Source: Yersinia massiliensis
Lineage (GTDB): Bacteria; Pseudomonadota; Gammaproteobacteria; Enterobacterales; Enterobacteriaceae
Assembly: GCF_003048255.1 (NCBI RefSeq)
Contig: NZ_CP028487.1
Span: 4,340,001-4,404,000, forward strand
Reading direction: 5' to 3'
Length of the DNA: 64,000 bases
This document shows positions 1-64,000 of the stretch, in pieces. Position numbers and translations under genes: made by a program. How positions within the stretch are numbered: the first letter of the stretch is position 1; each line of letters begins with the position of its first letter. The notes beneath the pieces are model-generated. The model did not search any database, was not told where the DNA came from, and saw only the letters and a list, made by a program, of their open reading frames with translations.

Positions 1-342
1 GACGCGGGTGCCAGCTGGGATCAGCACATCGATAACAAGAGTCTCATCCACGGAGAACTGGAGCGGGATGGAGGCAGGCTGCGCAGCCAGACGGTACACA
101 CCGACCAGTTCACCGAGGTAGTCAATCATCGGCTCACGGGCAAAGGCGACCAAATTCTGTTTGGCCGCTTCCTGCGCTGCCACCCTGACCAGCATTTCGC
201 GGTATGCCCATAGGTCAATCAGCAACCGCTCGGCCTGAGCGGGATACACCGTTTTTCCGGTTGCGGCTTCGTACTGCGCAATCATTTCAGCCGTGATTTT
301 ATCGGCGTCGCGTTCAATAAAGTCGGGTTCTGTCAGCGCCAT
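1..342 (-). CDS. Baseplate protein J, N-terminal part (runs off the window)
   Basis: The first 114 residues are visible, starting MALTEPDFIERDADKI; the rest lies left of position 1. Family knowledge: P2 gpJ-like proteins form the edge of the contractile tail baseplate. The start is the ATG at 342, which overlaps the end of the upstream W gene by 10 bases, a normal P2 tail arrangement. The order V, W, J (with an insertion between V and W) supports the call. It is the last gene of the leftward late operon in the window; genes for I, tail fibre and fibre assembly would be expected next. The call rests on the N-terminal sequence and context only. Confidence 0.82.
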   Translation of the reverse strand, partial: MALTEPDFIERDADKITAEMIAQYEAATGKTVYPAQAERLLIDLWAYREMLVRVAAQEAAKQNLVAFAREPMIDYLGELVGVYRLAAQPASIPLQFSVDETLVIDVLIPAGTRV

Positions 343-680
343 AGCAGCTCCTGAGTCCGGGTCTGTCCGTCTGAGCCTTTCCAGCTCACCCGGAGCGTAA
401 GATGTTCGCCGTCAACGGCGGGTTTAACCGACATAAGCTGGCAGCGAGGCTCCCAGCGCCGAATGGCATCGACGGACTCTCGCACCACATGTGGGATAGC
501 CCGGTCGATGGGCCAGTCGATATAAAGTTGCAGATTACTGCCGAACTCCGGGCGATGCGGGTTGCTGCCACGAGGTGTTCGCAGGATGATTTGGATGGCC
601 TGCCAGATATCATCCAGCCCCTGGACGATTTCGCCGGGGGCCTGCAGGGCCGGTTGCCAGAATACGGAGGTTGTTTTCAT
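333..680 (-). CDS. Baseplate wedge protein W (GPW/gp25 family)
   Basis: About 115 residues from the ATG at 680 (MKTTSVFWQPALQAPGE). The segment with RTPRGSNPHRPEFG, then a Pro/Ile-rich stretch and a C-terminal beta region, is typical of the GPW/gp25 baseplate wedge family, which has lysozyme-like ancestry but is structural in P2 and T4. An in-frame GTG at 710 would add 10 residues. Neither start has an obvious Shine-Dalgarno at normal spacing, and a perfect hairpin (681-698) sits directly against the ATG. In P2 this gene follows V directly; here a foreign gene separates them and W has acquired its own promoter-like upstream motif. Confidence 0.85.
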   Translation of the reverse strand: MKTTSVFWQPALQAPGEIVQGLDDIWQAIQIILRTPRGSNPHRPEFGSNLQLYIDWPIDRAIPHVVRESVDAIRRWEPRCQLMSVKPAVDGEHLTLRVSWKGSDGQTRTQELLWR

Positions 681-698
681 AGGGGCAGTATTGCCCCT
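681..698 (-). promoter_or_regulatory. Hairpin touching the W start codon
   Basis: A perfect 7-bp inverted repeat, AGGGGCA and TGCCCCT with a 4-base loop, ends immediately before the W ATG. The left arm contains AGGGG, the only Shine-Dalgarno-like string upstream of that ATG, so in the mRNA the ribosome site would be folded away. There is no following T-run, so it does not look like an intrinsic terminator. A translational control role is inference. Confidence 0.4.
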
Positions 699-702
699 GC
701 GC

Positions 703-729
703 GGGAACACCGATATTAAAGGATTTTAA
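703..729 (-). promoter_or_regulatory. Late-promoter-like motif before W
   Basis: On the minus strand this segment reads TTAAAATCC then TTTAATATCGGTG. It closely matches the gap before the tail chaperone gene at 7585-7610 (TTAATCCCC then TTTAATATCTGTC). TAATAT could be a -10 box. The location directly after the inserted nuclease gene would let W and J be transcribed independently. The -35 region is not convincing, as expected for an activator-dependent Mu-type late promoter. Confidence 0.4.
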
Positions 730-756
730 TAAGAGATTATTATGGTTTAGATCGAA

Positions 757-1632
757 CTAGAGCACGAATACTTTGACAATTAATTCTCCATCCTTAGAGG
801 CTCTTTTACCTTCAAGGTCTGACTTAAGCCCTTCAGAATTTGTAATGAGCTGGTTCGGATCGTAAATGACACACCAGAGGTCTTTGCAGTCCATATGTCG
901 CCGATAATGCTCAATATCGATAATGAGTTCGTCACCTATTTTCTTTGCATGACTACGATCTCGAACAATTTTTGTCTCCAGAACTAATTTATGCGCAGGT
1001 AACAAAAAATCCATACGGGTGCTAGATCCTGCATAGCTTGGTGTAAATTCTTCGGGGCGAATGTCCTGAACCCATGGTCTGAGCAACACATGAAGAAGAT
1101 CTTGCACATCATATTCATTACTAAAAGATAGTGATTGGCTCCCTTTCCTTCTGTGAGTAAGGGGATGCATTGCGCGTTGTAGTCCTTTAACTAACCGTTC
1201 TAGCAAGATCTCGACTTTTTCTGGCATCACCGGTTGTTGATAAGTGGTTATTGTATCGGCGTAATTCATGCTATTTGGGTGTATATGACCTTGAGGAAGC
1301 ACGCGACCAAAGCGGTAATACCTCAGACCATTCTCTTCAAGTACTGCTTCAATTTTTTCCCGTTTTTCCTTCCATTCCAGATATTCGGGGCTTCCATTTT
1401 TTGGAGGAAGATCCATAAACTCCTCAATGACCCCGCCGAGCACAGACAAACTATCTGTCTCTGGATCTTGACCCGCTAGGTATAACCAGTCCTTCCATTT
1501 TGTACTATGAGAGCCAGCAGGTGGCTCTCCCGGTGCCCCTGAAGATAGAAATAATGAATCTAAAGCTGCATGAGACCCAGTGTTCGCGATGACATCGCCG
1601 ACAACTTTGCATAAGGATCTTGATAACCGCAT
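757..1632 (-). CDS. Predicted PD-(D/E)xK nuclease, DpnII/MboI-like (prophage cargo)
   Basis: 291 residues from the ATG at 1632, which has GGGGA at good spacing; an in-frame ATG at 1674 is less likely. The C-terminal half holds EYDVQDLLHVLL (about 173-184), then RMDFLLP, then KLVLETKIVRD, giving D208 and E219-x-K221. This is the PD-(D/E)xK core pattern of DpnII/MboI-like restriction endonuclease domains, often found in standalone defence genes. The N-terminal 140 residues are not recognised. It interrupts the V-W tail gene pair, has gaps on both sides and is visibly richer in A/T than the flanking tail genes, so it looks like a moron acquired by transfer. No partner methylase is adjacent. Substrate and role (anti-phage or other) are unknown. 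Confidence 0.7.
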   Translation of the reverse strand: MRLSRSLCKVVGDVIANTGSHAALDSLFLSSGAPGEPPAGSHSTKWKDWLYLAGQDPETDSLSVLGGVIEEFMDLPPKNGSPEYLEWKEKREKIEAVLEENGLRYYRFGRVLPQGHIHPNSMNYADTITTYQQPVMPEKVEILLERLVKGLQRAMHPLTHRRKGSQSLSFSNEYDVQDLLHVLLRPWVQDIRPEEFTPSYAGSSTRMDFLLPAHKLVLETKIVRDRSHAKKIGDELIIDIEHYRRHMDCKDLWCVIYDPNQLITNSEGLKSDLEGKRASKDGELIVKVFVL

Positions 1633-1712
1633 GTTAGTCCCCGTTAAATTGGTGATAGTGCAAAATTCTATCATATTAACGGGCTTTAAAATGGTGTTCG
1701 GTATTTGCTTAA

Positions 1713-2309
1713 TCAGTGGGAATGGTGGTTGGAGTTATCGCCGTCTGACAACATGCTGCCAGTTGAGTGGGCGTTCCCGATAATCTCGACGTTGCCCTTA
1801 ATTGTCGCGGCAGCACCTTTGCCGCCAGAGCCTGCCATGCCACCCTCATAAGTCAGTTTACCCCTGACCAGCATGTCACCGGTCACTTCGGTCTGAGGTG
1901 CATCAATCGTAGCTTTTTGCGTTTTCACCATCACGTCAGCGCTACATTCGATCACCATGTGTTCGATGCCCCCCCGGATAGTGAGGGTGTGCGAAGCGCG
2001 GTTATAGCTGAACTCAGCCTCGTCGCTGAATTTGGTACCTCGCACGTTCTTGTCGCTGAACGGTGGTTTATCGACGTCTGAATAGACTGCACCAAGAATA
2101 ACACCATCCTCCCCATTTTCATCCAGCAGCACTTTGACCTGCTCTCCCACATCTGGGAGCCAGTAGTCTTTGTTGTTCTGCGTGTTGCGCTGAAGGACGT
2201 CAAGCCAGTTGGTCCGCATATTGTCGCACTCCGGCAACCGTACGCGGGCTTTCACTCCATCAACATCGACAGCACTGACTGTTCCGGTCTGGAGGGTAAC
2301 ACCTGTCAT
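1713..2309 (-). CDS. Baseplate assembly/tail spike protein V
   Basis: 198 residues. The N-terminal 80 residues form the OB-fold-like gpV domain (DYWLPDVGEQVKVLLDENG, GVILGAVYS). A beta-rich stem follows, and the protein ends in NHHSH, the HxH motif that in P2 gpV and relatives binds iron at the membrane-piercing spike tip. The end is intact although a nuclease gene has inserted 80 bases downstream. The start overlaps the D gene by 4 bases. P2-type tail. Confidence 0.9.
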   Translation of the reverse strand: MTGVTLQTGTVSAVDVDGVKARVRLPECDNMRTNWLDVLQRNTQNNKDYWLPDVGEQVKVLLDENGEDGVILGAVYSDVDKPPFSDKNVRGTKFSDEAEFSYNRASHTLTIRGGIEHMVIECSADVMVKTQKATIDAPQTEVTGDMLVRGKLTYEGGMAGSGGKGAAATIKGNVEIIGNAHSTGSMLSDGDNSNHHSH

Positions 2310-3478
2310 TTTTTCTTCTCCTTTATTACCGTTGAGGTGCTGCCGTCCGGTTTGTAGACGGTGAGCGTCTGGGTCTTGCCGGACTTGTTGCCTTTTTTCG
2401 CCTTGCCCTGAGTCACTGGCCCCCGTGCCACATCCAGTTCCGTCACATAACCACCGTTGCGGTCAAACGCATGGCGGGCCGTGGTTATCAGCCATGGCCC
2501 GGATAACTGACCAAAATCCACCAGTTCAATTTTATTGCCCGCCGTCAGTTGGGGCGACCCCATCAGCGTCAGGGAGCCGTTCTGCTGATATTCGTTATGG
2601 CTGGCCAGCGCAGAGTCCGCCTTGATTTTTGCGCTATCAGTGTCGCTGACGCGGCTGTTGACCTTCAGTGAGTCGGCGCTCGTGACCTTGCCACCTTTGG
2701 TCTGTTTATCGCTTTCACTGGTGCCGCCGTCAGCCTCATAGACGATCAACTTTTTACTGCTGCTTTTCTGGTGTTTCACTTTCGCAGACTTGTAGACCCG
2801 GTTGATGGTGTCGCGCAGGGAAAAGCGGGCGACATCCTGCGGTTTCAGTTGCTTAACGGGCTCCTGTCCACGAAGCGTGGCCAGATGGGAGAAAATCAGC
2901 TGGTCACTGACGACCTTCACCGCATAGCCATACTCGCTGGCTAACCGTCGCAGGAAACCGACATCCGTTTCGGCATATTGCGTCACCCGGTCAATTTTGA
3001 TGGATTCAATGCTGCCAACCAGCTTCAACTGATGCTTTTTGGCGATACGCCCAGCAATGGCTGCCAGCGTGGTGTTCTCAAAGCCGCGACTGGATTTAGT
3101 CCGTAAGGCGTTGTTAACCGATGTGGCCACGCCCCGGATAGCGACAACGGACGCGGGCGAACTCACTTCGATCTCGTCTATCGAGAACGTACCGCAGGAC
3201 AGCAGTTTCTCGCCCTGATAGCCCATCTTTAGCGTCAACGTGTCACCCTTGCCCGGATACCACTTATCCAGCCACCGACCATCGGTGTCGTCCAGCTCAA
3301 CCTCAATGGTGTCGGACTCGCTTTTGATGTTGTCGCTGTAGGTCACGCGGGTGACATAAGGTGCGATATCGTTAGTGATATTCTTCTGCAGATACCACAG
3401 GGTGAACACCGGACTAAGAACGTCACTGACGCCAGTCAACGCTGACGCAGCCTGTGTGATGCTGTTTACCTCAGCCAT
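2306..3478 (-). CDS. Tail hub protein D (phage late control D family)
   Basis: 390 residues. The N-terminus (about 15-110) matches the P2 gpD/T4 gp27-like hub fold with SDNIKSESDTIEVELDD and LKMGYQGE. FLRRLASEYGYAVKVVSDQL lies near the middle and GPWLITTARHAFDRNGGYVTELD near the end. The hub connects tail tube and spike. The C-terminal 30 residues are basic and low-complexity. The family name late control is historical and no regulatory role should be inferred. It overlaps X by 13 bases and V by 4, so these genes are translationally coupled. Confidence 0.9.
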   Translation of the reverse strand: MAEVNSITQAASALTGVSDVLSPVFTLWYLQKNITNDIAPYVTRVTYSDNIKSESDTIEVELDDTDGRWLDKWYPGKGDTLTLKMGYQGEKLLSCGTFSIDEIEVSSPASVVAIRGVATSVNNALRTKSSRGFENTTLAAIAGRIAKKHQLKLVGSIESIKIDRVTQYAETDVGFLRRLASEYGYAVKVVSDQLIFSHLATLRGQEPVKQLKPQDVARFSLRDTINRVYKSAKVKHQKSSSKKLIVYEADGGTSESDKQTKGGKVTSADSLKVNSRVSDTDSAKIKADSALASHNEYQQNGSLTLMGSPQLTAGNKIELVDFGQLSGPWLITTARHAFDRNGGYVTELDVARGPVTQGKAKKGNKSGKTQTLTVYKPDGSTSTVIKEKKK

Positions 3479-3681
3479 GGAGCAATATCCTCTTCTGTAC
3501 TGGCATCGGTGGCCTCGATAACAGGGATCAGTAACAATAGCCCGGAGGGGAGCACCGGCGTGATGGCCACATGCGGATTAGCGGCGATAATCCGGGGATA
3601 CCCCAGTGGGTCGCCATAGTACTGCCATGCCAAAGAATCCCAGCGCTCCCCGTCACGGGTGATATGTTCAAGAAACATCAC
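3466..3681 (-). CDS. Tail protein X (LysM-like)
   Basis: 71 residues with the signature DGERWDSLAWQYYGDPLGYPRIIAANP, the P2 gpX pattern related to LysM folds. It is placed between U and D exactly as in P2 and overlaps both neighbours by a few bases. In P2-type tails it is needed for tail completion. A second Met immediately follows the first; either could start the protein. Confidence 0.9.
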   Translation of the reverse strand: MMFLEHITRDGERWDSLAWQYYGDPLGYPRIIAANPHVAITPVLPSGLLLLIPVIEATDASTEEDIAPWLR

Positions 3682-4562
3682 ACACTCCTTGCCAGAATTT
3701 TAGCTGCCATGGTGCTTAATCCCGGCGACATGCGGGTGAAGGTGGTACTGGCTGAATTCAGCTGACCGGAGACGGCATCAAGCGCCGCTGCGATGTTGCT
3801 GCCGTCAACGCCGTTCAGTGAGGACTGCGCCTGCTGCACATACGTGGCCGCATCACTGGTGGCTCTGGCCAGACTGATAGCGTCGGGCATGGATTCAGAG
3901 AGCGCATTAAATGCCGGAACACTTTGACCTAACGCCCCGGATACGTTGCCCAGTCCACTCATCAGCCCTGGCACGCGGGTCAGCGCGACGGCGGGGTTAT
4001 CCTTCATCTTCTGCGCCACCCGAACAGCACTAATGGTGCTCTGGAGAACAGACTGCGCCTGTTTGGCATAATTGACGCCGTCGCGAACATACTGAGCCAC
4101 GCCGGAAGGTGAAGGAACGGCACCAGAGACCGCCCCGATACCAGGAACCTGCGCGCGTATTGCCGGTGGCTGCAGCGGGTTCTTAGGGTCGCCGATGTAC
4201 TCCCGCAGCGACGCGGTGGCGTTGACGGCCAACACGTTTCCGGTACTGTCGGTTTGTTCACTGGTTGCGGTCACGTCGGTAATGACGAACCAGCCGCGAT
4301 AGTCGCCATTGCCGAAGACCAGCGCCAGCGCCTGATGGGCTTTCATCGCCGTTCGCAGACGTGCCAGCTCCACATCGGGTACACAATAATGCTGATGGAA
4401 GACCAGACTGATCTGGATTTCGTCCAACTTATCGCCAACGAACTGCAAGCCGGGCTTTCCTTCGATGCGGGCATGTTCGGCATAATCGACACCGAATGTA
4501 GCCTCGAAGCCGTCCCAGTAGGTAATCAGCTCAAACTCAATATCACCCAGTACCGCAAACAT
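3678..4562 (-). CDS. Tail protein U (P2 gpU family) with long C-terminal extension
   Basis: 294 residues. The first 130 (FAVLGDIEFELITYWDGFE, then LQFVGDKLDEIQISLVFHQHYC and GWFVITDV) match the P2 gpU tail terminator/baseplate-associated family. The remaining 160 residues are Ala/Ser-rich, predicted mostly helical, and not part of the basic U domain. The start overlaps the tape measure stop by one base. Longer U proteins of this kind occur in several prophages. The role of the tail half is unknown. Confidence 0.85.
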   Translation of the reverse strand: MFAVLGDIEFELITYWDGFEATFGVDYAEHARIEGKPGLQFVGDKLDEIQISLVFHQHYCVPDVELARLRTAMKAHQALALVFGNGDYRGWFVITDVTATSEQTDSTGNVLAVNATASLREYIGDPKNPLQPPAIRAQVPGIGAVSGAVPSPSGVAQYVRDGVNYAKQAQSVLQSTISAVRVAQKMKDNPAVALTRVPGLMSGLGNVSGALGQSVPAFNALSESMPDAISLARATSDAATYVQQAQSSLNGVDGSNIAAALDAVSGQLNSASTTFTRMSPGLSTMAAKILARSV

Positions 4563-7024
4563 TATTCGTACCTCCGACGTTGCTTCTGAGCCAACAGGCG
4601 CTCCAGCATTTTCTCTAGCTCATGCAGGCTCATATTCAGTGCACCGGTCAGCCCAGCAGGTGCGGCAATCTCTTTGCCACTGAGGTAAAACTGGGGATTA
4701 AAGCTGACTTGAATACCACCAGAGGTTCCGCCAGCGGTAGCTGCTCCACGCCCAGAATAACCCGCAGCCATAATTTCTGGTGACGGAAGCCGAGGAACGT
4801 CGGGGATCATTTCGGTGGCCAGGCGCTGACCCGCCAGTGCGGCCAGTGGTGTGGTACGTTGTAGGCCGATAGCAGCCCCCTGCGCGATATTGTCACCGAA
4901 GTCCATAAACACGCGACTCGGCGAATGAATGCCCAGTTTTTCCTTGAACCAGCCACCGACGTTGTCGCCGAGGTCAGTAACGGTAGATTTAACGTCGTTC
5001 CATTTATTTTTGATACCGTTTACCAGACCGTCAATAAGATGGCCACCGAAGGTAGTGAATTGCGCAGGCAAATCAATGCCTAGGTATTTCAGCGCACCAG
5101 CAAAGGCTTTATACAGCAGCCCAACCGGCGACCAGTTGAGTAACAGTTTACCTATCCCTACGATGCCACCATTAAAGGCCGTTTTAATGTCAGCCCAGCG
5201 CTGTTTGAACCAACTGCTGACAGCCCCCCAGTTACGATAAATAAGGTAAGCCGCAGCCGCGACGGCGGTGATAGCCAGGCCGATGGGATTCATCAGCAGT
5301 GCCCGGCCAATCCAGAGAACGGCACGCCCGGCGATCATAATGCCGCGAACCAGCCCCCCAGCTAGCACGCCGCCAAGGGTTCTGGCTCCTTTGGCAGCAG
5401 CACTGAAGCCGGTCACCAGCCAGCGGAGCTTGCCGCCTTCCCCCAGCGCGAGCGATAGCCGCAACCAGTTGGCCCGAAGGAGCACGGCGTTTTTCCAGAC
5501 ATTAACGAAAGGTGAGATAAGAAGATTCAGTCCGAGCTTGAGGCCGATGGTTGCCATCTTGAACGCAAGTAATGCACCGATTACCTGAATCGTACCGCTC
5601 ACGAGTTGCGGATTAGCCGCGATCCATTTTCCAGCGCTGTTCATTAATGGGATGAACGTTTCCCCTAACTGGATCAACGCTGGGCGTAATGATTCACCGA
5701 TGCTAATAGCCGAGTCGTTAAAGCCAATCAGCGTTCTGCGCCAGCGCCCTTCGAGCGTATCATTTTGTTTCGCAGCATCCTTGTCCAGCGTAGACATTGC
5801 AGAAGGAGTATTCATTTCCTGCTTATTAGACTGGTATTTATCCCAACCCTGACGCATCGACAGCAGATGGTTGACGGTCTGAATATCGGTGAAGACTTCC
5901 GCCAGTCCGAAGGACTCCATCAGCTTTTGCTGACCTTCCTGATCGCCTCTTGAGCCTGCAGCTTTCCATTGCTGTACGAATGCCTTGCCTTTACCGTCGA
6001 TAAATCGGTTGGCAATCATCAGTGAGGCTTCATATTGAGAGAGGCCCTGGGCTACATAATTTTGCATTGACCCCTGGTAATCCACGCCAGCCTTAGCGTA
6101 TTTCTGTGTTGTATCTCCGCGTCCCATTGCCGCCAGCCAGTTGGACATATTGGTGACAGCTTCTTCCGCTGAGCCGCTGCCTTTACCCACTTCCAGACTG
6201 GCGACAATCTGGGTTATGGCGTCTTTACCGTAAATTCCACGTGCAGCGAAGGCTTTGGCCATACCGGGTAACGCTTTCGCCATATCCTTGAGTTCAAACG
6301 AGCCGAGTTTAGCCCCGGTTGCCGCAATCCCAAACGCCTGCTCCAGCTCTTTCGCATCGGTAATTTTCAGCGCATCGCTGAAGGCATAGGTCATTTTGGC
6401 GAGGTCGGTCATATCCGCCTTGGTAGCCGTGGCCGCTTTACCGAGCATCCCGGCAAAGGTCGCTGCCTGTTCTGGATTCATGCCATCGGCAACCAGTTGA
6501 CCCACGCCCCCCAGCAGGGATTCCTGGAGCTGATTGACCTGCAGGGATGCCCGACGAATGGCTGTACCGATGGCCTGTTCCTGCCTTGAATCCAGATCAC
6601 CGGTGACACCGATATCTCGTAACTGAGACTCGAATGACGAATATTGTTTGACTGAGTTCATGACCGGTGCGCCCAGCGTTCGGGCGATGCCGTAAGTCTC
6701 TGCCCCCTGACCATAGAGCGCCATACGGTTGGATTTCAGTGCATCACTGGTGGCCGATACCGCCGACAGGCGGCGCTGCTGGCGTTCAATCTGCTCCATT
6801 GTGCGACTCACGCGCAGCAGATCGCTGTTGAGGCGTTGCATCCGGGAAGAACCCAACTGGCCATAGCGTTCTGTTGCACGGGTTAAGGCGTTCTGACGCT
6901 CCTGAAGGCGGCGTGACGTATCACCGAGAGAGTCAAGGGCGCGTCGGGTACCGCTGACGGCGGAGCGAAAGCTGCTCCCGACAATGCCGCCAATGATGAC
7001 GCCGACTGAAAACTCACTGGCCAC
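4562..7024 (-). CDS. Tail tape measure protein
   Basis: 820 residues, the longest prophage gene, located after the tail chaperones as in all long-tailed phages. The N-terminal 90 residues are coiled-coil-like (RRLQERQNALTRATERYG). A TP901-type minor tail domain follows (about 100-400, with GVTGDLDSRQEQAIGTAIRR). A Gly/Ala-rich hydrophobic region at about 520-640 is likely the segment released into the host envelope. Its length should set tail length. The reading frame is uninterrupted. Confidence 0.93.
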   Translation of the reverse strand: MASEFSVGVIIGGIVGSSFRSAVSGTRRALDSLGDTSRRLQERQNALTRATERYGQLGSSRMQRLNSDLLRVSRTMEQIERQQRRLSAVSATSDALKSNRMALYGQGAETYGIARTLGAPVMNSVKQYSSFESQLRDIGVTGDLDSRQEQAIGTAIRRASLQVNQLQESLLGGVGQLVADGMNPEQAATFAGMLGKAATATKADMTDLAKMTYAFSDALKITDAKELEQAFGIAATGAKLGSFELKDMAKALPGMAKAFAARGIYGKDAITQIVASLEVGKGSGSAEEAVTNMSNWLAAMGRGDTTQKYAKAGVDYQGSMQNYVAQGLSQYEASLMIANRFIDGKGKAFVQQWKAAGSRGDQEGQQKLMESFGLAEVFTDIQTVNHLLSMRQGWDKYQSNKQEMNTPSAMSTLDKDAAKQNDTLEGRWRRTLIGFNDSAISIGESLRPALIQLGETFIPLMNSAGKWIAANPQLVSGTIQVIGALLAFKMATIGLKLGLNLLISPFVNVWKNAVLLRANWLRLSLALGEGGKLRWLVTGFSAAAKGARTLGGVLAGGLVRGIMIAGRAVLWIGRALLMNPIGLAITAVAAAAYLIYRNWGAVSSWFKQRWADIKTAFNGGIVGIGKLLLNWSPVGLLYKAFAGALKYLGIDLPAQFTTFGGHLIDGLVNGIKNKWNDVKSTVTDLGDNVGGWFKEKLGIHSPSRVFMDFGDNIAQGAAIGLQRTTPLAALAGQRLATEMIPDVPRLPSPEIMAAGYSGRGAATAGGTSGGIQVSFNPQFYLSGKEIAAPAGLTGALNMSLHELEKMLERLLAQKQRRRYE

Positions 7025-7082
7025 GGTAGTTATCCTCTGAAAGCAAAAAGACAGGAGGGAAATGGTGGGGAACCATAAAGAA

Positions 7083-7101
7083 CAGCCGCGAAGTGCGGCT
7101 G
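7083..7101 (-). terminator. Hairpin between GpE-like frame and tape measure
   Basis: CAGCCGC and GCGGCTG with a 5-base loop, followed on the minus strand by TTCTTTATGG. The stem is strong but the T-run is short, so it may be a weak terminator or attenuator that lowers tape measure expression. Confidence 0.4.
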
Positions 7102-7116
7102 CTCGGGGCTGAAGAA

Positions 7117-7243
7117 CTACTGGTTGTCGCCGTACTCGCTCTTGATTTGCTCTTCAGCCTGATCCAGCCACATTTCCAGATCGTCAGTATCGAGGGCATC
7201 AATCTCCCCCGGCTGAAACCTAAACCACCTCGCCAGTAGCCCC
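7117..7243 (-). CDS. GpE-like tail chaperone extension, likely made by ribosomal frameshift
   Basis: A 36-residue frame beginning WFRFQPGEIDALDTDDLEMW and ending at the stop 7117-7119 matches the P2 GpE family (pattern W-R/F-F then acidic helix, E-M-W-L-D-Q). It has no start codon of its own in the right place. It lies in the +1 (or -2) frame relative to the upstream chaperone gene and overlaps its end. Family knowledge: P2 and Mu make a fused chaperone by programmed frameshift here. The run GGGG at 7240-7243 lets glycyl-tRNA re-pair perfectly after a +1 slip, giving A-G-L-L-A-R-W-F-R-F. The mechanism is inferred. Confidence 0.7.
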
Positions 7244-7540
7244 TGCGCCTGCATCAGCGTCTTCGTTGCTCTTGCCCAGCCCAGTGACTTGCTGAAATCG
7301 TTTTTGTAGATCCAGATAATCCGCTAAATCCATATTATCCAGGTCTTCAGGAAGCAGACCGGTGCTGCGGGAGATCAGCGGTTCATCCCAGTCATTTGGG
7401 TCTTTGTGGACTTTTTTAACCTGCTTGAGGTCTTTAACCGTCAGGCGTTTAAGGGTGAGCTGGGGGATTGATTCACCAGCCGCTGTGGTGAAAGGATATT
7501 TCAGAATAAAGAGTTCGGCTTCAGATTTGGTTTGTGACAT
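7220..7540 (-). CDS. Tail assembly chaperone (Mu gp41-like)
   Basis: 106 residues. The sequence AELFILKYPFTTAAGESIPQ then LTLKRLTVKDLKQVKKV is typical of the phage tail assembly chaperone family represented by Mu gp41. It directs tape measure folding before tube polymerisation. The C-terminus becomes acidic and Gly/Ala-rich just where the frame overlaps the GpE-like extension. A good ribosome site (AGGAG) lies 9 bases before the ATG. It is the first gene after a terminator and a late-promoter-like motif, so it may start a tail sub-operon. Confidence 0.85.
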   Translation of the reverse strand: MSQTKSEAELFILKYPFTTAAGESIPQLTLKRLTVKDLKQVKKVHKDPNDWDEPLISRSTGLLPEDLDNMDLADYLDLQKRFQQVTGLGKSNEDADAGAGATGEVV

Positions 7541-7584
7541 GTTCGTGCTCCTGTGTAAGTTCAGAGCAGTATGTCCGTTAGGGA

Positions 7585-7610
7585 GGGCGACAGATATTAA
7601 AGGGGATTAA
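7585..7610 (-). promoter_or_regulatory. Late-promoter-like motif before the tail chaperone
   Basis: The minus strand reads TTAATCCCC then TTTAATATCTGTCGCCC just downstream of a strong terminator. It shares about 20 positions with the motif before W and the CTGTC element found before the holin and protease genes. It would give a separate promoter for tape measure and baseplate genes, similar in logic to the P promoter of Mu. Confidence 0.45.
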
Positions 7611-7616
7611 GAAGAA

Positions 7617-7632
7617 AGGGGCCGAAGCCCCT
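7617..7632 (-). terminator. Intrinsic terminator after the 93-residue gene
   Basis: Stem AGGGGC/GCCCCT around a TTCG loop, followed by TTTCTTCTT on the minus strand: a classic UUCG-loop terminator. It sits just after the stop at 7639 and before the next promoter-like motif. Confidence 0.75.
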
Positions 7633-7638
7633 GTGATA

Positions 7639-7920
7639 TCAGTGAGTGCGAAACCCCTTGCAGTTGCGCAGGAACGCAATGAGTAGCGCTTTTCCTTCGG
7701 CCTTACCGATGCCAGTGAACCAGTGGTCGGGTGGCGTCCAGGCTTCAATCAAATCAGCCAGTTTGCGGGCCTTTGAACGGGTACAGTTAATCGGATCATT
7801 GGTTTTACGGGTATTAAAAAGGTTTTCAACCCCCGGAATATCCAGAATGGTGAACCAGGTACCATTTCCCATGCCGATAGAACCGCAGTGACCGCCTTTG
7901 TCTTCAATCTCAACGGTCAT
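7639..7920 (-). CDS. Hypothetical protein in tail region
   Basis: 93 residues, not recognised. It is a soluble small protein with GGHCGSIGMGNGTWFTILDIPG near the start and two further Cys (INCTRSKAR, LRNCKGF). It overlaps the preceding Gp49-like gene by 11 bases, so the pair is probably coupled. The two genes form a small insertion between tail tube and tail chaperone, where P2 has none. A terminator follows directly. It may be a cargo gene with no structural role. Confidence 0.6.
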   Translation of the reverse strand: MTVEIEDKGGHCGSIGMGNGTWFTILDIPGVENLFNTRKTNDPINCTRSKARKLADLIEAWTPPDHWFTGIGKAEGKALLIAFLRNCKGFRTH

Positions 7921-8203
7921 CCTTGTTCCCTGCAGCCAGCGAAGACTTCAACTTATACCCCTCAAACTGCCATAACGCCTCGCTGGCATTATGCTGTGCT
8001 TTGGCGATGGCCACCTTCCTGCCGGTCTCCTCGTCGAACAGCCCCGGATGTGCCGTGGCGCTGAATCCACTGCTGACCATAAAGCCATCCGGCATCAGTG
8101 CGACGGCAATGGTCAGCGTGGTGCCCGGAAAATGGTGGGTCTGATAATTCAGCGACGCCACCAGGCCGTCTATCGTTTTACGCTCAATTTTGGGTACCAC
8201 CAT
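7910..8203 (-). CDS. Gp49/Sf6 gene 66-like protein
   Basis: 97 residues. The arrangement HHFPGTTLTIAVALMPDGF, then GFSATAHPGLFDEETGRKVA, then A-x-x-A-LWQFEGYKL matches the small N4 gp49/phage Sf6 gene 66 family, common in temperate phages and of unknown function. It is placed between tail tube and the 93-residue gene with tight spacing. Nothing suggests a virion role. Confidence 0.7.
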   Translation of the reverse strand: MVVPKIERKTIDGLVASLNYQTHHFPGTTLTIAVALMPDGFMVSSGFSATAHPGLFDEETGRKVAIAKAQHNASEALWQFEGYKLKSSLAAGNKDDR

Positions 8204-8205
8204 GA

Positions 8206-8727
8206 TTACCCCCCGATATTGATGCGGTAGTCAGTCAACTGGTCAACACCGCCGACGCGGAAGATGTTGGCCAGATAGTCCAGCTCCAGCAGCTCTTCAC
8301 CGTCCAGTACCTGCTTGATGTACGTGCAGGTAAAACTACTGGAGAACTCGGCGTTCTCGTGTTGTTTGAACGTGCCCAACGGGTTCTTCTTGAACATGAT
8401 AGTCAGGAAGGTCACCAGCGGGATTTCATCAATCAGCCCCTGTGAGCTGTAGCGCTGCACACTGGATCGGCACTGCAGGGCCAGCGATTTATACGGATTA
8501 GCGGCAGACAACATCGCATCGCGATAGAAGCTATTCCACTTGATCTCGCCTTCCATTTTGTCGAAGCCTGCCGGGAGTTCCACCTTACCCACCATCCCCA
8601 GCGCTTTGTGCTCCTGCATGGTCATGGACACGTCAGGGAGTTTGACCTCCTCGGCCCGCCCCAGCAGGTTAGCGCCATCCAGATAGATGTTGGCATTGGT
8701 GATGCGGTTGATCTCAATCTTTGCCAT
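8206..8727 (-). CDS. Major tail tube protein (P2 FII-like)
   Basis: 173 residues, beginning MAKIEINRITNANIYLDGAN. The pattern VKLPDVSMTMQEHKALGMVG with KVELPAGFDKMEGEIKWNSF is diagnostic of the P2 FII tube family. It forms the inner tube inside the sheath. The stop is one base before the Gp49-like ATG region and the start abuts the sheath stop, as in P2 (FI then FII). Confidence 0.93.
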   Translation of the reverse strand: MAKIEINRITNANIYLDGANLLGRAEEVKLPDVSMTMQEHKALGMVGKVELPAGFDKMEGEIKWNSFYRDAMLSAANPYKSLALQCRSSVQRYSSQGLIDEIPLVTFLTIMFKKNPLGTFKQHENAEFSSSFTCTYIKQVLDGEELLELDYLANIFRVGGVDQLTDYRINIGG

Positions 8728-10154
8728 CAGCTATTCCCCTTCAGGGTTAACAGGTATTCCGAGGTGATCTCGGTCTCAAACGTCAGCCTTTCCAGCGGCG
8801 GTGGCGGCGTGTATTTGTAGCTCAGTAACAGGTGACCGGCAGCCAGTTCCGTCTCTTCATTACGGGCGGGATCAAACCAGCATTTAAAGCCCAGTAGCGC
8901 ACCGTCGCCAATCAGCTTACGTCCATAGGCGTTGACTGATTCCGTCAGCGCATCAATCAGCGCCTGGGTGATGGGCATATCGATGTACTGCTGACTGAAA
9001 TAGCGCAGGGACTCGTTGATCACATCGCCTGTGCGGCGCACATTCTCAAAGTTGCGCATATGCGTCACCGTTGGCCATGCAGCCATACGGTTCCCCCACA
9101 GACGCAGACCACTTCCGTAGCTGCTAAAGACCGTAGTGATACCCTGTTCGTTAAGCAGGTTTACCTCGCTCTGCGGGTCGTCAATCATCGCCGACAACTG
9201 GCGCTCTACGCCGGTGATACCCATGATTTCCTGGTTGGATGAAGACCACCAGTACCCCTTATCTAGGTCAACTTTGGCACGCAAGCCTGCAGCACGTTGA
9301 CTCAGTGGCTCCAGCCGTTCGCTGTTGGTGGCCGCGTCGTACACCTTGACGTGCGGATAGCACAGGCGGACACGGTCGGAGCTGGTATTGAAGTTAATAG
9401 TGCCTTCCGGGCCACGCCCTGTCAGTGCCTGCGCAAAGGTGGTGCCAATCGGCGCGTCGATGTAGGTCACTGCCCCCAGCTTTTCAGCCATGGCGATAAG
9501 CTCTACTGAGACGCTGTTCTGGGTGCAGAACACCGGGGCAATCAGGATTTTGGCGAAGTAGCCAAACAGGTTGAAGCTGTCGTTAAGCAACTTCATGCCC
9601 GTGCGGTTGCCCGCCGCGTTAACAGCCCCGATGATATCAACTGGGGTGACTTTGGTCGGGTCAGCATAGTGATAGCTGGCCGTCGCCGTTGCGCCCGCCG
9701 CAATGTTTTTTCCGAGACTGGTCACTACGCCGGTCTGCGCATTGAGCGAGTAGTCTTCACCCTCAACGTAAGGCTGACCATCACTGTCCGGTTTCAGCAC
9801 CAGCTGCGCGACCACTGGATTGGCCAGTTGTGCTTTGCCCGTTGCTTTATCGAACGTCACATCTTCATCGGCCACAGCGGTTTTATGTACAGCCGGATCA
9901 AGCACGTTAATCACCAGAACGGTGCCTGCGCCATGATCGTAGATAGCGTCCAGCGCCTGGGGAATGGTAAAGCCGGTAAGCTGACTGCCAAATGCCGCCG
10001 CATCCTTCTCAGACAGGCACTGCACCAACGTATTGACGTCGCCCAACGGGGCGGTGCCAATCAGACCAATGACGGCAGATTTCACCGTCTTAACCGGGCG
10101 GGCACCGTTTTCCACCTCAATGGTTTCGACGCCGTGCAGATAGTTAGCTGACAT
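8727..10154 (-). CDS. Tail sheath protein (P2 FI-like)
   Basis: 475 residues, beginning with HGVETIEVENGARPVKTVKSAVIGLIGTAP, typical of contractile sheath proteins. It contains the insertion domain in the first third and the conserved core with LWGNRMAAWPT and FENVRRTGDVINESLRYFSQQ. It polymerises around the tube and contracts on infection. It overlaps the DUF2635 gene by 11 bases. The full length indicates an intact contractile tail. Confidence 0.94.
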   Translation of the reverse strand: MSANYLHGVETIEVENGARPVKTVKSAVIGLIGTAPLGDVNTLVQCLSEKDAAAFGSQLTGFTIPQALDAIYDHGAGTVLVINVLDPAVHKTAVADEDVTFDKATGKAQLANPVVAQLVLKPDSDGQPYVEGEDYSLNAQTGVVTSLGKNIAAGATATASYHYADPTKVTPVDIIGAVNAAGNRTGMKLLNDSFNLFGYFAKILIAPVFCTQNSVSVELIAMAEKLGAVTYIDAPIGTTFAQALTGRGPEGTINFNTSSDRVRLCYPHVKVYDAATNSERLEPLSQRAAGLRAKVDLDKGYWWSSSNQEIMGITGVERQLSAMIDDPQSEVNLLNEQGITTVFSSYGSGLRLWGNRMAAWPTVTHMRNFENVRRTGDVINESLRYFSQQYIDMPITQALIDALTESVNAYGRKLIGDGALLGFKCWFDPARNEETELAAGHLLLSYKYTPPPPLERLTFETEITSEYLLTLKGNS

Positions 10155-10398
10155 GGGTGTCCTCCGTTTTCACATCGCTGTCGACACCGTTTTTGCGCTT
10201 TGGTAACTGAGGTGCGGGTGTGCTGGCGGTTTGGGTTTCTTCAGGTACTGGCGTCAGGTGCTTCAGCGCCACCAGTACCTTCACATATTCATGGTTCTCC
10301 GGCAGGGAGACGTTCTTTCCCGGCCAGAGCAGGGTTTCGGTTCCGTCCGACAGCGTGACGCCGCTGGCCGGGCCGGAATAACGGTATACTTTCATCAC
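10144..10398 (-). CDS. DUF2635 small protein
   Basis: 84 residues, beginning MMKVYRYSGPASGVTLSDG then WPGKNVSLPENHEYVKVL. This is the short DUF2635 family found immediately before the sheath gene in Mu-like phages (Mu gp38 position). The C-terminal 30 residues are Pro/Thr/Lys-rich and probably disordered. Function unknown; likely a tail assembly factor by position. Confidence 0.75.
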   Translation of the reverse strand: MMKVYRYSGPASGVTLSDGTETLLWPGKNVSLPENHEYVKVLVALKHLTPVPEETQTASTPAPQLPKRKNGVDSDVKTEDTHVS

Positions 10399-10859
10399 TC
10401 GCTTTCCTCATAGTTCACTTCGGTTAACAGCGGGCCAGACGGTAAGTCGCTGTCCTCGATAAAGACGCTTTCTGTTGCAAAGTCGAGGGCGTACTGCCAT
10501 AGCCCTTTGACCTCCCCGATAAAGACTTCACGGGTCAGCCAGATACGGCGACGGCAGTTCGGCGGGGTGTAGCCACCAAGAATGCGACGGATGATATCCA
10601 GGACGTCAATCGCCCCCCTTTTGCCATTGAGCTGGCGAAAGACCACCGTGACGCACAGCTGGATAATCTGAGGCTGGATCACCGCACCGATATCATTCGG
10701 TTTGTCAAAACGCGACCCGGCATAACTGACCAACAACGCGCCGACAGAATGATTGAGACGATACTCAGCCGGTTTCTCCGGGAAATATTCCACCTGCAGT
10801 TGCGGCAGTTTCTCGCGTAACCGGGCCAGCACAGCATCAAGGACAGGCAAAACGTTCAT
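10395..10859 (-). CDS. Mu gp37-like protein (DUF1834)
   Basis: 154 residues with MNVLPVLDAVLARLREKLPQ, then QIIQLCVTVVFRQLNGKRGAIDVLD and a basic segment PPNCRRRIWLTRE. This matches the Mu gp37/DUF1834 family in the head-tail connector region; a tail completion or terminator role is inferred from position. It overlaps the DUF2635 gene by 4 bases and abuts gp36. Confidence 0.78.
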   Translation of the reverse strand: MNVLPVLDAVLARLREKLPQLQVEYFPEKPAEYRLNHSVGALLVSYAGSRFDKPNDIGAVIQPQIIQLCVTVVFRQLNGKRGAIDVLDIIRRILGGYTPPNCRRRIWLTREVFIGEVKGLWQYALDFATESVFIEDSDLPSGPLLTEVNYEESE

Positions 10860-11305
10860 CAGTACTTCTCCAGTAAACCATCACGTCCGCCAAAGGTGGG
10901 GCGTCGTGCCCGTGCCCGGATTTCACCGGACTCGGGCACATCCTTCTGCGTAGACTGCAGCCCCAGCGTGAGTTTTCCGTCACGAATAGCCTCAAGCTGC
11001 CGACGGGCCTCCTTATTGTCATCCTTGACGGTATCGGGCAGATCACCTTCCGGGCGGCGGGCATACAGCCGGTAACGAGACAGCGTGATGGCAATATCCC
11101 GCAGAACGGTCGGCACTTCCGCCAGCGGCAGGGTGTAACGCCCACGCAGGTGAGCATCAATCAGTTCACCTGCGTAGCGGGTACAACTCGCCACTATGTC
11201 TGCGTTAACCGTGGCGGGGGTGTCAAAATCCATCTCCTCGTTGGTCAACTGGATAAGCGTCCGCTCCGGTATCTGCTCCAGCAAGTCCGCCAGGGTGCAG
11301 TACAT
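10859..11305 (-). CDS. Mu gp36-like head-tail connector (DUF1320)
   Basis: 148 residues from the ATG at 11305 (MYCTLADLLEQIPERTLIQL). A longer upstream reading of the frame is only overlap with the DUF2190 gene: GGGGTG lies at ribosome-site distance before this ATG and the upstream stop is two bases away. The pattern ADIVASCTRYAGELIDAHLRGRY and LRDIAITLSRYRLYARRPEG is typical of DUF1320. Family role: gp36-type connector between portal and tail. Confidence 0.84.
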   Translation of the reverse strand: MYCTLADLLEQIPERTLIQLTNEEMDFDTPATVNADIVASCTRYAGELIDAHLRGRYTLPLAEVPTVLRDIAITLSRYRLYARRPEGDLPDTVKDDNKEARRQLEAIRDGKLTLGLQSTQKDVPESGEIRARARRPTFGGRDGLLEKY

Positions 11306-11306
11306 G

Positions 11307-11663
11307 TCACACCCCACGCAGGATGCGGATAACATCGCCTTCGGCCAGCGCCTCATCCAGCGCAATCCCGGCAGAGATACCTGCTGGAGTGTCGCCCGAT
11401 GCAGCGACCTGGGGAATAGCGCAGGCGTTGGCATCGGACTGTACATTTTGGCCTTTTGTGACAGCCGCACCGACTTCGACGGCGATGATACCCAGAACGT
11501 TAACCGGCGTTAAATCACCGGCAGCGGCATCGATTTCTGCCACACCGAGTGCCACGGCTCCGGCCTGACAGGGGGCATTATCGGCACCAACAAAGCGCTG
11601 CTGGGTTAGCGCCGCACTGGCCGTCACGGTAGTAGTCAGAATGATCTGTTGAGTCGTCCCCAT
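11307..11663 (-). CDS. DUF2190 capsid-associated protein
   Basis: 118 residues with QRFVGADNAPCQAGAVALGVAE and NVLGIIAVEVGAAVTKGQNVQSD, the Gly/Ala/Val-rich beta pattern of DUF2190 proteins. These lie beside major capsid genes and probably decorate the capsid. It is directly downstream of the major head gene with a 10-base gap. Confidence 0.8.
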   Translation of the reverse strand: MGTTQQIILTTTVTASAALTQQRFVGADNAPCQAGAVALGVAEIDAAAGDLTPVNVLGIIAVEVGAAVTKGQNVQSDANACAIPQVAASGDTPAGISAGIALDEALAEGDVIRILRGV

Positions 11664-11673
11664 GACTGTCTCC

Positions 11674-12627
11674 TTATTTCACGATGTTGGTGATGAGATA
11701 CCCGGCATCGCCACCGACCACAGCGACTTTGTAGATATCGGTATAACGGCAGTAATTCACCTTGCCGCCTGCGCCTGGATATTTGTCTGCAACAGGCATG
11801 CCCTTACGACGCAGGGTGTAACCAAACGATGGCTCGTTTTCGTCGGCGCTGTCGGTGCCTGGCTGTGGTTTGCCGACATAATGCAGCATCAGGTTATCGG
11901 CCCAGATATCGGACGGGGTTTTGTCCTTATCCTGCGCATCTTTCATGGAGGCCATGGATACCGGTTCGCCAATCACCACGTCTTCCATCTGGAAAAGGTC
12001 TTTCAGAATTTCGATGGTGATACGCTTGCGCTCGTTGGCCCCAATCGCGGACTGGATCGCCGGATGGAATTTCAGCAGCGACATGACGCTGGCACCCATG
12101 GTCATCAGATTCGGGCGCAGACCGGTTTTATTACGTACCACATCAATACCAGCTTCGATCACGGCAATCGGGTTGCCTTTACCCTCCAACCAGCGTTCAG
12201 CGGCTCCCAGGACTTTAACGGATGAGGCCGGGTAGACCTTTTTGTCCTGCGCCAGACGGGCAGCATATAACTCGCGCTTCAGGTTAACGCCACTGGTGAC
12301 GCGACGGATGGCTTTGGCTTCCTCGTTAAACATCGACTCTGCCTGCTCGCGGTAATCCACCGGGGCAGCCAAGTCGTGCTCGTTAAGCACCAGGTCCAGT
12401 TTGCCGGTTTTCTCGCGTACCAGGATGTTACTGTCAGCCCCCACGGCACGTTCGGTGTCGTACTCCACAAAAGCCGACTTGCCAAAGGTTGGCACGGTCA
12501 CGCCTTCCTTATCAGTCTGGACAATGGGAAAAATGTGCTCGCCGATGAACGCGGCATTTTTATAACCGCGTGCGATGCTGGTCAGCACCGGATCAACGAC
12601 GCGCTTACCCTTTAAATAATCAGACAT
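11674..12627 (-). CDS. Major capsid protein (Mu gpT-like)
   Basis: 317 residues, beginning MSDYLKGKRVVDPVLTSIARGYKNAAFIGEHIFPIV. The central VSGVNLKRELYAARLAQDKK and DVVRNKTGLRPNLMTMGASVM are typical of Mu gpT-like HK97-fold capsid proteins. It directly follows the protease/scaffold gene, the usual Mu head order. It has a ribosome site GGAGAG before the ATG. Confidence 0.9.
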   Translation of the reverse strand: MSDYLKGKRVVDPVLTSIARGYKNAAFIGEHIFPIVQTDKEGVTVPTFGKSAFVEYDTERAVGADSNILVREKTGKLDLVLNEHDLAAPVDYREQAESMFNEEAKAIRRVTSGVNLKRELYAARLAQDKKVYPASSVKVLGAAERWLEGKGNPIAVIEAGIDVVRNKTGLRPNLMTMGASVMSLLKFHPAIQSAIGANERKRITIEILKDLFQMEDVVIGEPVSMASMKDAQDKDKTPSDIWADNLMLHYVGKPQPGTDSADENEPSFGYTLRRKGMPVADKYPGAGGKVNYCRYTDIYKVAVVGGDAGYLITNIVK

Positions 12628-12640
12628 GCTCTCTCCTTAA

Positions 12641-13738
12641 TTACAGGCAGCGTGAGACAGCAGCGTCGTAGCTGATGCCTTCTTTTTTCGACAAATCCAG
12701 CGCTTTCTGATGCAGCGCCAGACGCTCTGGATCGGCTTCGGCAAACTCTGCTGAAGTCGTTGAGATACCGGTATCCACACGGTCTTTGGTTGCGTGCTCG
12801 CTAAAGTTCAGCACCGGTGCAGCGCCATCCAGCAGCGTCTTGAACGCCGTGGCAAGCGGTGTGCGGATGTCGCCTTCGGCAAATTCCACCGGCTTATCGC
12901 CAGCAGAGACCGCATCCAGAATGGCGACAACAACGGGCTTCGCTGCCGGGGCCAGTTGACCGCCGCTTACCAGCTTTTCAGCGTAGGACACGTTGTCAGC
13001 GTGCAGCTTCTCCTGCTTGTTCTTCGCATCCAGCGCGGCTCGCTGAGTGGCATCTGCCTTCAGTCGGGTGTTTTCCGCCTGAAGGGCTTCAATTTCTTCT
13101 TTGGTCATCACGTCATTCTCTTGTTGAGGGTTAGGGTTTGGTTCGCTGAAGTCCGGTTCAGACTTCCCGGTATCGCGGTAAGCCTCTTCGCGCAGGGAGT
13201 CGACCTGCCATGATGGAAGTACCTTGTCGGTTTCATCCAGCCCGAACTGGCCAATCAGAAAGTCACGCAGCCGACCCCAGAGAGAGGCATTCGTGATATC
13301 GCCCCAGTCGGCAAACTCGACGACACCTTCTTCTGACTCGCCAAATGACACCTGCTTCAGCCCCTTAATAGAGGGAGGCTGCGCCCCCAGAAAACCGACG
13401 TGGCGAAGGTAAAGCGTGCCGGGTTTCGGGTTGTTCGGTGAGTCGGGGAGGTAGAACGAGGCGGAGACCTTCTTGAAGCGCCCGGAACCTATCATCTCGG
13501 CAAACTGAGGGTCGACCTGACCCGGCTCGGCATTCAGGTCTGCGCCGCTAAGTGACAGGGATTTCACCCAGCCCCACGCCGGGTCTTCCGTTTTGGGATG
13601 ACCAATAACGAGCGGTGCTTCATGGACGGACGGATCGTAGGCTTTTACGCAGGCGGCAAGGTCGCTTTGCGTGAACGGCAGTTTCGTGCCGTGCATGTCG
13701 GTATGAGTACCGGCTTTGAAAATATGAATGGCTGACAT
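12641..13738 (-). CDS. Head maturation protease with embedded scaffold (Mu gpI/Z-like)
   Basis: 365 residues from the ATG at 13738 (MSAIHIFKAGTHTD), chosen for GGGG upstream over the in-frame ATG at 13753. The N-terminal 180 residues match the Mu I protease family (YDPSVHEAPLVIGHP, AWGWVKSLS). The C-terminal part starting MTKEEIEALQAENTRLKAD is coiled-coil and scaffold-like. In Mu the scaffold Z is made from an internal start in the I frame; here an in-frame ATG at 13108 preceded by AAGAG could make a 155-residue scaffold. A long leader (13739-13939) precedes the gene. Confidence 0.87.
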   Translation of the reverse strand: MSAIHIFKAGTHTDMHGTKLPFTQSDLAACVKAYDPSVHEAPLVIGHPKTEDPAWGWVKSLSLSGADLNAEPGQVDPQFAEMIGSGRFKKVSASFYLPDSPNNPKPGTLYLRHVGFLGAQPPSIKGLKQVSFGESEEGVVEFADWGDITNASLWGRLRDFLIGQFGLDETDKVLPSWQVDSLREEAYRDTGKSEPDFSEPNPNPQQENDVMTKEEIEALQAENTRLKADATQRAALDAKNKQEKLHADNVSYAEKLVSGGQLAPAAKPVVVAILDAVSAGDKPVEFAEGDIRTPLATAFKTLLDGAAPVLNFSEHATKDRVDTGISTTSAEFAEADPERLALHQKALDLSKKEGISYDAAVSRCL

Positions 13739-13762
13739 TTTGCTGCCCCGCATGATGTTGTC

Positions 13763-13801
13763 GGAGACAGTTTGTGGAAAAGCCGCGAAGAGCGCTTTTA
13801 A
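13763..13801 (-). promoter_or_regulatory. Late-promoter-like element before the protease gene
   Basis: The minus strand carries CTGTCTCCGACAACA (13756-13770), nearly identical to the element before the holin gene (CTGTCTCCCACACAACA). An A/T-rich stretch with ATTAAAAGC lies upstream. The 200-base gap between the G and I genes is the largest inside the head operon, and Mu has its I promoter at this point. Assignment by analogy. Confidence 0.42.
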
Positions 13802-13939
13802 TCTGCTTTAGAAAAAATAAGGGGAAGATGTCAGAGAGGGAAGCAGGAGTAATTAAAGCCGTAAACGAGGGGGCTGTAAACCTTTATAAAGGCTCCGAGT
13901 CGGGTAACGCGGTAAATCGCCCGCCCCGGAGGGTTAACA

Positions 13940-14401
13940 TCAGCGACGGGCCGCAGATTCAAGATGACGAACAATCGTATCAAGGATGGGAATAACCACA
14001 TCATGCTGCAGCTCACCATCCCCCGTCAGCGGCAGGAACGGGCGGGCCGGAAGCTCTACGGACTCATTGCGACCGGTTTTGCCGCCGAACTGGTGGATCG
14101 GGCCATAAACGACATTAGTGCCAACTGCTGCCTGCCTGTCGTCATGGTCTGTTGATACTGACCCCATCAGTCGTCCGGTGAGTTGCAGCGTCTCACCATC
14201 ACGATCCTGTGCGGCGAGCGAGGGCATCCATCCCGGACGGCCCTCATCCAGAAAGTTAAACTGCGTTTCCGTCAGCAGGGTTCCGGCGATTTTACGCATC
14301 GCGGGTTCCAAGTCTGTGGCGGCTAAATCCAGCGCTTGCAGACTCCGGCGCAGGGATTCATCGTTAATAGTGATGTTGACCAGATTATCGGAAGCCATCA
14401 T
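13940..14401 (-). CDS. Virion morphogenesis protein (gpG/gpS family)
   Basis: 153 residues with NITINDESLRRSLQALDLAATDLEPAMRKIAGTLL, FNFLDEGRPGWMPSLA, then TNVVYGPIHQFGGKTGR, the phage virion morphogenesis family (Mu gpG, P2 gpS). It assists tail completion and head-tail joining. It overlaps the gpF-like gene end by one base. The start has two adjacent Met codons. Confidence 0.86.
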   Translation of the reverse strand: MMASDNLVNITINDESLRRSLQALDLAATDLEPAMRKIAGTLLTETQFNFLDEGRPGWMPSLAAQDRDGETLQLTGRLMGSVSTDHDDRQAAVGTNVVYGPIHQFGGKTGRNESVELPARPFLPLTGDGELQHDVVIPILDTIVRHLESAARR

Positions 14402-15222
14402 TACCCTCTCAGTTCCTGCTGTGCCAGCGGTTTAAGCATGCCCTGATAGCGAGCAAGGTCGGGACGGTATGCCGCACCCGGTGCATATGACCAGCCGACG
14501 TCGGTAGCCACTTTCGTGGTACCGGTCTGGAAGGTGGCAACGTTCTGCATCTCGCCAGTTTTCTCTGAGACCAGTTTCAGCTCCCAGCCCATGGCGGTGC
14601 CGGAATCCGCTACCTTCAGACCACGGGCACGGACGTCGGCTGCACTCAGGGCAATCACGCCGCAGCGGCAGCGCCAGCCGTTCGGCGGGTAGAATGCCTG
14701 CCAGAACGGGTCATCATAACGCAGCACCAGACCATGCAGCACCAGATGGCTCTTGCGGGTATGACTGTCGTTGATGCCGGTATACATCCAATACGGTCTG
14801 TCGTCGACGTTCTCCATCTGTTCGGCCCAGCGTCCGGCGCTGTAAAGCACGGACATATTGGTGCGAAAGATGGTATCGAGACGCCACGGGCTACCCTGCT
14901 GGATAGTGACTGGCTCGCCCGTTACTGGGTCGGTGGTGTCACGCGGCCCCCACCATCCCTTGCGCTGCAGCTCCGGCTCCAGTTCCTTTCGGAACCAGCG
15001 GTCAGTTTTACCCTCATCGAGAGTCTTCTGCAGAGCGCTTCGAATATCCTCCAGAATATCGAAGCGGGTGACTTTGGCCACGGTGAACGCACGGGCATGG
15101 GCATCCTGCCACATCTCCTCCCAGTCCCAGGTAATTTTATACCCTTTGGATTTCAGGTAACTGATGGCCCGCTTCGGGGGTAACGTCATGCAGTACGCCA
15201 GTTCAGCTGTGGTCACGCTCAT
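14401..15222 (-). CDS. Minor head protein (Mu gpF-like)
   Basis: 273 residues from the ATG at 15222 (MSVTTAELAYCMTLPPKRAI), which overlaps the portal stop by 20 bases; the longer upstream frame lies in portal coding sequence. The C-terminal half holds the Mu F domain: NDSHTRKSHLVLHGL, then DPFWQAFYPPNGWRCRC. These proteins are minor head components beside the portal and are needed for head morphogenesis. Located between portal and G as in Mu (gp30). Confidence 0.88.
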   Translation of the reverse strand: MSVTTAELAYCMTLPPKRAISYLKSKGYKITWDWEEMWQDAHARAFTVAKVTRFDILEDIRSALQKTLDEGKTDRWFRKELEPELQRKGWWGPRDTTDPVTGEPVTIQQGSPWRLDTIFRTNMSVLYSAGRWAEQMENVDDRPYWMYTGINDSHTRKSHLVLHGLVLRYDDPFWQAFYPPNGWRCRCGVIALSAADVRARGLKVADSGTAMGWELKLVSEKTGEMQNVATFQTGTTKVATDVGWSYAPGAAYRPDLARYQGMLKPLAQQELRG

Positions 15223-16702
15223 GCAGACGCCCCCAGAGTGTAGAAACAAACAGGATACGGGCCAGCCGTTCCTGCAGGTCATCCGCGTTCATCTGCGGGT
15301 ACAGTTCGGCCAGCACACCCAGCAGCTCCGAAGGATTAACACCGCTTTCAACCTGCTTAAACAGCGGTGCCAGCACCGGCTCAAGCACGCCGTTTAACGA
15401 GCCGCCGTTCACCAAAATATCCAGCGCATCATCAAGGCTCTGCTGCGCCTGAATATCGGCGTCAATCGCCTCGGCGAACGACAGCGGCAGCGCGTTGTTC
15501 TTCTGGCGTTCTGACGGCGGCGTCTCATCAATATCACCGTCCAGCAGCTGGTACTCGCGCTTGAAGTATTGCGGTGTGAATACCACACCGGCGCGGCTGA
15601 GTTTCTCATCACGGGTGGCCTGCGTGTCGTCGACCGTTCCTTGTTCCCACATCTTCCAGACGGGGCTGGCCACATCGCCAAAGTTCAGCGAGACGGCCTG
15701 ACGGATAACCTGATTGACTGCGCTCACCACAATCTCGGCGTCGGCATCGCGGATATCACTGGTGACTTCCAGCCCGGCCTGTGCCGAAGCTCGGTTACTG
15801 TTCGCCTCGGTGGTCTGGTTCTGCCCCAGCAGGGCAATAGAGATTTCACTGCGGGCGAGCGTAATCAGATTCTGGTAAATATCGCTGCTGTCGGCCTTGC
15901 CTGCAGCCTCTTTGATTTCAATGGAGGAATCATCAGGAATCGCCGCCACGGCGTCTTCCACCATCGCCTCCATCGAGTCCAGCAGCAGGTCAATCTCACT
16001 CTGTGCCGTACCGCGCGGGTGCTTACCGATAACCCACGGCGACCCGAATTTCTCGGCAAAGCGCACCCAGAACTTCATCCCGCCTTTTTTGAACGTTACC
16101 GGCCAGAAGCACATCGACAAGTCGGGGAAGCCATACGGGTTGTCGTAGGTCGCATCCTGACGCGGTACCACGAACTTATTCAGCGGTACGGGTTCGCCCT
16201 CCAGCCCAGTGTCTTTGGCTCGGAAGCGCAGCAGGTTATCGTTGTCGAACTGGAACCACTCGGGGGGTTTGCCCACGATATCGGTGACCGCCCAAGACTT
16301 AACCGAACGACCCCACATGATTTCGCAGGGCTGATATCCGTAGAGCACGGCATCGGTCATCTCGCCGATGATGCGGGAGATATCCAAGTCGTCGAGCATG
16401 TCGTTAATAAAGCTGAACACCCGCTCTGGGGCATGACCACGTTCAAGTCCACGCTCCAGAGACTTCACTGCCGCTTTACGCCTGCGGATACAGCCACCAA
16501 CCAGCGGGTCGGTACGCAGCTCGCGATAGATGCGAATATCCCGTCCCTGTGATTTGAGAATAGGGTCGGGATTGGGCAGGTACATCCCTAGACCGAAGAA
16601 GTCGATGGATCGGCTGCGTGACGCAATCTGCTCCGTTAGCGTCTTATTCGGTTCAGCAAAGCTGACAAATTCATTGGGTGATACCCAGAGTCCACGGGCC
16701 AT
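15203..16702 (-). CDS. Portal protein (Mu gp29-like, DUF935)
   Basis: 499 residues. ILKSQGRDIRIYRELRTDPLVGGCIRRRK near the start, RWEPF-type core with PEWFQFDNDNLLRFRAKD and KFGSPWVIGKHPRG are typical of the DUF935 portal family of Mu-like phages. It forms the dodecameric DNA channel. It starts one base from the terminase stop (16702 shared) and shows no frameshift. Confidence 0.92.
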   Translation of the reverse strand: MARGLWVSPNEFVSFAEPNKTLTEQIASRSRSIDFFGLGMYLPNPDPILKSQGRDIRIYRELRTDPLVGGCIRRRKAAVKSLERGLERGHAPERVFSFINDMLDDLDISRIIGEMTDAVLYGYQPCEIMWGRSVKSWAVTDIVGKPPEWFQFDNDNLLRFRAKDTGLEGEPVPLNKFVVPRQDATYDNPYGFPDLSMCFWPVTFKKGGMKFWVRFAEKFGSPWVIGKHPRGTAQSEIDLLLDSMEAMVEDAVAAIPDDSSIEIKEAAGKADSSDIYQNLITLARSEISIALLGQNQTTEANSNRASAQAGLEVTSDIRDADAEIVVSAVNQVIRQAVSLNFGDVASPVWKMWEQGTVDDTQATRDEKLSRAGVVFTPQYFKREYQLLDGDIDETPPSERQKNNALPLSFAEAIDADIQAQQSLDDALDILVNGGSLNGVLEPVLAPLFKQVESGVNPSELLGVLAELYPQMNADDLQERLARILFVSTLWGRLHERDHS

Positions 16703-18225
16703 CAGTAACCCTCCAGCATACGGGCCGACTGGCGACGACGGCGTGAGCTTGCTTTCACCGGCCCTTTGTTAATTTCACGGCTGGCAAAGTACGCCAGCGC
16801 CAGCGAGATAGCCGAATCCCCGTGGCGTTTGCCACTGTCTGACTTGGCTTTTGACCGCTGTTCCGGTACGCGGGGAACGCCATTAACCACCTGAACCGCC
16901 CGCAGGTCATCCAGCGTGTCTTCATCCTTCGGCAAATCAATCAGGTTGCCATCCTCCAGCGCCGCCTTAACCGGTGGCATATGCTCGCGGTACCAGCTCT
17001 CGGTGGGCATGACCTGTTTCACGCGGCTGGAGCCGTAGCGCTGCATGGCGTATTCCGCCAGATATGAGCCGTTACCACGGGCATCAAGTGCCGCGCCCAT
17101 CAGGTTTGGCAGACCATCCATCAGGTACCAGGTGATTTGCTCCTGCTGCTTGAACGGCACATTACGCAGCTCCATCACGAACGGGACGCGGCGTACCAGG
17201 TTCTTCTGCTGCAATAAGGGGTAATCAACCGACAGGTCACCGCTGCGGCCAAAGTCACGCCCTAAAAACGAGCGGGCATCAGCGGGGAGCGCCTCCAGCA
17301 GCGGTTTCAGATTCTCATCCAGCCAGTCTTGCGTTTCACTGAAGCGCTCAGCATCGGGCTTCAGCTCGTACCCCTCCGAGCAGGTAAGACGCAACACCGG
17401 CGTATCAGGTGACATACGGGACTCAATCAGGGCGCGGGACAACCATGCGCCACCACCGTTGGCGGGGATACAGTCAAGCTCTTCGGATGCACCAGTGCCG
17501 TAGAATTTGTACACCGATGCCATCCACGCCTGCTCTGATGCCTCCGACCATTCTTTCCCGGTACGCAGGCAGACACGGTGGAACAATCCCTCCGCCACAG
17601 CTTCTTTGAAAGTAACACGATGAACACTACCACCCAGACGTCCGGCACGGATGTCGGTGATCGTGGTATTAAACTCATTATCATCGCTATCGTGGGTGGA
17701 GATAACCCGCACCTTACCGCCCCAGATCAGCATCGCCATCGCCGCTTTCAGCAGCTCTTTCAGTTGCTCGTGAAACGCTGCTTCGTCGATAACAATAACG
17801 CCCTGACGACCACGCAGGTTGGATGGACGGCTGGAGAGCGCGACAACACGGAAGCCGGAGTCGGGAAACTTGATGGTGTAAGTCTTGATATGTTTGTCGT
17901 CTTCATCCTCTTCCCAGAAACCTTCTTCAATCTCGCTGGCGGCATAGTTGAAGGCCCGCGCCCACATGGCGCAGGCCTGGATATACTCGACGGTCATGTC
18001 CTGGTTATAGGCGATGTAATAGACGTTCATACCACCGGCTGGTGCTGAAGAGGCCGCGGTCAGCACGTTATCGGACGCCTCCGCCCAGGTGATACCGGTG
18101 CGGCGGCTTTTCTCCATCACCTTGAATGGCGATGTATCAGCAACCCAGCGCTGCTGATAAGGCAACAGAACGGGAGGTGCATCATAACCGGAGGTATCGG
18201 GTAGTACCGGTGCAAACTGACTCAT
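16702..18225 (-). CDS. Terminase large subunit (Mu gp28-like)
   Basis: 507 residues. A Walker A-like EKSRRTGITWAEA lies at about 38-50, Walker B VIVIDEAAFH at about 143-152, STHDSDDNEFNT as the coupling motif, and FLGRDFGRSGDLS as the first acidic site of the C-terminal nuclease. These match the Mu gp28 terminase, which packages by headful from integrated copies. It overlaps the small-subunit gene by 4 bases. Confidence 0.93.
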   Translation of the reverse strand: MSQFAPVLPDTSGYDAPPVLLPYQQRWVADTSPFKVMEKSRRTGITWAEASDNVLTAASSAPAGGMNVYYIAYNQDMTVEYIQACAMWARAFNYAASEIEEGFWEEDEDDKHIKTYTIKFPDSGFRVVALSSRPSNLRGRQGVIVIDEAAFHEQLKELLKAAMAMLIWGGKVRVISTHDSDDNEFNTTITDIRAGRLGGSVHRVTFKEAVAEGLFHRVCLRTGKEWSEASEQAWMASVYKFYGTGASEELDCIPANGGGAWLSRALIESRMSPDTPVLRLTCSEGYELKPDAERFSETQDWLDENLKPLLEALPADARSFLGRDFGRSGDLSVDYPLLQQKNLVRRVPFVMELRNVPFKQQEQITWYLMDGLPNLMGAALDARGNGSYLAEYAMQRYGSSRVKQVMPTESWYREHMPPVKAALEDGNLIDLPKDEDTLDDLRAVQVVNGVPRVPEQRSKAKSDSGKRHGDSAISLALAYFASREINKGPVKASSRRRRQSARMLEGY

Positions 18226-18770
18226 GTGGCAATCCCCAGAATTTCACGTCGCAGCGCCTGTACGGCATCGGCTGACAGACCACCTTTGCGGGCAATCTTC
18301 TCGGCGTTGCTGGCCACCTGTCGGGCGCGGTCACGGACTTCGCTCTGAAACTTCTTCAGATTGACGGAAGCGCGGGACAACGTAGCCACGTTCTTTGCCA
18401 CCTTCGACAACAGTGCCACGCGCTCTTTGGGGTCGACTTCGCCTTCTTCCGCTTCCTGCAACTGGACGATGCTCTCGAACAGCTCGGTCTGGATCAAGGC
18501 AATGACGGCTTCCGAACGCGCATCCTGATCGTCAGCCGCCCCCTCGGTCAGCATACGGGCCGCTTCGGTAGCTGCACGGATAGCACCATAGCGGCGCTCA
18601 ATTTTTTGACCATAGCGATGGATTGCCGATTTGCTGATGACGTAACCCTGCTCACGCAGCAAAGACTCCAGCTCGGAATAGCCGCTGAAGCCTGATTCAT
18701 TCAGCGCCCGCTCAAGCCATCGCCGCACGTTTTCCGGCAGTTTATCTATGGTGCTGCGTCTGGCCATCAT
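18222..18770 (-). CDS. Terminase small-subunit-like protein (Mu gp27, DUF3486)
   Basis: 182 residues: RRSTIDKLPENVRRWLERALNESGFSGY is the DUF3486 start motif with a helix-turn-helix-like region, followed by a helical C-terminus. In Mu-like phages this gene directly precedes the large terminase and is taken as the DNA-recognition subunit. Two Met codons lie in tandem after GGAG; the second has better spacing. Confidence 0.86.
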   Translation of the reverse strand: MMARRSTIDKLPENVRRWLERALNESGFSGYSELESLLREQGYVISKSAIHRYGQKIERRYGAIRAATEAARMLTEGAADDQDARSEAVIALIQTELFESIVQLQEAEEGEVDPKERVALLSKVAKNVATLSRASVNLKKFQSEVRDRARQVASNAEKIARKGGLSADAVQALRREILGIAT

Positions 18771-19078
18771 TCACTCCAGTACTTTTCCGGGCGGGCAATG
18801 CCGGGGCCGCATTCAACGGTATATTCCACCAGGTCAACCCCGAGGCGGGTCAGATCGGCAAACCAGTCGCCGGAAGGCTTCTTCTCCAGATCAACCATCT
18901 TACGGTCAGTCAGATAATCCAGCTCCCGACGCAGTTCAAGATGGGTAGTGTCTGGGTAGATGGCGCGGGATACATCCAGCAGCAGTGTCTCGCTGGCGGT
19001 GTACGGACGGGTTTTGTTCAGAGCGACCAGCAGACTCCAGCGCAGGGATTCCCGGCGCACGCGGGTGATATCAACCAT
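18767..19078 (-). CDS. Mu gp26-like small protein, winged-helix type
   Basis: 103 residues from the ATG at 19078 (MVDITRVRRESLRWSLLVALN), with AGGAGG upstream. It is a compact helical protein with TRPYTASETLLLDVSRAIYPD and LELRRELDYLTDRKMVDLE, resembling a winged helix. It occupies the position of Mu gp26 between the DUF2730 protein and the small terminase. Function unknown. Confidence 0.72.
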   Translation of the reverse strand: MVDITRVRRESLRWSLLVALNKTRPYTASETLLLDVSRAIYPDTTHLELRRELDYLTDRKMVDLEKKPSGDWFADLTRLGVDLVEYTVECGPGIARPEKYWSE

Positions 19079-19403
19079 TGTGACCTCCTGTATGACGGTA
19101 CTGTTGTACCACTTCCAGTTTGTTGTAGAGTGCGTCCAGCTTGGCCTCGATGACCGTCTGGCCCCGGATGTAATCCTCACGACGAACGTAGTTCAGGGGC
19201 AGTTCAGCCCGGAAGCGCATAAATTCTTTTTCCAACTCGCCCCAGTTGGAGGCAGATTGCTGCAATGACTGCTCAAGCGAGGCGAATCGTGCCGCCTGAC
19301 GATCCTCTGCCTTGCTGAACAGCCACTTTGCGATACCACCGACAAAGCTCATGAAGGTGATGAGGAACCCCACCACCGTCCAGAATTCAACCTGCAACGT
19401 CAT
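19071..19403 (-). CDS. DUF2730 membrane-anchored protein (Mu gp25-like)
   Basis: 110 residues from the ATG at 19403 (MTLQVEFWTVVGFLITFMSFVGG). One N-terminal membrane helix (about 7-28) is followed by a coiled-coil-like region. This matches DUF2730, found between lysis and packaging genes in Mu-like phages. It overlaps Rz by 4 bases and gp26 by 8. Function unknown. Confidence 0.75.
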   Translation of the reverse strand: MTLQVEFWTVVGFLITFMSFVGGIAKWLFSKAEDRQAARFASLEQSLQQSASNWGELEKEFMRFRAELPLNYVRREDYIRGQTVIEAKLDALYNKLEVVQQYRHTGGHNG

Positions 19404-20053
19404 TTCTGTAATCCTTCTCGTTCGTCCAGCAGCCCGTTTATCTGATTGCGCCAGACGCGGCACTGCTTCGCGTTGTCGATGATGTTGACGAGGACGTCAC
19501 GCTGGGAGACGCCAGAGTCGCGTAGCCAGGTGTCAGCGGTTTCAGGAGGCCGGGGCGCTGTGCTAGCACCGGGGATAGCGGCGGTAGCGCTGCCTGCATG
19601 ACCGGTGTCGACGGATGCGTCGGTATATCCGAGCGCTGTGTTGTACTGACGCACGAAACCGCGAGTAAACACGCACTCAATGGGATGACTCTTGCCTTTT
19701 TCATCAATCCAGCGCTGTGTGACATCATCAATTTTCTCTTTAAGTTGTTGGTTCTGGTTTTCAAGCTGCGCCACCTGCTCAAGGTAATCAGCCTCTGCCT
19801 GATGACCTGCGGCAACCTGTTCCTGATAGCGTTTAGCCCAGACTCGGAGTGCTGCGTTCTCAAGCGCTGTCTGTTCCGCTTTGTACTTATCGAATGTTGA
19901 CTGCAGCGTGCTGATCGCCGCATCCCCGTCACGTTTTGCGTCATTGTGACCACCGCGATAACCCCAGTGGTACAAGCCATACAGCCCCCCCACTAAGACA
20001 AATGCGAGCAACATGCCGCGCCACGGCAATTTTTTTATCAGGCTAGTCCACAC
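19400..20053 (-). CDS. Inner-membrane spanin, Rz-like
   Basis: 217 residues from a GTG at 20053 (reads M-W-T-S-L-I-K-K-L-P-W), chosen because GGGGAGG lies 8 bases upstream; the next ATG is 12 codons further. A membrane helix at about 12-31 is followed by a long coiled coil (STFDKYKAEQTALENAALRVW and QLENQNQQLKEKIDDV), the i-spanin layout. It overlaps the end of the transglycosylase gene. A lipoprotein gene lies within it in another frame, the standard Rz/Rz1 embedding. It spans the periplasm and fuses inner and outer membranes at lysis. Confidence 0.82.
   Translation of the reverse strand: MWTSLIKKLPWRGMLLAFVLVGGLYGLYHWGYRGGHNDAKRDGDAAISTLQSTFDKYKAEQTALENAALRVWAKRYQEQVAAGHQAEADYLEQVAQLENQNQQLKEKIDDVTQRWIDEKGKSHPIECVFTRGFVRQYNTALGYTDASVDTGHAGSATAAIPGASTAPRPPETADTWLRDSGVSQRDVLVNIIDNAKQCRVWRNQINGLLDEREGLQK
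19438..19704 (-). CDS. Outer-membrane lipoprotein spanin, Rz1-like, embedded in Rz
   Basis: 88 residues from the ATG at 19704, entirely within the Rz gene in a different frame. It starts MKKARVIPLSACLLAVSC: a basic start, hydrophobic stretch and lipobox-like L-A-V-S-C at Cys18 (L-S-A-C at Cys12 is an alternative). The mature part is Pro-rich (PTHPSTP, ALPPLSPVLAQRPG), as in Rz1 proteins. The last 30 residues are Ser/Thr-rich and may be incidental to the overlap. The ribosome site is weak, as often in embedded Rz1 genes. Confidence 0.75.
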   Translation of the reverse strand: MKKARVIPLSACLLAVSCVSTTQRSDIPTHPSTPVMQAALPPLSPVLAQRPGLLKPLTPGYATLASPSVTSSSTSSTTRSSAASGAIR

Positions 20054-20765
20054 AGCTGCTGCCTCCCCAGATGAGATAGCGCGGGGCCAGTTCGTGCAGG
20101 ATGCGCTGCGGGTAGTGACGGTTCTCCCGCCAGTTGGCAGCACTTCGCCCGGCATTCACCGTGGCAACATGTTCAAACCAGCGGGCACCGTCCAACCCCT
20201 TCTGCACGGCCAGACGCTTATCACGCTGCACCCAGCCCAGCCCGCCGTTATAGCCCGACAACGTCATGGCCATCCGCTCACAGTCATCGGCAGCGCTGAT
20301 GCGTTGCCACAACCAGCGGTCATAGCTGACCAACGCCCGGATAGCCCATGCCGGATTAAACGGCTCCCGGCTGTTCAGCCCCGGTACCAGCTGGCTAATC
20401 CAGTCTGCGGTAGCAGGCATAAACTGTGCCATTCCCTGAGCGCCTACTGGCGATATAGCATAGGGTCGCCATCCGCTCTCCTGATGCAGCTGCGCGGCAA
20501 AATCGGCTACCGGCGCTGACATCCCCCATTCGAGGCGCGCATTACGGATCACATCGGCACGGTACTGCAGGGCCGCCTGCGGAGGCTGCGCGGCTCTGGC
20601 TTGGCTGAAGAAACCACCGCACCAGAGCAGCCCAGCCATCACCAGATGGCCTGCGAGCTGCCACCAGAAGCTGTATTTATCGATGCGTGGTTCGCCATGC
20701 TTAATCGCGGTTACGCCCAGACCGAAGGCCAGCAGAATGATGAGTGTGATTTGAGGCCAGTTCAT
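20043..20765 (-). CDS. Membrane-anchored lytic transglycosylase endolysin
   Basis: 240 residues. Two N-terminal membrane helices (about 3-21 and 37-54) precede an SLT-type transglycosylase domain. Its catalytic Glu is E96 in QLHQESGWRPYAISPVGAQG, followed by MAQFMPATA and SGYNGG. It cleaves peptidoglycan glycan strands. The membrane anchor suggests a signal-anchor or tethered lysin rather than a freely diffusing cytoplasmic enzyme. It sits between the holin and spanins, completing the lysis cassette. Confidence 0.88.
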   Translation of the reverse strand: MNWPQITLIILLAFGLGVTAIKHGEPRIDKYSFWWQLAGHLVMAGLLWCGGFFSQARAAQPPQAALQYRADVIRNARLEWGMSAPVADFAAQLHQESGWRPYAISPVGAQGMAQFMPATADWISQLVPGLNSREPFNPAWAIRALVSYDRWLWQRISAADDCERMAMTLSGYNGGLGWVQRDKRLAVQKGLDGARWFEHVATVNAGRSAANWRENRHYPQRILHELAPRYLIWGGSSCVD

Positions 20766-20767
20766 CG

Positions 20768-21118
20768 TTACAGTCCCGTGGCCACAGCCAGACAGACGGC
20801 TGCAACTATCAGAGCACGGCGGATCAGCGCGGCAGAAAAGACCAAGTGGAGGCCGGTCTGTACTGGGTAGCGGCCATCAGCCATCAGCTTAACGTCATGC
20901 CTGAGATACTGTCCGGGGCGGGCTTTGGGGAAGAGCGAACGGTCGAGCCAGTAGCCGAGTACCGCAGCGAGCGTGATGAGTGACAGTTTGTAGATAACGA
21001 CCGGCAACTGCTGCGGCGATACAAGACCGATGGTGCCGAGCAGCAGCACCGCGGTCAGTAGCCACCCACTCAGGCGTGGTTTTTTAACAGAGGGAATAAT
21101 ATTTTTCAGGTTTTTCAT
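20768..21118 (-). CDS. Putative holin
   Basis: 116 residues with three likely membrane helices (about 16-34, 40-56, 95-115) and charged connecting loop (FPKARPGQYLRHDVKLMADGR). It is the first gene of the late operon, with AAGGAG before its ATG, directly upstream of the transglycosylase. The holin call rests on topology and position; the sequence is also like small annotated holin-type proteins of Mu-like prophages. Confidence 0.7.
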   Translation of the reverse strand: MKNLKNIIPSVKKPRLSGWLLTAVLLLGTIGLVSPQQLPVVIYKLSLITLAAVLGYWLDRSLFPKARPGQYLRHDVKLMADGRYPVQTGLHLVFSAALIRRALIVAAVCLAVATGL

Positions 21119-21132
21119 GGTGCGTCTCCTTG

Positions 21133-21180
21133 TTGTGTGGGAGACAGCATCACAAATGCCAGGGGTAATGGATTTTAAAC
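21133..21180 (-). promoter_or_regulatory. Putative late (lysis) promoter region
   Basis: The gap before the holin gene contains, on the minus strand, GTTTAAAATCC, ATTACCCC and then TGATGCTGTCTCCCACACAACA. The last part recurs before the protease gene and partly before the tail chaperone gene. Mu has its lys promoter, activated by the Mor/C family, at the same place. No good -35 box is visible, consistent with activator dependence. Confidence 0.45.
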
Positions 21181-21218
21181 AGCGTTAATAGTGAAGCGAT
21201 GGGACAAAACAGCATGAT

Positions 21219-21322
21219 GGCCTTGAAAGAACGACCAGCCCGGTGCGCTAACACCGGACTGGTCATCAACCCACAGACATCAGCTGTGAGCCAACCAAGG
21301 TTCAGTCAGTCTCGCGAGACCA
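21219..21322 (+). ncRNA. Folded leader upstream of dam, C4-antisense-like (candidate)
   Basis: The sequence folds as a three-way junction. CCTTG (21221-21225) pairs with CAAGG (21296-21300) and encloses two hairpins. One is 12 of 13 pairs between 21233-21245 (GACCAGCCCGGTG) and 21252-21264 (CACCGGACTGGTC); the other pairs CACAG/CTGTG (21272-21288). A perfect palindrome GTCTCGCGAGAC (21309-21320) follows. Phage C4 antisense RNAs, which sit upstream of antirepressor or accessory genes, have this general look. No covariance test was possible, so the family name is a suggestion and the structure is the observation. Confidence 0.42.
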
Positions 21323-21364
21323 GACTAGCCTGCCATATTTTCACTGATTGCAAAAGGCTTACGG

Positions 21365-22138
21365 ATGATGAAACAACAATCTTTACCCATCGTTCCATGG
21401 ATCGGCGGTAAACGCCGTCTGGCTAAACATATTTTGCCACTGTTTCCAACCCACACCTGCTATGTAGAGCCGTTCAGCGGCGCAGCTGCTTTGTATTTTC
21501 TCAAGACCCCCAGCAAGACCGAGGTCATTAACGATATCAACGGGGAACTGGTGAACTTATACAGGGTAGTAAAACACCATCTGGAAGAGTTTGTCCGGCA
21601 GTTCAAATGGGCGCTGGTGAGTCGCCAGATCTATAAATGGTTGCAGGACACGCCGGAAGAGACACTAACCGACATCCAGCGTGCCGCCCGGTTCTACTAC
21701 CTTCAAAAGCAGGCATTTGGCGGCAAAGTCGCCGAGCACACCTTCGGCATCTCCACTACCAGTGCACCGCGCTTTAACCTGCTGCGCATCGAGGAAGAAT
21801 TGTCGATGGCGCACCTGCGTCTATCTAGAACGCTGATTGAGCATCTGGACTGGCACAAGTGTATTGAGCGCTATGACCGTCCCCATACACTGTTTTACTG
21901 CGACCCTCCATACTGGGGAACGGAAGGCTACGGCGTGGAGTTTGGGCTGGAAAACTATGACCACATGGCGGAGCTGGCACATAGCATCAAAGGAAAGATG
22001 ATTATTTCGGTGAACGATATCCCGGAAATGCGGCGTGCATTCAACGGTCTAAATTTTCAGACGGTGGATATTAGCTATAACCTGAAAGTCACTGGGAAAG
22101 CGGCGTCTCGGAAAGAATTAGTGATTTGTAATTTCTAA
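21365..22138 (+). CDS. DNA adenine methylase (Dam/D12 class)
   Basis: 257 residues. The SAM-binding PWIGGKRRLAKHILPLFP (11-28) and VEPFSGAAALYF, and the catalytic DPPY at 180-183, define a class alpha N6-adenine methyltransferase of the D12/Dam family. It points away from the late operon and is separately transcribed. Mu has the Mom modification gene at its far end; here an adenine methylase in the control region may protect phage DNA from restriction or alter host Dam-type regulation. The recognition site cannot be read from sequence. A strong hairpin closes the gene. Confidence 0.9.
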   Translation: MMKQQSLPIVPWIGGKRRLAKHILPLFPTHTCYVEPFSGAAALYFLKTPSKTEVINDINGELVNLYRVVKHHLEEFVRQFKWALVSRQIYKWLQDTPEETLTDIQRAARFYYLQKQAFGGKVAEHTFGISTTSAPRFNLLRIEEELSMAHLRLSRTLIEHLDWHKCIERYDRPHTLFYCDPPYWGTEGYGVEFGLENYDHMAELAHSIKGKMIISVNDIPEMRRAFNGLNFQTVDISYNLKVTGKAASRKELVICNF

Positions 22139-22163
22139 AACTGTCTACTTGTCATTATTTGAC

Positions 22164-22191
22164 TTGAGGGGCATTGTGGCCTGCCCCTCAA
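22164..22191. terminator. Hairpin between dam and the convergent membrane-protein gene
   Basis: A perfect 10-bp inverted repeat TTGAGGGGCA/TGCCCCTCAA with an 8-base loop lies exactly between two convergent stop codons. T-runs are weak on both sides, but position and stem strength favour a bidirectional terminator. Confidence 0.6.
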
Positions 22192-22194
22192 AAG

Positions 22195-22944
22195 TTAAAT
22201 TGGCTCAGCAGTGAACCAATTACCAATAGTATCACTACTCATAAAACTGAATTTTATGCCATTGAATATTGTTGAAACTGCCGATTCCCCTTCTGAAACT
22301 TTCTTATCCAATTCAACCAACTTCATCATTAGTTTAGCTGGCTCTCCAGTTTTCATTGTGTTTTCACCCAATGCTGCAGAGTATGCCGATACAACAATGG
22401 CCATAACATCTATACCAGACTTAGTGGTACCATCACCGCTGGTGATTAGGGTGATGCCAGACAGTTTTTGACTTACCTTATCGACAGTTCCCACGATGGC
22501 TAAATGATCATTGAATGTATAATTGAAAGTATCATTGACTTCACCACTTTTAACATGAACTCTTAGTCTAAATAAGCTTCCGGTCTCTTTAAGATTAGCA
22601 TTCATTCGTTTGGCGAAGACTTCAGGTGTTATTTCTAAGGTCTTTTTAGGCTCAATATCTACTGGTTCATTTACAACTTTGGGGGCTAATTCAACAGATC
22701 CTTCCTTAGGTTGTGCATGAGTTTGGGCTGTACTTGTGTCAATCGCTGCTGTTTTGGGATTATCGTTATCTTGGGTTGGAATCAGTAAAATTAAGAAAAA
22801 CAGCGCAACTACTGCACCAACAATAGTTCCGCTGGTTTTGCTCAACCATACCTTATGACCTTTTCGGATAAAATGCCGTGACAAGAGTTTACCCACGATG
22901 ACCCAGATGGCTACCGCTGCAATTAAAGCTAAAAATTCGTTCAT
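22195..22944 (-). CDS. Membrane protein of unknown function (accessory)
   Basis: 249 residues from the ATG at 22944 (MNEFLALIAAVAIWVIVGKLL), preceded by GGAG; an in-frame ATG at 22959 has no such site. Two membrane helices (about 4-20 and 41-60) bracket a basic loop (RHFIRKGHKVWLSK). A flexible Thr/Ala/Pro linker and a roughly 140-residue soluble domain with a beta-rich centre follow (FRLRVHVKSGEVNDTFNYTF, AIVGTVDKVSQKLSGITLITSG). Not recognised. It is A/T-rich relative to the structural genes and sits between dam and the repressor operon, so it is probably a lysogenic accessory gene. Confidence 0.62.
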   Translation of the reverse strand: MNEFLALIAAVAIWVIVGKLLSRHFIRKGHKVWLSKTSGTIVGAVVALFFLILLIPTQDNDNPKTAAIDTSTAQTHAQPKEGSVELAPKVVNEPVDIEPKKTLEITPEVFAKRMNANLKETGSLFRLRVHVKSGEVNDTFNYTFNDHLAIVGTVDKVSQKLSGITLITSGDGTTKSGIDVMAIVVSAYSAALGENTMKTGEPAKLMMKLVELDKKVSEGESAVSTIFNGIKFSFMSSDTIGNWFTAEPI

Positions 22945-23029
22945 TATGACTCCATTCATTGTTATTCGTTATATATAAAATCTCTAACTATTTAGAACTA
23001 ATATTCTAATTCTCGCTTCAATTTTTTTG

Positions 23030-24013
23030 CTATTTCAAACGATATCTAGGTGCTTTGCCCTGACTTTCTGAACTATCAATCAGAAGTTTTAGACATGATG
23101 TATTGAGTACCTTGGCGTAATCCCCATCTGGGGATATGTTGATATAGCATTTATTTTGGTCAAGATTGTACTTGGCTCGAACTGGTGCGTCATCAGCGAT
23201 GGGTAAGACAATTGTGCGCCAACCAGATTTCTGCCTGTAACTTGAAACTGAGAGGAAATCTGCTTTGTACTTGTTTAGTCCAGGAAATATACTGCGCAAA
23301 GCGGGAATTGAAGCATTTATTATATTGTCATTTGTCTCGACAATAAAAATATTTTCTTCGCTCGTTCTGGTCTCTTTTGCTGAAGCCCATCTGTCAGAAT
23401 AACTCACGAACCCAACCAGAGCTGCGGCAACGATGATAACTCCGCCCCCTAAGATAACGAGCGGTTTTCTTTTTGTTAGAACCGTCGTTTTTGCTGGCTG
23501 CGGCACAGTATCCTTTGGCAACGGCAACACTTCACAGTCGTCACAAACATCCAGTAACTCATCAAAATAACCAAATATTTCCTGAAGCTGTTCTTTACTC
23601 ATTCCCTTGAGATGAGTTGTACCGAAATGCTTCAGGCAATATCTGTCTCTATCTTTACGGTAAGCGGGATCAGTAATGCTTATTACTTTGGCAACCAGAA
23701 TATTACAGTCTTTGAGGTACTTTATACGCTGAGCATACCCCTGAAGGATCTCAACTGCGCCATGATAATCAGCGGCCGTCATCTCGTTGACGGTAGTGGT
23801 GTTAAGTCTGGTATGGAGCAGCAACCACATTTCTCGCTTGCTTTCACCAGCGTCCACTAACTCATCCATCAACCTGTGCAAATCGCGCTTCTGTAGCAGC
23901 GAAATTGGCTGCTGGGTAGCAGTTGAAACTTCACCAGAGTAGTTATTAATGGTTACGTCACCGCTGACAACGTTACCTACATCTCCGTTAACTGTTTGTT
24001 TTGGTTCGCTCAT
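23030..24013 (-). CDS. Single-pass membrane partner of the repressor
   Basis: 327 residues. Residues 5-25 (KQTVNGDVGNVVSGDVTINN) share a short motif with the repressor C-terminus. Residues 36-100 (LLQKRDLHRLMDELVDAGESK, TRLNTTTVNEMTAADYHGAVEIL) resemble the helical module at the end of phage antirepressor/ORF6C-type proteins (tentative). KRK precedes one membrane helix (185-204), predicting the N-terminus inside and residues 210-327 in the periplasm, with two Cys (289, 307) able to form a disulfide. The ATG overlaps the repressor stop (ATGA), so the two are co-translated. Function unknown; a signal receiver acting on the repressor is a reasonable hypothesis. A/T-rich. Confidence 0.68.
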   Translation of the reverse strand: MSEPKQTVNGDVGNVVSGDVTINNYSGEVSTATQQPISLLQKRDLHRLMDELVDAGESKREMWLLLHTRLNTTTVNEMTAADYHGAVEILQGYAQRIKYLKDCNILVAKVISITDPAYRKDRDRYCLKHFGTTHLKGMSKEQLQEIFGYFDELLDVCDDCEVLPLPKDTVPQPAKTTVLTKRKPLVILGGGVIIVAAALVGFVSYSDRWASAKETRTSEENIFIVETNDNIINASIPALRSIFPGLNKYKADFLSVSSYRQKSGWRTIVLPIADDAPVRAKYNLDQNKCYINISPDGDYAKVLNTSCLKLLIDSSESQGKAPRYRLK

Positions 24014-24432
24014 TTTCTCTTCGTGTTTTTATTCATTACTGTCCCAGCTCCCATCGTCACATTACCTTTAATAACGTTCCCGAGAACATCTCCGTGGATT
24101 ACCTGTTCTGCTCGTTCTTTGGAAGAACCCGTCGTTAATGCTGATAACACCGACCCTTTGACCTGAAGAGGTGCCTCCCGGTAACGCTGCAGTAACTCCA
24201 TTTCATCTCTGGAAAGGGTTGTTCCTGATGACTCCCCCGTCAGAATGTATTGAATGTTAGCCCCTGCAGTAGCTAATGCAGCGAGAACCTCCATTCCTGG
24301 TGACATAAGACCAGACTCATATCGACTCCACGTCTCGCGCTTAACTCCCGCGAGCAATGCTGCTGTGGCCTGAGTCAGCTTTAGTTTTTTTCGCTCTTCT
24401 TTGAGACGCTCAAATATTGACTTATTAGTCAC
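24010..24432 (-). CDS. XRE-family lysogeny repressor with C-terminal GDV/GNV motif
   Basis: 140 residues from a GTG at 24432 (M-T-N-K-S-I-F-E-R-L), chosen because AAGGTGG lies just upstream; a frame extension to 24507 would cover the operator region. The helix-turn-helix covers about 6-60 (LTQATAALLAGVKRETWSRYES). It has no peptidase-type cleavage domain. The C-terminus (109-127, EQVIHGDVLGNVIKGNVTM) repeats the motif of the next protein. It is divergent from the early operon across an 85-base operator region, the position of a Mu c-type repressor, and should silence transposition genes. Confidence 0.83.
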   Translation of the reverse strand: MTNKSIFERLKEERKKLKLTQATAALLAGVKRETWSRYESGLMSPGMEVLAALATAGANIQYILTGESSGTTLSRDEMELLQRYREAPLQVKGSVLSALTTGSSKERAEQVIHGDVLGNVIKGNVTMGAGTVMNKNTKRK

Positions 24433-24517
24433 AAAACCACCTTGACTATGTGATGTATTGATCACATAATCTATCACATATAAACCAAACATCATTGCAT
24501 CAACCAAGGAGACAACG
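24433..24517. promoter_or_regulatory. Divergent early/repressor promoters and operators
   Basis: This 85-base gap holds the heptamer ATCACAT three times: inverted at 24448-24454 and direct at 24461-24467 and 24473-24479. A fourth copy is at 24730-24736 after the Ner gene. TATAAA (24479-24484) with TTGATC upstream could be the rightward early promoter, overlapping one operator. The leftward promoter is not clear. Binding by the repressor or Ner is inferred. Confidence 0.6.
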
Positions 24518-24706
24518 ATGACTGCAGAACAAGTTAAAACTCTCTTCCGTCAGCGTGGGGTCACATTTACCCGCTGGGCTGAAGAAAATGGCTATACCCG
24601 TAATGAGGTCTACCGGGTTCTTAATGGTCAAGCCAAAGCTCACTACGGCAAATCCCATGAAATTGCTGTAAAGCTGGGACTTAAACCTTCAGCTCAAGCT
24701 GCCTGA
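24518..24706 (+). CDS. Ner-like early regulator
   Basis: 62 residues with a single helix-turn-helix (RGVTFTRWAEENGYTRNEVYRVLNGQ), much like small Ner/Cro-type proteins of transposable phages. An AAGGAG ribosome site precedes the ATG. It is the first gene of the rightward early operon, directly opposite the repressor, the same place as Mu ner, which damps early and repressor transcription. A copy of the ATCACAT heptamer lies just after it. Confidence 0.8.
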   Translation: MTAEQVKTLFRQRGVTFTRWAEENGYTRNEVYRVLNGQAKAHYGKSHEIAVKLGLKPSAQAA

Positions 24707-24758
24707 AATTTTAACCTGCGTAACAGGTTATCACATATTGCAAAAAGGGGAATGTGGC

Positions 24759-25064
24759 ATGACTAAGACAAATATCTCCAGTTCTGGCTCTCGCATCCTA
24801 CGGGTACTTAAAGCGCTGCGTGGTCATGCTTTGAACGGCGTTTCAAATGGCGAACTGGCATCAGCACTCGGTGAGTCACCAGCAAATATCAATCGGGCGC
24901 TGAACACTCTTATCGAAGAAGGGCTAGCCCTGAAACTTGATAACGGGCGCTTTGCGCCAGGCGTGCAGCTTTTACAAATCGCCATGGCGCACAGCAGCGA
25001 GATGGCTAGGGCACAAGATCGCATCAATGAAATTAACCAGCGCGTTATGGCTGGCAGTCGCTAA
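24759..25064 (+). CDS. Small winged-helix protein (IclR N-terminal-like)
   Basis: 101 residues from the ATG at 24759 (MTKTNISSSGSRILRVLKALR), preceded by AGGGGA; an upstream in-frame ATG lacks a site. The core NGVSNGELASALGESPANINRALNTLIEEGL is an IclR-type winged helix with no effector domain. The C-terminus is an amphipathic helix. It may regulate early transcription or help the transposase. The equivalent place in Mu has the start of A. Function unknown. Confidence 0.72.
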   Translation: MTKTNISSSGSRILRVLKALRGHALNGVSNGELASALGESPANINRALNTLIEEGLALKLDNGRFAPGVQLLQIAMAHSSEMARAQDRINEINQRVMAGSR

Positions 25065-25073
25065 GGAGTTGAA

Positions 25074-25982
25074 ATGGGACGTACCAAAACACAACCAATT
25101 GAATTGATTGAAGATACCCCACTGACTGATGACCTCGACATCAATATTAATGCCATGACTGAGCATCGCCTTGAAATCATGCAGCAGTTTGGTGATGGCC
25201 TGCCGTATGAACGAGATCGTATCGTACATGAGACACGTTTTTACATGGCGCAGAGTGCGGAAGCCATGCTGGAAGCGGGCAAAAGGCTTGTTATTCTTAA
25301 AGAGAATGAACCACATGGTGACTTCATTGAAATAGTTGAATCTCAGTTATTTCTACCAAAGCGGACTGCACAGGTAATGATGCAGGCATCACTCAAATAT
25401 CTTTCCCCAAAACTTGAATCAAAAGCGCAAGCGCTTGCGCTTTTGGGAAAAACAAAACTCTTCGAGTTGATGACCGAAGATGATGACGATCTGGTCGAAT
25501 TGGCTGATGGTGGCACTGTTGCCGGTATGACACTTGACGATATCGATCGCATGACCAGCCGTGAACTGAAAGCTGCATTGCGCGAAGCCCGCGAAACCAA
25601 CTCAGCACAGCAGCGTGTTCTCGCAGACAAGAATGAAAAGATTGACGTGCTCTCCACCAAACTGGAGAAAAAGTCCCGTATTCAGCCGCCCAAACCTGAT
25701 GAAGAGGTGAAGAAACTGCGGGCTGAAGTGACAGCACTCTCCACCGAAGCTGAATCAGCCATCACTGTTCGCCTGTTCAGCGCCTTTGAAACGCTGTGCG
25801 CATATTGCGCAGAAAATCAGATTGATACGCCGAAAGACTTTATGACAGGGCTTATTTGTGAGCTGGAACATGCTGCCCGCAGCCTTCGCTCGACCTTTGA
25901 CCTTCCAGATACCCCGACAGGCAATGCTGCTCCAGCCTGGCTGACTGAGCCAGAACCTGAGATTAACCGGCAGGAGGCGTAA
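25074..25982 (+). CDS. DUF3102 protein
   Basis: 302 residues. YERDRIVHETRFYMAQSAEAMLEAGKRLVILKENEPHG begins the DUF3102 pattern, seen in early regions of transposable and other phages. A coiled-coil segment lies at about 180-230 and the C-terminus is Pro/Glu-rich. The gene contains a perfect 26-bp palindrome (25420-25445). It is tightly spaced with neighbours. The role is unknown; an accessory role in transposition or host take-over is only inferred from its position directly before the transposase gene. Confidence 0.78.
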   Translation: MGRTKTQPIELIEDTPLTDDLDININAMTEHRLEIMQQFGDGLPYERDRIVHETRFYMAQSAEAMLEAGKRLVILKENEPHGDFIEIVESQLFLPKRTAQVMMQASLKYLSPKLESKAQALALLGKTKLFELMTEDDDDLVELADGGTVAGMTLDDIDRMTSRELKAALREARETNSAQQRVLADKNEKIDVLSTKLEKKSRIQPPKPDEEVKKLRAEVTALSTEAESAITVRLFSAFETLCAYCAENQIDTPKDFMTGLICELEHAARSLRSTFDLPDTPTGNAAPAWLTEPEPEINRQEA

Positions 25983-25985
25983 CCG

Positions 25986-27755
25986 ATGAGCGCCGCCCTG
26001 ACTGAACGACTGGTTTCTGTTGCCCGCGCGGCGCGTGACGCGGGGCATGGTAAACGCGGTGCAGTATATGACGCAGCCTGTATTGAACTGGGCTTGTCCC
26101 GCGCAACGCTACTGCGCAAGCTAAAGGAGGTTTCAGTGACTGACAAACGTAAAAAACGCGCTGATGCCGGGCGCAGCGCCCTGAGCCGCGACGAAGCCGC
26201 GCTGATATCTGCGACTCTGCGTGAAGCAACCCGTAAAAACGGCAAACGTCTTTATTCCATCTCTGATGCGGTGGAGACCCTACGTACTAATGGCTTTATC
26301 ACCGCAGGCAGAACGGATGAAGAAACCGGCGAATTCTTTCCGCTGTCTGAGGACACCATCAGCCGCGCCCTGCGTAACTACGGCCTGCACCCAGAACAAC
26401 TGGACGCCCCAGCCCCGTCTTCAGAAATGGCCAGCCTGCACCCTAACCACGTCTGGGAGATTGATGCTTCACTCTGCACCCTTTATTACCTGAGCAACGG
26501 CCACAAGGGATTGCAGGTGATGGACAGTGCAAAATTCTATAAGAACAAGCCTGCCAATATTGCCCGCATCGCCAGTGACCGTGTGTGGAGTTATGAGCTT
26601 ACCGACCACACCAGCGGCTGGATTTACGTTGAGTACGTGATGGGCGCGGAATCAGGTGAGAACCTCTGTTCCGTTCTCATCAACGCGATGCAGGAACGCG
26701 GTGGTGCGGATGTGTTGCACGGTGTGCCGAAAATTCTCTACCTCGACCCCGGTTCGGCAAACACCGCTGGCATGACTAAAAACATGTGCCGGTCACTGGG
26801 TATCAATCTGATCGCACATAAACCACATAACGCCCGTGCGACTGGTCAGGTAGAAAAAGCCCGAGACATTATCGAACGCAAGCTAGAGCCGGGGCTCAAG
26901 TTCCAGCCGGTCAGCAGCCTAGAAGAGCTGAACGCACTGGCCGCCAAATGGCGCAGCCACTTTAACGCAACGGCAATTCACAGCCGCCATCGTAAAACCC
27001 GAACGGATATCTGGTTGAAAATCACCGCCGACCAACTGTTGAAAGCGCCAACTGCTGAAGTGTGCCGCGAACTCGCGGTAGCCGCGCCGGAGAGCCGCAA
27101 AGTGACATCAAAGCTACGGGTGCCGTTCCGAGGAATCGAGTACGACGTCTCTGCGGTACCGGGCGTGATGGTTGGCGAAAAGCTGATGATTACCCGCAAT
27201 CCATGGCGTACCGATGCCGCACAGGTTGTGCTGACGGGGGAAGGCGGCCACGAAATGTTCTTCCTTGTTGACGAGGTTAAAAAGAACGAATTTGGCTTTG
27301 CTGAAAGTGCGGCTGTGTTTGGCGCAAGCCATAAAGCCGTGGCAGACACCCCAGCCCAGACAGCAGCAAAAGAGATTGAACAGCTTGTCACCGAAACAGA
27401 TAACGCCACTGATGCCGCTGCGGCACGTAAAGCGAAGGCACTGCCGTTCGGCGGCAGGCTTGACCCTTACAAACATATCGACGACGCCACGCTTCCTGCC
27501 TACATGCCTAAACGCGGTCAGGTGTCAGAAGTACGCGGCCCACGTGTTGAGCAGCGTCCGTTGACCCATGTGGAAGCGGCGAAAGCCCTACGCGAGAAGT
27601 TCAGCGCTAACGGTCATACCTGGACACCGGAACATTATCGCCAGCTAACAGCACAGTACCCAAATGGCGTACCGGAAGTTGTGTTGGATGAGGTGATGAC
27701 CGCTATGACCACTCCGGCCCGCAGCAGCGTTATCAGCATCGTTAACGGCAACTGA
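25986..27755 (+). CDS. DDE transposase A (BcepMu/Tn552-type)
   Basis: 589 residues. The N-terminus has helix-turn-helix-like DNA-binding segments (1-140). The rve/RNase H catalytic core has D160 (HVWEIDAS), D254 (LYLDPGSAN) and E290 (ATGQVEKARDII), giving the D-x35-E spacing of the retroviral integrase/Tn552 group. A C-terminal Mu-type beta domain with basic stretches follows. It carries out integration and replicative transposition. It overlaps nothing but follows DUF3102 by 3 bases and precedes the ATPase gene by 10. Transposases of the BcepMu family are known to be a lineage distinct from Mu A. Confidence 0.92.
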   Translation: MSAALTERLVSVARAARDAGHGKRGAVYDAACIELGLSRATLLRKLKEVSVTDKRKKRADAGRSALSRDEAALISATLREATRKNGKRLYSISDAVETLRTNGFITAGRTDEETGEFFPLSEDTISRALRNYGLHPEQLDAPAPSSEMASLHPNHVWEIDASLCTLYYLSNGHKGLQVMDSAKFYKNKPANIARIASDRVWSYELTDHTSGWIYVEYVMGAESGENLCSVLINAMQERGGADVLHGVPKILYLDPGSANTAGMTKNMCRSLGINLIAHKPHNARATGQVEKARDIIERKLEPGLKFQPVSSLEELNALAAKWRSHFNATAIHSRHRKTRTDIWLKITADQLLKAPTAEVCRELAVAAPESRKVTSKLRVPFRGIEYDVSAVPGVMVGEKLMITRNPWRTDAAQVVLTGEGGHEMFFLVDEVKKNEFGFAESAAVFGASHKAVADTPAQTAAKEIEQLVTETDNATDAAAARKAKALPFGGRLDPYKHIDDATLPAYMPKRGQVSEVRGPRVEQRPLTHVEAAKALREKFSANGHTWTPEHYRQLTAQYPNGVPEVVLDEVMTAMTTPARSSVISIVNGN

Positions 27756-27765
27756 GGAGGAAAAC

Positions 27766-28932
27766 ATGCTGGTACTGAAGCACCAACTGAAAGAGGCCCG
27801 TATCCCGCAGGCGGTGGTGGCAAGAGCCGTTGCCGTTTCCGAGGCCACGCTGGCCCAGATTGTGAACCATAACGAGTGGCCCCGCACCCGCCCGGAGGAG
27901 GTACGCCAGCGTTTGGCGTCTTATCTGGAAAGTCAGGGGATTGATACAACGAAGAGTTTTGGTGCTGCACAGGGCGCTGTCACGCCCCGTACAGCGGGCA
28001 CTACCGATAAAACCAACCTCAGTGAGGAAGAGAACATGTTACTCAAAAAGCAGGTGTTATTTCCAGCAACAAAAAAAGCGTTTGGTCTTTTCCGAGACCC
28101 GTTTGCCGATGATGCCATGCAGGGCGCGGAGGATGTGTTCACCACACCCGATATTCGTTACGTGCGTGAGGCTCTGTACCAGACCGCCCGCCACGGTGGC
28201 TTTATGGCGGTTATCGGTGAGTCCGGTGCGGGTAAATCCACGTTGCGCCGCGACCTGATTGAACGCATCAACCGTGAGAATGCGCCAGTGGTAGTCATTG
28301 AACCTTACATCATCGCTATGGAAGACAACGATGTGAAAGGGAAAACCCTGAAGGCGGCGGCTATCGCCGAGGCCATTGTCAGCACCATTGCGCCGTTAGA
28401 GAACATTAAACGCAGCCAGGATGCCCGTTTTCGCCAGTTGCACCGTGTGCTGAAAGACAGCAGCCAGGCGGGTTTCAGCCACGTTCTGGTGATTGAGGAG
28501 GCCCACAGTCTGCCCATCCCGACCCTGAAACATCTCAAGCGCTTCTTTGAGTTGGAGTCCGGTTTTAAACGGTTGTTGTCCATCGTGCTGATTGGCCAGC
28601 CTGAACTGGCGGAAAAACTGTCCGAACGCAACATGGAAGTGCGCGAAGTGGTACAGCGTTGTGAAGTCATTGAGCTGCTACCGCTGGATAACAGTCTGGA
28701 AGATTTTCTGGCCTTCAAACTGCAGCGGGCTGGGAAGCAGCTGGCCGACGTCATGGACGCCAGCGCGGTGGACGCCATTCGCACCCGCTTGAGCAATCTG
28801 GGTAGCAACCGTAAAAGCATGATCAGCCTGCTGTATCCACTGGCTGTCAGTAACTTGGTGATAGCCGCCATGAACCTCGCTGCTGAAATTGGGGTTCCGC
28901 AGGTCAATGCCGATGTCGTTAAGGGGGTGTAA
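27766..28932 (+). CDS. Transposition target ATPase B (AAA+, ExeA/TnsC-like)
   Basis: 388 residues. An N-terminal helix-turn-helix (about 1-60, VVARAVAVSEATLAQIVNH) precedes an AAA+ domain with Walker A GESGAGKST, Walker B HVLVIEEAHS and sensor-like SIVLIGQPELAEKL. This is the ExeA-type AAA partner of transposases, which like Mu B binds DNA with ATP and delivers target sites. AGGAGG precedes the ATG. Confidence 0.92.
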   Translation: MLVLKHQLKEARIPQAVVARAVAVSEATLAQIVNHNEWPRTRPEEVRQRLASYLESQGIDTTKSFGAAQGAVTPRTAGTTDKTNLSEEENMLLKKQVLFPATKKAFGLFRDPFADDAMQGAEDVFTTPDIRYVREALYQTARHGGFMAVIGESGAGKSTLRRDLIERINRENAPVVVIEPYIIAMEDNDVKGKTLKAAAIAEAIVSTIAPLENIKRSQDARFRQLHRVLKDSSQAGFSHVLVIEEAHSLPIPTLKHLKRFFELESGFKRLLSIVLIGQPELAEKLSERNMEVREVVQRCEVIELLPLDNSLEDFLAFKLQRAGKQLADVMDASAVDAIRTRLSNLGSNRKSMISLLYPLAVSNLVIAAMNLAAEIGVPQVNADVVKGV

Positions 28933-28934
28933 CC

Positions 28935-29204
28935 ATGAAATCCATCACCGATATCAACCAGCAGATGCACCATTTGCAGTCTGCCATAGCCGCGCTGAAC
29001 GCCATGAACAGCACCGTTCAGAGCATCATGATTTTAGGCAGTAAGCCGGTTATCCGTATAGCCAGAAATGGTCACTGCCTCCGCCTGCTAGAGCAGGGAA
29101 AAGCAAGCTATATCCATTTCGGTCACGACGGCTCTGGCCGTTTCCGTCAGGGGGTATTTGAACTGCATGGCTGCCGGATTACCTGGTCAGAATCATTACA
29201 TTAA
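28935..29204 (+). CDS. Hypothetical early protein
   Basis: 89 residues, not recognised. The N-terminal 35 residues are a helix with repeated Met/Gln; the rest looks beta-rich (PVIRIARNGHCLRLLEQGK, FRQGVFELHGCRITW) with two Cys. It starts two bases after the ATPase stop, so it is part of the early operon. No function can be assigned. Confidence 0.6.
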   Translation: MKSITDINQQMHHLQSAIAALNAMNSTVQSIMILGSKPVIRIARNGHCLRLLEQGKASYIHFGHDGSGRFRQGVFELHGCRITWSESLH

Positions 29205-29221
29205 CCACAAGGTGAACAAAA

Positions 29222-29836
29222 ATGAGCGAAGTAGATAAAGAAGAATATATGAAAGACCGCAAAGGCCGTTTGGTGCCGATTGCACACGTATCTGATTACG
29301 ATCTGGCGATGGACTCTTTCGTCAAAGAGCAAGTGGCGGCAGCAAAGGTCAAAAGCGCGGAATTACGCGATTTTAAGCGCCGTGCTTTTGATGAATGTTA
29401 TGCCTGGCTTGATCTCGTTGCTGAGAAGTACGGACGTACTCGTGGTGGAGCTAAAGGTAATGTGTCCTTCAGCAGCTTTGACGGCAGTTTACAAATTACC
29501 ATAAAAGTGCAGGATTCTTTGGCCTTTGGGCCGGAATTGCAGATAGCTAAAGACCTTATTGATGAGTGTGTCACCGAGTGGTCGGAAGGTGCGAATGATA
29601 ACCTTCGGGCTATCATCAGCGATGCCTTCCAGGTGGATAAAGAGGGGCAGCTTAATACTGGACGCATCCTTTCTTTGCGCCGAGTCAAAATTACGGATGA
29701 CCGCTGGAATAAAGCGATGGATGCCATATCTGAATCATTACAGATTGCCGTATCTAAAACATATATTAATTTTCGGGAAAAAAAAGATGAAAGCGGAGAG
29801 CTAATTAATATCCCGTTAAATATCTCTGCCATTTAA
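29222..29836 (+). CDS. DUF3164 protein
   Basis: 204 residues: YMKDRKGRLVPIAHVSDYDLAMDSFVKEQV, then KGNVSFSSFDGSLQITIKVQD, is the DUF3164 pattern, very common between transposition genes and gemA in Mu-like phages. It has been mislabelled sulfate transporter in some records; no membrane helix is present. AAGGTG precedes the ATG. The following 78-base gap has a weak inverted repeat (TTCGGCG/CGCCGAA). Confidence 0.82.
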   Translation: MSEVDKEEYMKDRKGRLVPIAHVSDYDLAMDSFVKEQVAAAKVKSAELRDFKRRAFDECYAWLDLVAEKYGRTRGGAKGNVSFSSFDGSLQITIKVQDSLAFGPELQIAKDLIDECVTEWSEGANDNLRAIISDAFQVDKEGQLNTGRILSLRRVKITDDRWNKAMDAISESLQIAVSKTYINFREKKDESGELINIPLNISAI

Positions 29837-29914
29837 TTTAATTAGCACTTTCTTTTATTTCGGCGTCAGCGCCGTGGGTTTCTGCACGCCGAAAACAGCT
29901 TTAAGGAATTAAAT

Positions 29915-30103
29915 ATGTCCATCAAATGTATCAACTGCCAGAAAGGCATTACCACCATTAAGTTCAGCGAGGCCAGCGTGATTACCTCCGGTAAATACCG
30001 TGTCCCTGCGGTTCTCGTCACGTTGGTATGCCCTCACTGCAGCCAGCATTACTACGTAGAAATCCCTTCCATGGAGTTCATCCCTTGCGAGGCAAAGAAA
30101 TGA
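29915..30103 (+). CDS. Small zinc-ribbon-like protein
   Basis: 62 residues with two CxxC pairs (IKCINCQK and VCPHCSQHYY), a probable zinc ribbon. The ribosome site AAGGA is well placed. The end overlaps the next start by ATGA. Possible nucleic acid or protein contact; function unknown. Confidence 0.68.
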   Translation: MSIKCINCQKGITTIKFSEASVITSGKYRVPAVLVTLVCPHCSQHYYVEIPSMEFIPCEAKK

Positions 30104-30372
30104 TTACCGCTAAAGAGGCCGAAAAACGCACCCGTGAGATTGTCGCGGAATATATCAGCGACTGTGGTTGTGAAACACCCACTCATATCAGACAGGTATT
30201 AATCAAATTAATCAGCATGGCTTCGCACGCCATCGTAGCAACCAATGGCCTGGATCAGGCCATTTACGTTCTTCACGCAACCAGTGACCACCTGAGAAAA
30301 ATGCCGCCGCTGTACGAGCTGGAAATAACTGAGAATGGCCACGTGAAAGTTATCGGCGTATCACGCCATTAA
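30100..30372 (+). CDS. Hypothetical early protein
   Basis: 90 residues from the ATG at 30100 (MITAKEAEKRTREIVAEYISD), overlapping the zinc-ribbon stop; the longer upstream frame is overlap. Mostly helical, with two Cys close together (DCGCETP). Not recognised. Coupled translation with the zinc-ribbon gene suggests they act together or are at least co-regulated. Confidence 0.6.
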   Translation: MITAKEAEKRTREIVAEYISDCGCETPTHIRQVLIKLISMASHAIVATNGLDQAIYVLHATSDHLRKMPPLYELEITENGHVKVIGVSRH

Positions 30373-30387
30373 TTTGGGGAAGAGAAG

Positions 30388-30684
30388 ATGAAAGGCATGA
30401 AATTGTATAACCGTTCGATGATCTACAATCTGGCCCTGAAAACCTTCGGGCCAGAAGCTCAGGCTTTGAAGCTGATAGAAGAAGCTGCCGAACTGGCCGC
30501 TGCCGCTGCTCGTAATATGAATGGGCTGGGTAACGAAGTTGACCTAGCTGGCGAACTGGCTGACGTTGAAATCATGATTGAACAGTTCCGCCTCAACGGG
30601 ATGGGGCTGATTATTGACTTTCATAAGCAGAAAAAGCTGGAACGCCTTGCCGAACGTCTGGGGGTGACTTATGCAGCAAAATAA
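30388..30684 (+). CDS. All-alpha NTP pyrophosphohydrolase (MazG-like)
   Basis: 98 residues with EEAAEL at 31-36 and ELADVEIMIEQ at 56-66, the metal-binding ExxE and ExxD pattern of all-alpha nucleotide pyrophosphohydrolases. Phage MazG-like enzymes may clean the nucleotide pool or lower alarmone levels. A good purine-rich ribosome site (GGGGAAGAGAAG) is present. It overlaps the next gene by 14 bases. Confidence 0.75.
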   Translation: MKGMKLYNRSMIYNLALKTFGPEAQALKLIEEAAELAAAAARNMNGLGNEVDLAGELADVEIMIEQFRLNGMGLIIDFHKQKKLERLAERLGVTYAAK

Positions 30685-31357
30685 TGAAAAAGTGCTGGAG
30701 AAGTTAAAAAAACTGCTGGCGCTGGCTAAATCCGATAACCCCCACGAAGCGGCGCTGGCCCTACAACGCGCCCAAAAACTGATGCAGGCATACAATATTA
30801 CCCAAAATGACCTTGCACTTAGTGACATTGATGAAAGCATCAGTCGCTACTGGGCTGCAGGTAGCGTTAATCCCCCACGTTATATGCTGGGCCTGCTGGA
30901 TATCATCCAAACGGCATTTGGCGTTAAATCTATTATTCATTCCGGCTTTAACCCCCGCGTTGGTTTTTACGGTAATAAAGGTCGTGTGGAACTGGCCTCG
31001 TACACATGGGAGGTGCTGGCCAGACAATTAATAGCGGCACGTAAAAGCTATATCGGGCAGCAGAATAAAAGGATCAAGAACAAAACCAAAACCAGTCGAG
31101 GTGATAAATTTGCCGAAGGCTGGGTACTGGCCGTGCGCAGCGAGGTTCATTTATTTGCTATGTCCCGCGAGGAACGGGAGCTGGCTAAACTCTGGCTTGA
31201 GCAGAAATACCCAGATTCAGGCACAACCACGGGCCGTGAGGCTGGGAAATCACGTGATGCGGACATGTCCCGCCACCTTGGTTACAGGGAAGGCGAGAAC
31301 ATCAGGCTGCACCAGCCAATAAACGGACAGGAACAGCGGAAACTGGGGGCACGATGA
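30671..31357 (+). CDS. DUF2786 protein
   Basis: 228 residues. The N-terminal KVLEKLKKLLALAKSDNPHEA and ALQRAQKLMQAYNIT is the DUF2786 signature; the central RVGFYGNKGRVELASYTWEVLARQL fits its usual C-terminal companion domain. It is common in Mu-like early regions and of unknown biochemical role. It overlaps both neighbours. Confidence 0.82.
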   Translation: MQQNNEKVLEKLKKLLALAKSDNPHEAALALQRAQKLMQAYNITQNDLALSDIDESISRYWAAGSVNPPRYMLGLLDIIQTAFGVKSIIHSGFNPRVGFYGNKGRVELASYTWEVLARQLIAARKSYIGQQNKRIKNKTKTSRGDKFAEGWVLAVRSEVHLFAMSREERELAKLWLEQKYPDSGTTTGREAGKSRDADMSRHLGYREGENIRLHQPINGQEQRKLGAR

Positions 31358-31569
31358 TGGCAGAGTTCATTGTATCTGGTGTGTTCTGGTATGGCTTTGT
31401 GGGCTGGTGTACCGCTAATTTGCACCTTTATATGGGTTTTTACTCGCGTTACCAGGGGGCGAAACGCTGGGTAAGCTGGTCAGTTATCTTCCTGCTCTGG
31501 CCAATAACTTTGCCGCTTTTTGTCGATTATATTGGCCAACTGGTTGCTGGAGACGACAGCCATGACTAA
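31354..31569 (+). CDS. Small membrane protein
   Basis: 71 residues with two hydrophobic helices (about 4-22 and 42-60, SWSVIFLLWPITLPLFV) and an acidic end. It starts by ATGA overlap with DUF2786 and runs 8 bases into gemA. It is not a recognised holin and lies in the early operon, so a superinfection or host-membrane role is possible but unproved. Confidence 0.6.
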   Translation: MMAEFIVSGVFWYGFVGWCTANLHLYMGFYSRYQGAKRWVSWSVIFLLWPITLPLFVDYIGQLVAGDDSHD

Positions 31570-31987
31570 ACAACAATTAATCCAGCTTATTCATATTGCC
31601 CGTAATGATCTGAAGATGGACGAAGATACCTACCGTCAGATGTTGCAGGGGCTAACCGGTAGGGCTTCAGCCAAAGGGATGGATCTTCCGCAGCTAACCA
31701 AAGTTTTGGACTCCATGAAAAAGAAAGGATTCAGGGTCAAGCCTGGCGGGAATGCTAAAACTGGTATTGCGTTGGATGACCATCCACAGTCCCGAAAAAT
31801 ACGCGCTCTCTGGCTGGATATGGCTGCAGCAGGCGTTATCCGTGACAGTTCTGAACTCTCGCTGGCACGTTGGGTTAAACGGGAAACAGGTGTTGACGGA
31901 TTGCGCTGGCTGAATTCGGAACAGGCCAGCAGTGTTATTGAGAAGCTCAAAAAGTGGCATTACCGGACAACGGGGAAACGATCATGA
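31562..31987 (+). CDS. GemA-like regulatory protein
   Basis: 141 residues from the ATG at 31562 (MTKQQLIQLIHIARNDLKMDE). DEDTYRQMLQGLTGRASAKGM, DLPQLTKVLDSMKKKGF and the C-terminal DGLRWLNSEQASSVIEKLKKW match the Mu GemA family (DUF1018), which affects host DNA gyrase and gene expression in Mu. It overlaps the Mor-like start by ATGA, exactly the gemA-mor order of Mu. Confidence 0.88.
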   Translation: MTKQQLIQLIHIARNDLKMDEDTYRQMLQGLTGRASAKGMDLPQLTKVLDSMKKKGFRVKPGGNAKTGIALDDHPQSRKIRALWLDMAAAGVIRDSSELSLARWVKRETGVDGLRWLNSEQASSVIEKLKKWHYRTTGKRS

Positions 31988-32364
31988 GCGACCATAGCCA
32001 GTTTCGCAGTAAAGGGCCTGAATTGCTAGTTGAACTCGCCCAGCATACAGCTACCACGGTGCGTGAAATCATTGAGATTGACGTCGCCGTGGCTGACCAA
32101 ATCGGCGAGGCAGTGGCCAACCGTATGATGCAGGTCTGGGGCGGGCAGAACGTGTATTTCCCGATGGGCATGGTTTGGAGAGTTAGCCAGCGCGACAGGG
32201 AGATCTTCCTGGAGTTTGACGGACGCAATCATCACGAACTGGCCCGTAAGTTCGGCGTTTCGCTTCAGTGGATTTACAGCGTTGTGAAACGGGTAAAAAG
32301 AGAAGAACTGGATCGGATGCAGGGGAAATTATTTGAGGATGGGGCTTCGGGTGAAGATGGATAG
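31984..32364 (+). CDS. Mor-family late transcription activator
   Basis: 126 residues from the ATG at 31984 (MSDHSQFRSKGPELL). The beta strand NVYFPMGMVW, EFDGRNHHELARKFGVSLQWIY and the helix-turn-helix near the end define the Mor/C family of Mu. It should activate late promoters such as those proposed before the holin, protease, chaperone and W genes. There is no separate C gene in the window, so this single protein may serve both middle and late steps. Confidence 0.87.
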   Translation: MSDHSQFRSKGPELLVELAQHTATTVREIIEIDVAVADQIGEAVANRMMQVWGGQNVYFPMGMVWRVSQRDREIFLEFDGRNHHELARKFGVSLQWIYSVVKRVKREELDRMQGKLFEDGASGEDG

Positions 32365-32440
32365 TTAAAGGGCTTTACCATCCCTGTTTTCCGATTTAGC
32401 TCATTATATTCATGGGTTATTCATCCACGAGGAAATAAAC

Positions 32441-32659
32441 ATGTCAGAAACCAGCTACAGCAGTATCGCTTTAGATAATTCGGAAATTTCAAAGTTAGCC
32501 ATAAACATCATCAAACAGCACCTTAGCGGGTTGCCAGTTGGGCAAGCCCGTCAGGTGCTAAACGAGGTCGTGTTGCTGATTGACGCGACGATGCTTATCG
32601 ATTGTGAAACTAGCGAGTTTCACAGAGCTTGCGAAGGATTTCAGGACGCTGATTCTTAA
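32441..32659 (+). CDS. Hypothetical protein at the end of the early operon
   Basis: 72 residues, not recognised. Helical, with EISKLAINIIKQHLSGLPVGQARQVLNEVV and two Cys near the end (LIDCETSEFHRACEG). AGGAAATAAAC precedes the ATG. Its end overlaps a convergent small gene on the other strand by about 50 bases. It is the last rightward gene before the prophage end. Confidence 0.55.
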   Translation: MSETSYSSIALDNSEISKLAINIIKQHLSGLPVGQARQVLNEVVLLIDATMLIDCETSEFHRACEGFQDADS

Positions 32660-32789
32660 TCATTCTTACGGCTTCACCAACGCAGGTATCAGTAGTTGTT
32701 GTTCCCCTTGCTGCTTTGGCCTGTTTAATTTGATGGGCTAAAGTAGCAACCTGGGCCACCAACAGTGTTTCTAAGGTATCATTGTCCAT
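32610..32789 (-). CDS. Small hypothetical protein near the prophage end
   Basis: 59 residues from the ATG at 32789 (MDNDTLETLLVAQVATLAHQI), preceded by GGAGAG; an upstream ATG at 32801 lacks such a site. Helical, Ala/Lys-rich in the middle. It is oriented inward against the early operon, unlike all other early genes, and would be transcribed from the very end of the prophage. It could be a regulator of transposition, but nothing identifies it. Confidence 0.5.
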   Translation of the reverse strand: MDNDTLETLLVAQVATLAHQIKQAKAARGTTTTDTCVGEAVRMIKNQRPEILRKLCETR

Positions 32790-32826
32790 GAGTCTCTCCA
32801 TGTAGGGTGTGGATTTCCGGCTGATA

Positions 32827-32900
32827 CTACCAGTTGAAGTTGGTAGCAGAATTTTAAAGGAGATTACTGTAAGCCTAACTCCTTTTCACATACAGTAATC
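32827..32900. repeat. Two inverted repeats near the prophage end
   Basis: CTACCA/TGGTAG (32827-32832 and 32841-32846, 8-base loop) and a perfect 10-bp repeat GATTACTGTA/TACAGTAATC (32862-32871 and 32891-32900, 19-base loop). They lie in the noncoding stretch between the small leftward gene and the subterminal repeats. They may be protein-binding sites (enhancer-like or promoter control) or transcription stops protecting the end. Confidence 0.5.
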
Positions 32901-32908
32901 GTTTTACA

Positions 32909-32994
32909 AAAAGTATCCCACGAAATCCACAGTCTTCCCCTAAAGTCCCATAATTATCTCACGGTTACCCCTGTATTTATCTCATGTCTAATCA
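32909..32994 (-). mobile_element. Prophage terminus with subterminal transposase-site repeats
   Basis: Read inward on the minus strand from 32994 the end begins TGATTAGACATGAGATAAAT. The motif T-G-R-G-A-T-A followed by an A/T-rich stretch occurs at 32973-32984, 32950-32961 and 32909-32920, with starts separated by 23 and 41 bp; a partial copy lies at 32942-32950. A terminal TG and a set of spaced direct repeats are what a Mu-class transposase end needs. The exact last base is inferred from where AidB homology stops. The partner end is outside the window. Confidence 0.7.
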
Positions 32995-34532
32995 GGAGGC
33001 GATGAAAAACGCATTAATTGTGCCGCACAACACAGATCAAAGAGTTGTTGAGTCAGTGCTCGTCCCTGTTCTTCCTTGGGGGCTTTCAACCGCTGCTGCA
33101 ATTGCCGCCATGCGCGATCAAACAAACGGTTCTGCCCACGTACTGGATAAAACTCTTGTTGTAGCATGTCGATGGCTGCTGGCAGCTTGCGGAATGTACG
33201 CAATACATCAAGGCACATGATATTGCCAGACCCCTCCCAGATGCTGTTGACCGGCATTTCACGATAAAGTCGTGGCAGTTCACTTTGTTCGCAATAGCCG
33301 ATCCCGCCAAGTACTTCCATCGCTTCAGCAACAAAGGCACTGCCCAGACCACAGACTCGATATTTTGCCGCCGGTGTCAGTAAGCGACTGAATATCTGTT
33401 CGTGAGCCTCTTTGGGCTTCTCCCATGATCGAGCTAAACGCATCAGTAACGCGGTATGCCCCTCAAGGCGCAATGCCATGCGGCTGAGTTCTTGCCGCAT
33501 TAAAGGTTGCTCAACCAATGCTTTGCCAAATGCTTGCCGCTGCCAAGCATGGTAGAGCGCAACAGAAAAGGCTCGTCGCATCAGACCATGGCTACCCAAT
33601 GCGCAATCGAAACGGGTATATCCGCCCATCTTCAAGATTTGGCGGATTCCGTCCCCTTCATCACCCAATAGCCATGCGCTAGCATTTTCAAATTCCACTT
33701 CACTGCTGGCATTAGAACGGTTACCCAGCTTATCTTTCAGCCGTTCTAATCGAATGGCGTTATGGGTGCCATCAGGCAATATTTTAGGCAGGAAGAAACA
33801 AGATAAGCCGCCTTCGGCCTGCGCCAGTACCAGATGAGCATCACTCTGCGGCACAGAGAAAAACCACTTGTGCCCCACCAGACGATAAGCTTCACCGTGA
33901 CCACGTGAGCCCAACGGTTCTGCCCGCGTAGTATTACTGAGTACATCAGAGCCTCCCTGTTTCTCCGTCATGCCCATCCCAATCAGCAAGCCCCGCTTCT
34001 GGTTACCAACGACCTGATGAGAGTCATAGCGATCAGAAAGCAATGGCGGCAGCCAATTTTGAAAAAGCGGTGGAAGTGATTGTTGCAACAAAGGAATAGC
34101 ACCAAATGTCATCGTGATGGGGCATAACGTTCCGGCCTCAACTTGAGCATGCAGGATAAAACGTGCCGCTCGAGCCACAAAAGAGCCGATGCGAGCATCT
34201 TCCTGCCAAGGTAGGTTATGCACCCGATGCTTAACCAATTCCTGCATCAACACATACCACGCGGGGTGAAATCGCACCTGATCTAGCCGCTGACCGGCGG
34301 CATCGTAGCGTAATAATTCGGGCGGGTTATTGTTTGCCAACCGCCCTAATTCCAGTGACTCCTGCGAACCAAGTTGTAACCCAATCAGAGAGAGTTCCTC
34401 CCCATCCCAACCCGCATGCTCCCGCATCACGGCTTCTCGCAATGCCATATCAGATAAAAATAAATTACTGTTCGATAATGGCTCTGGTTGATTGAAAACC
34501 AAGTGGGTCTGCCACTCCATACCTTCCTCCAT
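32995..34532 (-). pseudogene. aidB: AidB, C-terminally truncated by the prophage
   Basis: AidB is an acyl-CoA-dehydrogenase-like flavoprotein of the Ada adaptive response to alkylation. The frame matches E. coli AidB closely (WQTHLVFNQPEPLSNSNLFLSD, GLLIGMGMTEKQGGSDVLSN, LYREMPVNSIWEGSGNIM). It stops after SSPPD, where E. coli continues for about 36 residues. The final Asp and stop come from prophage sequence (coding would end at 32988). The lost part belongs to the C-terminal DNA-binding/tetramer region, so activity is probably impaired. The probable start is the second Met (MEWQTHLVF, 34520). The 262-base gap upstream holds the rlmB terminator and presumably the aidB promoter. Confidence 0.85.
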
Positions 34533-34712
34533 TTCGGTACTTACCCTTCTGATTAGCAGTGACAGGGGGTTTAATCGACCTGTTATGCCAATGACTCAGG
34601 GTATGAATGTACAACCGGCATTCATAAATCAGGATTAAGTATGGTGTAGGTGGGAGTTTTTGCTGACAGACTCATCACAAACAGGGATCAAACCCCTATC
34701 TAACGCAGATAA

Positions 34713-34738
34713 TTGCGATGGCGCCGTCACATCGCAAA
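34713..34738. repeat. Second hairpin downstream of rlmB
   Basis: TTGCGATG and CATCGCAA (8 bp) with a 9-base loop, just beyond the rlmB terminator. It may be a backup stop or an operator; it carries no clear T-run. Confidence 0.4.
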
Positions 34739-34741
34739 TAA

Positions 34742-34771
34742 AAAAGCCAACATCGATAAATGTTGGCTTTT
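34742..34771 (-). terminator. rlmB terminator
   Basis: Stem AAAAGCCAACA/TGTTGGCTTTT with a short loop and a T-run on the minus strand (TTTTTTAT), about 25 bases after the rlmB stop. Strong, probably bidirectional. Confidence 0.85.
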
Positions 34772-34794
34772 GACGAAGCATAAAGAGAAAAAAA

Positions 34795-35535
34795 TTAACC
34801 TTTCAGCGCTCTCTGGCGCACAGCTTCAAATAAGCAGACACCGGTGGCCACTGACACATTCAACGAAGAAACCGTTCCTGCCATCGGAATACTGATCAAT
34901 TCATCACAGTGTTCGCGGGTTAAACGACGCATACCTTCACCTTCTGCGCCCATTACCAGCGCCATCGGGCCAGTCATCTTGCTCTGATACAGAGTGTGAT
35001 CGGCTTCGCCAGCCGTCCCCACAATCCAGACATTGTGATCTTGCAGCACACGCAAGGTACGCGCCAGATTCGTCACCTTAATCAAAGGCACGTTTTCTGC
35101 TGCACCGCTGGCCACTTTCTTAGCAATCGCATTGAGCTGTGCGGAGCGATCCCGTGGCACGATAACCGCATGGACGCCTGCGGCATCCGCGCTACGCAAA
35201 CATGCCCCCAGATTATGAGGATCAGTGACACCATCGAGCACCAACAGGAAAGGCGTCTCTAGGCTTTCTAGTAAAGCTGGCAGATCATTTTCTTGATACT
35301 GACGCCCTTCACGCACCCGCGCCACGATACCCTGATGGACGCCGCCTTCAACCTGCCCATCCAACCACTGACGGCTGGCAACCTGAATCACTAAACCCGC
35401 CGCTTCCAAATCAGCGACAAGTGGCTGTAGGCGACGATCATCACGACCTTTCAGTATAAAAACTTCAAGGAAACGCTGTGGATCGTTTTCTAACAGGGCT
35501 TTGACGGCGTGAATGCCGTAAATAATTTCGCTCAT
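34795..35535 (-). CDS. rlmB: 23S rRNA (Gm2251) 2'-O-methyltransferase
   Basis: 246 residues. The N-terminal L30e-like substrate domain ([21 protein letters not shown]) and a SpoU/TrmH domain with [38 protein letters not shown] and [17 protein letters not shown] (knotted SAM site) match RlmB. It methylates G2251 in the P loop of 23S rRNA. It is the last gene of the nsrR-rnr-rlmB operon, about 90 bases after rnr, and is followed by a strong terminator. Confidence 0.96.
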
Positions 35536-35627
35536 GATGCTCTTTTACATGTGTTAGCAGACAACATAATTTGCCAGCCAATGATTAAATTAATGCGGGT
35601 GACCGAAGCCACCCGACTACAACGCCA

Positions 35628-38174
35628 TTACTCGTCGCTACTGGTTTTTTTCTTCGCACGCTTGGCCTTGGTGGCAGCGGCAATTTTTTTCGTTTTTGCA
35701 GAGGCTCTTTTCGCTTTTGCTTTAGCTTTTTTCTCAGCTTTCACTTTGTCGTCTAGCTTAGCGGCTGCATCTGCTGGGCGAAAAGCGCTATCTGGCTCGA
35801 AATTAACCGGTTTCTTCGCGCGACGAGGCCGTTTTTGACCTGCCCCTGCTGGTGCCTGATCACGACGCGGCGCACCGGAAGAACTACCACGACCACCACG
35901 GCTCGAGGACGTATCGCGCATAGTACGTTGACCATCCGCTTTCTTCGCTTTATCACGAGCAGTCTTGCCTTCGCCACGTGGCTTGCGAGTACTGGATACC
36001 AGTGCAAAATCAATTTTGCGCTCATCCATATGGACCGCTTCCACCCGAATCTCGACGGTATCGCCCAACCGGTAAACTTGACCAGAAGACTCGCCGATCA
36101 AGCGCTGGCCGATGCTATCATAGCGGTAGTAGTCGTTATCCAAACTAGAAACATGCACCAAACCATCGATAAACAGATCGTCCAGACGCACGAAGAAGCC
36201 AAATCCAGTCACACTGGCAATAATACCGGTGAACTCTTTACCAACTTGATCCTGCATGAAGTCGCACTTCAGCCAATCCGCCACATTACGGGTGGCTTCA
36301 TCCGCGCGGCGCTCAGTCATTGAGCAGTGTTCACCCAATTGCAGCATCTCTTCGAACTCACTGTGCCAGCCGCCAGTAGGCGTCCAACGTTCTTTCACAT
36401 TGCCTTGCTCTTTCGCAAGCTGGTACTTGATAGCACGATGCATCGCCAAATCAGGATAGCGACGGATGGGTGAGGTAAAGTGACCATAAGAAGCCAATGC
36501 CAAACCAAAGTGACCCCGATTTTCCGGATCGTAAATCGCCTGCTTCATGGAACGCAGCAACATCGTTTGCAGCATTTCATGGTCTGGACGATCAGCGACT
36601 TCATCCATCAGCACCGCATAGTCTTTTGGCTCAGGTTTCAAGCCACCACCGAGTGTCAGACCCAACTCACTCAGCACGCTGCGTAGCGCGGAGATATGGT
36701 CATCACTTGGGCGGTCATGGACGCGGAACAGGGCAGGTTCGTTATGTTTCTCGACAAACCGCGCCGCGGCGATATTCGCCAAAATCATGCACTCTTCAAT
36801 CAGCTTATGTGCATCATTGCGCACCGTCGATTCGATACGCTCGATACGGCGTTCAGCGTTGAAAATGAATTTAGCCTCTTCGGTCTCAAACGCAATACCG
36901 CCTCGTTCAGCACGGGCCTTATCCAGCGCCTTGTACATGGTATGCAGCTCTAATAAGTGCGGCACCAGCGGCTTATATTGTTCACGCAGCGACTCTTCAC
37001 CATCAATGATGCGCCACACTTTGGTATAGGTCAGACGCGCATGGGAGCTCATTACCGCTTCATAGAACTTATAAGATGAAAGCTTGCCCTGTGAGGAGAT
37101 GGTCATCTCACACACCATGCACAAGCGGTCGACTTGCGGGTTCAATGAACAGAGGCCGTTCGACAGCACTTCCGGCAGCATCGGGACGACTTGCGATGGG
37201 AAGTAGACTGAAGTACCACGGCTACGCGCTTCATCGTCTAGCGCCGTACGTGGGCGCACGTAATAGCTGACATCCGCGATGGCAACCCACAAACGCCAGC
37301 CGCCACCCCGTTTTTTCTCGCAATACACAGCATCATCGAAGTCACGAGCATCTTCGCCATCAATGGTAACCAATGGTAGGTTGCGTAAGTCTACGCGCCC
37401 TTTTTTCGCCGCTTCTGGCACTTCTTCTTTTAGATCTGCAACCTGTTTTTCTACCTGAGGTGGCCAGGTATGCGGGATTTCATGGGTACGCAAAGCAATG
37501 TCTACCGCCATGCTCGTGCCCATATTTTCGCCAAGAATTTCAACGATTTTACCCACAGCTTTGGTCCGGCGAGTCGGACGCTGGGTTAACTCAACCACCA
37601 CCATATACCCCATCCGCGCACCGTTGATTGCCTCCGGTGGGATCAGGATATCAAAACTCAGGCGACCATCATCCGGCACCACAAAGCCAATACCTGCATC
37701 GGTAAAGTAGCGGCCAACGATTTGGCTAGTTTTCGGTACCAATACCCGCACAATACGCGCTTCACGGCGACCTTTGCGATCTGCGCCCATCGCTTGAGCC
37801 AAGACCACATCACCATGAATCGCTGTTTTCATCTGTTCTGCGGAGAGATACAAATCATCTTTGCTACCTTCAACACGCAAAAAGCCGAAGCCATCACGGT
37901 GGCCAATAACCGTACCGCGTAATAAGTCTAGGCGCTCCGGCAAGGCGTAGCACTGGCGACGAGTGAAGACCAATTGCCCATCACGCTCCATCGCGCGTAG
38001 GCGGCGGCGCAGTGCTTCTAAAGCCTCTTCACCGGTTAAATTCAGTTCATTAGCCAGCTCTTCACGGCTGGCAGGGGTTTCGCGCTTGGCGAGATGAGTC
38101 AAAATGAATTCCCGGCTTGGGATCGGCGACTCATATTTTTCTGCTTCTCGTTCCAAGAATGGATCTTGTGACAT
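35628..38174 (-). CDS. rnr: Ribonuclease R
   Basis: 847 residues from the ATG at 38174 ([18 protein letters not shown]), with GGAGGAACC upstream; the frame extends further without a ribosome site. Domains: helix-turn-helix, two cold-shock domains, RNB catalytic domain ([18 protein letters not shown] holds the metal-binding Asp residues), S1 domain, and a long Lys/Arg-rich tail (about 740-847). It is a processive 3'-5' exonuclease that degrades structured RNA, matures tmRNA and helps in cold shock. Confidence 0.96.
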
Positions 38175-38356
38175 TGCGGTTCCTCCGTTGTCAGCAGCAG
38201 GCTGTATTCCCAAATTGTAGGCGTATTAACGGCACTCGCTCTCCCGAATCACTGACTTGCAGCAGCCCTCACTCATTGGGCATCTCAGGATTATCTTGCT
38301 TACCGCCGTCCTACACCTCTCATTTTATGGGGTATACACATGTTTTATTATAAAAA

Positions 38357-38782
38357 CTACTCAACAAGTAATAGCTTATAGAGTGGAGTGTTATCTTGGA
38401 CCATGTCAGCCAAAGTATAGTTATCCAGCTCGTTTAGGAAACTCTGCACCGCCTGATTTAGCACTTGTTTCAAGCGGCAAGCGGGGGTGATATGGCAAAA
38501 ATCACTGCTACAGTTCACCAGTGAGAGTGGTTCAAGTTGGCGTACAACATCACCAATTCGAATCTGCTCGGCAGGTTTACCCAACCGTATTCCACCGTTC
38601 TTACCCCGCACCGCAGTGACCAACCCGACACGGCTCAACTGATTGATTATTTTAACCATATGATTACGAGACACGCCATAGACCTCAGTTACCTGAGAAA
38701 TGCTGGTCATTTCGCCTTCCGGCAGCGAGGCCATGTAAGTCAGCGCCCGCAAACCATAATCAGTAAAACTTGTTAACTGCAC
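38357..38782 (-). CDS. nsrR: Nitric oxide-sensing Rrf2 repressor NsrR
   Basis: 141 residues: an Rrf2 winged helix ([35 protein letters not shown]) and three cluster cysteines C91, C96 and C102 ([16 protein letters not shown]). NsrR binds an iron-sulfur cluster and derepresses nitric oxide defence genes when it is nitrosylated. It lies upstream of rnr as in E. coli, with a 180-base gap, so part of the operon may be read from its own promoters. Confidence 0.95.
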
Positions 38783-38880
38783 ATATACCCCTGAGTATCA
38801 GTTTACTCGGCTTAAACCCATCTAAGATGACACATATTTGATCAGTCAGAAGTGCGATTCTAAGTGTTATTTAGAAAACT

Positions 38881-39010
38881 TATATCCTAAATCATTCGAG
38901 TTACAGAAAGGCAGCAACTGAGTGAATTCCCAAGAGCTTACCATCAGTAAGTGATTAGGGGGAACGAAGACAGTGAACACCCATGCAACTTGTAGTATGA
39001 CTGATATATA
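38881..39010. repeat. ERIC/IRU repetitive element
   Basis: About 130 bases from TATATCCTAAATCATTCGAG to a matching end near 39010. The centre holds GTGAATTCCCAAGAGCTTAC and AGTAAGTGATTAGGGGGAAC, clearly related to the two ERIC primer cores (gtgaatccccaggagcttac and aagtaagtgactggggtgagc). ERIC sequences are known in Yersinia and other Enterobacterales as imperfect palindromes that can be transcribed and affect mRNA stability. This copy is diverged. Confidence 0.8.
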
Positions 39011-39184
39011 GTTTGAATGATAAACCAGCCATAAAGCTTGCGACTAATCATTTAGGTGACAGGTGAGTTTTTGATGTAAAACGGCATGTCGGGGCAGTTT
39101 CAGCATATCTTCCTTCCCCAGTTTTATTGACGTTGTATACAAGTTTGACGTTGCAGGTAAATCGCTAATGCAGGGAAAGCATAA

Positions 39185-39211
39185 ACAATAAAGCCGGACG
39201 TAAGCCCGGCT
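39185..39211 (-). terminator. purA terminator
   Basis: On the minus strand AGCCGG and CCGGCT (39192-39197 and 39206-39211) form a stem with an 8-base loop, followed by TTTATTGTTTAT, about 55 bases after the purA stop. Confidence 0.75.
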
Positions 39212-39268
39212 ATTACTTAAAGCACACATCTAATGCTGATTTTTGGCGGTGAGCCAATGAATCATCAA

Positions 39269-40600
<1,332 letters not shown>

Positions 40601-40666
40601 CTAACATCTCATACGGTGGCTTTCAGTACTTTTTAACACATAATTGAACAATATTTGTGCTTACAT

Positions 40667-40867
40667 TTAGCCACCCATGCGGCTACGCAACATGTAGTAG
40701 ATAACGACTCCGGCAACCACTAATCCTCCACCAAAACGGCGCAAAGTCGTATCGGGTAATTGGGTCATCGACTGAATCATTTTGCGCCAAGTTTTGGGGT
40801 AAAGCATCGGACCCAGTCCTTCAAGCACCAAAACCAGTGCCAATGCTAACAAAATGGTTGAATTCAT
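40667..40867 (-). CDS. yjeT: DUF2065 inner-membrane protein YjeT
   Basis: 66 residues from the ATG at 40867 (MNSTILLALALVLVLEGLGPM). Two membrane helices (about 4-22, 44-62) and the conserved LYPKTWRKMI and RRFGGGLVVAGVVIYYML match YjeT. It lies between hflC and purA as in E. coli. Function unknown. Confidence 0.9.
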   Translation of the reverse strand: MNSTILLALALVLVLEGLGPMLYPKTWRKMIQSMTQLPDTTLRRFGGGLVVAGVVIYYMLRSRMGG

Positions 40868-40904
40868 GGTCTGTCTCAAAAGGTCAAAATGGTTTCAAAA
40901 AGAA

Positions 40905-40926
40905 AAGGCCCGTATGAACGGGCCTT
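40905..40926 (-). terminator. hflC terminator
   Basis: AAGGCCCGT and ACGGGCCTT (9 bp, 4-base loop) followed on the minus strand by TTCTTTTTG: the end of the mutL-hflC superoperon, just after the hflC stop. Confidence 0.85.
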
Positions 40927-40961
40927 GCTATTACGGTCAAAACACGCTGTTACAACAGCCG

Positions 40962-41966
40962 TTATGGACGCTTGCTCGAGTTATCAGGTGAACGCATGTA
41001 GCGGAAGAAATCGCTGTCTGGGCTCAACACCATCACATCTTTGCCGCTGTTGAAGCTGTTCTCATACGCACGCAAGCTACGGATGAAGGCATAGAAGTCT
41101 GGATCTTTGCTGAAGGCATCGGCAAACAGACGAGCCGCTTCTGCATCACCGCCGCCGCGAGTAATACGCGCCTGACGCTCTGCTTCTGCCAGTGTACGTG
41201 TGACTTCATAGTCAGCCGTTGCACGCAACTTCTCTGCTTCTTCCTGACCTTGTGAACGGTGACGACGGGCTACCGCTTCACGTTCAGCACGCATACGCTG
41301 GAAGATAGCATCAGAGACTTCAGCTGGTAAGTTGATTTGCTTGATTCGCACGTCAACCACCTCAATCCCCAGTGCCGCCATACTGTTCGGGTTAACCGCA
41401 GGTTGTTTACCTTTGGTTTCCTGCTCAACACGGGCAGCAGCAGAGGCAATGGCATCATCAGCTTCTGTCGTGACAGTTTCATCATCTGTTGTACCGGTAT
41501 TCAATGCGTTACGAACTTCAGTCGTCAATCGACCACGGGAGTCAGTCACGATATCGCGCACATCCAAACGGCCAATTTCAGAACGTAAACGGTCACTGAA
41601 TTTACGTTTCAGCAGGACTTCTGCCTGAGAAATATCACCACCACCTGTTGCCAGATAGTAACGGCTGAAATCGCTGATACGCCACTTCAAGTATGAGTCG
41701 ACAATCAGGTCTTTCTTCTCTTTGGTAACGAAACGGTCAGCTTGGTTATCCATAGTCTGGATACGAGCATCTAACGTCTTCACTGTTTCGATAAAGGGTA
41801 TTTTGAAATGCAGGCCCGGTGAGTACACCAGTGGCTTGTTATCACTATCACGCAATACCTTACCAAAGCGCAGCACAATCCCGCGCTGGCCTTCTTGTAC
41901 CACAAACATCGAAGCGTAGAGTGCAACTAACACCACAACGACGATAAGTAAAATAGACTTACGCAT
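40962..41966 (-). CDS. hflC: FtsH-modulating SPFH protein HflC
   Basis: 334 residues. An N-terminal signal-anchor helix (about 4-22), the SPFH/band-7 domain (VVQEGQRGIVLRFGKVLRD) and coiled-coil C-terminal part. Together with HflK it forms a large periplasmic cage around the FtsH protease in the inner membrane. Four bases separate it from hflK. Confidence 0.97.
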   Translation of the reverse strand: MRKSILLIVVVVLVALYASMFVVQEGQRGIVLRFGKVLRDSDNKPLVYSPGLHFKIPFIETVKTLDARIQTMDNQADRFVTKEKKDLIVDSYLKWRISDFSRYYLATGGGDISQAEVLLKRKFSDRLRSEIGRLDVRDIVTDSRGRLTTEVRNALNTGTTDDETVTTEADDAIASAAARVEQETKGKQPAVNPNSMAALGIEVVDVRIKQINLPAEVSDAIFQRMRAEREAVARRHRSQGQEEAEKLRATADYEVTRTLAEAERQARITRGGGDAEAARLFADAFSKDPDFYAFIRSLRAYENSFNSGKDVMVLSPDSDFFRYMRSPDNSSKRP

Positions 41967-41969
41967 TGG

Positions 41970-43238
41970 TTATTCTCTCCCTACGCGAGTGGAAGTATCA
42001 CGCTGAACATTCGCTCGGCGCTGATCCATGATAGAGCCACTGGTTGAGCTTGAACTACTTGCACCAGACTCTTGGCTGCTATTAGCAGAGGAAGGTGGAT
42101 TCAAACGAAGCAGGCTGGTGTCTTTGTTACCGTCCGCTTTATCTGCGCTTTGACCGCGCATCATTTGATCCAATGGCAACACCATCAAACTATTGCCTTT
42201 ATCATTAGCCAACACTTTGTGGGTTTTACCCAGAACTTTCTCCATGGTTTCGATGTACAAACGTTCACGGGTAATTTCTGGTGCAGCCTTATACTCAGGC
42301 AGCAACTTGGCAAAACCGGCAACCTCACCTTGCGCTTCCAATACTTTACGCGCGGCATATGCACGAGCATCTTCTAACAGACGCTGCGCCTGGCCATTAG
42401 CACGAGGTTGGACTTCGTTGGTATAGGCTTCCGCTTCACGAATATACTGCTGTTCGTTTTCACGGGCTGCAATTGCATCATCAAATGCGGCTTTAACTTC
42501 TTCCGGCGGACGTGCAGCCTGGAAGTTAACGTCCAGCAACGTTATCCCCATGTTGTACGGACGAATCGTTTCTTCCAGTACACGCTGAGTATCGCTACGA
42601 ACGATGGTACGGCCTTCGGTGAGAATTTTGTCCATGGTGTATTTACCAATAACACCACGCACTGCGCTGTCTGTTGCCTGACGCAGACTGTCATCAGGAT
42701 TAGTCACGCTAAACAGGTATGCAGCTGGGTCGGTCACACGATACTGCACGTTCATCTCGATGCGAACCACGTTCTCATCGGAGGTCAGCATGACACCAGA
42801 AGCGGCCAATTCACGTACAGATTCAACGTTAACTGGGGTCACTTCATCGATAAAGGTCGGTTTCCAGTTCAAACCAGGCTGTACGATGTGGCTTAATTTA
42901 CCCAAGCGAGTCACAACACCGCGCTCGGCTTCTTTAATTGTATAGAAACCACTTGCCGCCCAGATAACCACAATCGCAACGACGGCGATGCCCACAATAC
43001 GACCACTGATAGCAGGGCCTTGTGTCGCGCCATTGTTGCCATTACCGCTTCCGCCACCTTTGCCACCGAGGCTACTCAGTTTTTTGCTCAGTTTACGGAA
43101 GATATCATCCAGATCAGGCGGCCCTTGGTCACGGCCACCTTTATTATTGTTATTTCCGCCAGAGTTGCCGCCATTATTATTGCTGCTCCCCCACGGATCG
43201 CGGTCCTGTCCGTTATTACCGGGCTGATTCCACGCCAT
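41970..43238 (-). CDS. hflK: FtsH-modulating SPFH protein HflK
   Basis: 422 residues. The Gly/Asn-rich cytoplasmic N-terminus (NNNGGNSGGNNNNKGGRDQG) is followed by one membrane helix (about 82-100), an SPFH domain (EAERGVVTRLGKLSHIVQPG) and a long helical region. It partners with HflC in the FtsH complex. Ser-rich end (SSQESGASSSSSTSGS). Part of the superoperon. Confidence 0.97.
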   Translation of the reverse strand: MAWNQPGNNGQDRDPWGSSNNNGGNSGGNNNNKGGRDQGPPDLDDIFRKLSKKLSSLGGKGGGSGNGNNGATQGPAISGRIVGIAVVAIVVIWAASGFYTIKEAERGVVTRLGKLSHIVQPGLNWKPTFIDEVTPVNVESVRELAASGVMLTSDENVVRIEMNVQYRVTDPAAYLFSVTNPDDSLRQATDSAVRGVIGKYTMDKILTEGRTIVRSDTQRVLEETIRPYNMGITLLDVNFQAARPPEEVKAAFDDAIAARENEQQYIREAEAYTNEVQPRANGQAQRLLEDARAYAARKVLEAQGEVAGFAKLLPEYKAAPEITRERLYIETMEKVLGKTHKVLANDKGNSLMVLPLDQMMRGQSADKADGNKDTSLLRLNPPSSANSSQESGASSSSSTSGSIMDQRRANVQRDTSTRVGRE

Positions 43239-43331
43239 GTTTTAGCTCCATTCTTCTATGATTGGTTTTCTTCAGGCCAAGAGCACATGCCAAAGACGCT
43301 GGCTCTCAATCTCGCAAGAAAGATTAGTTAA

Positions 43332-44618
43332 TCAATGTGTTTGAATATAACTGTTCAATTCTTGCTCTTGTTTACAGAGACGACGCCAATCCACGATAGG
43401 CATTCTTACCACCATACCGACGTTCCCGTCCTCATCTATCCACTCTTTTTCAATTGCCTGAAGCTGGTAAAAACGGCTACGTAGACGACCTGCCTGAGGC
43501 GGCAAACGTAATTCATAGTGTGCGATCTCACCTGAAAGACGCTCCGTCAACGCTTGAAATAGCAACGGGATCCCTGCGCCGGTTTGAGCTGAAAGCCAAA
43601 CTCTGACTGGCAGATTGTCTTCGTTGCGGTCAATTCGCGGGACAAAATCATCCAACAAATCGATTTTATTCATCACTAATAATGTAGGTATTTCATCGGC
43701 CTCGATTTCTGCCAAGACAGAATCGACCGCGGCCATATTCTCAGTTACCCGAGGATCAGCTGCATCGATAATGTGTAACAGTAATGAGGCCTGCCGCGTT
43801 TCTTGTAATGTTGCTTTAAAAGCAGCAACCAAATCGTGCGGCAGATGCCGAATGAAACCTACCGTATCCGCCAATACCGTATCCCCGACATCAGCCACAT
43901 TGATGCGGCGTAACGTTGGATCCAGTGTGGCAAATAATTGGTCAGCTGCATAAACATCAGCTGCCGTAATTTTGTTAAACAGGCTGGATTTACCGGCGTT
44001 GGTATATCCCACCAAAGAGACTGTCGGAATATCAGCGCGTGTACGCGCACGACGACCTTGCTCACGCTGCTTAGCTACGCGTTCTAGCCGGCTCAAAATC
44101 AAGGAAATTCGGTCACGTAACAGACGGCGGTCAGTCTCCAACTGGGTTTCACCAGGCCCTCTTAGGCCAATCCCCCCTTTTTGACGCTCAAGGTGCGTCC
44201 AGCCTCGTACCAAACGAGTCGCGATATGGCGCAATTGCGCTAATTCGACTTGTAATTTACCTTCATGGGTACGAGCTCGTTGGGCAAAAATATCTAAAAT
44301 CAGCCCTGTACGGTCAATAACTCTGCACTCGCACAAACGCTCAAGATTTCGCTCTTGAGCAGGGGATAGGGCATGATCAAACAAGACGACAGTCGCGCCA
44401 CTGGCTTTTACTGCGTCAGCAATTTCTACGGCCTTTCCTTCGCCAACAAAGAACTTAGGGTGTGGTGCTTTGCGACTCCCCGTCACAATTTGCAAAGCCT
44501 CAACGCCCGCAGAAGAGACTAGCGCTTCGAACTCACGCAGATCTTCTGAGTTTTTGTCTTGCGAGAAATAGATATGGACCAGTACGGCCTGCTCACCGGC
44601 TTCATAGCGGTCAAACAA
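43332..44618 (-). CDS. hflX: Ribosome-associated GTPase HflX
   Basis: 428 residues from a TTG at 44618, preceded by GAGAGG and matching the E. coli start (FDRYEAGEQAVLVHIYFSQD). The N-terminal HflX domain has ATRLVRGWTHLERQKGGIGLRGPGE, and the GTPase domain has G1 GYTNAGKSSLF, DTVGF and NKID. HflX splits stalled or heat-damaged 70S ribosomes. The gap to hfq is 98 bases. Confidence 0.96.
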   Translation of the reverse strand: MFDRYEAGEQAVLVHIYFSQDKNSEDLREFEALVSSAGVEALQIVTGSRKAPHPKFFVGEGKAVEIADAVKASGATVVLFDHALSPAQERNLERLCECRVIDRTGLILDIFAQRARTHEGKLQVELAQLRHIATRLVRGWTHLERQKGGIGLRGPGETQLETDRRLLRDRISLILSRLERVAKQREQGRRARTRADIPTVSLVGYTNAGKSSLFNKITAADVYAADQLFATLDPTLRRINVADVGDTVLADTVGFIRHLPHDLVAAFKATLQETRQASLLLHIIDAADPRVTENMAAVDSVLAEIEADEIPTLLVMNKIDLLDDFVPRIDRNEDNLPVRVWLSAQTGAGIPLLFQALTERLSGEIAHYELRLPPQAGRLRSRFYQLQAIEKEWIDEDGNVGMVVRMPIVDWRRLCKQEQELNSYIQTH

Positions 44619-44716
44619 ACGTGCAACCTCTCAAACGGATCAATACCGCTAGTGCGGAGAACATAAGCCCGAATCCGTTGCTTATGCTCTCCGTCATGGT
44701 CGAACTGCGATACGCT

Positions 44717-45022
44717 TTATTCAGCGTCATCGCTATCCTGCTGCGGCTGTTGAGGCGCAGACGGATTACTACCATGATAATTATTGGTGCTACCACCTGG
44801 GTTATTGCTGTGATGCGAAACCGGGCGGGAAGGCACGACAGTAGAGATGGCGTGCTTATAAACCATCTGGCTGACTGTATTCTTTAACAGAATGACAAAC
44901 TGATCAAAAGACTCAACTTGGCCCTGCAGTTTAATGCCATTCACTAAATAAATAGAAACCGGAACACGTTCACGACGCAATGCGTTCAGGAACGGATCTT
45001 GCAAAGATTGCCCCTTAGCCAT
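44717..45022 (-). CDS. hfq: RNA chaperone Hfq
   Basis: 101 residues. The Sm core ([29 protein letters not shown] then [22 protein letters not shown]) is identical in pattern to E. coli Hfq. The tail ([25 protein letters not shown]) is the part most useful for placing the organism and looks like the Yersinia form. A hexameric ring matches sRNAs to mRNAs. Confidence 0.98.
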
Positions 45023-45139
45023 TCTATGTTTTCCTTATTTGCTTGTTGTTTTTAACTAAGAACCTATCGGCTCAAAAATAAACTGCGTAAAAAAAAATCC
45101 GCGCGTTGAGTACTAATCAATTGTACACAATCATTCAAC

Positions 45140-46081
45140 CTATGCACTAACAACCTGTATTACAGAGTCTAAAGCCTCTCCCGGCTTGTCACTGTCGAGC
45201 CACTGAACTGAACTCCAGCCTCGTAACCAAGTCATTTGGCGCTTTGCCAGTTGACGTGTCGCACAAACTCCGCGGTAAACCATTTCGTTGTAATCAATCT
45301 CACCGGACAGATAAGACCACATCTGCCGGTATCCCACACAACGAATGGCAGGCAAATCCGTATGCAAATCACCGCGGTCAAAAAGCGCCCTAGCCTCTGT
45401 TTCAAACCCTGCTTCCAGCATTTGGTGAAAACGTAATTCAATCCGCTGGTGCAGAAGCTCCCGGCTAACAGGCGCAATCGCAAATTGGTGAACCTGATAA
45501 GGTAAGGTTTCACCCGAAATTTTAGTCAGTTCCGTTAAAGTTTTACCTGAAATAAAAAAAACTTCCAGTGCTCTAGAGAGCCGTTGGGGATCATTAGGAT
45601 GAATTCTTGCCGCCGCAACAGGGTCTATCTCGGCCAATTGCTGGTGCAATGCCTCCCACCCCAGTTCTGTTGCTTGCTGTTCAATGCGCTGTCGCACGAG
45701 CGGATCGGCAGAGGGCAATGGCGATAACCCGTCCAATAGTGCCTTAAAATACAGCATCGTTCCCCCCACCAGCAGCGGAATTCGCCCTGCTGCGGTGATG
45801 TCGGCCATCTCTTTTAAAGCATCTTGACGAAAATCAGCGGCTGAGTAGGCTTCAGCCGGATCGCGAATATCAATGAGGCGATGCGGCGCTAATGCCAGTT
45901 CTTCTGCACTGGGCTTCGCCGTGCCGATATCCATACCACGATAGATCAGCGCGGAATCAACACTGACCAGCTCTACGGGTAGGCGTTGTCTCAGCGCAAT
46001 TGAAAGTGCTGTTTTGCCTGAAGCGGTTGGCCCCATTATAAAAATTGCCGGTGGCCGAGCGGTATTTTCAATATCATTCAT
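45140..46081 (-). CDS. miaA: tRNA dimethylallyltransferase
   Basis: 313 residues with a P-loop GPTASGKT at 17-24, [16 protein letters not shown] and [19 protein letters not shown], typical of MiaA. It adds dimethylallyl to A37 of tRNAs that read U-starting codons. It overlaps mutL by 8 bases and lies 117 bases before hfq, the usual place of hfq promoters. Confidence 0.97.
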
Positions 46082-48020
46082 GAGTCAAAGTTGCCAATGC
46101 AGCCTTTATATCAATAGGTTGTAATAGCCCGACAGGAGGTGAATGCACCAACTGTGGACAAAGACGTTCAACGTCCGTCAATAATTGTATCGCTTGAGAC
46201 ACATTCCATACCTCATGTTCGCTGCCGAGGTGGCGGGCTAACCATGTGGCCAAAGTATCTGGCGATATCTCTTCATGCTGCGACAGATAGCCTAACAGTT
46301 CCGGTATCAGTTTTTGTAAATTTTGTTGGCGTAATGGTAAAGAAACGGCACGTAAAGTCGCTCGACCCTGCTCAACGGTCATTTCTATCCCCATCGTAGC
46401 CAATAATGTCTGATGGCGCTGACAGGCTGCCGCTTCATTTTTCTCTAACGGCAGCTTCAAGGGGATTAAAAGTGGCTGAGCGCGCAGCCCCTCTGATGGT
46501 GGGTTCAACTGCGCTTGCTTCAACCAACGCTCTGCAACATTCAGCGCGAGTAATGCTATACCGTGCTTATATTCAATCAGAGCATAACAAGGTGGAAATA
46601 CCGTTAATACGCGGCCAAAACTGTAGCTATCACCTTGTAACGGTTCGTCAGCGGATAGTTTCCGTGACACAGGCATGGTCATCGCCACATCTACTGGCTT
46701 ATTAGCGATCACTGACTTATTAACTATGACTGACTCACTGCCTATAGCGGATGGCGTGGCTGCAGCGACCGTCGTCGGTTGTACCAGTTGGCGATACAAC
46801 TCACCTTGTTGCTTTTGATAAGGCGGGTCTGCGCGATAAGTCGGTGCGATATGCTCACGGGCCGAAGCTCCCTTTTCCGAACCTGTACTTCGCGCCACTG
46901 AAGGGTTTTTCGTCGGTTCAGGTTGCGCATACTTATTCACCCCAGCAGCCACACGATTTTCTGGCTGCCAGCGCGGCGCTTCTAGCACTTCACCATCTTC
47001 ATTGATGGCCAAAGCAGGGGTGGCGGTTTGCTGTAAAACCGTCGTCACTGCCTGATAAATAAAATCATGGACCAGACGCGCCTGATGGAAACGCACCTCA
47101 TGCTTAGCCGGATGCACATTGACATCCACCTGATGAGGGTCGATATCCAGATAAAGGACATAGGCGGGTTGTTGGTCGTCTTTGAGTAAATCCTGATAAG
47201 CCTGGCGGATCGCATGATTGATCAGCCGATCACGCATCATGCGGTTGTTAACGTAGCAATATTGCATTTCACTGAGTGCACGGCTCGCCGCCGGATCAGC
47301 CACCCAGCCACGAATCGTCAAATCACCGTGCTGCCAAGAGATTGCCAGCGCATGCTGCAAAAAAGCTGGCCCACAAATACTGGCCAGTCGCCGCTCATGG
47401 TGCGAAGGATCGGTTGCCGCTCGATACTGACGCATTAACTTGCCGTTATGACTCAAGTTGATAGCCACATCGAAGCGCGCCAACGCAATACGCCGCACAA
47501 CCTCATCAATATGACCAAACTCGGTTTTTTCTGTACGCATAAACTTGCGGCGGGCCGGCGTATTGTAAAACAGATCCAGTACTTCTAGCGTGCTACCGAC
47601 AGGATGCGCGGCAGGTTTGATGGTAACGGCCATGTCGCGGCCTTCAGCATAAGCTTGCCAGGCTTCATTTTGTTCAGCCGTTCGTGATGTCAAAATCAAA
47701 CGAGAGACGGAACTGATACTGGCGAGAGCCTCTCCGCGAAACCCCATGCTCAGGATGGCTTCCAAATCCTCCAGCGAACTTATTTTGCTGGTGGCATGGC
47801 GCGCCAGAGCCAACGCTAAATCGTCTTTGTTAATCCCGCATCCGTTATCACGGATCCGAATAAGTTTCGCGCCACCACGCTCAATATCGATATCAATCCG
47901 CGTGGCACCCGCATCCAGACTATTTTCTACCAACTCTTTGACTACCGATGCAGGACGTTCTACCACTTCACCGGCGGCAATTTGGTTAGCGAGCTGTGGT
48001 GGTAGAATCTGAATCGGCAT
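46074..48020 (-). CDS. mutL: DNA mismatch repair protein MutL
   Basis: 648 residues. The GHKL ATPase has E29 ([15 protein letters not shown]), DNGCGI and GFRGEAL. The C-terminal dimerisation domain lacks an endonuclease motif, as in E. coli. The linker (about 345-460) is longer than in E. coli and includes a short repeated element around [27 protein letters not shown] precedes the ATG. Confidence 0.96.
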
Positions 48021-48035
48021 AGCGGTTCCTTTTGC

Positions 48036-49946
48036 TTACGATTGTGGGATAGTGAGGGTCTGCCCGAGCTGGACGTTACCTGACTTAATCTTATTCGTCC
48101 GCTCAATCTCACTCATCGACACCCCGTATCTGGCGGCAATGGCAGACAGCGTGTCGCCACGTTTTACCTGATGCTTAATCGGCTGACTTTTGCTCGTCTT
48201 AGCTTTAGCGACCGTCTTGGGGGCTGCACCTGAAGCCGCGCTGCCTGACGCAGGAACTTTCAAACGTTGCCCAACCCAGACCACATCATTTTTCAGCGTA
48301 TTATTTTGTCGTAATACGGCCATGCTGACACCGTATTGATTGGCAATACCGGATAAGGTTTCACCACGCTGCACTTTGTGGATCTGGGTTTTCCCCGTCA
48401 CAACCGGTTTAGCGGCAGATACCCTGCCGCTTTGCGCATTACTGACGATCGGTTCTGGCTGATTAGCACTTGAACGTCTTGAAGATGAATCAACCGCCGC
48501 CGTTTCAATTAGCGGGCGGTTTTCGACCTTTGGGTCGGCTTGTAGCGGATGCGCGAGGAAATAACTGCGCAAGCCTTTATAAATAGCCTGAGCAATCTTC
48601 TCCTGATACGCGCTACTGCCTAGCAGCCGCTCCTCCGTACTATTACTGATAAAGCCGGTTTCCACGAGTAACGATGGAATATCCGGTGAACGTAACACCC
48701 CTAAACTGGCGTGTTCGGGGCGGCGTTTATGAATATCGCCAACCGTTTCCAGTTCTCGCAGCACTTTGGTCGCCACGTCATAGCCGACCCGCTGTGAATG
48801 ACCAAATTGCAGGTCCAGCACCGCCTGACTTAAATAGGGGTCTGAAGCGGTATTAGCCAATACATCACCTGCACCGCCAAGCAGCTCAGATTGTTTCTCA
48901 TGCTGCTCCAGCCAGTTACCCATTTCACTGTTCGCGCGGCGGTTCGACAACACCCAAACAGAAGCCCCCGTGGCGCTACGGTTAGGTGCCGCATCGGCGT
49001 GAATAGATACCAGCACGTTAGCACTCTGTTTACGCGCCACGTCTGAACGACCCATCACTGAAATAAAGTAATCGCCATTACGCGTTAAAACCGGTTTAAA
49101 CATCGGATCGTTATTGAGTAGCGCTTCAAGCCGACGGGAGATGGCAATAGTGACATTCTTCTCTTTCAGGCCATTTTGCCCGATAGCACCAGGATCTTGA
49201 CCACCATGACCCGCATCAATAGCAACGACCACGCGACTGCTGTTCGCAACACTGGCCGTCTTAATCGGGCGAGCCGTATTGGTCGTCGTGGTGGCGCTAC
49301 TCACGACTACTGTTGGCTTATTATTAAACGGGTTTTTAGCCGCAGTAGGGGGATTTGAATTAGTCACGCGAGCTGCGGTATTGGTATTGGCCGCCTGCGA
49401 TGTCAATCGCCCTGCATTGGGGCTAGGCGTATTGGTATTGGCTGCCTGAGACGTCAATCGCCCTGCATTAGGGCTAGGCGTATTCGTTTGATTTAAAACC
49501 TGAGCTTGGCGAACAGGCGCACTTTCAGCGGCGGTCATCGTAATGACCACCGTGTAATTGTTCCCCGACTGTTGAGTGACGGCGCGCGTTTTGACTTTTT
49601 GCGTCAGTTCCAGCACTAAGCGCGTGCTTTGTTCATCTTTCGGTGTACTCGAGCGAATTCTTTTCAGCAAATTCTGCCCACTGAACTCAAGCGGTAGACC
49701 AGAAAGATTGCCGCTTTGACGAACATCCAATACCACACGCTCTGGTCCACTTAACGAGAAAAAGGCATAGATTGGCTTACCATCAAAGCTGAGTGTTACT
49801 CGGCTTTCTGTCGAGCCATTGTTAACCTTAATATCTGTCAGTTTCATCGCCAACGCTGACGGTAGCGTAAATAGCCACACCAAAACTAGCAGAACAGCGG
49901 TCAAGGCATGTTTCCAGCGATTAATTCGCGTCATGCTATGCATCAT
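48036..49946 (-). CDS. amiB: N-acetylmuramoyl-L-alanine amidase AmiB
   Basis: About 636 residues from the ATG at 49946 (a TTG at 49952 is possible). Signal peptide ([21 protein letters not shown]), AMIN domain (about 36-130), Ser/Thr/Asn linker with a 17-residue tandem repeat, zinc amidase domain ([25 protein letters not shown]), and two C-terminal LysM repeats ([38 protein letters not shown]). It splits septal peptidoglycan under EnvC control. E. coli AmiB lacks the LysM part. Confidence 0.95.
49378..49479 (-). repeat. 51-bp tandem repeat in the amiB linker
   Basis: Two adjacent 51-bp units (49378-49428 and 49429-49479) encode [17 protein letters not shown] twice; they differ at only a few, mostly silent, positions. 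The start of a third unit follows. The repeat is in frame and probably varies in number between strains. Confidence 0.85.
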
Positions 49947-49954
49947 TATCAAAT

Positions 49955-50425
49955 TTATCCTTGCACAGCAGCTAAACGGCGCAATACCTCTGCACCCGCA
50001 TCAGAAATAGCTAACAGACGCGCTTCACGGCCTTCGTCTTGATAAGCCAAATGTAATTCTACGTCCGCCTGAGGCAAGAACCCTGCCCCTTGCTGCGGCC
50101 ACTCCACCAGACAAATTGCCTGTGTATCGAAATAATCGCGAATCCCCATGAATTCCAATTCTTCAGGGTCAGCTAAGCGATAGAGGTCAAAATGGTAAAC
50201 AGGCCTTGGCGTTAATGCATAGGGCTCAACCAAAGTATAAGTTGGGCTTTTCACATGCCCTACGTGGCCAAGCGCCTGAAGAAAGCCACGGCTAAAAGTC
50301 GTTTTCCCGGCACCTAAGTCGCCGAAGAGATAAATGACGCTGGCACCATCGAAGGCATGAGCCAATGTGGCGCCTAATGCAACGGTCGCTGCCTCATCAG
50401 GCAGAGGTAAAACGAGTTCTTTCAT
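49955..50425 (-). CDS. tsaE: tRNA t6A biosynthesis ATPase TsaE
   Basis: 156 residues with Walker [10 protein letters not shown] and the [19 protein letters not shown] context, [11 protein letters not shown] and [19 protein letters not shown]. It helps TsaB-TsaD make N6-threonylcarbamoyl-A37 in tRNAs that read ANN codons. It lies between nnr and amiB as in E. coli. Confidence 0.96.
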
Positions 50426-50435
50426 TCTATGATAT

Positions 50436-51950
50436 CTATCTTGCTAACTCAGGATTAACGTACTTCGGAATAACCGGCAGCAGATCTGTGGCCAGTAAAC
50501 CCCGGGTGCCTTGAACTTCAGCCAGTTGGTCTGCGGCAACGCCGTGCACAACACAACCTGCGCAGGCAGCATCATACAGCACTAGCTTTTGTGCTATCAA
50601 ACTCCCAATAATGCCGGACAGAATATCCCCCATGCCGCCGGAGGCCATCCCTGCATTACCCACGTCAGCAATCGCCATTTCACCCTGCTCACTGGCAATA
50701 AGCGTACCAGCTCCTTTCAATACCACCACACCACCATATTGTTTAACGATGTTACGGGCAGAAAGTAAGCGGTCACTTTCAATATCAGCGACGCGGCAAC
50801 TCAACAAACGAGCGGCTTCCCCTGGATGAGGGGTCAGTACCCGATTCTGACGCTTCAATGGATTTAATGCCAGTAAGTTAAGTGCGTCTGCGTCCCATAA
50901 TGCTGGTTTATCACTTTGTTGCAATAAATTCAGCGCATTCTTGCCCCATTCGGATTGGCCTAGCCCTGGCCCAACGACTAATACATCCGCCCAGCGGATA
51001 CCTTGTTCGAGGGTTTCGGTCGTTAATTCCTGCACCATCAGTTCCGGACGCGCGGCCAAAATGGGTGCCACATGCTCTATGTGAGTGAGTACTCGCACTA
51101 ACCCAGCACCGCTACGTAAAGCGGCTTCCCCAGCCATACGAATGGCCCCGCCAAGCCCTTTATCGCCCCCCACCAGCAGTAATCGGCCATGTTCTCCCTT
51201 GTGGGCGCAGGGGCGGCGCGGTTTAAGCCATTGCGGCAATTGAGCCGGCGTTAAACGTTCAATTTGCATGGGTTGAGTGGCTAACCATGACGTCAGCCCT
51301 AACTCATGACAATGTAAATGGCCAACCCAATCTCGAGCCTGCCCAGTCAGCAAACCCGGCTTGAGCGCAATAAACGTTAAAGTATGGTCTGCACGAATGA
51401 CAGAACCCAGAGCAGCACCGCTATCGGCACTGAGTCCAGAAGGGATATCCAAAGCAATTTTCGCCGCTCGATGGCGGTTCGCGGTATCAATGAGGGTGGC
51501 ATAGGCACCTTGTGGCGCGGCGCGCAGGCCGATCCCCAGCAAACCATCGATAATCAAATCAACATGGGCTGGCCATGGCGTATCAGGCTGATTAATCACT
51601 CCCCCAGCAGCCAGCCACTGGGATTGCGCCTGATGGGCTTCGACAGGCAGTGGGCGATTGCCAGAACAGGCGATGAGAGTGACATTTAATCCCGCCGCCA
51701 ATGCCCGACTCGCCACGATATAACCGTCACCACCATTATTGCCATGACCGCATAAAATCAACCAATGACGTGCTGCAGGGTATTGTTTTCTCGCCAATTC
51801 AAACGCGGCATCACCCGCCCTGACCATCAAATCGAATAGCGTTAGAGAGAAGTGCGCCGCAGCGATAGCCTCATTCTGACGCACCCAGTCCGCAGAAAAA
51901 ACAGAGTGTGGTAAACTAAGCCCGATTTGTTTCTTACTATGGTCCGTCAT
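50436..51950 (-). CDS. nnr: Bifunctional NAD(P)H-hydrate repair enzyme
   Basis: 504 residues. The N-terminal epimerase domain ([14 protein letters not shown]) and C-terminal ADP-dependent dehydratase domain ([16 protein letters not shown] [26 protein letters not shown]) match Nnr/YjeF. It repairs hydrated NADH and NADPH. GAGGGGG precedes the ATG. The start codon overlaps the queG start on the other strand (CATG). Confidence 0.96.
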
Positions 51951-53097
51951 GGCACACCCCCTCGATTTGAATCAATTAGCCCAACATATCAAGCAATGGG
52001 GGCAATCGCTAGGTTTCCAGCAAGTTGGTATCTGTGATACGGATTTGTCTGCGGAAGAGCCGCGTTTGCAGGCTTGGCTTGATAAACAATATCATGGCGA
52101 AATGGCTTGGATGGCCCGCCACGGTATGTTGCGCGCGCGACCCCATGAATTATTGCCGGGTACGCTACGGGTGATCAGCGTGCGGATGAATTATCTGCCC
52201 GCTAAAGCGGCATTTGCCAGCACCTTGAAAGATTCATCGTTAGCTTATGTGAGCCGTTACGCATTAGGCCGCGACTATCATAAATTATTGCGCCAACGGT
52301 TGAAAAAGTTGGGCGATCAAATCCAAAATTACTGCTTAGAGCAGCAAGCAATCAATTTCCGTCCGTTCGTCGATTCCGCCCCGATCATGGAGCGCTCATT
52401 AGCTGCTAAGGCTGGGATTGGATGGGTTGGTAAGCACTCACTGATTTTAAATCGTGATGCGGGTTCTTGGTTCTTTTTGGGCGAGCTGCTCATTGACCTA
52501 CCACTGCCAGTAGACAAACCACAAGAAGAGCAATGTGGCCGTTGCGTGGCCTGTATCACCACCTGCCCGACTGGTGCCATTGTCGCCCCTTACACCGTTG
52601 ATGCGCGCCGCTGCATTTCATATCTCACCATTGAGTTAGAAGGCGCGATACCAGAAGAATTTCGTCCGTTAATGGGTAATCGCATTTATGGTTGTGATGA
52701 CTGTCAGCTAATTTGCCCTTGGAATCGTTTTTCCCAGCTCACCGACGAAGAAGATTTTAGCCCGCGCAAAGTATTACATACCCCCGATTTGTTGGATCTC
52801 TTTGCCTGGAATGAAGAGAAGTTTTTGCGTGTCACGGAAGGTTCTGCTATTCGCCGTATCGGCCATCTGCGTTGGCTGCGCAATATCTCGGTAGCGCTTG
52901 GCAATGCGCCCTATCTCGACAGTATTGTCTTAGCGTTGGAAGCACGAAGGGGTATTCACCCGATGCTGGATGAACATATTAATTGGGCAATATCACAACA
53001 ATTGAAAAGACGGTCTACACTGATTGTGGATGTGCAATCACCACAGAAAAAACGATTGGTGCGGGCCATCGAAAAAGGTCTCCCCCGCGATGCCTGA
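51949..53097 (+). CDS. queG: Epoxyqueuosine reductase
   Basis: 382 residues. It binds cobalamin and two 4Fe-4S clusters: CGRCVACITTCPTGAI and CDDCQLICPWN. The final queuosine step in tRNA. A HEAT-like C-terminal region contacts tRNA. Divergent from nnr with overlapping start codons; the ribosome site is weak. Confidence 0.95.
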   Translation: MAHPLDLNQLAQHIKQWGQSLGFQQVGICDTDLSAEEPRLQAWLDKQYHGEMAWMARHGMLRARPHELLPGTLRVISVRMNYLPAKAAFASTLKDSSLAYVSRYALGRDYHKLLRQRLKKLGDQIQNYCLEQQAINFRPFVDSAPIMERSLAAKAGIGWVGKHSLILNRDAGSWFFLGELLIDLPLPVDKPQEEQCGRCVACITTCPTGAIVAPYTVDARRCISYLTIELEGAIPEEFRPLMGNRIYGCDDCQLICPWNRFSQLTDEEDFSPRKVLHTPDLLDLFAWNEEKFLRVTEGSAIRRIGHLRWLRNISVALGNAPYLDSIVLALEARRGIHPMLDEHINWAISQQLKRRSTLIVDVQSPQKKRLVRAIEKGLPRDA

Positions 53098-53440
53098 CAC
53101 GCCATTAATGACCAGAGTCTTAATGAGGTTAGGTATCGTTTTTTTATTGTTTGTGTCACGAATGCACTCAGAGTAATCCTGTGCATAAAAATAAAAACGC
53201 CTTGGCAATCAAACGCCAAAAAAAGCACAAGTGATCAGCGTAACGTTTTCACATAAAAATATACTTCATAGAATCAGACAGATAGAAAGCACGAAATAAA
53301 ATCGCTCAAATTACCACCTGAATATAAAATGAACAGAAACTGTGGATAACTCTGTTGAAGAAGTTAATACATAGTATGTAAGGCACGTTACAGCGCATGA
53401 CATGGCTGTGGATAATTAAATCAGGATTGGATAAAAATTT
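53098..53440. other. Intergenic region queG to tRNA-Gly (343 bases)
   Basis: No gene, and no convincing terminator or promoter is seen. A short TTGGC/GCCAA hairpin near 53202-53219 is followed by A-runs on the plus strand and is weak. Confidence 0.6.
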
Positions 53441-53516
<76 letters not shown>

Positions 53517-53596
53517 ATTGAGAGGCTATTACACCCTGCTGTTATGACAGCATTTGGCTTTCACTACAAAAACTGCACGCTAAAAGAGATAAAAAT

Positions 53597-53672
<76 letters not shown>

Positions 53673-53761
53673 GTCACATAAAAACTAACGCATTGCTTTT
53701 ATATATTTATTCTTTTAGTGCTAATTCTTTTGTTACAAACTTCTCCGCTACTGGAAGAAGT

Positions 53762-53837
<76 letters not shown>

Positions 53838-54149
53838 CCTGAATACTGTTTTCAGCCTAAATGCGGCTGTTTTCTCTGTACTGAATCCGTTCACGCAGAC
53901 TTGCGAATTCTTCATCGGTACGGGGTGCGCATTATACGAGAAATCCGTTTTGTCGCAAGCCCCTGAAAGCAAAAAAATCATTTTTCGACGCAAGTGCTGA
54001 TTAAAGCAGCAATATGTTTCATTTGCCAGCACCGAGTGATGAATAATGCATCACCAAGGCTAATCGATGGAACAAAACACATTATATATCCAAAGCTTTT
54101 GGAGTGGCAGGAAGGCAGTTCTCCCTGCCGCTGCAAGGGCGAAGGAGAA
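53838..54149. other. Intergenic region tRNA-Gly to orn (312 bases)
   Basis: Holds the tRNA promoter (53931-53958), a leader of about 87 bases before the first tRNA, and an ERIC-like short repeat (54083-54156) ending at the orn stop. No other gene is supported. Confidence 0.75.
53931..53958 (-). promoter_or_regulatory. Stable-RNA promoter of the tRNA-Gly operon
   Basis: On the minus strand TTGCGA (-35), 16-base spacer, perfect TATAAT (-10), then GCGCACCCC, a GC-rich discriminator as found in stringently controlled tRNA and rRNA promoters. Confidence 0.85.
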
Positions 54150-54156
54150 CTATAAT
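54083..54156. repeat. Short ERIC-like repeat a
   Basis: Starts TATATATCCAAAGCTTTTGG, continues GAGTGGCAGGAAGGCAG, and ends GAAGGAGAACTATA. The left end matches the outer part of ERIC elements but the central ERIC core is missing. It overlaps the orn stop codon by a few bases. Confidence 0.55.
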
Positions 54157-54695
54157 TGAATAAAATGCTCGCGATAATAAGCCAATTCAGCCACAGACTC
54201 GCGGATATCATCCAGCGCTTGGTGAGTGTTTTGTTTCTTGAATCCAGCCAGAATTTCAGGTTTCCAGCGGCGCGCCAGCTCTTTTAAGGTACTGACATCC
54301 AGATAGCGATAGTGGAAATAGGCTTCCAGCTCAGGCATATAACGGAATAGGAAACGGCGATCTTGACCCACGCTGTTGCCACAAATGGGCGACGTTCCTG
54401 CTGGCACCCACTGCTTCAGGAACTCAATGGTTTGCCATTGGGCATCATTGTCAGTAAATGGGCTGGCTTTTACTCTCTCAACCAAACCGCTGCCTGTATG
54501 AGTACGCACATTCCATTCATCCATCAGCCCAAGCTGCTCATCTGATTGATGGACGGCAAGGACTGGGCCTTCGGCTAAAATATTAAGGTTAGCATCGGTG
54601 ACCAGTGTCGCGATCTCGATGATCCGATCCCGTTCTGGATCAAGACCCGTCATTTCCAGATCGATCCAGATTAAATTATTTTGGTTCTCTGCCAT
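54150..54695 (-). CDS. orn: Oligoribonuclease
   Basis: 181 residues, a DEDDh exonuclease: [20 protein letters not shown] (first two acidic residues), [11 protein letters not shown], and a final H-x-A-L-D-D ([10 protein letters not shown]). It degrades di- to pentanucleotides, including pGpG. Divergent from rsgA. Confidence 0.97.
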
Positions 54696-54786
54696 TTTAT
54701 TTCCTGCCTGTTGCGGATGAGTCGAGCGAACAAAAGGTTAATTGATAAAATTATGTGTATCATAGCCCTTTTGGTCGCTCCCAGCG

Positions 54787-54859
54787 ATATACCCAAAGAA
54801 ATTGGCGTTTTAGGCGGGCAGCAAATAGGTCCCTGCGGCGTCAAAGACAAAGGGCATTA
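54787..54859. repeat. Short ERIC-like repeat b
   Basis: ATATACCCAAAGAAATTGGC, a GCGGGCAGCAAATAGG segment and an end AAAGGGCAT. It is related to repeats a and c. It lies in the leader of rsgA, 25 bases before the start. Confidence 0.5.
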
Positions 54860-54881
54860 ATGCAAATTCAAGTGAGGCACA

Positions 54882-55934
54882 GTGAGTAAGAATAAACTGT
54901 CCAAAGGTCAACAACGCCGTGTACAGGCGAATCATCAGCGTCGGCTACGCACTGATAGAAAACCTGAGTTAGATGACTCTCAGCTTGGCGATGCGCAAGA
55001 AGGTATCGTTATCAGCCGTTTCGGTCAGCATGCTGATGTCGAAGCCACTGATGGTGTACAACACCGTTGTAATATCCGCCGCACCATTAAGTCATTGGTG
55101 ACTGGCGACCGTGTGGTCTGGCGTCCTGGCCTTCAAGCGCAGGAAGGCGTGAGGGTGAAAGGTATCGTTGAGGCTGTTCATGAGCGCACCTCTGTTTTAA
55201 CGCGTCCCGATCTTTATGATGGCGTGAAACCGATCGCCGCAAACATCGACCAGATCGTGATCGTATCGGCGATATTGCCAGAGCTTTCTCTTAATATTAT
55301 CGATCGCTATTTGGTGGCTTGTGAAACGCTGGATGTTGAGCCGTTGATCGTGCTGAACAAGATCGATTTACTGGATGCCGATGGCCGTAAATTCGTTGAT
55401 GGCATGATGGATATCTATCGCCGTATTGGCTACAACGTGCTGGAAGTCTCTAGCCAGACCCGTGAGGGAATGGAGGCTTTCGAGCAAGCACTTGCGGGGC
55501 GAATCAGTATCTTTGCGGGTCAATCGGGTGTGGGCAAATCCAGCTTACTGAATGCGCTGTTACCACCGACTGATAACGAAATTCTGGTGAATACCGTTTC
55601 GGATAACTCAGGTTTAGGCCAGCACACCACTACTGCCGCTCGTTTGTATCATTTCCAGCATGGCGGTGATGTGATTGACTCACCAGGGGTACGTGAATTT
55701 GGCCTCTGGCATTTGGCACCGGAACAAATCACGCAAGGATTTGTCGAATTCCGTGACTATCTCGGTCATTGTAAATTCCGCGATTGCAGCCATACCACCG
55801 ATCCCGGTTGCGCACTGCGTGAAGCCGTAGAGCAAGGCAAAATTGCAGAAGAGCGTTTTGATAATTACCATCGTATTTTAGAAAGTATGGAGCAGGTGAA
55901 ACCTCGCAAGACAGCAGATAGCGACGAGAAGTGA
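54882..55934 (+). CDS. rsgA: Small ribosomal subunit biogenesis GTPase RsgA
   Basis: 350 residues. OB domain, circularly permuted GTPase (NKID before G1 [12 protein letters not shown], then DSPG) and a zinc-binding end ([16 protein letters not shown]). It checks 30S maturation, especially helix 44. Start is a GTG at 54882 (reads M-S-K-N-K-L). Confidence 0.96.
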
Positions 55935-56029
55935 TGCTTTAAGCGCGGTTTTTATCGCCGATATTCCATAACGGGCGCAGGGCAAAATACTGCGTCCCTT
56001 TATTTTTATCGTTTACCGAAGAGGTCTAC

Positions 56030-56911
56030 GTGCTAGACAGTATCAAAATCAGATTACAGTATTTGCTCCCAAAGCAGGGTTTGACCCGTTTGGCTGGCTG
56101 GGGCGCGGATAAGCAAGGCGGCTGGTTAACTCAACTGGTGATCAAGGCTTTTGCCCGTTTTTATAAAGTCGATATGAAAGAAGCTCAGGATCCTGAGTTC
56201 TCAGCTTATCGCACCTTTAACGAATTCTTTGTGCGGCCACTGCGTGATGGTGTGCGCCCTATCACAGCCGAAGAAAACTGTTTGGCCCAACCTGCCGATG
56301 GTGCTATCAGCCAGTTAGGCATGATTCATGATGGGCAAATATTGCAAGCTAAAGGCCACCATTACAGTTTAGAAGCGCTATTAGCCGGTAATTACCTGCT
56401 TGCTGCTGAATTCCAGAATGGCCAGTTTGTCACCACCTATTTGGCACCAAGTGATTACCATCGCGTACATATGCCGTGTCACGGTGTCTTGCGTGAAATG
56501 ATTTATGTGCCCGGTGATTTATTCTCGGTTAACCCATTAACCGCAGCGAATGTCCCGAATTTGTTTGCTCGCAATGAGCGCGTTATTTGTATCTTCGATA
56601 CCGAATTTGGCCCGATGGCGCAAATTTTGGTGGGTGCCACGATTGTTGGTAGCATCGAAACAGTTTGGACAGGGACCATCACCCCACCACGCGAAGGTGT
56701 TATTCGCCGCTGGACATACCCGCAAGCCGGCACTGACGGCGCGGTCGTGCTGGAAAAAGGGCAAGAAATGGGCCGCTTTAAATTAGGCTCAACGGTGATT
56801 AACCTGTTCGCCGAAGGCAAAGTACACTTAGCACCACAGTTAAACAGCGGTTCTATCACCCGTATGGGTGAAGTATTGGCCGAAATCGTCCCTACCACCC
56901 CGCCGTGCTAG
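56030..56911 (+). CDS. psd: Phosphatidylserine decarboxylase
   Basis: 293 residues from a GTG (56030). Self-cleavage site LGST with Ser254, which becomes the pyruvoyl group, and the catalytic HRVHMPCHG. It makes phosphatidylethanolamine at the inner membrane. It precedes mscM by 22 bases, the psd-mscM operon of E. coli (sigma-E and CpxR controlled there). Confidence 0.97.
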
Positions 56912-56933
56912 CTTGCTGCTGACGACGTAACCG

Positions 56934-59900
56934 ATGTTGAGGAACCCTGATTTGCGCCCAATAATTTCTCGCTTTTTTGGCCCGCTCTTATCATTTAGTC
57001 AGTCAATGGTGGCTGGCCTCTTGTTGTCATTTGTCATGTTGTTCTCCTTGCCGCTTCATGCGGCAACTCAACCCAATGAAGAACAACTGCGGCAAGAACT
57101 GAAACAAGTTGAAGCTAACAAAGGAATGACCAATCAGGCAGAGATTATTCAGGCGCTGCAAGGGGCCCTTAGCTGGTTAGCGGATGCCAAAGAAGCTGAT
57201 ATTCGTGCTCAGCAATATCAAAAAGCGATTGATGACTTCCCTAAACTGACCCGTGAACTGCGGCAAGAACTGGCGCAGGAAGGGGATAAGCCTCTGCCTG
57301 TCCCCAATAATCTGTCCACATCAGAGCTAGAGCAGCAAGTACTGCAAATCAGCAGTCAATTGCTGGAACTAAGCCGTCTGTCGCAGCAAGAGCAAGACCG
57401 AGCGCGGGAAATAAGCGAGTCTCTCAACCAACTACCGCAGCAACAATCAGAAGCACGGCGTATTCTGACCGAAATCGGCGCGCGGCTTCAGGCGCAAAGT
57501 AACCCCGCAAACCCTGTCGCACAGGCACATTTGACGCTATTGCAAGCTGAAATGGTCGCGCGCAAAGCGAAAGTCAATGAATTGGAGCTTTCTCAGCTCT
57601 CGGCCAATAACCGGCAAGAGCTGTCACGACTACGTGCAGAGTTATACAAGAAGCGGCAAGAACGGGTGGATGCCCAGCTGCAAACGTTGCGAAATAATCT
57701 GAATAATCAACGCCAACAGGCAGCTGAACAAGCGTTAGAGCGCACTGAACAGTTGGCGGAGCAAGGCGGTGACCTGCCAGAATCCATCACCCAGCAGTTG
57801 CAAATAAACCGTGAGCTATCCCAAGCGCTGAATCAACAAGCACAGCGTATTGACCTTATTTCTTCGCAGCAGCGCCAAGCGGTTGCACAGACACAGCAAG
57901 TTCGGCAAGCGCTCAGTACCATTCGTGAGCAGGCCCAATGGTTAGGCGTTTCAACCGCACTGGGGGAAACGTTACGCGCACAGGTGGCCAGATTACCTGA
58001 TGTGCCAAAATCTCAGCAGTTGGATCGTGATATGGCTCAGTTGCGGGTTCAGCGCCTGCAATATGAAGATATGTTGGATAAGCTGCAACAGCAGGATGTA
58101 AAATTAAAACAAGATGATGGCACACCATTAACCACCGAGCAGCAACGGATTCTGGATGCTCAATGGCGAACACAGCGTGAATTGCTGAATTCTCTGCTCT
58201 CGGGTTATGACACTCAGATTCTTGAGCTGACGAAGCTAAAAGTGGCGAATAGCCAGTTAGTAGATGCACTGAGTGAAGTGCGCGAAGCGACGCATCGCTA
58301 CCTATTTTGGGTCGCAGATGTCAGTCCCATATCGCTCTCATACCCGATTAGCGTTGCCCAAGACCTGACCCGCCTGCTGTCACTGGACACCCTGTCACAG
58401 CTCAGCAGCGCGTTTGTCATGATGATGACCAGCCAAGAAACATTATTGCCAATTATTGGTGCCATACTGTTTGTGGGTTTCAGTATCAGTTCACGCCGTC
58501 ACTATCACGCCTTCCTTGAACGTGCCAGCAGCCGAGTCGGTAAAGTCACGCAAGACCACTTTTCTCTGACGCTACGGACTGTGTTTTGGTCAATTCTGGT
58601 GGCACTACCGCTGCCGGTCTTATGGGCCGCACTCGGTTATGGCCTACAAAGTGCTTGGTCCTACCCGATGGCTATCGCCATTGGGAATGCCGTCACTGCC
58701 ACTGTACCGGTGCTGTGGGTGTTTATGATAAGTGCCTCGTTTGCCCATCCACATGGCCTGTTTATCACGCATTTCCGTTGGTCACCCACGCAAGTTGGGC
58801 GCGCAATGCGTTTTTATCGCATGTCCGTATGGCTCATTATCCCATTGATGATGGCCCTGATTACTTTTGAGAATTATAACGACCGTGAATTTGCCGGTAC
58901 TCTCGGCCGGTTGTGCTTTATTTTGCTGTGTATCGCCTTAAGTTTGGTCACCAACAGCTTGAAGCGGGCAGGCATCCCCCTCTATTTAGATAAAAAAGGA
59001 TCAGGGGAAAATATCATTAACACCGCGCTGTGGGGGCTGTTGCTCTCTGCGCCCTTAATCGCAGCGCTGGCATCAGCACTCGGTTACCTCACCACCTCAC
59101 AGGCGCTATTAGCACGACTGGAGACATCGGTCGCCATCTGGTTCTTCCTGTTAGTGATTTATCACATTGTCCGCCGTTGGATGTTAATCCAGCGGCGCCG
59201 TATTGCCTTTGATCGTGCGAAACAGCGTCGGGCCGATATTCTGGCGCAACGCGCGCGAGGTGAAGAAGACACGCCACACAATAACAGCACTGAAGGGTCT
59301 ATTGATGTAGAAGAGCCAGTCATTGATCTGGATGTGATCAGCGCCCAGTCACTGCGGCTGGTACGATCGATTCTCACCATGATCGCTTTGGTGTCCGTGA
59401 TCGCCCTGTGGTCTGAAATTCACTCCGCTTTTGGTTTCTTAGAGAATATTCGTCTGTGGGATGTCTCATCGACGGTTAACGGCATTGAGTCTGTGCAAGC
59501 GATCACCATGGGATCATTGCTGATCGCCATCTTAGTGATGATTGTCACCACTCAATTAGTCCGTAACTTACCGGCTCTACTGGAACTGGCGCTGCTACAA
59601 CATTTGGATCTGACACCAGGAACGGGTTATGCCATCTCCACGATCACCAAATATCTGTTGATCCTGTTTGGTGGGCTGATTGGCTTCTCAATGCTGGGGA
59701 TTGAATGGGCGAAATTCCAGTGGCTAGTTGCTGCATTAGGCTTAGGTTTGGGCTTTGGTTTGCAGGAAATTTTTGCCAACTTCGTCTCTGGTCTGATCAT
59801 TTTGTTTGAAAAGCCGATTCGTATTGGCGATACCGTGACGATCCGCGATCTCACAGGCAGCGTGACCAAAATTAACACTCGTGCGACCACCATCTCAGAT

Positions 59901-60335
59901 TGGGATCGCAAAGAAATAATTGTGCCAAACAAAGCGTTTATTACTGAGCAATTCATTAACTGGTCGCTGTCTGATTCGATTACCCGTGTGGTGCTAACGG
60001 TGCCTGCGCCAGCTGAAACCAGCAGCGAAGAAGTGACTGATGTGTTACTGACTGCCGCACAACGCTGTACGTTGGTATTGGAGAATCCACCACCCGAGGT
60101 GTATTTGGTCGATCTTCAGCAAGGGATTCAGATTTTCGAGCTGCGTATCTATGCCGCTGAAATGGGCCATCGTATGCCATTGCGCCATGAGATCCACCAG
60201 CTGATTCTGGCCGGTTATCGTGAGCACGGTATTACTCTGCCATTCCCACCTTTCCAAGCTCGTCTGGAAACATTGGGCCGTGGCGCTGGGCGCACCATTA
60301 CCTCGGGCCGTAGTCGTTCGCCGGGCAGTCTCTAA
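56934..60335 (+). CDS. mscM: MscS-type mechanosensitive channel MscM (YjeP)
   Basis: 1133 residues: signal peptide (VAGLLLSFVMLFSLPLHAATQ), long periplasmic coiled-coil region (about 50-480), eleven or so membrane helices, and the MscS pore/beta domain (WLVAALGLGLGFGLQEIFANFVSGLIIL, EKPIRIGDTVTI). A miniconductance osmotic safety valve. Ends before a bidirectional terminator shared with epmA. Confidence 0.96.
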   Translation: MLRNPDLRPIISRFFGPLLSFSQSMVAGLLLSFVMLFSLPLHAATQPNEEQLRQELKQVEANKGMTNQAEIIQALQGALSWLADAKEADIRAQQYQKAIDDFPKLTRELRQELAQEGDKPLPVPNNLSTSELEQQVLQISSQLLELSRLSQQEQDRAREISESLNQLPQQQSEARRILTEIGARLQAQSNPANPVAQAHLTLLQAEMVARKAKVNELELSQLSANNRQELSRLRAELYKKRQERVDAQLQTLRNNLNNQRQQAAEQALERTEQLAEQGGDLPESITQQLQINRELSQALNQQAQRIDLISSQQRQAVAQTQQVRQALSTIREQAQWLGVSTALGETLRAQVARLPDVPKSQQLDRDMAQLRVQRLQYEDMLDKLQQQDVKLKQDDGTPLTTEQQRILDAQWRTQRELLNSLLSGYDTQILELTKLKVANSQLVDALSEVREATHRYLFWVADVSPISLSYPISVAQDLTRLLSLDTLSQLSSAFVMMMTSQETLLPIIGAILFVGFSISSRRHYHAFLERASSRVGKVTQDHFSLTLRTVFWSILVALPLPVLWAALGYGLQSAWSYPMAIAIGNAVTATVPVLWVFMISASFAHPHGLFITHFRWSPTQVGRAMRFYRMSVWLIIPLMMALITFENYNDREFAGTLGRLCFILLCIALSLVTNSLKRAGIPLYLDKKGSGENIINTALWGLLLSAPLIAALASALGYLTTSQALLARLETSVAIWFFLLVIYHIVRRWMLIQRRRIAFDRAKQRRADILAQRARGEEDTPHNNSTEGSIDVEEPVIDLDVISAQSLRLVRSILTMIALVSVIALWSEIHSAFGFLENIRLWDVSSTVNGIESVQAITMGSLLIAILVMIVTTQLVRNLPALLELALLQHLDLTPGTGYAISTITKYLLILFGGLIGFSMLGIEWAKFQWLVAALGLGLGFGLQEIFANFVSGLIILFEKPIRIGDTVTIRDLTGSVTKINTRATTISDWDRKEIIVPNKAFITEQFINWSLSDSITRVVLTVPAPAETSSEEVTDVLLTAAQRCTLVLENPPPEVYLVDLQQGIQIFELRIYAAEMGHRMPLRHEIHQLILAGYREHGITLPFPPFQARLETLGRGAGRTITSGRSRSPGSL

Positions 60336-60355
60336 AGGTGTACATTTATAGATAG

Positions 60356-60393
60356 AAAAATGGCCTGACGCGATAAAGTGTCAGGCCATTTTT
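60356..60393. terminator. Bidirectional terminator mscM/epmA
   Basis: A 14-bp perfect stem, AAAAATGGCCTGAC and GTCAGGCCATTTTT, gives T-runs in both directions between two convergent genes. Confidence 0.92.
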
Positions 60394-60441
60394 TTGGCTG
60401 ATCCTAGTCGGCGATGAGCGTATCACCGAGCACAGAAGGGA

Positions 60442-61419
60442 TTAGGCAATATTGACTGGGAATGCAATCACATCACTCAATCTTTCCGCATTCAGCGCTA
60501 ACATCACTAAACGATCAACCCCGAGCGCCACACCAGAACAATCCGGTAAACCGTGCTTTAGTGCCGCAATCAGATTCATGTCGATGGGATTCTGCGGTAA
60601 GCCGCGTTTAGCTCGGCTGCGGTTGTCTTGTTCAAAACGTTGCAGCTGCTCATCGCCATCTGTCAGTTCATGGAAGCCATTCGCCAGCTCAATGCCTTTG
60701 AAGTAAACCTCAAAACGCTCAGCGACACGGTGATCTTCAGTGCTAATCACGGCAAGTGACGCCTGTGATGCAGGGAAATGATAAACAAAAGCAGGTTTAT
60801 CACGGCCAATGTGTGGCTCAACGCCCACGGTAAATAGCAGTTGCAGTAGCGTGTCACGATCTTCTTCGGTATCTGCGATATTGCTTAAATCCAGTTTTGC
60901 TGCAGCTTCGCGCAATTGTGCTTTATCTGCCGATAATGGATCGATACCCAAATGACGCTGAAACGCTTGCTGATAAGAGAGTGTTTCAGCGCTATTGCAA
61001 TCCAAAATTTGCTGCAATAGGTCATCAACCTCATTCATTAAGCGATACATATCATAATGTGGGCGATACCATTCAAGCATGGTGAATTCAGGATTGTGAT
61101 GACGCCCAGCTTCTTCATTGCGGAAGCTGCGCCCCAACTGATAGATAGAGCCACTGCCTGCTGCCAACAGTCGCTTCATGTGGTATTCCGGACTGGTCAT
61201 CATGTACAGCGTCAAACCATCGGCAGCGCCCGGGCCAACAAACCGGGTTTCGAATGGGACTAAATGAATGTCCGTCACTGTCGCTTGGCTCATGGTCGGC
61301 GTTTCAACTTCTAATACGCCACGATCGGCAAAAAAGCGCCGGATCTCTGCCATTATTGCTGCGCGCTTCAACAAATTGGCGATGGGTGCACTCGGCTGCC
61401 AGCTTGCCGTTTCGCTCAT
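60442..61419 (-). CDS. epmA: EF-P-lysine ligase EpmA (PoxA/GenX)
   Basis: 325 residues from the ATG at 61419 ([18 protein letters not shown]), the usual length. Class II lysyl-tRNA-synthetase-like core without the anticodon domain: [31 protein letters not shown] and [14 protein letters not shown]. It attaches beta-lysine to elongation factor P Lys34. Confidence 0.96.
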
Positions 61420-61617
61420 GGTGGTTAACTCCGAAATCAAACAGGGGATGCAGTCTACTCGCATCTCCTCATTCAGACAAATCTCCCTCCCCTCAGGGCG
61501 CTTTTTGCGGCGAATTCAGCATTTCACTCTGTGAAAAAGAGTTAAGCCTAGTAGATCCTGTTTGGGATCACGTTTTTGTCAGTAATGCCTTTGAGGCGGT
61601 TCAAATAAAACAAAACA

Positions 61618-61660
61618 ATCGATCACATCAAATTTCTACTACTTAGCATTGGGTATAATT
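61618..61660 (+). promoter_or_regulatory. Putative frd promoter with FNR-like site
   Basis: AATCGATCACATCAAATTTC (61617-61636) resembles, from memory, the equivalent stretch of the E. coli frd promoter region that includes its FNR site. TATAAT (61654-61659) lies about 20 bases further, inside a near-palindrome GGGTATAATTATGCCC. The match to the FNR consensus TTGAT-N4-ATCAA is imperfect. Confidence 0.4.
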
Positions 61661-61772
61661 ATGCCCATACAAAAAGTAAGAAATAGCTATCCTTAATAAC
61701 AGCATTCTCGTTACCGGCTAATAAGTTAGTCAGATAATAATATTAAAAAACCGATTAAGAATAGAGATTCAC

Positions 61773-61850
61773 TTTATATACCCAACGTCATTGGTGTAGC
61801 AGCAGGGTAGCAGGCTCACACCGCAGCAATACCAAGAGCGAAGGATATAA
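61773..61850. repeat. Short ERIC-like repeat c in the frd leader
   Basis: TTATATACCCAACGTCATTGG, then TGTAGCAGCAGGGTAGCAGG, ending GCGAAGGATATAA. The ends are inverted (TTATAT/ATATAA). It lies between the predicted promoter and the frdA start, so it would be in the 5' leader. Confidence 0.55.
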
Positions 61851-61879
61851 GTTTTTCACTTGAACAATGGAGAAGCGCA

Positions 61880-63685
61880 GTGCAAACCTTTAACGCCGAT
61901 CTTGCCATTATCGGGGCCGGAGGCGCTGGTTTACGTGCAGCAATAGCCGCAGCGGAAGCCAACCCTCAGCTGAAGATTGCTCTGATCTCGAAAGTATACC
62001 CGATGCGTAGCCATACCGTGGCCGCAGAAGGGGGATCAGCCGCCGTCACGCAGGACCACGATACCTTTGACTATCATTTCCATGACACTGTCGCCGGTGG
62101 TGACTGGTTATGCGAACAAGATGTTGTTGACCATTTTGTTCACAGTTGCCCAGAAGAGATGGCACAGTTGGAAATCTGGGGCTGCCCGTGGAGCCGCAAA
62201 CCGGATGGCTCAGTTAACGTGCGTCGCTTCGGTGGGATGAAAATTGAACGTACGTGGTTCGCCGCTGATAAAACCGGCTTCCACATGTTGCACACCCTGT
62301 TCCAAACCTCGTTGAAATACCCGCAAATTCAGCGTTTTGATGAGCATTTCGTCCTCGATATTCTGGTTGATGAAGGTCAAGCACGTGGCGTCGTCGCCAT
62401 GAATATGATGGAAGGCACCCGAGTCCAAATCCGCGCGAATGCCGTGGTCATGGCGACAGGCGGTGCAGGTCGTGTTTATCGCTATAATACCAACGGCGGT
62501 ATTGTTACCGGTGATGGTATGGGGATGGCATTCCACCACGGCGTTCCGCTGCGGGATATGGAATTTGTGCAATATCACCCCACCGGCCTACCTGGTTCTG
62601 GCATCCTGATGACCGAAGGTTGTCGTGGCGAAGGCGGTATTCTGGTCAATAAAGACGGTTACCGTTATTTGCAAGATTACGGCATGGGGCCAGAAACCCC
62701 CCTTGGCGAGCCTAAAAACAAATACATGGAATTAGGCCCGCGCGATAAAGTTTCGCAAGCCTTCTGGCATGAATGGCGAGCTGGCCGCACTATCGCAACA
62801 CCGCGTGGTGATGTGGTGTATCTGGATCTGCGCCATTTGGGCGAGAAAAAACTGCTTGAACGCTTGCCGTTCATCTGTGAATTAGCGAAAGCCTACGTGG
62901 GTGTCGATCCAGTCAAAGAGCCGATCCCAGTGCGCCCGACCGCGCATTACACCATGGGCGGTATCGAAACTAACCAACAGTGCGAAACCCGCATCAAAGG
63001 GCTATTTGCTGTCGGCGAATGTTCTTCTGTCGGTCTGCACGGCGCAAACCGTTTGGGTTCTAACTCCCTAGCAGAATTAGTGGTCTTTGGTCGTGTGGCG
63101 GGTGAACAAGCTGCTCTGCGCGCCATGGAAACTGGCCCTGCAAACGGCAGCGCATTAGATGCCCAAACCCGCGATGTTGAAACCCGTCTGAGTGACTTAA
63201 TGAAGCAGGAAGGGACTGAGAATTGGTCCAAAATCCGCGATGAAATGGGTCTGTCGATGGAAGAAGGTTGCGGTATTTACCGTACGCCTGAATTGATGCA
63301 GAAAACCGTCGATAAGCTGGCTGAGTTGAAAGAGCGCTTCAAACGCGTGAAAATTACCGATAACTCCAGTGTTTTCAACACGGATCTGTTGTACACCATT
63401 GAGCTAGGCTATGGCTTAGATGTGGCTGAATGTATGGCTCACTCAGCACTGAATCGCCGAGAGTCTCGTGGTGCGCATCAACGTCTGGATGAAGGCTGTA
63501 CTGAGCGTGATGACGTAAACTTCCTGAAGCATACTTTGGCCTTCCATACCCCAGGTGGCGCACCACGTCTTGAATACAGCGACGTAAAAATTACCAAGCT
63601 GGCACCGGCTAAACGTGTTTATGGTGGTGAAGCCACCGCTCAAGATGCAAAAGATTTGAAGGATAAGGAGCAGGCGAATGACTGA
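61880..63685 (+). CDS. frdA: Fumarate reductase flavoprotein subunit
   Basis: 601 residues from a GTG start (61880, as in E. coli). FAD-binding [10 protein letters not shown] (12-21), covalent flavin His45 ([12 protein letters not shown]), and catalytic HPTGLPGSG and [10 protein letters not shown]. Terminal reductase in anaerobic fumarate respiration, in the membrane-bound FrdABCD complex. It overlaps frdB by 8 bases. Confidence 0.98.
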
Positions 63686-64000
63686 TATGAAAGTCCTGAA
63701 AATGGAGGTCATGCGCTATAACCCAGAACGTGATAGCGAACCTCACTTCGAAACCTTTGAAGTTCCTTACGATGAGCAAACCTCACTGCTAGATGCGTTG
63801 GGCTATATCAAAGATAACCTCGCGCCAGACTTGTCTTATCGCTGGTCTTGCCGGATGGCGATTTGCGGTTCGTGCGGCATGATGGTCAACAAAGTGCCGA
63901 AGCTCGCATGTAAAACCTTCCTGCGCGAATATACCGCAGGGATGAAAGTAGAGGCGCTGGGTAACTTCCCGATCGAGCGTGATTTAGTGGTTGATATGAC
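63678..64000 (+). CDS. frdB: Fumarate reductase iron-sulfur subunit (N-terminal part)
   Basis: About 107 residues visible ([19 protein letters not shown]), cut by the window edge. The 2Fe-2S ferredoxin domain with [15 protein letters not shown] and [10 protein letters not shown] is present. It passes electrons from quinol subunits to FrdA. Confidence 0.97.

Follow-up and report, generated by a model that had tools for sequence, protein, structure and literature searches.

The window analysed here is a 64,000-nucleotide stretch of Yersinia massiliensis DNA, and it contains a Mu-like prophage with matches to GemA (E = 4.7e-39), an AAA ATPase and an rve-type transposase (E = 4.1e-7, just under the cut-off). 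The gene order of the prophage is that of an E. coli relative, and Serratia is the source of the closest named relatives for both the repressor and the membrane partner described below. The features of the locus are collected in Table 1. A phage immunity-type repressor is followed by a gene for a membrane protein (the partner) and by a third gene on the same strand, and a small HTH gene diverges from the repressor. The ATGA overlap of the repressor and partner genes reported in the first-pass annotation was confirmed, and it would couple the translation of the two. A D12-class adenine methyltransferase gene (window 21365-22138, + strand; Pfam E = 2.4e-27) adjoins the repressor operon. The host flank to the right of the prophage starts with aidB (window 32988-34532, - strand; AidB_N E = 1.3e-55), the product of which presumably has a shortened C-terminus at the phage end, judging by the usual length of AidB.

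Table 1. Features at and around the repressor operon of the window prophage
Feature	Position in window	Strand	Remarks
Small HTH gene, divergent from repressor	24518-24706		phrog_925
Phage immunity-type repressor, 140 aa	24010..24432	(-)	HTH at residues about 10-56; GTG start behind AAGGTGG; without peptidase domain
Motif copy 1, repressor residues 109-125, EQVIHGDVLGNVIKGNV	24058..24108	(-)	In predicted disordered C-terminal tail; starts EQVIHGDV...
Start/stop overlap ATGA, repressor/partner	24010..24013	(-)	Sequence
Membrane partner, 327 aa (P0002; PHROG 10002)	23030..24013	(-)	phrog_10002 E 1.8e-144
Motif copy 2, partner residues 5-21, KQTVNGDVGNVVSGDVT	23951..24001	(-)	Predicted disordered N-terminus, pLDDT about 40; starts KQTVNGDV...
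Cytosolic helical module, partner residues 31-155	23549..23923	(-)	Homologous to Flk, by profile comparison
Transmembrane helix, partner residues 185-203	23405..23461	(-)	Hydropathy 2.76
C-terminal domain with C289 and C307, partner residues 224-327	23033..23344	(-)	AF2 pLDDT 73-91 per block from residue 221
Third gene, same strand, 249 aa (P0003)	22195..22944	(-)	Hydrophobic N-terminal helices, judged by eye

Pfam analysis of the repressor revealed HTH_3 (E = 3.8e-9) and no other domain, and the S24 peptidase family was absent among its matches up to E = 1. The PADLOC matches of the protein were to HTH parts. In the AF2 model, pLDDT was 70-93 per block up to residue 100 and below 50 over residues 104-140, and the C-terminal tail is predicted to be disordered. 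A cleavable repressor of the CI/LexA type was considered and rejected, as the protein is 140 aa long, has no S24 peptidase domain and ends in a tail of low AF2 confidence.

Neither the window partner nor the other partners scanned matched a Pfam family above cut-off. The single membrane helix named in the first-pass annotation was confirmed by hydropathy, and the flanking Lys and Arg residues suggest an N-in, C-out topology; the C-terminal domain is presumably periplasmic. That domain does contain two cysteines, as had been described, and the whole protein contains six. A fold search with the C-terminal domain gave no confident match.

The helical module had been labelled ORF6C/antirepressor-like, and this label found weak support. 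The Ant family phrog_245 matched the module with an E value of 0.019 in the window partner and 1.3e-5 in the partner at locus L029; ORF6C gave no Pfam match in the window partner and matched gene 2 of L038 at 17.7 bits (E = 0.0037), compared with a Pfam cut-off of 22 bits. An antirepressor link of the module is weak on these scores. The flagellar regulator Flk matched better. When nine partners were scanned with the Flk model NF007987, E values of 1.1e-17 (L029), 2.6e-16 (L035), 1.3e-10 (L062) and 5.6e-7 (window partner) were obtained, with marginal values in L091 (1e-3) and L050 (0.0052), and the match was not seen in three of the nine (L021, L086 and L097). By profile comparison, then, the helical module of the window partner is homologous to Flk. 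The scores, 29 bits for the window partner and at most 64 for any partner, fall far below the equivalog cut-off of 353 for full-length Flk. The partner profile also detects the Flk of the host itself, at both of its tandem domains. This protein (G000:C1:1533689-1534522 of the same genome; also L243) scores 465.7 bits against NF007987, as a true Flk does, and is built from two copies, in tandem, of the module that occurs singly in the phage partners; neither the N-terminal motif nor an upstream HTH gene was seen at host Flk. This suggests that Flk and the phage partner share a common ancestry. The fold nearest to the initial part of the window module is that of the C-terminal domain of Red beta, at a score below the level that can be trusted, and this is a lead only.

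The repressor tail and the partner N-terminus carry a similar motif. The first-pass annotation had aligned the two over 17 positions with one gap and about 11 identities; the similarity and the gap held up, and the count was corrected to 10 identities in 18 aligned pairs by local alignment (score 53). None of 5000 double shuffles of the motif pair reached this score (mean, 22.9; sd, 4.5; maximum, 44), and the maximum among 5111 other pairings of a C-terminus with an N-terminus, taken from window ORFs of at least 120 aa, was 45. A strict motif pattern matched the window at these two sites only, with no match in the third gene, and a looser core pattern gave one further match, within an ORF that we take to be mutL. 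The likeness of the window pair is far above chance. AF2 modelled both motifs with low confidence as single chains, as one would predict for a docking motif; the same low confidence neither supports nor excludes a cross-beta amyloid.

We then asked how the two motifs vary across other loci. On the repressor side, the best 80 of 438 confirmed candidates gave 46 nonredundant loci, 44 of them with a downstream ORF. These loci were gathered with the repressor alignment, and it is the other tail types that provide the test. The natural subtypes include GDV/GNV, NRVAGRD, VGQ and GDFNGQ. Tails went with downstream N-termini of their own subtype, for example VSGKGNRVAGRDFNENK with STGGQNRVAGRDFNENK (L046), INSSGGQVAGRNIIN with INRNDGQVAGRDINN (L092) and FNGDISGQFAGNQIIN with FNGTAQGQFSSRDIIN (L041). 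Over the 44 loci, true pairs of tail and N-terminus had a mean score of 40.4, compared with 26.3 (sd, 1.45) after re-pairing, and none of 20,000 permutations reached the true value. Control segments were flat (18.8 versus 19.4 for partner residues 61-120; 20.9 versus 21.1 for the repressor segment before the tail). When each tail cluster was represented by a single locus (n = 26), the means were 36.2 and 24.7 (sd, 1.5), again with 0 of 20,000 permutations. These permutation counts are not exact probabilities, because related loci are not independent. The true partner was the best-scoring one in 11 of the 44 loci and was within the top five in 24.

The covariation was independent of the DNA-binding domain. 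Given HTH similarity, the partial correlation between tail and partner N-terminus was 0.32 in all 44 loci and 0.65 in 28 loci selected for a score of at least 33 (0 of 5000 permutations in each case); in the same 28 selected loci, that between HTH and partner N-terminus given the tail was 0.05 (818 of 5000). The two motifs are adjacent in the DNA and are therefore inherited together, which explains correlated variation between loci but not likeness within one locus. At matching residues with a synonymous choice (445 sites in 43 pairs), codons agreed in 45.4% of cases, compared with 42.7% expected from local codon use. Since codons agree hardly beyond the local expectation, the likeness appears to be held at the protein level, and codon choice argues against a recent DNA duplication as the source of the motifs.

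The pairing was established from both sides, with the shuffles granted the same choice of ORF as the real data. A matching N-terminus lay within 1.7 kb downstream of the repressor at p 0.01 in 31 of 46 clusters. Among the 15 misses, L024 (0.02) and L048 (0.015) were borderline, and a motif pair was visible by eye in L034, L037 and L052; in L036, L039, L040, L042, L047, L055, L056, L059, L090 and L098, inspection by eye found the motif missing on the partner side or altogether. Komp_PAO1_1, the named relative of L059, has Mu-like gene content and carries the tail only; nowhere in its genome is there a convincing second copy. Tail-bearing repressors thus exist without a partner, and the tail would have some use on its own. 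On the partner side, 122 loci fetched with partner proteins gave 39 nonredundant loci, and the tail of the upstream gene matched at p <= 0.01 in 34 of them. The five misses were L193 (p = 0.037) and L187-L190 (p = 0.14-0.98), the latter alike by eye alone. A distance of 446-519 bases separates the partner from the matching tail upstream of it in L121, L251, L252 and L259, and the match is still there. A partner-profile search of further genomes, judged by eye, yielded readable non-Flk partners at 10 of 18 inspected loci, six of the 10 from one genus; all 10 had an upstream HTH protein, nine with a clear motif match and one (L232) with a weak match of the L187 type.

The search of repressor neighbourhoods for both motifs, which the first-pass annotation had proposed, thus returned matched pairs repeatedly. 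It had also held that the link would be coincidental if related prophages kept the motif in one of the two proteins alone; both proteins keep it in the 34 and 31 loci just given, and for a minority of tails no partner was found. Taken together, the sequence comparisons mark the two motifs as a pair under selection and matched by subtype, which is met again in dozens of divergent loci. This is what homotypic contact of a repressor with a membrane protein would be expected to leave behind. That the motifs are short, low-complexity stretches rich in Gly, Val and Asn could invite an explanation by chance, to which we give practically no weight: it is refuted by the shuffles and permutations on the window pair, the repressor side and the partner side (0 of 5000 shuffles reach 53 and 0 of 20,000 re-pairings reach 40.4).

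Other variation in the neighbourhood was seen at individual loci. At L034 and L190, which lie on the same contig, a gene of about 400 aa stands between repressor and partner, and the motif tail is retained on the repressor; at L178, the partner has another ORF ahead of it. The motif-tailed repressors of L036, L040 and L090 are followed downstream by short proteins that combine a hydrophobic stretch with a CxxxxKxYxxG...C segment and in which no N-terminal motif was recognised.

Closer relatives of the window proteins were also compared. A search of a 5.8-billion-protein database found 22 homologs of the window partner besides itself, and the motif was present in the first 60 residues of all 22. 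In the 18 full-length rows of 23, the motif segment (residues 5-22) was the best conserved of seven partner segments compared, with a majority-residue fraction of 0.96; the values were 0.82 for residues 38-155, 0.71 for residues 231-327, 0.69 for residues 23-37, 0.49 for the transmembrane segment (residues 186-205), 0.48 for residues 206-230 and 0.39 for the linker. Among 13 repressors with this tail type, the window's own included, six had tails 83-96% identical to that of the window repressor and N-terminal parts 42-46% identical, which points to exchange of the DNA-binding domain with retention of the tail. One of the 13, P0032, has a tail just 50% identical to the window's. At loci found in related genomes with the window protein alone, the motif pair was present in four of seven.

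These data bear on the possibility that each protein merely self-oligomerises through its motif and that the likeness reflects an old duplication and a common constraint. Tails do persist without partners, and an isolated motif can serve self-assembly alone. Matching of subtypes within a locus is nevertheless unexpected unless the two copies see each other, the HTH domains and partner bodies vary while both motifs stay matched, and the codons show no recent duplication. We regard separate self-assembly as improbable, and direct contact between the two motifs as quite probable.

The architecture of the partners recurs, with the motif at the N-terminus, a helical module in the larger ones and a membrane helix toward the C-terminus. 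Hydropathy identified a transmembrane helix in 24 of 28 partners from strong pairs, and a single one in 18 of 28. In many partners the chain ends with the membrane helix and has no part beyond it; the periplasmic parts of the others are of differing types. Some are a small extracytoplasmic domain with two cysteines that resembles DUF1496 (PF07383) below its cut-off of 20.2 bits (15.5 in L097 and 16.6 in L050); no match to this family was obtained in L052, L066 or L039. The first-pass annotation had suggested that the repressor may be tied to a membrane or periplasmic signal, with a response to the envelope state. The periplasmic domain is optional in relatives, which weakens this reading, and envelope sensing is not supported in general.

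Several loci depart from the simple order of genes. Locus L038 (3501-5029) has a repressor, a protein without a transmembrane helix and a protein with two, encoded by consecutive genes and bearing one motif subtype, which is a natural split of the module. In L028 and L121, tandem HTH repressors, both with GRD-type tails, stand ahead of a single GRD-type partner. The partner gene of Escherichia phage 520873 (L199:3001-3607) is interrupted by in-frame stops in its public record, where it is also unannotated; intact family members exist.

The region of the GDV-type pair was found in 125 of 5426 complete E. coli genomes, and the match spans at least 80% of its length in 123 of the 125. Carriers include Mu-like prophages of Serratia and E. 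coli, the plasmid pENTAS02 and Peduoviridae, namely Burkholderia phages AP3 and Carl1 (genes 39/38 in each) and Escherichia phage 520873; the motif match has p = 0.002 in Carl1 and just 0.024 in AP3. Mu-like and P2-like phages both carry the motif pair.

We propose that the two proteins may form a lysogeny-switch module, made together in the lysogen and binding motif to motif. The repressor would consist of an HTH domain and a disordered tail ending in the homotypic motif; the partner would bear the same motif at a disordered N-terminus, followed by a cytosolic helical module (Flk-like in most larger partners), a membrane helix and an optional periplasmic domain. Subtype matching would confine the contact to the phage's own pair. 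The membrane protein could then capture the repressor, or co-assemble with it, at the membrane, which would take the repressor off its operators and lower the threshold for induction; the helical module, with the periplasmic domain where present, may be the regulated input. Matching tags on the repressor tail and the head of the membrane protein suggest that the sleep/wake switch is probably wired physically to the membrane. Capture is favoured because the genes overlap and are probably expressed together, because the window repressor lacks a cleavage domain, and because the nearest precedents, by analogy, are the Rex proteins (which contact CI, with RexA biasing toward lysis) and Flk, a membrane-anchored inhibitor. 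Direct binding, co-expression, the antirepressive direction of the effect and the input of the switch are what we infer. As a whole explanation, the antirepressive switch module is the one we prefer, at slightly less than even confidence; that membrane capture loosens repression is likewise tentative and falls a little short of probable.

The main rival is Rex-like exclusion, in which the signal would enter through the repressor and the membrane protein would carry out the response: a change in the state of the repressor, brought about by incoming phage DNA or by lytic events, would free or cluster its tails, and these would nucleate the partner, which would then damage the membrane or block the superinfecting phage. 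The partner gene adjoins the repressor, as rex stands beside cI in a passage of PMC11077077, and a motif on a membrane-acting effector would follow amyloid signalling logic. According to a section of PMC9936078, moreover, olg1 and gene 10 of phage Fc02, upstream of a B3-like repressor, are known exclusion genes, and e4, downstream of the repressor, is transcribed in the lysogen. Against this, PADLOC gave no match for the window partner and the third gene (at E 0.1) or for the partners of L035, L062, L021, L086 and L097; its only matches among the partners were weak ones, to SIR2 in L029 (E = 0.031) and to coiled-coil families in L091 (E = 0.0015 and 0.0027). The single transmembrane helix in 18 of 28 strong-pair partners does not amount to a bundle, and Flk, the nearest characterised relative, is described in part of PMC13344023 as a membrane-anchored inhibitor of a secretion switch. 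We consider exclusion unlikely, and tethering and separate self-assembly less likely still. Under tethering, co-assembly would strengthen repression by keeping operator-bound repressor at the membrane, raising its local concentration or cooperativity. The anatomy would be the same as for capture, and since the repressor is small and the HTH is its sole Pfam domain, oligomerisation may come from the tail, but partnerless tail-bearing repressors exist; we find tethering improbable.

A wider reading of the preferred capture model can be formulated. Temperate phages, the Mu-like and P2-like kinds at least, might use matching, co-evolving, prion-like address tags to join the immunity repressor to a membrane receptor, often of the Flk type, and templated co-assembly might switch the repressor off, possibly with a self-propagating, subtype-specific memory that decides induction or superinfection; host Flk would share the ancestry of the receptor. 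In this full form the idea is rather doubtful. If it held, prion-like tags could give the lysogenic state such a memory. To our knowledge, how phages with small, noncleavable repressors sense when to leave the lysogenic state is largely open, and a subtype-matched tag that joins the repressor to a membrane protein is a concrete candidate wire for the sensing of induction.

Several known systems invite comparison. Like the RHIM, BASS3 and the fungal PP motif, the motifs described here are about 20 residues long, rich in Gly, Val and Asn, and apparently homotypic in their logic. The RHIM core tetrad is given as VQVG in PMC7618891. An identity with RHIM or BASS3 was rejected, as HGDVLGNVIKGNV and NGDVGNVVSGDV contain no (V/I)-Q-(V/I)-G; the RHIM-like character suggested in the first-pass annotation was not borne out, since a VQVG-like tetrad is missing from both window motifs. 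Some partner modules match ORF6C/Ant antirepressors weakly, below curated cut-offs, and the partners are membrane anchored. As far as we know, the N-terminal domains of Ant proteins are absent from the partners.

Lambda CI, RexA and RexB resemble the present pair in that the genes adjoin the repressor. According to the part of PMC11077077 that treats them, the Rex proteins, of which one is a membrane protein, form an exclusion system and make contact with CI, and RexA biases the switch to lytic growth. The cytosolic and membrane parts are divided over two proteins in Rex, unlike here; rex genes are expressed in the lysogen, whereas what is known here is adjacency and the ATGA overlap. We know of no motif common to Rex and CI. 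Scans with PADLOC, Pfam, PHROG and NCBIfam gave no Rex family match for the window partner.

Flk (RflH, "Fluke") is presented in a section of PMC13344023 as a 333-aa cytoplasmic protein with a C-terminal anchor, a membrane-anchored inhibitor that keeps flagellar secretion in the early mode. Like Flk, the window partner combines a cytosolic helical domain, homologous in the two, with a membrane anchor toward the C-terminus; host Flk differs from the partners in its two tandem domains and in showing neither the motif nor the HTH gene upstream. Flk would gain a set of phage relatives.

The closest parallel to the arrangement of the motifs is found in the NLR/Bell pairs (BASS), in which, as a passage of PMC8086366 has it, one product carries a short motif at its C-terminus and the neighbouring product one at its N-terminus; the motifs are alike within a pair and fall into several families. 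The window pair and the related loci likewise bring matching C- and N-terminal motifs together on neighbouring products. That neighbouring genes can share a homotypic motif is a principle already known from the NLR/Bell pairs. Neither an NLR nor a Bell domain was found here by Pfam, which detected the HTH in the repressor and nothing above cut-off in the partners. Searches of the PMC literature, which omits most subscription papers, gave no description of a repressor/membrane-partner motif pair among the top-ranked papers. Here the protein with the C-terminal motif is a repressor that binds DNA, and the one with the N-terminal motif is helical and anchored in the membrane; this is, as far as we have found, a new use of a homotypic motif pair, and one that, if the proposed contact is real, extends the paired-motif logic from immune NLRs to transcriptional control.
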